DNA from: Paracoccaceae bacterium
Lineage (GTDB): Bacteria; Pseudomonadota; Alphaproteobacteria; Rhodobacterales; Rhodobacteraceae
DNA: 32,499 nucleotides
Direction of reading: 5' to 3'
NCBI GenBank assembly: GCA_007694945.1
Contig: REER01000142.1
Span: forward strand, 1 to 32,499
In this document: piece after piece, positions 1-32,499 of the stretch
Layout of the letters: each line of letters starts with the position of its first letter
Numbering within the stretch: the stretch's first letter is position 1
Translations under genes and position numbers: made by a program
Notes under the pieces: model-generated
What the model saw: the letters and a program-made list of their open reading frames with translations, nothing else
What the model was told of the DNA's origin: nothing
Database searches by the model: none

Positions 1-226
1 AGCGCCAGACCGTCGGCTTCGACATGCCCGTCCGCCGCATGATCTCGAAGGTGCCATGACCGTCAGCTGTCGCCAGCACGATCCCGGCCCGCCAGACCAG
101 CTTGCGCGACGTATTGCGGTTCGCGATCAGGGCTTGAAGTTCGGCACGGTCGGCGGGGCCAAGGTAGAGGCAGATGTCATCACGTCTCATACCCCGAATA
201 TCGCACAGCAAAGCGCCCTTGGGCAT
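1..226 (-). CDS. IS630-family transposase, N-terminal part (cut by window edge)
   Basis: Reading the minus strand from the ATG at 226 (or an in-frame ATG at 190) gives an open frame that runs off position 1. After about 12 residues it contains RDDICLYLGPADRAELQALI, then a segment ending MRRTGMSKPTVWR. This is the DNA-binding helix-turn-helix start of IS630-type transposases, known from the family by the pattern 'ADRAELxALIxNRNT...RAxIVLATADGHGT...GxSKPTVWRW'. The catalytic DDE domain would lie outside the window, so it is unknown whether the element is intact. Neither candidate start has a strong Shine-Dalgarno; the 190 start has a CGGGG just upstream. The terminal inverted repeat cannot be defined without the other end. 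Family call fairly sure, start uncertain. Confidence 0.75.
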   Translation of the reverse strand, partial: MPKGALLCDIRGMRRDDICLYLGPADRAELQALIANRNTSRKLVWRAGIVLATADGHGTFEIMRRTGMSKPTVWR

Positions 227-532
227 CCTATGTCAGGCGTGAAACACTAGGGCCAAGTCAGCCGCCGAACCAGCCGCCGCACTTTCAACCACCAGGCGCA
301 TTTGCTTCGGTTAATAGTCTATATGCCGTTGCGCCGGGCAACAACCAGCAGCGCGAAGAAAACGTCATTCATTGCTCGGATAACGCGAACCGGACAAGCC
401 TATTACAGCGCCTCTGAAGGTTGGCGAGATAGCATGACCTCCAGAACCGGTCCGCTGGCGTCGACCGACCGTAGGGGCACTTGCAACCGAAGCTCTTGGC
501 TGCATGCCTTGATCTGTTCTAACGGATTGATT
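227..532. other. Stretch without recognisable gene between IS630 end and tRNA-Gln
   Basis: About 300 bases lie between the transposase start and the 3' end of tRNA-Gln. Open frames on both strands are short and show no recognisable protein motifs. The segment probably holds the IS630 terminus, likely within about 100 bases of position 226, and the sequence downstream of tRNA-Gln. No integrase gene or duplicated tRNA end is visible here. Confidence 0.5.
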
Positions 533-607
533 TGGCTGGGGAGGCAGGATTCGAACCTGCAACCTGCGGTACCAAAAACCGTTGCGCTACCATTGCGCCA
601 CTCCCCA
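533..607 (-). tRNA. tRNA-Gln (anticodon TTG)
   Basis: The minus strand folds as a 75-nt cloverleaf. The acceptor stem is TGGGGAG/CTCCCCA with the U1-A72 pair typical of tRNA-Gln. The D-stem is GCGC/GCGC around AATGGTA. The anticodon loop TTTTGGT carries TTG at positions 34-36. The T-arm is GCAGG-TTCGAAT-CCTGC, followed by discriminator G and an encoded CCA (533-535). The outermost anticodon-stem pair is an A-C mismatch; all other stems pair fully. It reads CAA and, by wobble, CAG codons. Confidence 0.96.
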
Positions 608-705
608 ACTCTGCCGCGCGTTTTAGTCGAGCGCTGAAAGGGCTGCAAGCCAAATCTTGGGCCGGGCAGGCAAGAAACACCTCGCACGCAACACCGCGCT
701 AGAAC

Positions 706-912
706 TCACTTCTTTGCGGTCGAGCAGGTTGACACGCCGATCAGCGAATAAAGGGGACAAGTCTGCATCAAGCCAGTCGCCAGTGGCACAATTCCGATCA
801 GATACAGCCAGCGCAGGCCGGCATCAGCATTGAGGAAAAACCCTGCAATCAGCGCAAGCCCGATTACGATTCGCGCAATTCGGTCGATACCGCCAACATT
901 CCTTGCAAGCAT
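706..912 (-). CDS. Small DUF2892 (YgaP-like) inner-membrane protein
   Basis: A 68-residue protein that begins MLARNVGGIDRIARIVIG and has two hydrophobic segments (about residues 12-29 and 33-52). Between and after these are GLRWLYLIG and a TCPLYSLIG motif. The order NVG..DR..R...G, two TM helices, CPLY..IG is the signature of DUF2892, the membrane part of YgaP. Function is unknown when it stands alone; some relatives are fused to rhodanese domains, which is not the case here. The ATG at 912 is chosen because AAGAGGTGA sits at ideal spacing in front of it; a GTG nine bases upstream (921) is possible but falls inside that ribosome-binding site. It stands alone, transcribed in the same direction as tRNA-Gln and mmsB. 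Confidence 0.85.
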   Translation of the reverse strand: MLARNVGGIDRIARIVIGLALIAGFFLNADAGLRWLYLIGIVPLATGLMQTCPLYSLIGVSTCSTAKK

Positions 913-1028
913 CTGTCTCACCTCTTGATACCGCGCTGATTAGACATAGCGCAACCAGTATGCGTCCTCGACGGTGTCAGGGCAAGCCCTCCCGCCGCAA
1001 CTCACTTGGACAGGTTGCCGCACTTGTC

Positions 1029-1910
1029 TCAGTTACCCTTGTCGCGCCCACGTTCGGCGAAACGTGGGAGGAGTGCTGAGAAATCGCGGCCCGCGCCATC
1101 CTCTTGCTCGACAAACGCGGCGTAGAGCGCAGTCACCCGTGCGCCCATGGGCGTATCGGCATCGACAGCCTCTGCGGCCTGTTGCGAGAGTCGCAGATCC
1201 TTGAGCATCAAATCGGCTGCAAAACCGGGCTTGTAGTCATTGTCGGCAGGGCTTTGCGGACCAACCCCGGGTGCCGGGCAATAGACGTTCATGCTCCAGC
1301 TATAGCCCGAAGAGGTCGAGACCACATCGAACATGCGCGCGCGGTCAAGCCCGAGCTTGTCCGCCAGCGCGAAAGCTTCACAGGTCACGGCCATGGTCGC
1401 GCCGAGGATCATGTTGTTGCAGATCTTCGCGGCCTGCCCGGCCCCCGCTGCACCACAATGGACAGCCTTCTGCCCCATAACCTCGAACAAAGGCAGCACT
1501 TTGGCGAAAGCCTCCTCGGAGCCCCCCACCATGAAAGTCAGCGTGCCTGCACCCGCACCGCCAACACCGCCCGAGACCGGCGCATCAAGCCCGCCGAGCC
1601 CAGCCGCCACCGCTTGGTCCGCGACAGCGCGCGCGCTTTCTACATCAACGGTGGAGCAATCGCAGAGCACGGCACCCGCCTTCATGGCCGGGATCACCTT
1701 ATCGGCCACTGCGCGCAGGATCGCACCATTGGGCAACATGGTAATGACAACCTCGGCACCGCAGGCCACCTCGGAGGCGCTGGTTGCCGAGTGCACGCCT
1801 TCAGGGCAGGGCGCCGCCAGATCGAAGCCCTGCACCTCATGCCCGGCCTTGGCGAGATTGGCCGCCATCGGCCCACCCATATTGCCCAGCCCGATAAACC
1901 CGATTCTCAT
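1029..1910 (-). CDS. mmsB: 3-hydroxyisobutyrate dehydrogenase
   Basis: 293 residues, the normal family length. It oxidises 3-hydroxyisobutyrate to methylmalonate semialdehyde with NAD+ in valine breakdown. The N-terminus MRIGFIGLGNMG is the dinucleotide-binding GxGxxG motif. The substrate-binding signature DAPVSGGVGGAGAGTL is at about 109-123. The catalytic lysine K162 lies in GAGQAAKICNNM. It is the last gene of a three-gene minus-strand operon: its ATG overlaps the stop of the upstream hydrolase (ATGA at 1907-1910). The next enzyme, MmsA, is encoded separately at 4956-6455. The paralogous beta-hydroxyacid dehydrogenase family also contains tartronate semialdehyde reductases, but this neighbourhood makes MmsB clear. 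Confidence 0.95.
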   Translation of the reverse strand: MRIGFIGLGNMGGPMAANLAKAGHEVQGFDLAAPCPEGVHSATSASEVACGAEVVITMLPNGAILRAVADKVIPAMKAGAVLCDCSTVDVESARAVADQAVAAGLGGLDAPVSGGVGGAGAGTLTFMVGGSEEAFAKVLPLFEVMGQKAVHCGAAGAGQAAKICNNMILGATMAVTCEAFALADKLGLDRARMFDVVSTSSGYSWSMNVYCPAPGVGPQSPADNDYKPGFAADLMLKDLRLSQQAAEAVDADTPMGARVTALYAAFVEQEDGAGRDFSALLPRFAERGRDKGN

Positions 1911-2947
1911 AGCCTCTCCTCCTCGAATGACAGATCCTCATCTCCCAGCGAGGCCAGCAGCGCGCCGACCTCCTCGCTCGTCACATCCTCCAGCCGTGCA
2001 TGACGCCAGCGCGGGTTTCGGTCCTTGTCGATGATCGCCGCGCGGATCCCTTCCAGAAAGTCGCCATGCTCCATAGAGCGGAATGTATAGCGATACTCCT
2101 GCGCAAGCGCGTCCCGGATTGTCGCCTCAGGCCCGAGGCTCCGCAGCATCGCATGCGTGCAGGCAACCGAGAGCGGTGAATTTCGGCGCAGAATTGAAAG
2201 GGCCTTGGAGGCAAAGTCCGAGCCGTCCTTCTCGAGCGCTGCAATCACCTCGATGGCTGTCTCTTGCCCGAACGCGGCATCAATCAGCGCTGCATGAATG
2301 GCCAAGGCGGCCTCGGGCGTATCGTGCCCCGTCAGCGCACTCAAATCACCAGAAGCCACAAGCGCAGACTTGACCTGCCCCCATTCCGCCTCGGGCAGGT
2401 AAAGATCGGCGAAGCCTGCGCGGATCGAATCCCCCGGACCTATCCGCGCCCCGGTCAAGCCCAGGTAAGCGCCTAGCGCGCCCGGTCCCCGCGCAAGTAT
2501 CCAAGAGCCCCCCACATCCGGCACCAGCCCGATGCCACATTCGGGCATGGCAATCTGGCTGGTCTCGCACACAACGCGATGGCTGGCGTGACAGCCCACA
2601 CCGACACCCCCGCCCATGACAAAGCCCTGAAGGAAGGCCACCACGGGTTTGGCATATTCGGCTAGCCGCGCATTCATGCGATACTCATCCGCCCAGAAGC
2701 GGCGACCGTAGCTGTAATCACCCTTGGTCCCGGTGGCGTACATCTCGGCAATGTCGCCGCCCGCGCAAAAGGCCTTCTCCCCCTCGGCATCGATCAACAC
2801 CAGCGCGACACGCTCATCCTTGGCCCAGGCTTTCAACGCCGCATCGATCGCAACGCACATCTCATAGCTCAGCGCATTCAGCGCCTTGGGCCGCGTCAAT
2901 GTGATCCGCCCCGCGCGCCCCTCGATCCGGATATGGATATCGCCCAT
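1907..2947 (-). CDS. 3-hydroxyisobutyryl-CoA hydrolase (crotonase superfamily)
   Basis: 346 residues, close to the usual ~350 for HIBCH-type proteins and much longer than a simple enoyl-CoA hydratase. It releases CoA from 3-hydroxyisobutyryl-CoA in valine degradation. Visible features are the CoA-binding segment RPKALNALS (19-27), the oxyanion loop AFCAGGDIAEMY (59-70), and MPECGIGLVPDVGG (134-147), where E136 and D144 match the catalytic pair of HIBCH. The ATG at 2947 shares one base with the stop of the acyl-CoA dehydrogenase (TGATG), and the gene ends in a four-base overlap with mmsB. A longer open frame reaching 3094 only runs through the upstream gene in another frame. Some databases label such proteins 'enoyl-CoA hydratase/isomerase'. 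Confidence 0.92.
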   Translation of the reverse strand: MGDIHIRIEGRAGRITLTRPKALNALSYEMCVAIDAALKAWAKDERVALVLIDAEGEKAFCAGGDIAEMYATGTKGDYSYGRRFWADEYRMNARLAEYAKPVVAFLQGFVMGGGVGVGCHASHRVVCETSQIAMPECGIGLVPDVGGSWILARGPGALGAYLGLTGARIGPGDSIRAGFADLYLPEAEWGQVKSALVASGDLSALTGHDTPEAALAIHAALIDAAFGQETAIEVIAALEKDGSDFASKALSILRRNSPLSVACTHAMLRSLGPEATIRDALAQEYRYTFRSMEHGDFLEGIRAAIIDKDRNPRWRHARLEDVTSEEVGALLASLGDEDLSFEEERL

Positions 2948-4089
2948 CAGCGCGCCGCCAGCATCTGCCGCGCCACGATCAGCCGCATGATCTCGTTGGT
3001 GCCCTCGAGGATCTGATGCACGCGCAGATCGCGCACAAGCTTCTCGATCCCGTAATCGCCCAGATAGCCGTAACCGCCATGCAGTTGCAGACATTGATCA
3101 GCCACGCGGCTGCCAGCCTCGGTCACGAATTTTTTGGCCATGGCGCAGAATTTGGTCGCATCGGGCGCACCGTGATCAAGTTTCCAGGCCGCCTGGCGCA
3201 GGAACACGCGCGCAGCCTGCAGCTCGATCTCCATCTCGGCCAGCCGGAATTGCAGCGCCTGAAACTGATCAAGCGTCTGGCCGAAGGCGTTGCGCTCGCC
3301 CATATAGGCCAGCGTTGCATCCAGTGCCGCCTGCGCACCACCAAGCGAACAAGCCGCAATGTTCAACCGCCCGCCATCGAGCCCCGCCATGGCATAGCGA
3401 AAACCGTGGCCTTCTTCACCCAGAAGTGCCTCGGCGCCCACTCGGCAATCGTCGAACTGCACCTGCCGGGTGGGTTGCGAGCGCCAGCCCATCTTGTCCT
3501 CGAGCCCACCGAAACTGAGCCCTTCAGCGCCGTCCATCACCACCACAGCCGAGATGCCTTTGGGTCCTGCATCCCCGGTCCGCGTCATGACGATGTAGCC
3601 GTCCGAATAGCCGCCCCCCGAGATGAAAGCCTTGGTCCCGTTCAGCACATAGCCCTCATTGTCGCGCGCGGCCCGCGTCTTGAGCGCGGCCGCGTCCGAC
3701 CCCGAGCCCGGTTCGGTCAGGCAATAGGACATGAAGCAGTCCAGCGACACAACCCGCGGCAGCAACTCGGCCCGCATCGCGTCCGAGCCGAACTTGTCGA
3801 TCATCGCCGCGCACATGTTGTGGATCGACAGAAAGGCTGCGACCGAGGGGCAGGCCATCGACAGCGCCTCGAAGATCAGCGTGGCCTCCAGCCGCGACAG
3901 CCCTGCGCCACCCGATTCTTCGCGCACATAAAGCCCGCCGAAGCCCAGTTCGGCAAACTTGCCCCAGAGCTCTTTCGGGATCGTGCCTTCGGCCTCCCAG
4001 GCGCGGGCATTGGGTGCGACATGCTCAGCACCGAATTCGCGCGCCATGTCGAAAATCGCCTGTGCCTCCTCGCTCAAGTTGAAATCCAT
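2947..4089 (-). CDS. Isobutyryl-CoA dehydrogenase-like acyl-CoA dehydrogenase
   Basis: 380 residues, standard acyl-CoA dehydrogenase length. It should convert isobutyryl-CoA to methacrylyl-CoA with FAD, passing electrons to ETF. Sequence marks are [18 protein letters not shown] around residue 130, [15 protein letters not shown], the FAD/ADP signature [19 protein letters not shown] near the end, and [10 protein letters not shown] with the catalytic base E362. Starting with [19 protein letters not shown], it resembles ACAD8-type isobutyryl-CoA dehydrogenases. The ATG is preceded by GGGAGGAG at good spacing. It is the first gene of the operon with the hydrolase and mmsB, which fixes valine as the likely substrate source. 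No dedicated methacrylyl-CoA hydratase is in this operon. Exact chain-length preference is inferred. Confidence 0.9.
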
Positions 4090-4235
4090 GCGCTCCTCCC
4101 AAGTGGTTGCGCGGCTGCCCTAGGCCGCAACTGTTGCAGAAGTTTTTCAAGCCTCACGCGGGACCTGTTGCCGCATCTGTCTTGTCGGCCCAAAGCCCCA
4201 CTCCACCTCAACCCCATACAACAATGGAGGGTGTC

Positions 4236-4880
4236 ATGTTTGATCTTCAGGACCGGACCCGCGACACCCTGACCCGCCACCACATGCCCAACAGCCTGTC
4301 GGACCGGGTCGCGTTGCGGGTCGTCAAACTCATGCGCGTCTTTGCCGACGCATTTTTCGCCAAGCGCTACGGGCACCGTGCAGTGGTGCTCGAAACCGTC
4401 GCGGCCGTCCCCGGCATGGTGGGTGGCATGCTTCAGCACCTCAAGGCGCTGCGGCGCATCCGCGATGACCAAGGCTGGATCCGCGAGTTGCTTGACGAAG
4501 CTGAAAATGAACGGATGCACCTGATGGCCTTCATCAAGATCGCGCAACCGAGCCTGCTGGAACGCGCTCTGATCCTCTTCGCGCAGGGGCTGTTCTTCAA
4601 CCTCTACTTCATCCTCTATCTCGTCGCCCCCAAGACCGCGCATCGCATCGTCGGCTATCTCGAGGAAGAGGCCGTCATAAGCTACACGCAATACCTCGAG
4701 ATGGTCGAAAGCGGTCATGTCGAGAATGTCCCTGCCCCACAGATGGCGATCGACTATTGGAACCTGCCGTCCGATGCGCGCCTGCGCGAATTGATCATCG
4801 CCGTGCGTGCAGATGAGGCCGGGCATCGCGACAAGAACCACGAATATGCGGATGATATCGCGTCTGGCCTCCGCGACTGA
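4236..4880 (+). CDS. aox: Alternative oxidase (ubiquinol oxidase, di-iron)
   Basis: 214 residues. A membrane-associated di-iron enzyme that oxidises ubiquinol and reduces oxygen to water without pumping protons. All six iron ligands of the family are present: E53 in VLETVA, E92 and H95 in NERMHL, a glutamate of LEEEA (142-146), and E194 and H197 in [10 protein letters not shown] hydrophobic stretch (about 110-132) fits the interfacial membrane helices. The start at 4236 follows GGAGG with five-base spacing; upstream in-frame ATGs at 4107 and 4224 lack this. It lacks the plant N-terminal regulatory Cys region. It sits alone on the plus strand between the isobutyryl-CoA dehydrogenase operon (divergent) and mmsA (convergent). 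Family call is firm; the physiological link to valine is inference. Confidence 0.95.
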
Positions 4881-4887
4881 TCACGAC

Positions 4888-4909
4888 TTTCTTCTTGCCG
4901 GAAATACTC
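4888..4909. repeat. Copy 1 of a 22-base intergenic motif (AAATACTC core)
   Basis: The 22 bases ending in CTTGCCGGAAATACTC match 14598-14619 at 18 of 22 positions (core CTTGCCnnAAATACTC). Both copies lie just outside coding ends and have the same orientation. I recall similar GAGTATTT...AAGATGAA elements as frequent in Rhodobacteraceae intergenic regions, but could not count them here. Confidence 0.5.
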
Positions 4910-4912
4910 CAC

Positions 4913-4945
4913 GGGGGGGGACGGGGGGGTCCCCCCCCGGTCCCC
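4913..4945. terminator. G/C-tract hairpin between convergent aox and mmsA
   Basis: G8-AC-G7-T-C8-GG-TCCCC. GGGGAC (4917-4922) can pair with GTCCCC (4940-4945), and the inner G and C runs continue the stem with one bulged G. It lies between two converging genes, the place for a bidirectional terminator. No U-tract follows on either strand, so it is at best a non-canonical terminator. The homopolymer lengths deserve caution as assembly-sensitive. Confidence 0.5.
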
Positions 4946-4955
4946 GCACTTCAGC

Positions 4956-6455
4956 TCAATCCATCGCCTTGAAGTTGAAGGCCGCGCCCTCCTTGATCCC
5001 CGACGGCCAGCGCGAGGTCACAGTCTTGGTGCGCGTATAGAACTTGAATGCATCCGGCCCGTGCTGGTTGAGATCACCAAAGCCCGATTTCTTCCACCCG
5101 CCGAAAGTGTGATAGGCCAGCGGGACAGGGATCGGCACATTGATTCCGACCATGCCGATATTGATCCGATGCGCGAAATCGCGCGCGGCATCTCCGTCGC
5201 GGGTAAAGATCGCAGTGCCATTGCCGTATTCATGGTCCATGGCCAACCCAATCGCCTCTTCATAGCTGGCCGCGCGGACCATCGACAGGACGGGCCCGAA
5301 AATCTCGGTGCGGTAGATGTCCATCTCGGGCTTCACATGGTCAAAGAGATGCGGGCCGACGAAAAAGCCGTTCTCATAGCCCTGTAGCTTGAAACCGCGC
5401 CCATCAACGACGAGCTCGGCGCCCTGCGCGACACCGGACTCGACCAGCCGCAGAATGTTCTCCTTCGCGGCCTGGGTCACAACCGGTCCGTAATCCACGT
5501 CATCACCCGCGGTATAGGGGCCGACTTTCAGCGCCTCAATCTTCGGCACCAACCGCTCGCGCAGAGCCTCCGCCGTTCCCTCTCCCACTGGCACCGCGAC
5601 CGAGATCGCCATGCAGCGTTCGCCCGCCGCGCCGTAACCTGCACCCACAAGCGCGTCGGCGGCCTGATCCATATCAGCATCAGGCATGATGATCATGTGG
5701 TTCTTGGCGCCGCCAAAGCATTGCGCGCGCTTGCCGGTCTCAGCAGCGCGGTGGTAGATGTAATGAGCAATAGGGGTGGAGCCGACAAAGCCCACCGCCT
5801 GGATCACCGGGGAGTCGAGGATCGCGTCTACCGCGTCCTTGTCGCCATTGACGACCTGCAGCACACCATCGGGCAGACCGGCTTCCTGGAAAATCTCGGC
5901 CAGCATCAGCGGCACCGAGGGGTCACGCTCCGAAGGCTTCAGGATCATCGCATTGCCACCGGCCAGCGCCGGGCCCATTTTCCACAGCGGGATCATGGCC
6001 GGGAAGTTGAAGGGCGTGATCCCCGCCACCACGCCCAGCGGCTGACGCATGGAATACATGTCGATGCCCGGGCCAGCGCTATCCGTGAACTCACCTTTCA
6101 GCAGATGCGGCGCGCCGATGCAGAATTCGATCACTTCGAGGCCGCGCTGCACATCACCCTTGGCATCGACGAAGGTCTTGCCATGCTCGGATGAGAGTTT
6201 CTCGGCCAGCTTGTCCATGTCGCGGTTGATCAGGCGAACAGCCTCCATCATCACCCGCGCGCGCTTCTGCGGATTGGTCGCGCCCCAAGCGCGCTGCGCC
6301 TTGGCGGCGCGTGCCACCGCGTCGTCCATCTCATCCTTCGAGGCCAGCGGGACACGCGCCTGCACCTCGCCAATTGCAGGGTTGTAGACATCAGCGAATC
6401 GGCCCGACTTGCCCGCCACGCGCGCGCCATCAATCCAATGGGAAAGCTCTTCCAT
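4956..6455 (-). CDS. mmsA: CoA-acylating methylmalonate-semialdehyde dehydrogenase
   Basis: 499 residues. It converts methylmalonate semialdehyde plus CoA to propionyl-CoA and CO2 with NAD+, the last step of the distal valine pathway (also used for thymine and inositol). Aldehyde dehydrogenase fold marks are GITPFNFPAMIPLWK (145-159), the NAD-binding KPSERDPS (173-180), GFVGSTPIA, and the catalytic C281 in GAAGERCMAIS. The motif FGGAKNHMII, where ordinary ALDHs have the general-base glutamate (ELGG), is the MmsA hallmark. AGGAGG precedes the ATG. It is divergent from a LysR-type gene; the two share the 6456-6568 intergenic region with two palindromes. It converges on the alternative oxidase. 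Confidence 0.96.
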   Translation of the reverse strand: MEELSHWIDGARVAGKSGRFADVYNPAIGEVQARVPLASKDEMDDAVARAAKAQRAWGATNPQKRARVMMEAVRLINRDMDKLAEKLSSEHGKTFVDAKGDVQRGLEVIEFCIGAPHLLKGEFTDSAGPGIDMYSMRQPLGVVAGITPFNFPAMIPLWKMGPALAGGNAMILKPSERDPSVPLMLAEIFQEAGLPDGVLQVVNGDKDAVDAILDSPVIQAVGFVGSTPIAHYIYHRAAETGKRAQCFGGAKNHMIIMPDADMDQAADALVGAGYGAAGERCMAISVAVPVGEGTAEALRERLVPKIEALKVGPYTAGDDVDYGPVVTQAAKENILRLVESGVAQGAELVVDGRGFKLQGYENGFFVGPHLFDHVKPEMDIYRTEIFGPVLSMVRAASYEEAIGLAMDHEYGNGTAIFTRDGDAARDFAHRINIGMVGINVPIPVPLAYHTFGGWKKSGFGDLNQHGPDAFKFYTRTKTVTSRWPSGIKEGAAFNFKAMD

Positions 6456-6479
6456 CGCATCCTCCTCTCACGATTTGGA

Positions 6480-6497
6480 CGCAAGAATAGTCTTGCG
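6480..6497. promoter_or_regulatory. Palindrome 1 in the mmsA/lysR divergent region
   Basis: CGCAAGA-ATAG-TCTTGCG is a perfect 7-bp inverted repeat 24 bases upstream of the mmsA ATG. It shares the CTTGC/GCAAG half-site with a second palindrome at 6534-6549; the centres are 53 bases apart, about five helical turns. Candidate binding site for the divergent LysR regulator; binding is inferred. Confidence 0.5.
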
Positions 6498-6533
6498 ATT
6501 TCGCCTTGGGAAGCGGGAATTTCTCAAACAAGC

Positions 6534-6549
6534 CTTGCATTTTTGCAAG
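6534..6549. promoter_or_regulatory. Palindrome 2 in the mmsA/lysR divergent region
   Basis: CTTGCA-TTTT-TGCAAG is a perfect 6-bp inverted repeat, 19 bases upstream of the lysR ATG. Its position next to the regulator's own start suggests autoregulation, while palindrome 1 lies near mmsA. LysR proteins usually bind two such half-dyads on the same DNA face, which the spacing permits. Confidence 0.5.
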
Positions 6550-6568
6550 ACCTCGGCAAAGTGGTCAA

Positions 6569-7483
6569 ATGCGGGACTGGGATGACATGCGCATCTTTCT
6601 GGCGCTGGCGCGCACCGAGAGCCTCGGTCGGGCGGGGCAACAGCTGCGCCTTGACCCGGCCACTGTCGGGCGGCGTATCGCACGGCTGGAGGACTCTCTC
6701 GGTCGGCGTCTCTTCAACCGCTCGCATCAAGGCTATGCGCTGACCGAGGAAGGCGCATGGCTTCTGCCTCATGCACTGGCGGCGGAAACTGCCATGACCG
6801 AAGCTACACGCGAAGCAACAGCCGAGACCGGGCTGGCGGGCCAGATTCGCATCGGTGCGCCCGATGGCTGCGCAAATTACCTTTTGCCGCAGGTGGTCGC
6901 CGCAATCTGCGCCGAGAACCCAGCGCTGGATGTTCAGATCATCGCTTTGCCGCGGGTCTTCAATCTTTCACGGCGTGAGGCGGATATGGCTATCGGCGTG
7001 TCCGCCCCACAGGCGGGACGGCTGAGCGTGAAAAAGATCACCGACTACCGGCTGCATCTGGCCGCCGCGCAAAGTTATCTTGACCAGCATGACCCGATCA
7101 GGGACTTGAGCGATCTCAAGTCACACCGGATCATCGGCTATATCACCGACATGATCTTTGACAGTGAGTTAGATTACCTATCTGACTTGGGCCTCGAGCG
7201 CGTGGCCTTCGCATCGAATTCGGTCGCTGTGCAATTCAACGCGATCCGGCTCGGGGCCGGCGTCGGCGTTGTGCATGATTTCGCGATACCTTCGGCAAAA
7301 AGGGTGCGGCGTATCCTGCCCGAGAAATTCAACCTGACGCGCAGTTTCTACCTGATCCGCCATCTGGATGACCGCAGGGTTCCGAGGCTGAACCAGTTTT
7401 CTGGCCTGCTGAGCCGCCATCTGCGACGAGAGGTGCAGCGTCTTGAGGGACTGGTGGACGCGACCTTATGTCATCGGCTGTAG
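6569..7483 (+). CDS. LysR-family transcriptional regulator (divergent to mmsA)
   Basis: 304 residues from the ATG at 6569 (MRDWDDMRIFLALARTESLG). Residues 1-60 form the winged helix-turn-helix, with AGQQLRLDPATVGRRIARLE as the helix pair and LFNRSHQGYALTEEG as the wing. The remainder is the periplasmic-binding-like effector domain, beginning with GQIRIGAPDGCANYLLP. A longer frame starting at 6506 has no LysR homology in its extra residues. The gene is divergent from mmsA, with the two palindromes between, so it probably controls mmsA and itself; the effector is unknown. Its 3' end overlaps the convergent PilZ gene by 13 bases. Confidence 0.92.
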   Translation: MRDWDDMRIFLALARTESLGRAGQQLRLDPATVGRRIARLEDSLGRRLFNRSHQGYALTEEGAWLLPHALAAETAMTEATREATAETGLAGQIRIGAPDGCANYLLPQVVAAICAENPALDVQIIALPRVFNLSRREADMAIGVSAPQAGRLSVKKITDYRLHLAAAQSYLDQHDPIRDLSDLKSHRIIGYITDMIFDSELDYLSDLGLERVAFASNSVAVQFNAIRLGAGVGVVHDFAIPSAKRVRRILPEKFNLTRSFYLIRHLDDRRVPRLNQFSGLLSRHLRREVQRLEGLVDATLCHRL

Positions 7484-7830
7484 GCTTCTGCTGCACGCAG
7501 ATTGCTCGGCACGATCTCGAGCATGGGTGGTGCACCACTGCGCCCGCGCCGCGCACCCACACAGACCGCAAGGAAGCGCCGGATCTCGCCCATGTCCTTG
7601 TCTGCCAGAAACTGTACCCCACAAAGCGCGCCGCGTACCCAGCGCACCTGCGCTGAGAAGACGCACCCCTTGGCATGCAGACGCAGGATATCGCCTTTCT
7701 TAGGAGCGGGAACGCCTCGTAACTTCATCCCGCCTTGTGAGACATCCTCGACAAAGGCGATGTCGCGCCGCGCGCCCTGTATGAGGCCGACAGAGGTCGT
7801 GCAACGAATGCGTTTGGGCCGGAGTTTCAT
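7471..7830 (-). CDS. PilZ-domain protein (possible c-di-GMP receptor)
   Basis: 119 residues. PilZ domains bind cyclic di-GMP and usually control motility, polysaccharide or surface attachment. Visible are an arginine-rich start (RPKRIRC, residues 4-10) followed by EDVSQGGMKLRG, which carries the D-x-S-x-x-G signature of PilZ, and the barrel strands GDILRLH and AQVRWVRGALCGVQF. The canonical RxxxR spacing is not exact here (RxxRxR), so nucleotide binding is plausible but unproven. The last ~25 residues are outside the domain. No membrane segment. A 32-base near-perfect dyad lies directly upstream of the weak AAGG ribosome-binding site. The 3' end overlaps the convergent LysR gene. Confidence 0.8.
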   Translation of the reverse strand: MKLRPKRIRCTTSVGLIQGARRDIAFVEDVSQGGMKLRGVPAPKKGDILRLHAKGCVFSAQVRWVRGALCGVQFLADKDMGEIRRFLAVCVGARRGRSGAPPMLEIVPSNLRAAEAYSR

Positions 7831-7837
7831 GTCTTGC

Positions 7838-7869
7838 CTTGAGCCGGGTTGTTATCAACCTGCCTCAAG
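7838..7869. promoter_or_regulatory. 32-base dyad upstream of the PilZ gene
   Basis: CTTGAG-C-CGGGTTG / TTAT loop / CAACCTG-C-CTCAAG. This is a 14-position stem with one C-C mismatch and one G-T pair. It ends seven bases before the PilZ start codon, so in the mRNA the stem touches the AAGG ribosome-binding site. It also lies about 125 bases upstream of the Slam-type gene on the other strand. It could act as an operator for both genes or as an RNA hairpin limiting PilZ translation. No T-run follows, so it is not a normal terminator. Confidence 0.5.
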
Positions 7870-7994
7870 TATGCCGATGCGAAGTTTCCAAGCGATTAAC
7901 TGGCGAAGGACTTGGCCGCGTCATTGACTTTCACGGTGTCGGCGGGGCATGTTTTCTTGCAGAACGTGGTAAAAAGCCCGCAGGATCGAGCAGT

Positions 7995-9284
7995 ATGACG
8001 CGCTTCGCGATGGCATTGGCCCTGGCGTTGGGGTTCGGGATATCTGGCGCATCGGTGCAGACACCTGCACTGGCGCAGGCGGAAGAGCTTTTGTCGAACC
8101 CGGAGTCTTCCGAGTCTGACCAGGGCACGACATTGACATCCGCCCCCGAGCCAGTCGATGAGATTGATCGCGAGTGGCTCACCGCGCTCGATCATATGCA
8201 AAACAATGCACCACGCGCTGCACTGCCGCATCTGGAGCGACTGGTCTCGATCTCGCCCGAAACAGCGCGGTTTCGGCTTGAACTGGCCCGCGCCTTGTTT
8301 TTGATCGAAGACGACACCCGCTCCTATTATCACTTTGAGCAGGCGCTTGGCGGGCGCCTTAGCCTCGCCGAGATCACGACAGTGAATGAATATCTTCGCG
8401 CCATGGAGCAGCGCAAACCATGGCGAGGTCACGCGCGTGTTGCCGTGGTCAGCCAGTCGAACCCCTGGTATCGCTCGCGAGAGGAATTCGTCGATATCGG
8501 CGGCAGCCTGATGCTGCCCTTGCCCGAAGTCGAACGCTCGGTCGGGCTGGAACTGGGTCTGGGTGGCACCTTTCTGCCGCAACTTCGACCGGACCTGCAC
8601 GGCCGTGCGCATGTGATGGTCACGGGGCAGATTTTCGAGGACCGCAATCTCAACCGGTGGCATGCACGCGGAGAATTCGGACTGCTATCTTTGGGCGATT
8701 ACAGTCAACAGGTCTCGGGCGGGGTCACGCTGCAGGGCGCCTTTGGCATGCAGGGGCGGATCATGCACGGCGTTGGCGTATATGGCGGATTCCAGCGGCG
8801 TTTCGCAAACCGGCTGAACCTCGGGTTGCGGCTGAATGCCGACAAGTTGCAATACAAGGATATACCGCAACTCCACGGCCTGCGCCTCTCGACCGCATTG
8901 GAGGGCTCTTACCTCTACTCACCGCGCCTGCGACTGCATGGGGGTGTAAGCCTCTACCAAGCCCGGACCGAAGCGGCGTTTCACCGCAGAAGCACTGGCA
9001 GCGTGACATTGGGCGGGCAGTTCGCCTTTTCGGGTGGGACAGTCGCGGGGCTCGAAGCAAAGCTGAGCCACTCTCGGGTGAAGGAGGCAAACCCGCTTCA
9101 GGCACAATTCGGCCCCGAGCGCAGTGAACGGATTGACCTGACGGCGCAAGTCATGCACCGCGCCGTGAATATCCGGGGGTTCGCACCGGTCGCGATGGTC
9201 GGCTTTACCCACCAGAGCAGCAATGTCCCGATGAACGCGTTCAGCAATCTCAAGTTTTCACTGGGCGCGACACGCAATTTCTGA
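7995..9284 (+). CDS. Slam/DUF560-type outer-membrane lipoprotein-assembly (type XI secretion) protein
   Basis: 429 residues from the ATG at 7995, which begins a signal peptide (MTRFAMALALALGFGISG..., Ala-rich cleavage region at about residues 25-29). An acidic linker is followed by a TPR-like helical part (about 57-140) containing RFRLELARALFLIEDD and YYHFEQAL, the hallmark of surface lipoprotein assembly modifiers. Residues ~145-429 alternate as beta-strands and end in GATRNF, with the terminal Phe expected for a BAM-inserted beta-barrel. Slam proteins move lipoproteins or haemophore-like proteins across the outer membrane. Genes for such substrates usually lie next door, but the neighbours here are pilZ and xthA. 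A longer frame from 7839 exists but would hide the signal peptide. Family call good; substrate unknown. Confidence 0.82.
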   Translation: MTRFAMALALALGFGISGASVQTPALAQAEELLSNPESSESDQGTTLTSAPEPVDEIDREWLTALDHMQNNAPRAALPHLERLVSISPETARFRLELARALFLIEDDTRSYYHFEQALGGRLSLAEITTVNEYLRAMEQRKPWRGHARVAVVSQSNPWYRSREEFVDIGGSLMLPLPEVERSVGLELGLGGTFLPQLRPDLHGRAHVMVTGQIFEDRNLNRWHARGEFGLLSLGDYSQQVSGGVTLQGAFGMQGRIMHGVGVYGGFQRRFANRLNLGLRLNADKLQYKDIPQLHGLRLSTALEGSYLYSPRLRLHGGVSLYQARTEAAFHRRSTGSVTLGGQFAFSGGTVAGLEAKLSHSRVKEANPLQAQFGPERSERIDLTAQVMHRAVNIRGFAPVAMVGFTHQSSNVPMNAFSNLKFSLGATRNF

Positions 9285-9302
9285 TCACGTCGGTGGGCAG
9301 AG

Positions 9303-10112
9303 TCAGAGCGCGAGCTCCGCCCAGATGGGCACATGGTCCGACGGTTTTTCACCCGCCCGCACCTCGGTGTCGATCCGGCAATCGATCAGTAGATCGGCGG
9401 CATAGGCATTGAGCAGAATATGGTCGATCCGGATGCCGTCATTGCGCTCAAAGGCGCCTGCCTGATAATCCCAGAAGGTATAATGCCCCGGTCCTGACGT
9501 GCAGGCGCGAAAGGCATCGGTCAGCCCGAGGTTGATCATGCGTCGGAATGCTGCGCGCGAGGGCAGGAGGAACAGCGCATCTTCGCGCCATGCATCGGGA
9601 CGGGTCGCATCCTCGTCCTGTGGAATGATGTTGTAATCACCCATAAGCGCAAGTGGCATCTCGAGCGCCATCAATTCGCGCAGCCGCTCTTTCATCCGCG
9701 CCATCCAGTCGAGCTTGTACGCGTATTTCCCTCCGGCTTTCGGCTGTCCGTTGCTGTCAAGTTCCACAGGGTTGCCATTCGGCAGATAAAGGCCGCAGAC
9801 CCGCAGCGCGTGTTGCGGCCCGGTTACGATTGCCTCGATCCAGCGTGCCTGCGTGTCGCTCTCATCCCCCGGCAGGCCGCGCGTCACATCCTCAAGCGGA
9901 TGTTTCGACAGGATTGCGACTCCGTTGAAGCCCTTCTGTCCATGGGTTTCCAGATTGTAGCCCCGCTCTTCGATCACCTCGCGCGGAAAGGCCTCATCGG
10001 TGGATTTGATCTCCTGCAGCACCGCCAGATCCGGCTGCGCCTCGTCAAGCCAAGCCCCGAGCGCCGCACTTCGCGCCTTGATCCCGTTGATATTGAAACT
10101 CGCGATCTTCAT
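9303..10112 (-). CDS. xthA: Exodeoxyribonuclease III
   Basis: 269 residues. A Mg2+-dependent AP endonuclease and 3'-5' exonuclease of base-excision repair. The start MKIASFNINGIKAR and LQEIKS (E34, metal ligand) are diagnostic. LMGDYNIIPQDED supplies the catalytic Asp and Asn, and SDHVPIWAEL at the C-terminus the catalytic His. The ATG at 10112 is preferred because AAAGG lies seven bases upstream; a GTG two codons earlier (10118) falls near that site. Single gene, convergent with the Slam-type gene. Confidence 0.95.
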   Translation of the reverse strand: MKIASFNINGIKARSAALGAWLDEAQPDLAVLQEIKSTDEAFPREVIEERGYNLETHGQKGFNGVAILSKHPLEDVTRGLPGDESDTQARWIEAIVTGPQHALRVCGLYLPNGNPVELDSNGQPKAGGKYAYKLDWMARMKERLRELMALEMPLALMGDYNIIPQDEDATRPDAWREDALFLLPSRAAFRRMINLGLTDAFRACTSGPGHYTFWDYQAGAFERNDGIRIDHILLNAYAADLLIDCRIDTEVRAGEKPSDHVPIWAELAL

Positions 10113-10175
10113 GCGCACACCTTTGCCTAACGTGGCGCGACACTGCCAGCTTGTGCGCCCCGCCGCAAGCGCACC

Positions 10176-10574
10176 TCAGCAGCGGATATGCGCGGTCGCC
10201 TCGATCTCGATTCGGGCCTCATCCTCGATCAGCCCGGCGACCACTATCATCGACATGGCCGGAAAATGCTTGCCCATCACCCGCCGATAGGCCTGCCCAA
10301 CCTCGCGCTGATGGGCGAGGTATTCGGCCTTGTCGGTCACGAACCATGTCATGCGGGCGATGTCGCTGGGCTGCCCGCCCGCGGCCTCGACCACAGCCAC
10401 GACGTTGCGCAGGGCCTGTTCCATCTGGCCGATGAAATCCTGCGCCTCGAAACGCTTCTCGCCATTCCAGCCGATCTGCCCACCGATATGCAGCGTGCCA
10501 TCCTCGGCCAGCATGCCATTGGCATAGCCCAGCGCAGGCGCCCAGCCTTCGGGGTGAATGATTTTCAGACTCAT
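10176..10574 (-). CDS. RidA/YjgF-family protein in the anthranilate operon
   Basis: 132 residues, standard RidA length. The family hydrolyses reactive enamines/imines to ketones and ammonia, though many members have unknown substrates. The fold is recognisable from GMLAEDGTLHIGGQIGW, the middle segment EQALRNVVAVVEAAGGQPSD, and the end ARIEIEATAHIRC. The ATG at 10574 overlaps the stop of the thioesterase (ATGA). It is the last gene of the 2-aminobenzoyl-CoA operon. As the known product of the monooxygenase/reductase is itself an enamine, RidA may remove its amino group; that is inference. Confidence 0.88.
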   Translation of the reverse strand: MSLKIIHPEGWAPALGYANGMLAEDGTLHIGGQIGWNGEKRFEAQDFIGQMEQALRNVVAVVEAAGGQPSDIARMTWFVTDKAEYLAHQREVGQAYRRVMGKHFPAMSMIVVAGLIEDEARIEIEATAHIRC

Positions 10575-10978
10575 CTCGCCTCGTCCTTCTCTGCCATGAT
10601 CCTGTCGCGGAGTGCCGGCGGCCAAGGCGCAGGGCAGCCTGTGTTGTCGACATGCACCAGCGTTGACTCCCCCTCGAAACGCTGTTCAACCCCCGAATAC
10701 GCCGTGAATGCCATCGCGATGCTTGCCCGCCCCAGACGCGTCACCTCCAGCCGCAGTCGGAGCCGGTCTCCATGCCGCGAGGGGGCGGTAAAGCGCAGCC
10801 GGATCTCGGCGGTGGGCACCCCGGCGGTTTTCAGCATTTCTTCGAATGGCCAGCCCAGAGCCTCCGCGAAAAACGCTTCGACCAGATCATTCACCATCTC
10901 GAAGTATCGCGGGTAAAAGATGATCCCCGCCGGATCGCAGTGGCGGAAAAGAACCTTTACATCTTGCTCGTATTTCAT
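10571..10978 (-). CDS. 4HBT-type acyl-CoA thioesterase
   Basis: 135 residues of hotdog fold. The N-terminal LFRHCDPAGIIFYPRYFEMVND holds the catalytic D15 and the YPRYF motif of the 4-hydroxybenzoyl-CoA thioesterase family. These enzymes hydrolyse aromatic or aliphatic CoA esters. Located between tryptophan 2,3-dioxygenase and RidA in a CoA-ester operon, it may release CoA from dead-end or overflow 2-aminobenzoyl-CoA intermediates. The substrate is not shown by the sequence. It starts seven bases after the dioxygenase stop and overlaps RidA by four bases. Confidence 0.88.
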   Translation of the reverse strand: MKYEQDVKVLFRHCDPAGIIFYPRYFEMVNDLVEAFFAEALGWPFEEMLKTAGVPTAEIRLRFTAPSRHGDRLRLRLEVTRLGRASIAMAFTAYSGVEQRFEGESTLVHVDNTGCPAPWPPALRDRIMAEKDEAR

Positions 10979-10985
10979 GCGTCCC

Positions 10986-11816
10986 TCACAGCTCGCTGCG
11001 CAGATGCCAGAGTTCGGGAAAGAGTTCCACCGACAACATCCGCTTCAGATAAGCCACGCCCGATGTCCCCCCGGTGCCGCGCTTGAACCCGATCACCCGC
11101 TCGACGGTGGTGACATGGTTGAAGCGCCAGCGGCGGAAATAGTCTTCCAGATCGACCAGCTTTTCGGCCAGCTCATAAAGCTCCCAATGCGTGGTCGTAT
11201 CCGCATAGACCTGTTTCCACAGCGCCTGAACTTGCGGCACCGGCGTATGTGGGCTGTCGAGCTGCGATGCTGGCGGTGCTCCAGCATCGAGGCGATCAAA
11301 CAGGTGTCGGATCACCTCGTCGTAGAAACTCGGGCGGGCAAGCTCGGCCTCAAGTGCGGCAATGGCACCCGGCAGATGGGCATGCGGGCGCAGCAGGTGC
11401 GGATTGCGGTTGCCCAGAACATATTCGATCATCCGGTATTGCCAGGACTGAAACCCCGAGGATGGCCCCAGCGCTTCGCGGAAGCGGGTGTAATCGGCGG
11501 GCGTCATGGTGCGCAACACATCCCAGGCGGAATTGAGTTGCTCGAAGATGCGCGATACGCGCGCCAGCATCTTGAACATCTGCGGCATCTCGCCGGCCAT
11601 CAGGGCCTCTCGGGCGGCCTGCAACTCGTGCAGAGCCAGTTTCATCCAGAGTTCCGAGGTCTGGTGCTGGATGATGAACAGCATCTCGTCATGCGCATCC
11701 GAGAGCGGATGCTGCTGATCGAGCATCGCATCAAGTCGCAGATAATCACCATAGGACATGGCATCGCGGAAATCGGTCTTCGCGCCATCCTCGCGCGGAT
11801 CAAACGCCCCGCTCAT
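10986..11816 (-). CDS. kynA: Tryptophan 2,3-dioxygenase
   Basis: 276 residues, normal for bacterial TDO. A cytosolic haem enzyme that opens the indole ring of L-tryptophan to N-formylkynurenine. [19 protein letters not shown] holds the substrate-contacting H51. [16 protein letters not shown] (R111/R113) binds the carboxylate. [20 protein letters not shown] carries the proximal haem ligand H234 and ends in the conserved GTGGTSG loop. The ATG overlaps the CoA ligase stop by four bases, so both are one transcript: the operon feeds tryptophan carbon into anthranilate-CoA. Kynurenine formamidase and kynureninase, needed between the two, are not in this window. Confidence 0.96.
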
Positions 11817-13426
11817 GATTCACGCAGCCGGAAGCGCTGGATCTTGCCGGTAGCGGTCTTGGGCAGGCTCTCGGCAAATACGATCGAGCGCGGGTATTTG
11901 TAGGGCGCTATGGTCGCCTTGACATGCTCCTGCAACTGTCCCGCCAGTTCGTCTGCTGCCGTAAAACCGCCGCTCAGCACCACATGCGCCTGCACGATGG
12001 CCCCGCGCGCCTGGTCCGGCACCCCGATCACGGCACATTCCGCGACCGCTTCATGTGCAAGAAGCGCTGCCTCAACCTCTGGTCCGGCAATATTGTAGCC
12101 CGAAGACAGGATCATGTCGTCATTGCGCGCGGCGAAGTGGAAATAGCCGTCTGCATCCTGCATGAAAGCATCGCCCGTAATGTTCCAGCCATCCTGCACA
12201 TAGTCCGACTGCCGGTCCCCGCGCAGATAGCGGCACCCGGTAGGCCCACGCACTGCCAACCGCCCCACCTCACCGCGCGGGACCTCCTGCCCGTCCTCCC
12301 CGATCACACGGGCCTCATAGCCTGTAACGGGCTTGCCGGTGCAGGCGGGGTGGTGGTCGTCAAACCGGTTGGTAATGAAGATATGCAAGAGTTCCGTCGC
12401 CCCGATCCCATCCAGCATCGGTTTGCCGGTCTTGGCGATCCACTGCTCGTAGACAGGCGCAGGCAGCGTCTCGCCTGCTGACACGGCGGCGCGCAGCGAC
12501 GAGAGATCCGCGCCCTCCTCCATCGCAGCCAGCATGGCGCGGTAAGCTGTGGGCGCCGTAAAACAAACTGTCGCGCGATAGGTCTCGATAATCTCGATCA
12601 TGTTGGGTGGGGTGGCCTGCTCCAACAAGGTCGCCGACGCGCCAAAGCGCAGCGGGAAGATCGCCAGTCCTCCAAGGCCAAACGTGAAGGCTAGCGGCGG
12701 TGAGCCCACGAACACATCCTCAGATGTTACCCCCAGGACTTCAGACGCATAGCCGTCTGCGATGAGCAGCAGGTCGCGGTGAAAGTGCATCGTCCCCTTG
12801 GGCACACCGGTCGAGCCTGAGGTAAAACCGATCAGCGCTACATCATCCTGCGCCGTCTCGGCCGCCTGAAACTGTACAGGTTTCTGCAGCGCCAGCCGGT
12901 CAAGCTCGGCATCGTGATTGGCAGTGCCGTCAAAGCCCACCACGGTTTTCAGGAACCGGCTGCCCTTGGCGCACAACGCCATCTCGTCCATCAGCCGAGT
13001 GTCGCAGAGGGCATGGGTAATCTCGGCGGCATCGACATATTTCGAGAGCTCACCGGCGCGCAGCATCGGCATGGTATTGACCACCACTGCCCCCGCCTTG
13101 GTCGCCGCCAGCCAGCAGGCCACCATCGCCGGATTGTTGGCCGAGCGGATCAGCACGCGGTTGCCGGGTTTCACGCCCAGATCCTCGACCAGGACATGGG
13201 CAAGGCGATTGGTCCAGTCAGCCAGTTCCTTGTAGGTGCGCCGCCGCCCGTTGCCGATCAATGCCGTATGGTCGCCATAGCCCCGTGCAACCATCGCATC
13301 GGTCAGCTCCACCCCCGCATTCAGCCGCTCGGGATAGTCGAACCCGCCAAGCAAAAGATCTGGCCAGAGCGCAGGGTCCGGCAGATTGTCGCGGGTGAAA
13401 GTATCGATATGGCTCGAGGCAAACAT
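11813..13426 (-). CDS. abmG: 2-aminobenzoate (anthranilate)-CoA ligase
   Basis: 537 residues, an ANL-superfamily adenylating enzyme of the benzoate-CoA ligase type. It should form 2-aminobenzoyl-CoA from anthranilate, ATP and CoA. Motifs: P-loop [10 protein letters not shown] (202-211), [33 protein letters not shown], the hinge region [13 protein letters not shown], and the C-terminal lysine K528 in KTATGKIQR. The substrate assignment rests on linkage to tryptophan 2,3-dioxygenase and to the 2-aminobenzoyl-CoA monooxygenase/reductase. Benzoate or salicylate ligase activity cannot be excluded from sequence. It starts three bases after the stop of the upstream acyl-CoA dehydrogenase. Confidence 0.87.
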
Positions 13427-13429
13427 GTC

Positions 13430-14584
13430 CTATCCTCCCAGATGCGCGGCCATGGTCTGGCGCGCGATGACCACGCGCTGCACGTCCGAGGCCCCCTCAT
13501 AGATGCGCAGCGCGCGGATATCGCGATAGAGCCGCTCCACAACCTCTCCCGAGCGCACCCCGTCACCACCATGAAGCTGCACCGCGCGGTCGATCACCTG
13601 CTGCGCCTGATCGGTGGCAAAAAGCTTGGCCATCGCCGCTTCGCGCGTGATGCGCGGGGCGCCGGAATCCTTTGCCCATGCCGCGCGATAGACCAGCAGC
13701 GCCGCCGCATCCACATCAAGCGCCATATCCGCGATATGTCCCTGAACCATCTGCAACTCGAACAGCGCCGCGCCCCCGATCTGACGCGCAGTGACGCGCG
13801 CCAGCGCCTCATCCAGCGCCCGGCGCGCAAAGCCAAGCGCCGCAGCCGCCACAGTCGAGCGGAACACATCGAGCACGGACATCGCGATCCGGAACCCAGC
13901 CCCCGGCGCGCCCACCATCGCCGCTTTCGGAACCCGGACATCCGAGAACCGCAGCCGCGCCAGCGGATGCGGCGCCATCACCTCCAGCCGCTCGACGACC
14001 TCTAACCCGGCCATGTCGGGCGTCACCAGAAAGCAAGAGAGCCCTTTCGCCCCCGGCCCCTCACCAGTGCGTGCAAAGACCGAGTAGAGATCGGCAATGC
14101 CACCGTTTGAAATCCAGGTCTTCTCACCATTGAGAACGTAGCCGCCGCCGTCCTCCACCGCCGTCATGGTCGAATTCGCCACATCCGAGCCCGATTGCGG
14201 TTCCGTCAGCGCAAAAGCCGCAATCGCGCGCCCCGCCCGCGTCTCAGGGAGCCAGCGTGCCTTCTGCGCGTCGGAGCCGAACAGTGAAATCGCCCCCGTT
14301 CCCAGCCCCTGCATGGCAAAGGCGAAATCCGCCAGCCCGTCATGCCGCGCCAGCATTTCGCGCATCAGGCACAGGCTGCGCAAATCGAGCCGCCCATCCT
14401 CGGCCCCGGTCAGGTCCAGAAAACCGGCCTCGCCCAGACCCGCCACCAGACCTCGACAGGCCGCATCGACATTGTGATGATCGACCGCGCCGAGATGTGT
14501 AGCGGCCCAGCCCTCGACAGCCTCGGCCAATTCCCGATGTCGGTCCTCAAAGAACGGCCAGCCAAGATAGCTGCGATCACTCAC
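13430..14584 (-). CDS. Acyl-CoA dehydrogenase of the 2-aminobenzoyl-CoA operon
   Basis: 384 residues. Standard FAD-dependent acyl-CoA dehydrogenase: [55 protein letters not shown] and [11 protein letters not shown], with the expected catalytic base at E363. In this pathway it probably oxidises a ring-reduced or ring-opened CoA ester; which one is unknown. It is separated from the upstream crotonase gene by 45 bases that contain a repeated motif, the only real gap inside the operon. Confidence 0.9.
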
Positions 14585-14597
14585 CCAACGTCCCCTG

Positions 14598-14619
14598 CTT
14601 CATCTTGCCCAAAATACTC
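14598..14619. repeat. Copy 2 of the 22-base intergenic motif (AAATACTC core)
   Basis: CTTGCCCAAAATACTC and flanking bases match 4888-4909 at 18 of 22 positions in the same orientation. This copy fills the short gap between the crotonase and acyl-CoA dehydrogenase genes. Unlike copy 1 it is not followed by G/C tracts. Confidence 0.5.
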
Positions 14620-14629
14620 AAAAGACACC

Positions 14630-15430
14630 TCAACCTCCGCGAAACACCGGATTTTCACGCGCAACGAACGCTTCATAGGCGCGGCGGAAGTCATTGCCCT
14701 GCATGCAGATCGCTTGCGCCTGCGCTTCAGCCTCGATCGCCTGATCCAGGCTCATGGACCATTCCTGCGCCAGCATCGTCTTGGTCATCATATTGGCAAA
14801 GGCTGGCCCTTCGGCAATCCGTCGCGCCATCGCGCGCGCCTCCTCCATCAGCTCATTTTGTGCCACCACGCGGTTGAAGAAACCCCAGGCCAGCCCCTCC
14901 TCCGCGCTCATCGACCGGCCGAAATAAAGCAACTCCGCCGCCCGCCCCTGTCCGATGATCCGCGGCAGCATTGCGCAGGCCCCCATGTCACAACCTGCAA
15001 GCCCCACGCGATTGAACAGAAACGCCGTTTTCGCTTCAGGGGTGGCAATCCGCAGGTCCGAGGCCATGGCGATGATCGCCCCGGCCCCGGCACAGACCCC
15101 GTCCACCGCCGCAATCACCGGCTTGCCGCAACCGATCATCGCCTTGACCAGATCACCGGTCATCCGCGTGAAGCCGAGAAGCTCTTTCATGCTCATCCGT
15201 GTCAGCGGACCAATGATGTCATGCACGTCCCCGCCCGAAGAAAAATTGCCGCCATTGGGCGCGAAGATCACCGCGCGCACCGCGTCATCGTAATGCAACT
15301 CGCGAAACCAGTCGCGCAATTCGGCATAGCTCTCGAAACTCAGCGGGTTCTTGCGCTCGGGCCGGTCCAGCGCGACGGTTACCACTGGGCCGTCAATCTC
15401 ACAGCGGAAATGGGTCACGTCACTGCGCAT
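14630..15430 (-). CDS. Atypical crotonase-family protein of the 2-aminobenzoyl-CoA operon
   Basis: 266 residues, labelled enoyl-CoA hydratase by fold. CoA-binding RPERKNPLS (23-31) and the oxyanion loop [13 protein letters not shown] (62-74) are clear. Both catalytic glutamates of true hydratases are missing: the first position reads [11 protein letters not shown] (I119), the second falls at N140 in [15 protein letters not shown]. Instead D148 lies where MenB and BadI-like crotonases have a functional Asp (alignment by eye, shifted by about one residue). That would fit C-C bond hydrolysis or isomerisation better than hydration. Starts next to the MarR gene (TGATG-type contact at 15430). Confidence 0.85.
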
Positions 15431-15906
15431 CAGCCGCGCTCCTTCTCGATATGGGTACTCATCTGTTCCAGATGACGGGTCATTTCAGCCAGCGCCTCTG
15501 CATCGAGCCCGCCCAGCAATGCATCGATCCAGCCCTCATGCGCGTGGGCCTGCTCGGCAAATACCTCTTGCCCGCGCGGTGTCAGCCGCGCGACCATGGC
15601 ACGCCTGTCGCCGGGCACGGCCACGCGCAGCGCAAGCCCCTCCTGCACCAGCCGATCCACTATGCCGGTAATATTGCCATTCGAAACCCGAAGCCGCTCC
15701 GAGATCTCGGACATGCGCAAACCTTCAGGCGTTCGGGCCAGCGCCGCCATCACGTCGAAACGTGGCAAGGTCGTTTCGAACTCGGCGCGCAAGCGGCGGC
15801 GCAGTTCTCCCTCTACCTCACCCGAAGCTTTCAGCAACCGCAGCCACAGGCGCAGTCGCGCCTTAGACAGCGCCTCCGGTGCCGGGTTCTGTTGCGCCGC
15901 GTTCAT
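15430..15906 (-). CDS. MarR-family transcriptional regulator of the 2-aminobenzoyl-CoA operon
   Basis: 158 residues. Winged helix-turn-helix of MarR type: [20 protein letters not shown], then the recognition helix [19 protein letters not shown] and the wing [20 protein letters not shown]. MarR proteins of aromatic-CoA pathways typically repress until an aromatic CoA ester or acid binds. Being inside the operon, it would be autoregulated. The palindromes at 18960-18985, one lying over the -35 box of the operon promoter, are the natural candidate sites. It overlaps the SDR gene by four bases and the crotonase by one. Confidence 0.93.
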
Positions 15907-16625
15907 ATCTCACCCCCCGAGACGCTCAGCGCATGACCGTTTACCATCGACGCCCCCGGTGAGGCGAGGAACACGACAGCGGCAACCACTTCCTCGGGCG
16001 CGACCAGTCGTTGCATGGGGTTATCCGCAACCACCTGCGCCAGCGCTTCGGCCTCACTCAGCCCAAAGCGACCCTGCACCGAGGCAACTGCCTGTGCAGC
16101 CAGCGGCGTATCGACAAAACCGGGGCAGACCGCGTTGCAGGTGATCCCCTTTTTTGCGACATCAAGCGCCACCGAGCGCACCAGTCCCAGCACCCCGTGT
16201 TTCGCCGCTGCATAGGCCGGGATCGCAGCCCCGCCCTTGAGGCTCGCCGTCGAGGCGATGGCAATCAACCGTCCGCCCGCGCCCATCTCGCGCAACGCCT
16301 CGCGGAAGGTCAGGAAGGTGCCGGTCAGGTTCACGGCCAGCGTAGCGTTCCACTCGGCCAGCGTCACCGAGCGCAGCTTGCCTGCGCTGCCGCCACCTGC
16401 ATTGGTGATCACCACGTCGAAAGGTGCCTCAAACAACGCCGAGACTTGCGCCTCATCGGTCGCATCTGCTAAGCGCCAATCCATCCCGCGCCCGCCATCG
16501 GTCTCCCGCAACGCCTCTATCCGCCGCCCAGTGATGGTCACGGCATCGCCCATCTCGGCGAATCCGCGCGCAAGCGCGCGGCCAATCCCCGAGCCGCCGC
16601 CGGTGACCAGAACCCGCCGACTCAT
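15903..16625 (-). CDS. Short-chain dehydrogenase/reductase of the 2-aminobenzoyl-CoA operon
   Basis: 240 residues, classical SDR. The cofactor motif TGGGSGIG spans 8-15, NAGG is at 75-78, and the catalytic S125-Y138-K142 set lies in [20 protein letters not shown]. The segment PGFVDTPL completes the fold. TGRR after strand two suggests NADP(H) preference. It probably acts as a 3-hydroxyacyl-CoA dehydrogenase or reduces the ring ketone of the 2-amino-5-oxo intermediate; the sequence alone does not choose. Four-base overlaps with both neighbours show tight coupling. Confidence 0.9.
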
Positions 16626-18910
16626 ACCTTGCCCACCATCTCGGCCTCGCGTTCCGCCAGCCTGCGCGCCTGATCGCGGCCTGCCAGATAGGGAAGTGGC
16701 CAGTCGGTGCCATTGTCACCCATCGCGATGGCTGCGTGCAGCGTCCAGTAGGGGTCGGCCAGATGCGGACGGGCGAGGCAGACCAGATCAGCCCGACCCG
16801 CCATAAGGATCGAATTGATGTGATCGGTTTCGTAAATATTGCCCACTGCCATGGTCGGAATGCCTGCCTCGTTGCGGATGCGGTCCGAGAACGGGGTCTG
16901 GAACATGCGGCCATAGACAGGCTTGGCCTCGTTGCTTGTCTGACCCGCCGAGACATCGATGATATCCGCACCGGCAGCGCGGAAGGCCCGCGCGATCGTT
17001 ACCGCATCCTCTGGCGTGATGCAGTCATCGCCGCGCCAGTCATGGGCCGAGATGCGCACCGACATGGGCTTGTCCTCGGGCCACACTGCGCGCATCGCTG
17101 CAAAGACCTCCAGCGGGTAGCGCAGACGATTTTCCAATGAGCCGCCGTATTCATCGCAGCGCTTGTTCGACACCGGGCTGATAAAGCTCGAGATCAGGTA
17201 GCCGTGCGCGGCGTGCAACTCCACCATGTCAAATCTCGCGCGCTCGGCCATTTCCGTTGCGGCAACGAACTGATCGCGCACCGTGTCCATATCGGCGCGG
17301 TCCATTTCCTTCGGGACGGCATTGCGGTCGGACCATGGGATCGGGCTGGCGCTCATGATCGGCCAGTTACCCTCAGCCAATGGAGCATCCATTTCCTCCC
17401 ACCCGAGTTGCGTCGAGCCCTTGCGCCCGGAATGGCCGATCTGGCAGCAGATTTTCGCCTTGGATTCCGAATGGACGAACTCGACCAGCCGCCGCCACGC
17501 GGCCTCATGCTCGGGCGCATAGAGACCGGGGCAACCGGGAGTGATCCGCCCCTCTGGCGAGACACAACTCATCTCAGTATAGACCAGCCCCGCGCCACCC
17601 TTGGCACGTTCGGCGTAATGAACAAGGTGCCAGTCGGTAGGGCAGCCATCGACGGCCTTGTATTGCGCCATGGGAGAGACGACGACGCGGTTCTGCACCT
17701 CCATCTCACGCAGCCGAAAAGGCTGGAACATGGGCGCGCGGCCCGGCTGCCCCCCGGTTTGCGCAGCAAACCAGTCCTCGGCCTCGCGCAGCCAGTCCGG
17801 GTCGCGCAGGCGCAGGTTTTCGTGGCTGATCCGCTGGCTGCGGGTCAGCAGGGAATAGGCGAACTGGATTGGCGGCATGTCGAGATAGCGCTCGACCTCC
17901 TCGAACCATTCCAGCGAGTTGCGCGCTGCCGATTGGAGGCGCAGCACTTCCAGCCGCCGCTCCTCCTGATAGCGCTTGAAAGCCGTCTGCATGTCAAGCT
18001 CGGAATGCAGGTATTCCGCCAGCGCGATGGCTGAGTCGAAGGCCAACCGGGTGCCCGAACCGATAGAGAAATGCCCTGTCGCCGCCGCGTCGCCCATCAG
18101 TACGACATTCTCGTGATACCAGCGCTCGCAGATCACGCGGGGAAACTGCATCCAGACCGCCGAACCGCGCAGATGCGCGGCATTCGACATCAGATCATGC
18201 CCGTCCAGATGATCGGCGAAAATCCGGCGGCAGGTCTCGACGGTTTCCTCTTTCGACATGCCTTCGAACCCCCAGCGCTCCCAGGTCTCGGGCAGGCACT
18301 CCACGATGAAGGTCGCGGTGTTGTCGTCAAACTGGTAGACATGCGCCCAGACCCAGCCACGCTCGGTCTTCTCGAAGATAAAGGTGAAGGCGTCGTCGAA
18401 TTTCTGATGCGTGCCCAGCCAGACGAACTTGCACTTACGCGTGTCGATATCGGGACGGAACACGTCTTCATACTCGCCCCGGACGCGCGAATTGATCCCA
18501 TCACAGGCGACCACCAGATCATAGTCGCGCTGGTAGTTTTCCGCAGTGTCGAATTCGGTCTCGAAGCGCAGTTCTACACCTAGCTCACGCGCGCGCTCCT
18601 GCAGCAGGATCAGCATCTGCTTGCGGCCGATGCCCGCAAAGCCATGCCCGCCCGAGACTGTGCGATGGCCCGCATGCACCACGGCGATATCGTCCCAATA
18701 GGCAAAATGGCTGCGAATTGCATCGGTCGATTTTGGATCGTTCTTCTGCATCCGCTCCAGCGCATCATCCGAGAGCACCACACCCCAGCCGAAGGTGTCA
18801 TTGGCGCGGTTTCGTTCCAGCACGGTAACCTGATGCGAGGGGTCTCGAAGCTTCATCGAGATGGCGAAGTAAAGACCCGCAGGGCCACCTCCAAGGCAAA
18901 GAACACGCAT
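16622..18910 (-). CDS. abmA: 2-aminobenzoyl-CoA monooxygenase/reductase (fused flavin monooxygenase + OYE)
   Basis: 762 residues in two enzymes. Residues 1-385 are an FAD aromatic hydroxylase with GGGPAGL at 7-13 and [14 protein letters not shown] (273-286). Residues 394-750 are an Old Yellow Enzyme-type FMN oxidoreductase, with [11 protein letters not shown] at 566-576 followed by [15 protein letters not shown]. This fusion is known from Azoarcus evansii, where it hydroxylates and then reduces 2-aminobenzoyl-CoA to a non-aromatic 2-amino-5-oxocyclohexenecarboxyl-CoA. The same architecture occurs in salicylyl-CoA 5-hydroxylases, but the adjacent tryptophan 2,3-dioxygenase favours anthranilate. 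First gene of the operon: GGGAGG precedes the ATG, and a promoter lies 25 bases upstream. Confidence 0.9.
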
Positions 18911-18935
18911 GACCGCCTCCCTGTTTCACACTAAA

Positions 18936-18964
18936 ACTCTAGGCTGAGTCGCCATTCATTTCAA
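18936..18964 (-). promoter_or_regulatory. Probable sigma-70 promoter of the 2-aminobenzoyl-CoA operon
   Basis: On the minus strand TTGAAA (18959-18964) is followed after exactly 17 bases by TAGAGT (18936-18941): 5/6 and 4/6 matches to the -35 and -10 consensus with ideal spacing. Transcription would start near 18929, giving a 5' leader of about 20 bases with GGGAGG as ribosome-binding site. Read by eye. Confidence 0.6.
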
Positions 18965-18985
18965 GCTTGAAGTTTTATGCTTAAA
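18960..18985. promoter_or_regulatory. Tandem palindromes, candidate MarR operator over the -35 box
   Basis: TTCAAGCTTGAA (18960-18971) is a perfect 12-base palindrome and contains five of the six bases of the -35 box TTGAAA. TTTATGCTTAAA (18974-18985) is a second palindrome with one mismatched pair, centred 14 bases away. A repressor bound here would block RNA polymerase, consistent with a MarR protein encoded in the operon. Confidence 0.55.
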
Positions 18986-19027
18986 GTGAATTGATTGGCC
19001 GTACATGCAGTTCTTTTCTGCGCCAAT

Positions 19028-19056
19028 TTTAGGCGCCTAGTTTATTATTTAGGCGC
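19028..19056. repeat. Direct repeats TTTAGGCGC, 20 bases apart, upstream of ureD
   Basis: TTTAGGCGC occurs at 19028-19036 and again at 19048-19056, a 20-base period or two helical turns. The first copy continues into the palindrome AGGCGCCT. They lie about 100-120 bases upstream of the ureD start and could be an activator site for the urease operon. The spacing is suggestive, but no regulator is identified. Confidence 0.4.
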
Positions 19057-19151
19057 TCTGACTGTGCATTCAGCACGCGCAGACACCTTGAACCCTCAGC
19101 CAATTGATCTGCGGGCATGCTAACGCGATCCACCAAGGGAGAGGAACCGTA

Positions 19152-19958
19152 ATGCACGCCAGCCCCACGACCCTAAGCCATCAGCGGAGCGCCGGAGCAG
19201 CCCGGGCCGGCTTTGCATTGCATAGCGGACAGGCTCGTCTCGCTACCCTCCGCCAGCAGGGATCAGCCAAGGCCATAGCCTTGGATGGCGGCGAGCTTGT
19301 TTTCCTCAACACCTCTGGCGGACTGACCGGCGGCGACCGGCTCGACTACGCGCTCACAGTGGGTGATGGCTGTCGAGTTACTGCCACAACCCAGACCGCC
19401 GAGCGGGTCTACAGGGCCTCGGACGGTGAGGCGCGGATGACTGTTCAGATGGACGTGAGCGAAGGTGGCCATCTCGACTGGCTCCCACAGGAAACAATCC
19501 TGTTCCAGCGCGGCTCGGCCCGGCGGCGGAGCATTATCACGCTGGGTCGCGCGGCGACCTGTCTTATGGCTGAGGCGCTCGTGCTCGGGCGAGCTGCCAT
19601 GGGCGAGACCGTGACGGAATTGGCGTTCCATGACTGGCGCGAAATTCAGCGTGATGGCGCCCCCGTTCATCTCGAAGTGCTGCGTCTGGATAATGACCGC
19701 TTGCGCCAGAGTGCAGGCGGTTTGGCGGATGCTCGTGCAGTTGCCTCGGTCGTGATGGTGGCGCCGGATGCCGCAGACGCGCTTGGTCCGGTGCGCGCCG
19801 CGCTAACAGAGCAGGGTTGCCGCTCAGCGGCCTCGGCCATGGGCGAGAGGCTGACCATCCGCCTGATGGCGCGCGACGGTTTCCCGCTGCGCCGGCAGTT
19901 GGCACAGATCCTCACCCTTCTACGCCGCGCGCCACTCCCGCGTGTCTGGCAAATCTGA
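19152..19958 (+). CDS. ureD: Urease accessory protein UreD
   Basis: 268 residues. UreD is the scaffold that binds apo-urease together with UreF and UreG for nickel insertion. Diagnostic segments are [43 protein letters not shown] and [11 protein letters not shown]. The ATG at 19152 follows GGGAGAGGAA; an upstream in-frame start at 19104 lacks a ribosome-binding site. First gene of a nine-gene urease operon, divergent from the 2-aminobenzoyl-CoA operon across 241 bases. Confidence 0.95.
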
Positions 19959-19968
19959 CGGAGGCTCC

Positions 19969-20271
19969 ATGAACCTGACCCCCCGCGAAAAGGACAAGCT
20001 GCTGGTCTCTCTGGCCGCGATGGTCGCGCGCAACCGGTTGGCGCGCGACGTCAAGCTCAACCATCCCGAGGCGATCGCGCTGATCACCGATTTCGTGGTC
20101 GAGGGCGCGCGCGACGGGCGCTCGGTGGCCGATCTGATGGAAGCGGGTGCGCACGTCATTACAGCCGATCAGTGCATGAAGGGCGTGCCCGAGATAATCC
20201 AGTCCGTGCAAGTCGAGGCGACATTTCCCGACGGCACCAAACTCGTCACTGTCCACCACCCTATCCGCTGA
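19969..20271 (+). CDS. ureA: Urease gamma subunit
   Basis: 100 residues, exactly the family length. Structural subunit of the (alpha-beta-gamma)3 enzyme. It begins [20 protein letters not shown], contains [21 protein letters not shown], and ends with [19 protein letters not shown], all strongly conserved. GGAGG lies just upstream of the ATG, ten bases after the ureD stop. Separate gamma and beta genes, not fused as in Helicobacter. Confidence 0.97.
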
Positions 20272-20283
20272 GAGGTCCAGACC

Positions 20284-21420
20284 ATGCGTTTTCTGTTGCC
20301 GATTTTGCTGCTCGCGCCGACGGCGCTGATGGCCCATCCGGGGCATGACCATGGCGACGGCTTTGCCGCGGGGCTGGCGCATCCGCTGCTGGGGCTGGAT
20401 CATCTGGTGGCGATGCTGGCCGTTGGCGTGCTGGCTGCGCGGCTGGGTGGGCATGCGCGCTGGGCGTTGCCGGGCAGTTTTCTGGGTGGGGTGCTGGCGC
20501 TCGGCCTGCTGGGTTTCGGCGGCGCGGAAAGCGCGCTCGTGCAGCATCTGGTCATCGCCTCGATAGTCGTCCTCGGCGGGGTGCTGGCGCTGGCGCTGCG
20601 CCCGCCGCTGGTGGTTGTCGTTGCCGTTGCCGCGATCTTCGGCGCTGCGCATGGCTATGCCCATGGGACCGGGGCCGCCGGGGATGGCGGTTATCTGCTG
20701 GGATTCCTTCTGGCCACGGCGGCGCTGCATGGCGCTGGGCTGGCGCTGGGGCACTGGCTCGGCTCCGGCCGGTTGGCACCGGCGGTGCGCCCGCTGGGCG
20801 CAGCGGCGGTCGCCGCAGGGATCTGGCTGATGGTCACGCCCGAGGCGTCACATTCGGTAGCCCCAAGCTTGCCAGACGGAGGAGCGGATCATGCGCACAG
20901 TCATGATCACGGGCACAGCCATGACCATGATCGCGGCCATAGCCACAGTCACGATCTTGCACACACGCATGACCACGCTGAGGCCAACGACCCGCAGGTC
21001 GAGCACTGGATCCGCCTCGGCAGTGCTGTGCATGGTGGCTTCGGCTCGCTCATCGCCGCAGGGATCATCTTGGGCGAGGCCGGACTAGAGGCCGTCGCGC
21101 CCGAGGGCCGCTTCGATCTTCTGGTCAGCTATCGCAGTCATCCGAACGCGCCCTGCCCCTGTGTGATCGACGGGCTGCAGGTCGCAACAGGGGCATCGCT
21201 CGGGCAGGGCACGCTTGTCCTTGAACCTGACCCCGCGCCGGAGGATGCCTTCGGCGTTGCTACCTTTACCAATCGCGCGACCGGCGCTGTCTGGCAAGCG
21301 ATCATCCCGATATCCGCCTGGCCCGAACTGGCAGAGGCCAATAATGACACCAGCCCGCAGGAACGATGGCAGATCGTGGCCGGGATGGCGGATCTGTTCA
21401 CCCTCGAAAGGCTGGAGTGA
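20284..21420 (+). CDS. ureJ: UreJ fusion: HupE/UreJ permease + His-rich linker + FmdE-like domain
   Basis: 378 residues, about twice a normal UreJ (~190). Residues 1-188 are HupE/UreJ: a signal-like start, the AHPGHDH motif (17-23), [13 protein letters not shown] (33-45), and several transmembrane helices with AAHGYAHG. These proteins are thought to import nickel. Residues 203-231 are a His/Asp linker of repeated H-S-H-D units. Residues ~246-350 resemble FmdE of formylmethanofuran dehydrogenase: an HGGFG..IAAG helix (H250), then [20 protein letters not shown] (290-309), matching the family pattern 'C.vDGiQvaTGaTlGkG'. C291/C293 and H250 could bind metal. The frame is unbroken and lies between ureA and ureB. 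Its likely job is nickel capture for urease. Confidence 0.85.
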
Positions 21421-21425
21421 GTCAC

Positions 21426-21755
21426 ATGGCCACAACTCCCTCAGGTGGCTTTGTGCCCGGGCAGATCATCACCGCCGAAGGCGAGATCACCCTGAACCCC
21501 GACGCGCCGGTGACTGTCCTGATGGTTGCCAACACCGGCGACAGGCCCGTGCAGGTCGGCAGCCATTACCATTTTGCCGAGACCAATCCGGGGCTGTCGT
21601 TTGACCGCGAGGCCGCTCGAGGAATGCGACTTGATATTCCCGCCGGAACGGCCGTGCGCTTCGAGCCGGGCCAGAGTCGTGAGGTCGCGCTGGTGCCATA
21701 TTCGGGCGGGCGCATGGTCTACGGGTTCAATGCCAAGGTTATGGGGGCGCTCTGA
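21426..21755 (+). CDS. ureB: Urease beta subunit
   Basis: 109 residues. Structural beta subunit: [60 protein letters not shown] and [16 protein letters not shown] are all family landmarks. The ATG at 21426 follows GGAG that overlaps the end of ureJ. Its stop shares one base with the ureC start (TGATG at 21753-21757), so the two are translationally coupled. The upstream extension of the frame to 21366 lies within ureJ and is not real. Confidence 0.96.
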
Positions 21756-23476
21756 TGGCCTACACAATTTCCCGCGCCGCCTATGCTGACATGTATGGCC
21801 CGACTGTGGGTGATAAAGTCCGCTTGGGCGACACCGACCTGATCATTGAGGTCGAGCGCGACCTGATCGCCGAGCGCGGCGGCTATGGCGAAGAGGTCAA
21901 GTTCGGCGGCGGCAAGGTCATCCGCGACGGCATGGGCCAGAGCCAGGTCACCCGCTCGGATGGCGCGATGGACACGGTCATCACCAGTGCGCTGATCGTG
22001 GACTATACGGGCATCTACAAGGCCGATGTGGGCTTGCGCGACGGACAGATCGTCAAGATCGGCAAAGCGGGAAACCCTGACACGCAGTTCGGCACAGATG
22101 TGATCATCGGACCGGGCACCGAAATCATCGCCGCCGAGGGCAAGATACTCACCGCCGGGGGTTTCGACGCGCATATCCATTTCATCTGCCCGCAACAGAT
22201 TGACGACGCGCTGCATTCGGGCCTCACGACAATGCTCGGCGGCGGCACTGGCCCCGCTCATGGCACGCTGGCGACCACCTGCACCCCCGGGCCCTGGCAT
22301 ATCGGGCGGATGTTGCAGGCAGCGGATGCGTTTGCCATGAACCTCGCCTTCGCAGGCAAGGGCAATGCGTCGCTGCCCGACGCGCTGCATGAGCAGGTCC
22401 GCGCAGGCGCCTGCGCGCTGAAACTGCACGAGGATTGGGGCACGACCCCTGCCGCCATCGACAACTGCCTGTCCGTGGCCGAGGCGACCGATGTGCAGGT
22501 GATGATCCACACGGACACGCTGAACGAATCGGGCTTTGTGGAAAACACGATCAACGCCATCGGCGGGCGCACCATCCACGCCTTTCATACCGAGGGCGCG
22601 GGCGGCGGCCATGCGCCCGACATCATCAAGGTGGTCAGCAGCCAGAACATCTTGCCCAGCTCCACCAACCCGACCATGCCCTACACGGTCAACACGATCG
22701 AGGAACACCTCGATATGTTGATGGTTTGCCACCATCTGGACCGCAAGGTGCCCGAGGATGTGGCTTTTGCCGAATCGCGCATCCGGCGCGAGACGATCGC
22801 CGCCGAGGATATCCTGCACGACATGGGCGCGTTTTCGGTCATGGCGTCCGACAGTCAGGCGATGGGGCGCGTTGGCGAGGTGATCACCCGGACGTGGCAG
22901 ACCGCGCACAAGATGAAGCTGCAACGCGGGCGGCTGGCCGAGGAACAGGGCACGAATGACAACATGCGCGTGCGTCGATACGTGGCGAAATACACGATCA
23001 ACCCTGCCATCGTGCATGGCCTCAGCCGCCATATCGGCAGTATCGAGGAAGGCAAACGCGCGGACCTGTGCCTCTGGGCACCTGCGTTTTTCGGTGCCAA
23101 GCCCGAGATGGTGCTGATTGGCGGCGCGATTGTCGTGGCACAGATGGGCGACCCGAACGCCTCAATTCCGACCCCGCAGCCCGTGCATTCGCGCCCCATG
23201 TTCGGCGCTTATGGCCGCGCAGTCGAGCAGAACGCCGTTACCTTCGTTTCTCAAGCTGCGCAGGAGGGTGGCGTGCGCGCCGCACTTGGACTTGCAAAGA
23301 ACACGCTGCCGGTCGAGGGCTGCCGGGGCATTCGCAAAGCCGACATGAATCTCAACAGCGCCACACCTGAGATCGAAGTCGACCCCGAAACCTATGAAGT
23401 GCGTGCGGATGGCGAGCTTTTGACCTGCGAACCTGCGGCAGAATTGCCACTGGCGCAACGCTACTTCTTGTACTGA
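21755..23476 (+). CDS. ureC: Urease alpha (catalytic) subunit
   Basis: 573 residues. Catalytic subunit with the bi-nickel centre that hydrolyses urea to ammonia and carbamate. Key residues are all visible: H140 and H142 in DAHIHF, the carbamylated lysine K223 in [11 protein letters not shown]252 in [11 protein letters not shown]278 in [12 protein letters not shown], the flap C325 in MVCHHLDR, and D366 in [10 protein letters not shown]. Length and end (PLAQRYFLY; canonical RYFLF) fit the family. A complete and probably active enzyme. A long frame on the opposite strand (21719-23032) is a codon-bias shadow. Confidence 0.98.
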
Positions 23477-23607
23477 ACAACGAACGGTGCGCAACTATCA
23501 GGCAAATTTCATGACTTATCCAGATATTTCTGCGGCGCAGCAAAACGTGAACAGTGCGCGAGGTCAGTCGACAGCATATTCATGTTATGCTGCCACAAGG
23601 GAGGAAC

Positions 23608-23619
23608 ATGACTGCCTGA
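23608..23619 (+). other. Three-codon mini-ORF with a strong ribosome-binding site
   Basis: AAGGGAGGAAC is followed immediately by ATG-ACT-GCC-TGA. Its stop overlaps an ATG (23619) in frame with the next small gene. This is the best Shine-Dalgarno in the gap after ureC, yet it drives only Met-Thr-Ala. It may be a translational landing site coupling ribosomes to the next gene, or chance. Confidence 0.35.
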
Positions 23620-23630
23620 TGGAGAGTGCA

Positions 23631-23861
23631 ATGCTTCGTCCCGCCAATTCCACCCTCAGCCCCACACAATCCATGCAGCTAGACTGGTTCCTTGCCGAGA
23701 CCGGGCTCGGCTGCAACCCCTCACTCGAACGCAGGGCGCGTGAGGCCGAATTCGCCCGGCTCAGCGCCCTGCCCGATGGTGCATTGCGCTCGATGGGCCT
23801 CTCGCGTCCGAGCCTGCCTGCTCATGTCTATCGTGATCTTTTCCCGAAAGGTGTCTCATGA
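23631..23861 (+). CDS. Small protein with DUF1127-like C-terminus inside the urease operon
   Basis: 76 residues (MLRPANSTLSPTQS...). No known urease function. The C-terminal half, ERRAREAEFARLSALPDGAL then RSMGLSRPSLPAHVYRDLF, resembles the 'reLarLsdreLadiGlsR' pattern of DUF1127 (YjiS-like) proteins, often small and basic. The start at 23631 has GGAGAG upstream; the ATG at 23619 (four residues longer) is the alternative, coupled to a three-codon mini-ORF. It overlaps ureE by four bases (ATGA at 23858), so it belongs to the operon. The 154 bases between it and ureC are the largest gap in the operon and might hold an internal promoter, none convincing. Confidence 0.72.
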   Translation: MLRPANSTLSPTQSMQLDWFLAETGLGCNPSLERRAREAEFARLSALPDGALRSMGLSRPSLPAHVYRDLFPKGVS

Positions 23862-24331
23862 CTGATCTGCCCCCCGTGCGCCGCTTGCTCAAGAGTCGTC
23901 CCGACCGCTGCGATGGTGCCGTGATCCTCGATTACGACGCACGTCTTATCCGACGCAAACGGCTGGAAACGGCCGAAGGTCGCGGCTTTCTGGTCGATTT
24001 GGCCGAAGTCACCAATCTCGATGCGTGGTGGGGATTCGAACTGGAAGATGGCAGCGCGCTCGAAATCGTCCCCGCTGATGAGGCTCTGGTCGAGGTCACA
24101 GGAGAGTTGCCGCGCCTCGCCTGGCATATCGGCAATCGCCACACCCCCTGCCAGATCGAGGAGAACCGCCTGCTGATCCGCCATGACCATGTGATCGAAG
24201 CCATGCTGGCCCAGTTGGGCGCCGTTTTACGCCCGATCCGGGGGCCCTTCACGCCCGAGGGCGGCGCTTATGGGCATGGCCGCACAATGGGGCACGATCA
24301 TGGCCACGCTCACGCCCATGCTCACGCCTGA
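23858..24331 (+). CDS. ureE: Urease accessory nickel metallochaperone UreE
   Basis: 157 residues. Delivers nickel to the UreDFG complex. The N-terminal substrate-like domain contains LIRRKRLETAEGRGFLVDL. The metal-binding domain contains LAWHIGNRHTPCQIEENRLLIRHDHVI with the conserved dimer-interface histidine region (H109-H111). The C-terminus [13 protein letters not shown] is a His-rich tail that stores extra nickel in many UreE proteins. Together with the His linker of UreJ, the operon encodes two histidine-rich nickel-binding segments. It overlaps ureF by up to 32 bases. Confidence 0.95.
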   Translation: MTDLPPVRRLLKSRPDRCDGAVILDYDARLIRRKRLETAEGRGFLVDLAEVTNLDAWWGFELEDGSALEIVPADEALVEVTGELPRLAWHIGNRHTPCQIEENRLLIRHDHVIEAMLAQLGAVLRPIRGPFTPEGGAYGHGRTMGHDHGHAHAHAHA

Positions 24332-24956
24332 AGCTCTGACGCTCCAGCACTGGCTCTCGCCCGCCTTCCCGACCGGGGCTTTCGCCTATAGCCACGGATT
24401 GGAGCAGTTGGTCGCGGACGGCGTGGTCCAGGATGCCGCAACGCTGGAGCTTTGGCTTGCCGAACTGTTGCGCTTCGGGACGGGCTGGCAGGACAGCGTG
24501 CTGATCGCACAGGGACTGGCTTCGGGGGCGGATTTTGAGGCGCTAGACGTAATCGCAACGGCGCTGCAGCCCTGCGCCGAACGCTTGCAGGAGAGCCGCG
24601 AGCAGGGCGCGGCTTTCGCCCGTACGGTCGCGGCGATCACGGGCCGGAACCTGCCTGAGCGCAGCCTGCCAGTAGCGATAGCCGAAGCGGCAGCCCCTCT
24701 GGGGCTGCCGTGCGATGAAATCATCCCAGTATATCTTCAGGCATTTGCAACCAACCTCGTGACAATTGCCATCCGTCATGTGCCCTTGGGCCAGAGTGAC
24801 GGGCACGGGGTGCTGGCGCGCCTGCTGCCGACGTTGCCCGACCTGGGGGCGCGCGCTTCGCGCGCGACTCTCGAGGATCTGGGAAGTTCCTGTTTCGCTG
24901 CCGATATGGCAGCATTCCTGCATGAAACCAAAGATGTGAGGCTCTTTCGGACATGA
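24300..24956 (+). CDS. ureF: Urease accessory protein UreF
   Basis: 218 residues. UreF bridges UreD and UreG and gates nickel transfer. Family marks: [21 protein letters not shown] near the N-terminus, [38 protein letters not shown], and the end of type [16 protein letters not shown]. Two starts are possible: ATG 24300, chosen for a GGGG upstream, and ATG 24318, with no ribosome-binding site. Either overlaps the His-rich tail codons of ureE. ATGA overlap with ureG at 24953. Confidence 0.93.
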
Positions 24957-25579
24957 ACAGACATGGACCCCTGCGGGTGGGTATCGGCGGCCCGGTTGGT
25001 GCAGGCAAGACGACACTGACCGAGAAACTGGCACGCGCACTCGCGCCGCGCTGCTCGATGGCCGTCATCACCAATGACATCTACACCCGCGAAGATGCCG
25101 AGGCGCTGATGCGCGCGCAGGTCTTGCCTGCCCAACGCATCCGGGGTGTTGAGACCGGGGGCTGCCCGCATACGGCCATTCGCGAGGATGCGAGCATCAA
25201 CCTCGCGGCCGTAGCCGACCTGAACCGACAGATTCCGGGGCTGGACTTGGTCCTGATTGAATCGGGCGGTGACAATCTGGCCGCGACCTTCTCTCCCGAA
25301 CTGGCCGATCTGACGATCTATGTGATCGACACCGCCGCCGGACAGGACATTCCGCGCAAGCGTGGGCCGGGGCTGACAAAATCCGACCTTCTGGTAGTGA
25401 ACAAGATCGACCTTGCGCCATATGTTGGCGTCGATCTCAGCCAGCTTGAGAGGGATACGCGCAACGCACGCGAAACGCGCCCCTATGTCCTCGCGCGTCT
25501 GCGCGAGAGTGCAGGCGTTACCGAGATCGTCGCCTTTCTGGAACGCGAGGGAGGACTTGAGCTGAAACCCGCCGCATAA
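24953..25579 (+). CDS. ureG: Urease accessory GTPase UreG
   Basis: 208 residues. GTP-dependent nickel insertion into urease. P-loop GPVGAGKT at 13-20, the invariant nickel-binding C71-P-H73 motif in [28 protein letters not shown], and the guanine-specificity motif NKID (150-153). Last gene of the urease operon; a strong hairpin follows 20 bases after the stop. Confidence 0.97.
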
Positions 25580-25599
25580 ATCAATTCCTATGTCCCCGC

Positions 25600-25629
25600 G
25601 CAGAGCGTGCGGGGGGGGGCACGCTCTGC
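25600..25629. terminator. 11-bp perfect hairpin between convergent ureG and mtaB
   Basis: GCAGAGCGTGC (25600-25610) pairs perfectly with GCACGCTCTGC (25619-25629) around a loop of eight G. It lies midway between the ureG stop and the mtaB stop, so it probably ends both transcripts. No T-run follows in either direction, so it is terminator-like rather than canonical. Confidence 0.65.
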
Positions 25630-25653
25630 AATGGGGCACCTCACGTTTGGGGC

Positions 25654-26904
25654 TCAGGCTAGCAACTGCGCCCCGTCATGCCCTGATATACGTCTGCGCA
25701 GGATCGCCCCAACTGGTTGCGGATCAGCAAAGCGCACCTCTGTGAACTGTTCTGTCCGGCCCATATCCGGCGACTCGGTCAGCACCTCGTGGATGACGCC
25801 TTTCTGCGCATCCAAGTGTCTTGCAAGCGACTGTTTTCCAAGCGCGCGCAGCTTTGCTGCGCGCATCCTGATCACATCTCCCGGCAGTTTCGGCATCCGT
25901 GCTGCTGGCGTGCCCTCGCGCGGACTGAACGGGAAGACATGCAGGAAGGTCAGCCCGCACTCCTCCACAAGCCGCAAGGAATTGTCGAACATTTCCTCAG
26001 TCTCGGTCGGAAACCCGGCTATAATATCCGCCCCGAAAACCATGTCCGGCCGCAACCGTCGCGCCTCATCGCAAAAGCTTATCGCATCCCCGCGCAGATG
26101 CCGCCGCTTCATCCGCTTCAGGATCAGATCATCCCCCGCCTGCAGCGACAGGTGGAGATGCGGCATCAGCCGCCGCTCGATTGCAATCATCTCCATCAAG
26201 GCCTCATCCACCTCGATCGAATCGATCGACGAGATGCGCAAGCGCTGAACATCCGTCAGCCGCAGGATGCGGCGCACCAGATCGCCGAGCTTCGGCTGTC
26301 CCGGCAGATCGGTGCCCCATGAGGTCAGATCAACCCCGGTCAGAACCACTTCGCGATAGCCCTGCGCGACCAGCCGGTTAATCTGCTCGACCACCACACC
26401 GGCCGGCACCGAGCGCGAATTGCCCCGGCCATAGGGGATGATGCAGAAGGTGCAGCGATGATCGCAGCCATTCTGTACCTGGACATACGCCCGCGCCCGC
26501 GTGCCGAAGCCGTCGATCAGATGGCTCGCCGTCTCGCGCACCGACATGATGTCATCGACCTGTACCCGCTCGGTCTGGCCGATCATGTCCGGAACCAGAG
26601 CCTCCCAGGTCTCGCGTCTCATCTTCTCGGAATTGCCGATCACCCGTGTGACTTCCGGCATGGCGGCGAAGGTCGCGGGCTCGGTCTGGGCCGCGCAGCC
26701 GGTGACAATGATCGGCACCTCGGGATTCTCGCGGCGCAATCGGCGGATTTCCTGTCGGGCCTTACGTACAGCTTCGGCGGTTACCGCGCAGGTATTGACC
26801 ACCAGCGCATCGCGCACACCTGCAGAGTCGGCGAGGGCTTTCATCGCCTCGGTTTCATAGGCGTTCAACCGGCAGCCGAGCGTGGTGAACCGTGGCGCGG
26901 TCAT
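25654..26904 (-). CDS. mtaB: tRNA-t6A37 methylthiotransferase MtaB-like
   Basis: 416 residues. Radical-SAM enzyme that adds a methylthio group to t6A37 of tRNAs. The N-terminal UPF0004 domain has cluster cysteines C11 ([10 protein letters not shown]), C39 (NTCAVT) and C70 ([10 protein letters not shown]). The radical-SAM cluster is C147-x3-C151-x2-C154 in [29 protein letters not shown] and [13 protein letters not shown] follow, and a short TRAM-like end is present. TLGCRLN and NTCAVT mark the MtaB rather than the MiaB branch. The start at 26904 overlaps the dapF stop by four bases. Confidence 0.93.
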
Positions 26905-27734
26905 CGGGCACCTGCCAGAAACGCAGCCGAGATCACCCCATCGAAGACATGGGCGACCGGGCCACTCAGCCAGACGCCGTCCTCGCGCCAATCCACCTCG
27001 AGCCGCCCACCATCTGCCTTGATGCTGACGCGCCTCCCGGTCAGCCCGCGCCGATGTCCAGCGACAGCCGTGGCACAGGCACCCGAGCCGCAGGCAAGCG
27101 TGACCCCTGTGCCGCGCTCCCAAACGCGCAGGCGGAGATGATCGGGCCCGATGAGCGAGGCGAACTCTACATTCGTCGCCTCGGGAAACAGCGGATCACG
27201 CTCGACATCCGGGCCACGGGTGGCAACCGGCGCAGCCTCGGCATCATCAACAAAATGCACGCAATGCGGATTGCCCATTCCTACCGCAGCGGGGTCGCCG
27301 GGCAAGGGCAGATGGTCGATGTCACAGGCCTGCGCCAAAGGGATTCCGCGCCAATCGAGAATTGGTGGCCCCATATTCACCCAGATCTGTGCATCGCGCC
27401 GTTCGGCCTGCAGCAGCCCGCGCGCCGTGCGGATGCTCAACCGGGCAGCTTGCCGTTCATCCATCACGCGCGCGGCAACGCAGCGCGTGGCATTGCCGCA
27501 GGCACCGGCCTGCGAGCCATCTGCATTCCAGAAATACAGATCCAGATCAGCTTCATCTGACGCACGCAGCTCGGCCAACTGGTCATAGCCTATGCCACGA
27601 TGACGGTCGCCGATGGCTTGCGCCAGCTCAGGTGTCATTACCCCGCCTGGCCGCGCCCGCGAGTCGATGATGACGAAATCATTGCCTGCACCATGCATCT
27701 TGACGAAGGCGAGAGAGTCGGCTTGCGATATCAT
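26901..27734 (-). CDS. dapF: Diaminopimelate epimerase
   Basis: 277 residues. Interconverts LL- and meso-diaminopimelate for lysine and peptidoglycan. [15 protein letters not shown] is the family start motif. The two catalytic cysteines are C79 in [10 protein letters not shown] and C215 in [10 protein letters not shown]. The ATG at 27734 is the best-supported start; a TTG at 27764 would add ten residues. No strong ribosome-binding site is seen for either. Cotranscribed with mtaB. Confidence 0.95.
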
Positions 27735-27863
27735 GGCGGCGATATAGGGGTTTCCGCGCGACAAAACCAGTTATCCTTGATCCGATCACTCAGGAAAGAG
27801 GTTGGTGCGACCAGATTAGCCCTTGACCCACCTTGATGCCTTTTCTAAGTAGCGCGTCAGTTA

Positions 27864-27938
27864 GGGCCCGTAGCTCAGTGGTAGAGCAGTTGACTTTTAA
27901 TCAATTGGTCGAAGGTTCGAATCCTTCCGGGCTCACCA
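27864..27938 (+). tRNA. tRNA-Lys (anticodon TTT)
   Basis: 75-nt cloverleaf: acceptor GGGCCCG/CGGGCTC (one G-U pair), D-stem GCTC/GAGC, anticodon stem GTTGA/TCAAT with loop CTTTTAA (TTT at 34-36), T-arm GAAGG-TTCGAAT-CCTTC, discriminator A and encoded CCA. A near copy of its 3' end is found about 100 bases downstream. Confidence 0.97.
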
Positions 27939-28252
27939 TTATTCACTGCATTGTTGGCCGCGATACATCTGAGCACCTGAATCGCTTTAAACGCTAAACG
28001 CCCGAGGCTGTGAGAGGTTTCACAAAACTTCTGGGCTCACCTGGAGTTCAGGCACTGCTACAAGCCATGCCACCTTGCCTCGCTCGCTGGAGCAAAACAA
28101 CGTCGGACGCCACACATCTGATCGCAGTAAATAGTTACACCTCCTCGCCAAACCGCAAATCGGGCGGACCACCTGCTGCCAGCGTGCAACGGTAAACTTG
28201 CCGGTTCCGCGTCGAGCCTGTAATCGGACCCTTGGAAGACGCGGAGGAGAGA
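27939..28252. other. Gene-free stretch after tRNA-Lys with an imperfect copy of the tRNA 3' end
   Basis: No coding frame with recognisable content in about 310 bases. CTTCTGGGCTCACC (28028-28041) matches CTTCCGGGCTCACC of the tRNA-Lys 3' end (27924-27937) at 13 of 14 positions. This arrangement resembles an att repeat left by tRNA-targeted integration, but there is no integrase. The last bases carry the ribosome-binding site of the next gene. Confidence 0.4.
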
Positions 28253-29536
28253 GTGCCGCAAAACAGCGGACACCAGGCAAGACGGCATGTCGTGGTCATT
28301 GGTGCCGGTATCGTCGGGGTTGCGACAGCGATCTGGCTCCAGCGGCTGGGCCATAAGGTCACCCTGACCGACCGCGAAGGCCCGGCGGCAGGGGCCAGTT
28401 TCGGCAATGGGGGTGTTCTGGCCGCCTGCGCTGTGGTGCCTGTAACCGTGCCGGGGCTGTTCGCCAAGGCGCCGCGCATGTTGCTTGACCCGCGCCAGCC
28501 GCTGTTTCTGCGCTGGCGCTATCTGCCGCGCCTCATCCCATGGCTCCTGCGCTACCTGCGCCATGCGAACGCTGCGGATGCAACCCGCATCGCAGAAGCC
28601 CTGTCCGGGCTGCTCGGCACGTCGCTCGCTGACCATCAGGCCCTCGCCGAAGGCACTGGCGCGGAACGCTATGTCGTTCCATCGGATTATGTCTATCTCT
28701 ACGCCAATCGAAAAGACTACGAGGCCGATGCTTTCGGCTGGGGGCTGCGCCGCCGTTTCGGGTTTCACTGGGACGAGATGACAGGCGATGAGGCGCGCCG
28801 GTTTGACCCGCTCATCGGTCCCGAAATCGGTTTCGCGGCACGCATGGGCGATCACGGGCGCATCTCGGACCCGGAGCGTTATGTGACCAAGCTGGCAGAG
28901 CATCTGGTCGCACAGGGTGGGCGCATGGTGCAGGCAGAGGTCACGGATCTGGAGCGCGACACGGGCGGCATCACAGGTGTTCGACTCAGGGCGAGGAACG
29001 GTCAGGCAGACACGCTCGCCTGCGATGCAGCCGTTATCGCCACAGGCGCCTGGTCCGGCCCGCTGGCCACGAAACTCGGCCTGCGCATCCCACTGGAAAG
29101 CGAGCGGGGCTATCACATCGACCTCTGGGAACCATCGCAGCAGCTGCGGGCGCCGGTGATGGTCGCCGCTGGCAAATTCGTGGCCACTCCGATGGAGGGC
29201 CGCATCCGCCTTGCCGGAATTGTCGAGTATGGCGGCTTGGCTGCTCCGGAAAGCAAGGCCCCGCCAGATTTGCTGCGCCACCACGTCCGGCACGCCTTCC
29301 CCAACCTGAAATGGCGCGAAGAGAGTGTCTGGATGGGTCATCGTCCCGTCACCGCCGATTCGCTGCCCCTGATCGGGGCCGTGCCGAGGCTGGCTGGCGC
29401 CTATGCGGCCTTGGGGCATCAGCATATCGGGCTGACAGCAGGCGCGCGAACCGGGCAGCTTCTGGCGCAGATGATCTCGGGGCAAAAGGTCAATCTGCCG
29501 ATGGCTGCGTTCGATCCGGCCCGCTTTCAGCGCTGA
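28253..29536 (+). CDS. DadA-like FAD-dependent amino-acid dehydrogenase
   Basis: 427 residues from a GTG at 28253 with GGAGG five bases upstream (an in-frame TTG at 28232 is weaker). DAO-superfamily oxidoreductase: HVVVIGAGIVGVATAIWL (12-29) is the FAD-binding dinucleotide fold, followed by GASFGNGGVLAACAVVPV, the DadA-type motif. The C-terminus has GHRPVTADSLPLIGAVPR and GHQHIGLTAGARTGQLLAQMISG, closing the FAD site. DadA enzymes oxidise D-amino acids to keto acids, passing electrons to the respiratory chain; the substrate here is not determined. It stands alone before the enoyl-CoA hydratase gene. Confidence 0.88.
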   Translation: MPQNSGHQARRHVVVIGAGIVGVATAIWLQRLGHKVTLTDREGPAAGASFGNGGVLAACAVVPVTVPGLFAKAPRMLLDPRQPLFLRWRYLPRLIPWLLRYLRHANAADATRIAEALSGLLGTSLADHQALAEGTGAERYVVPSDYVYLYANRKDYEADAFGWGLRRRFGFHWDEMTGDEARRFDPLIGPEIGFAARMGDHGRISDPERYVTKLAEHLVAQGGRMVQAEVTDLERDTGGITGVRLRARNGQADTLACDAAVIATGAWSGPLATKLGLRIPLESERGYHIDLWEPSQQLRAPVMVAAGKFVATPMEGRIRLAGIVEYGGLAAPESKAPPDLLRHHVRHAFPNLKWREESVWMGHRPVTADSLPLIGAVPRLAGAYAALGHQHIGLTAGARTGQLLAQMISGQKVNLPMAAFDPARFQR

Positions 29537-29640
29537 TAAAGCCGGGACAGGCCGCAGACGAAAAACCGCTTTCGGGTCTGTCCAATCCTGACGCGGCTTG
29601 CCATAAGGCCGATTGAGGTCACAAGGCAGAGGGGGAACAT

Positions 29641-30414
29641 ATGAGCGATCTTGTCCTGCAGGAAGATCCGGCGCCCGGAGTGCGCCTGCTGCGCATCAAT
29701 CGGCCCGAGGCCCGCAACGCGCTCAACACTCCCTTGCGCAAGTCGCTGGCCGAGGCTTTCGCCAAGGCATCGCAGGAGCCGGATTTGCGGGCCGTCGTGC
29801 TGACCGGCGACGAGCACGCCTTTGTCGCCGGGGCTGACCTGCGCGAATTCGCGACCATGTCCACGGCCGAAGTGGCGCGCATCGACATGCGCGAGACCTG
29901 GGGCGTGATCGCAGCCTGTCCCTTGCCGATCATCGCCGCCATCCGGGGATTTGCGCTGGGGGGCGGGCTGGAGCTTGCCATGCATGCCGATATCATCATC
30001 GCGGGCGAGGGCGCGAAGCTGGGTCAACCCGAGATCAATGTCGGCATCATGCCCGGCGGTGGCGGCACGCAGCGGCTGGTGCGCGCCCTGGGCAAGTTCA
30101 AGGCAATGAAGATGCTGCTGACCGGCCAGCCCGTCTCGGGGCGCGAGGCATTCGAAATGGGGCTTGTCTCGGAAGTGGTAGAGGATGCCGAGGTTCTGCC
30201 CCGCGCCATCGAGATGGCCACGCGGATCGCTTCCCTGCCGCCCTTGTCCGCAAGGCGCATCAAGGAGGTCGTTCTGGCCGGGGCGGATGCGCCGATGGAC
30301 ACCGCGATCATGCTGGAGCGCCGCGCGTTCGAGACCTTGTTCGACACTGCCGACAAGGCCGAAGGCATGGCCGCCTTCCTTGAGAAGCGCCCGGCCCGGT
30401 TCAAAGGAGAATAA
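29641..30414 (+). CDS. Enoyl-CoA hydratase (PaaF-like)
   Basis: 257 residues, canonical hydratase. INRPEARNALNTPL, AFVAGADLREF (oxyanion loop), the first catalytic Glu E111 in LGGGLELAMHAD, and the second E131 in GQPEINVGIMPGGGGTQRL are all present, in contrast to the crotonase at 14630-15430. It hydrates 2-enoyl-CoA to 3-hydroxyacyl-CoA. GAGGGGGAA precedes the ATG. Three bases separate it from the 3-hydroxyacyl-CoA dehydrogenase: the pair performs consecutive beta-oxidation steps, as PaaF/PaaH do for phenylacetate. Other paa genes are not seen here. Confidence 0.93.
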   Translation: MSDLVLQEDPAPGVRLLRINRPEARNALNTPLRKSLAEAFAKASQEPDLRAVVLTGDEHAFVAGADLREFATMSTAEVARIDMRETWGVIAACPLPIIAAIRGFALGGGLELAMHADIIIAGEGAKLGQPEINVGIMPGGGGTQRLVRALGKFKAMKMLLTGQPVSGREAFEMGLVSEVVEDAEVLPRAIEMATRIASLPPLSARRIKEVVLAGADAPMDTAIMLERRAFETLFDTADKAEGMAAFLEKRPARFKGE

Positions 30415-30417
30415 GTC

Positions 30418-31953
30418 ATGGCCCGCAAAGCAGCAGACGCACCGGACCTGACCCTCGGCATTGTCGGCGCTGGCGCTATGGGGCGCGGCATTGCGCAGGT
30501 CGCGGCCACGGGCGGCATTCGCGTGCTGATCCATGACGCGCGACCGGGTGCTGCCCAAGAGGCGCGCGATTTCGTTGCGGGCATGCTGAAACGCGCGGTC
30601 GAAAAGGGTCGCATGACTGCGCTTGACGCCGAAGCCGCGACAGCGCGCATCACGCCGGTCGAGAGTGTGGCCGCGCTCGCGCCTTCGAATGTGGTGGTCG
30701 AGGCGATTGTCGAGGATATAGAGGTCAAGGCCGCGCTCTTTGCCGAACTCGAGGCACTAGTCGCGCCCGAGTGCATCCTGACCTCGAACACCTCGTCACT
30801 CTCGATCACACGCATTGCGGGCACCTGCGCGCGGCCCGAGCGCATGGCCGGGTTTCACTTCTTCAACCCGGTGCCGCTGATGCCGCTGGTCGAGGTGATC
30901 GCCGGCGTGCGCACCGAGCCGGAGGTGATCGAGACGCTGATGGCGCTGGGGCAGCGCATGGGGCGCAGCCCGGTGCGGGTGGCCGATGCGCCGGGCTTTC
31001 TGGTCAATCAGGTCGGGCGGGGCCTGACGCTGGAGGCCGCGCATCTGGTCAGCGAAGGCGTGGCCGATTTCGTGACAGTGGACCGGATCATGCGAGAGGC
31101 GGCTGGGTTTCGCATGGGGCCGTTCGAGTTGATCGACCTGACAGCGCTCGATGTGACGCACCCGGCCTCGCTCGCGATCTATGGTGAGAGCTATCACGAG
31201 CCGCGCTACCGCCCTTCGGTGCTGATGGGCCAGCGGATGCAGGCGGGGCTCTTGGGGCGCAAGACAGGGGAGGGGCATTATCGCTATGAAGGCGGCAAGC
31301 AGGTGGTGCCGGAAGAGCTCCATGCCCCGGTCTTTTCCGGTGGGCGGTTCTGGGTTGATCCGTCCGGGTCTGAAGCTGCCAAACTGGCCGCTATCGTGGA
31401 ACAGGCGGGCGGCACGCTTGACCGTGACCAGACGCCCGCGACAGACTCTATCCTGCTGATCGTGCCGCTGGGCGAGGATGCCAGCAGTGTAGCTTTTACC
31501 CGAGGGCTGGAGCCGACACGCGTCGTCGCAGTTGATCCGCTATTCGGTTTCAAGCGCCGACGCTGCCTGATGGGCACACCCGTAACCCGCCCCGACATCC
31601 TGACCACCACGCAAGCGATGCTGGCCGCGGATGGCACGCCTGTTAGCGTTATTGGTGACAGCCCTGGTTTCGTGGCGCAGCGCATCCTTGCAACCATCAT
31701 CAACATAGCCGCACAGGTCGCCACGCGGCGCGTGGCCGTACCCGCCGATATTGACCGCGCTGTGACCATGGGGCTGAATTATCCGCAGGGGCCGCTCTCT
31801 TGGGCTGATGCGCTGGGGGCGCGCCGCGTTCTGGAGATACTGGAAGGGATCACACGCGCGACAGGTGATCCGCGCTACCGGCCCGATCCATGGTTGCGGC
31901 GGCGTGCGCAGCTTGGGCTGTCGATGCTGCAGGAGGAGACGCGCCCGGCCTGA
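30418..31953 (+). CDS. 3-hydroxyacyl-CoA dehydrogenase (PaaH-type, two C-terminal domains)
   Basis: 511 residues. N-terminal NAD domain with GIVGAGAMGRGIAQ (14-27), VEAIVEDIEVK, SNTSSLSIT, and the catalytic H147 with N150 in GFHFFNPVPLMPLVEV. DAPGFLVNQVGRG starts the first C-terminal domain (about 190-290). A second, shorter C-terminal repeat is recognised by DSPGFVAQRILATIINIA and MGLNYPQGPLSWADALG near the end. That double layout is PaaH-like (3-hydroxyadipyl-CoA dehydrogenase). GGAGAA precedes the ATG. With the upstream hydratase it may process dicarboxylic CoA esters from phenylacetate or from the 2-aminobenzoyl-CoA route; the latter is only a suggestion. Confidence 0.93.
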   Translation: MARKAADAPDLTLGIVGAGAMGRGIAQVAATGGIRVLIHDARPGAAQEARDFVAGMLKRAVEKGRMTALDAEAATARITPVESVAALAPSNVVVEAIVEDIEVKAALFAELEALVAPECILTSNTSSLSITRIAGTCARPERMAGFHFFNPVPLMPLVEVIAGVRTEPEVIETLMALGQRMGRSPVRVADAPGFLVNQVGRGLTLEAAHLVSEGVADFVTVDRIMREAAGFRMGPFELIDLTALDVTHPASLAIYGESYHEPRYRPSVLMGQRMQAGLLGRKTGEGHYRYEGGKQVVPEELHAPVFSGGRFWVDPSGSEAAKLAAIVEQAGGTLDRDQTPATDSILLIVPLGEDASSVAFTRGLEPTRVVAVDPLFGFKRRRCLMGTPVTRPDILTTTQAMLAADGTPVSVIGDSPGFVAQRILATIINIAAQVATRRVAVPADIDRAVTMGLNYPQGPLSWADALGARRVLEILEGITRATGDPRYRPDPWLRRRAQLGLSMLQEETRPA

Positions 31954-31966
31954 CAGCGGTGGAACA

Positions 31967-31983
31967 GCGCCCGTTCGGGGCGC
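31967..31983. terminator. Weak hairpin after the 3-hydroxyacyl-CoA dehydrogenase
   Basis: GCGCCC-GTTCG-GGGCGC, a 6-bp stem 14 bases after the stop, in the gap facing the convergent mutT. No T-run, so termination is uncertain. Confidence 0.35.
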
Positions 31984-32038
31984 CCACCCACCCGACCCTC
32001 GCCCTTCACGGGCGCTGCCCTGCTGCGCCGGGCTGAGC

Positions 32039-32437
32039 TCAGAGCCAGTCGCGCAGGATCGGGATCAGCGGCAGATCGGCGGCTGGCATGGGATAATCGC
32101 GCAACTCGGCCGGGCGCACCCATTTCAGCGCTTGCCCTTCGCGACCCTGCGGCTGACCCTGCCATTTTCGGCAGGCAAAGAGCGGCATCAGCAGATGAAA
32201 CTGAGGGTAGGAATGGCTGGCGAAGGTCAAGGGCGCAAGGCAGCTTGACCATGTGTCGATTCCGAGTTCCTCATGCAACTCGCGGATCAGCGCCGCCTCG
32301 GGCGTCTCGCCCGGCTCGACCTTGCCGCCCGGAAACTCCCAGAGCCCCGCCATCGACTTGCCTTCGGGGCGCTGTGCCAGCAGCACCCGCCCGTCCGGAT
32401 CGATCAGCGCAACGGCCGAGACAAGAACAGTCTTCAC
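32039..32437 (-). CDS. mutT: 8-oxo-dGTP diphosphatase (Nudix, MutT)
   Basis: 132 residues. Removes oxidised dGTP from the nucleotide pool. The Nudix box GX5EX7REUXEEXGU is complete at residues 38-60 (GKVEPGE...RELHEELGI). AQRPEGKSMAGLWEFPGG before it is the MutT-type lead-in. The start is a GTG that overlaps the argJ stop (GTGA at 32434-32437), so the two genes are translationally coupled, an arrangement I recall from related Rhodobacteraceae. Confidence 0.94.
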   Translation of the reverse strand: MKTVLVSAVALIDPDGRVLLAQRPEGKSMAGLWEFPGGKVEPGETPEAALIRELHEELGIDTWSSCLAPLTFASHSYPQFHLLMPLFACRKWQGQPQGREGQALKWVRPAELRDYPMPAADLPLIPILRDWL

Positions 32438-32499
32438 GAGCGATAATCCGCGTTGATCTCGATATAGCGGTTGGTCAGATCGCAGGTCCAGACCGTCGC
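32434..32499 (-). CDS. argJ: Arginine biosynthesis protein ArgJ, C-terminal end (cut by window edge)
   Basis: The last 21 codons of a minus-strand gene entering from the right edge read ATVWTCDLTNRYIEINADYR, then Ser and stop. The TCDLT.xYIEINADYRS ending is the very conserved C-terminus of the bifunctional ornithine acetyltransferase/N-acetylglutamate synthase ArgJ. The remaining ~390 residues lie outside the window. Confidence 0.9.
   Translation of the reverse strand, partial: ATVWTCDLTNRYIEINADYRS

Follow-up and report, generated by a model that had tools for sequence, protein, structure and literature searches.

Background

The closest known concept to the protein described here is that of the anglerases Ang-1 and Ang-2, in which periplasmic metal-binding domains are carried by HupE/UreJ_2 permeases and which were proposed in 2025 to catch metal and feed it to the channel (PMC12537917). 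The domain of Ang-1 binds copper (Kd about 74 nM) and nickel (220 nM) (PMC12537917). In the available text of that work, the anglerase domain is an N-terminal beta-sandwich with a His1 site, placed on a PF13795 permease. The HupE/UreJ permeases themselves are described in a review as having six membrane domains when mature (PMC4284471). The FmdE family is less well understood. The metal of 2glz is bound by His15, His17, Cys19 and Cys55, and this HxHxC plus Cys site also occurs in 2gvi; the Syntrophus FmdE 3d00 is devoid of counterparts of His15 and Cys19 and has no metal at that site (PMC2954224). The available text of the same 2010 paper describes the FmdE core as thioredoxin-like, mentions one member in which a ligand of unknown nature sits at the conserved Cys, and names fusions of FmdE (molybdopterin-binding, UPF0066) as well as a zinc-finger form, none of those named being to a permease (PMC2954224).

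Like the anglerases, the protein studied here would combine a HupE/UreJ-type permease with a tethered domain that is presumed to be periplasmic and to bind metal, but it departs from them in its permease family, in its fold and in the end that bears the domain. Its extra domain is C-terminal and not an N-terminal His1 domain, its permease belongs to PF04955 and not to HupE/UreJ_2 (PF13795), its model, of modest confidence, is of the alpha+beta FmdE type instead of an immunoglobulin-like beta-sandwich, and its gene lies in a urease operon.

A ureJ-FmdE fusion gene in a complete urease cluster

The window, that is, the whole stretch of 32,499 nucleotides that was analysed, holds a complete ure cluster in which the fusion gene sits between ureA and ureB. 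Its genes follow each other in this order:

19104..19958, + strand: ureD (PF01774)
19942..20271, + strand: ureA, gamma subunit (PF00547), directly upstream of the fusion
20284..21420, + strand: ureJ-FmdE fusion gene, 378 aa, ATG start, TGA stop, frame open throughout
21426..21755, + strand: ureB, beta subunit (PF00699), directly downstream of the fusion; in the ORF list the frame begins further upstream, at 21366, but its likely ATG is at 21426
21755..23476, + strand: ureC, alpha subunit (PF00449, PF01979)
23487..23861, + strand: ORF of 124 aa between ureC and ureE, kept in genome G316
23858..24331, + strand: ureE, with a His-rich tail of its own (PF05194)
24270..24956, + strand: ureF (PF01730)
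24953..25579, + strand: ureG (PF02492, CobW/HypB/UreG family)

The 124-aa ORF at 23487-23861 has no Pfam match up to an E-value of 0.1; it is 92.7% identical to its counterpart in G316, with a dS of 0.071 as compared with 0.364 in ureC. The His-rich tail of UreE (13 letters) resembles the linker of the UreJ fusion in its make-up. In the genome to which the window belongs (G000, 95% complete), the fusion is the sole HupE/UreJ match and the sole FmdE match, no separate FmdE gene being found; there is no match to a [NiFe] hydrogenase, and a single frame matches the nickel/cobalt transporter family NicO.

The fusion gene can be divided as follows:

20284..20334, + strand: signal-peptide-like segment, residues 1-17 (sequence inspection and hydropathy)
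20335..20847, + strand: HupE/UreJ permease part, residues 18-188, with six presumed membrane helices and ends presumed periplasmic (PF04955, low-confidence model, charge bias)
20848..20991, + strand: linker, residues 189-236 (sequence)
20890-20976, + strand: His-rich linker core, residues 203-231
20992..21417, + strand: C-terminal FmdE-type domain, residues 237-378 (PF02663 at 249-357, structure-model comparison)
21031..21033, + strand: H250, counterpart of the 2glz metal ligand His15 (alignment)
21154..21162, + strand: C291-P292-C293, in which C293 is the counterpart of 2glz Cys55 and C291 is extra

A first-pass annotation, made from the letters alone, had read the unbroken frame of 378 codons between ureA and ureB as a UreJ permease continued by a His-rich linker and an FmdE-like domain, and the parts of this reading are borne out. 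Both Pfam models score above their curated cut-offs: PF04955 (HupE_UreJ) matches residues 8-182 with 138.1 bits against 23 (E 2.9e-40), and PF02663 (FmdE), the search which that annotation had proposed, matches residues 249-357 with 38.4 bits against 22.9 (E 1.6e-9; 40.6 bits in the genome search). The FmdE-like signature of 17 residues at 293-309, as well as H250 and C291, are found where they had been placed, and 13 of the 29 residues of the linker core are His. The signal-peptide-like start ends in ALMA and is followed by HPGHDHG, with His18 as the presumed start of the mature protein. The HX5DH motif of the HupE/UreJ family appears as H33-PLLGL-D39-H40 in the fusion protein (P0001). C291 and C293 are its only cysteines. 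The fusion has in common with the other PF04955 permeases the whole permease domain, the signal-peptide-like start, a His-rich mature N-terminus, six presumed helices and the place after ureA that UreJ also has in sister genomes, and differs from them in its length.

Conservation of the fusion in separate assemblies

A frame of this kind could have arisen from an assembly or annotation error joining two genes that relatives keep apart, which the first-pass annotation had itself named as an alternative. Nevertheless, the same stop-free architecture, again between ureA and ureB, is present in two separately assembled genomes: G316 (SLJW01000270), a Rhodobacteraceae MAG from the same genus, encodes a 378-aa fusion with 92% identity over the full length, and G124 (CALIZF010000028), an uncultured Rhodobacteraceae MAG from another genus, encodes one of 350 aa, counted from the likely start, with 50% identity. 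As seen above, the window's own genome has no separate FmdE gene; nothing was found that would speak for an artefact, and its probability is practically negligible.

A comparison of G000 with G316 gives a dN/dS of 0.25 for the C-terminal domain and of 0.22 for the UreJ part, which means purifying selection, although weaker than that on ureC (0.07) or ureA (0.06). Since the curated cut-offs are passed by both domains, the same fusion is found at the same place in two further genomes and selection is purifying, the fusion is more than a chance association. The three-part architecture that had been proposed holds in two of the three fused proteins only: the His-rich linker is present in both same-genus fusions (G000 and G316) and absent in G124, and can therefore be considered accessory. 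The synonymous divergence between G000 and G316 is uneven along the fusion gene, with a dS of 0.081 in the UreJ half, 0.235 in the FmdE half and 0.444 in the linker, a pattern for which recombination within the gene may be responsible.

Rarity and phylogenetic distribution

The fusion is rare. In a sample of 248 family genomes, two had a PF02663 match, and searches for the domain gave matches in three of 295 family genomes (one of the three being spurious), in two of 37 genomes of the genus, in one of 81 relatives of G124 and in one of 385 genomes of the class. HupE/UreJ matches are present in 141 of the 295 family genomes, a sample to which G316 does not belong. Among the matches listed in this family survey, 98 rows are strong (E 1.8e-18 or better, weaker rows being outside this count), and two of them, from G000 and G124, are fusions. 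From the other 96, we read 43, including every open frame longer than 260 aa, and their tails after the Pfam match measure 3-25 aa; the remaining 53 frames, measured from stop to stop, do not exceed 260 aa, which is too short for a permease and the domain. A survey of UreJ lengths, one of the checks suggested by the first-pass annotation, makes the difference clear within the genus, where ten unfused UreJ proteins encoded after ureA (L007, L009-L017; ureB recognised in seven of these loci) have 184-193 aa, the length of L012 being counted from the likely start, as compared with 378 aa for the fusion. Two irregular copies were also met: the HupE/UreJ frame of L089 (G180:C307) has an in-frame TAG and that of G194:C44 is matched in two overlapping pieces; both are likely broken copies or assembly errors.

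In a tree of 14 UreJ domains, G000 and G316 branch among the unfused members of their genus (support 100/99) and G124 forms a long branch. An AU test rejects a single clade of fused UreJ domains (p = 0.0006). Since the fused UreJ do not form one clade, the distribution implies two gains, one gain followed by losses, or movement of the domain. Such a rare and patchy distribution (two of the 98 strong rows among the matches listed, and no single clade) could be taken to mean that a stray FmdE-type domain was recently added to UreJ with little functional effect. Yet, the domain is intact in three genomes of two genera, its motifs are invariant and its dN/dS is 0.25 between G000 and G316, which makes a functionally minor addition rather improbable.

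Side of the membrane

The location of the C-terminal domain was approached through the distribution of charges in 14 UreJ proteins (that of the window and 13 relatives; three of the 14 are fused), with loop limits set by hand from a low-confidence model. There are 59 Lys/Arg and a single Asp/Glu in the loops that follow helices 1, 3 and 5. The N-terminus, the loops that follow helices 2 and 4, and the stretch behind helix 6 contain no Lys/Arg and 47 Asp/Glu. In the full-length model (pLDDT 51, low), a signal-like helix is followed by a short one at 25-32, and six long ones lead up to the linker. Together, this suggests a topology of six helices with both ends in the periplasm once the signal peptide is removed. 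The periplasmic C-terminus would follow from the charge bias and agrees with the secreted look of a free relative of the domain, P0002 (see below). Against this topology speaks a reporter-fusion study of the Rhizobium HupE, which reportedly arrived at five helices and at a C-terminal part embedded in the membrane.

UreE and UreG are cytoplasmic proteins, and the first-pass annotation had inferred a module that captures nickel and hands it over to them, for which the linker and the FmdE domain would have to lie on their side of the membrane. The position of the gene in a urease operon with ureE and ureG, the similar His-rich tail of UreE and the fact that the FmdE of methanogens works with a cytoplasmic enzyme would all suit this arrangement. 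Nevertheless, the charge bias in the 14 proteins fits an outside C-terminus for six helices, the stand-alone P0002 has a signal-peptide-like start, and the full-length model, in spite of its low confidence, places six long helices after the signal-like one. A metal-handling role stays plausible, but a hand-over to UreE/UreG is unlikely because the charge pattern puts the C-terminus outside and P0002 looks secreted; we consider the cytoplasmic arrangement improbable. Periplasmic capture that feeds the permease would fit the sequences better than delivery to UreE/UreG.

A putative re-made metal site in an FmdE-type domain

The C-terminal domain resembles the FmdE proteins of known structure (2glz, 2gvi and 3d00) in its HMM match, in the alpha+beta core of its model and in the counterparts of His15, Cys55, Asp58 and Gln61. 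The confidence of the domain model is modest (pLDDT 65), as is the agreement of its fold with those structures, with Foldseek TM-scores of 0.40-0.54. The domain differs from them by its HxGxG motif, an extra Cys that gives CPC, a Ser in place of Thr67, its fusion to a permease and its presumed periplasmic location. The canonical HxHxC plus Cys site is not retained: HxHxC reads HxGxG (H250, G252, G254), and the counterparts of His17 and Cys19 are lost in all four aligned sequences of the subgroup. H250, C291 and C293 are common to the same four sequences, and their closeness in one site would rest on homology. In the dimer-interface motif Asp58/Gln61/Thr67, D296 and Q299 are kept and Thr67 is replaced by S305; the Nostoc sequence has Met at the Gln position. 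The earlier proposal of metal binding through the family motif is consequently weakened, as two of the four ligands are missing, although the His15 and Cys55 counterparts are kept and C291 is added.

Other FmdE-type proteins depart from this pattern. Three from Pseudomonadota (L036-L038) have signal-peptide-like starts and the full HGHxC; these secreted-looking proteins belong to another subgroup. Fourteen more (L039-L048, L053-L056) have a (S/A/C)GH(A/S)CPT motif in which, unlike in the subgroup described here, the second His and the Cys of HxHxC are kept and the first His is absent.

Free relatives on plasmids and the putative role of the fusion

A tblastn search of the domain against 72,556 plasmid records gave two matches at E 0.01. 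The first, P0002 (BAY80389.1), is a hypothetical protein of 179 aa from a conjugative plasmid of Nostoc linckia NIES-25, with 37% identity over 88% of the query and a PF02663 match at E 8.3e-13. It has the HGGFGS and APCPC motifs of the fused domain, but it is unfused, has a signal-peptide-like start of its own and is encoded between a gene for a CsoR/RcnR-family regulator and hypB (TIGR00073, 280 bits); a metal ABC transporter of the ZnuA type is encoded on the opposite strand. InrS, a nickel-responsive repressor, is the best solved match of this regulator (P0005, L059 7132-7440) with 106 bits, the next having 65; nevertheless, its aligned residues agree with just one of the three nickel ligands of InrS (His78 is Tyr and Cys82 is Ser). 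The second match is a canonical FmdE protein of Halorubrum whose gene adjoins TauE/SafE, CDF and ZIP transporter genes. The gene contexts in Nostoc and Halorubrum would tie the FmdE family to metal, nickel being favored only by hypB at one locus.

The reading that we favor, to which we give about an even chance, is that the fusion protein is a nickel permease of the urease operon with a tethered periplasmic domain for metal capture; we infer binding, the identity of the metal, its transfer and the side of the membrane. After removal of the signal peptide, the UreJ part would cross the membrane with six helices and have its two ends outside, and a flexible linker would hold the FmdE-type domain in the periplasm. 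The domain would bind Ni(II) or another late transition metal through a reduced and re-made site (H250, C291, C293 and perhaps D296) and thereby enrich metal locally at the permease's His-rich mouth, while the His-rich linker, in the two proteins that have it, could be an extra trap of low affinity. Nickel would then cross through UreJ and be delivered inside by UreE and UreG as usual. Against capture speak the loss of two of the four canonical ligands in all four sequences, 3d00, which also misses two, being metal-free at that site; the modest or low confidence of the two models; the single Nostoc locus behind the link to nickel; the rarity of the fusion, without which relatives do; and the lack of conservation of the His-rich linker.

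Instead of being a capture site, the FmdE-type domain might be a redox or gating module that controls the permease, either through a periplasmic disulfide which the CPC pair forms or exchanges, or by binding an organic ligand such as a metal chelate. All four sequences retain CPC, although they have lost half of the usual metal site. The thioredoxin-like core and the unknown ligand at the conserved Cys of one member, both from the available text of the FmdE paper (PMC2954224), are compatible with this. The His-rich linker and N-terminus look metal-binding, however, and metal genes adjoin the relatives from Nostoc and Halorubrum; a redox or gating function consequently seems unlikely.

If capture is correct, nickel permeases of urease operons can be equipped with a periplasmic capture domain, the FmdE family, about which little is understood, gains a role in metal uptake that lies outside methanogens and can be tested, and the metal capture by permease-tethered domains proposed in 2025 for the anglerases has an independent case. 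More generally, and more tentatively, a periplasmic FmdE-type family with a re-made HGGFGS...CPC site, which occurs as a free protein next to hypB in a cyanobacterium and as a C-terminal extension of the urease nickel permease in a few Rhodobacteraceae, could be a second, unrelated tethered capture domain; fusions of capture domains with HupE/UreJ permeases would then have arisen repeatedly, with different folds and at opposite ends. The fusion is also a domain-association clue for the free HGGFGS/CPC proteins, such as the hypothetical protein of Nostoc.

Plasmid A of Trichormus variabilis (L061 5950-6279) encodes the C-terminal part alone of a P0002-like protein (52.7% identity, 41% of the query), and this truncated relative adjoins a chlorophyll a/b-binding protein gene and siderophore transport genes.
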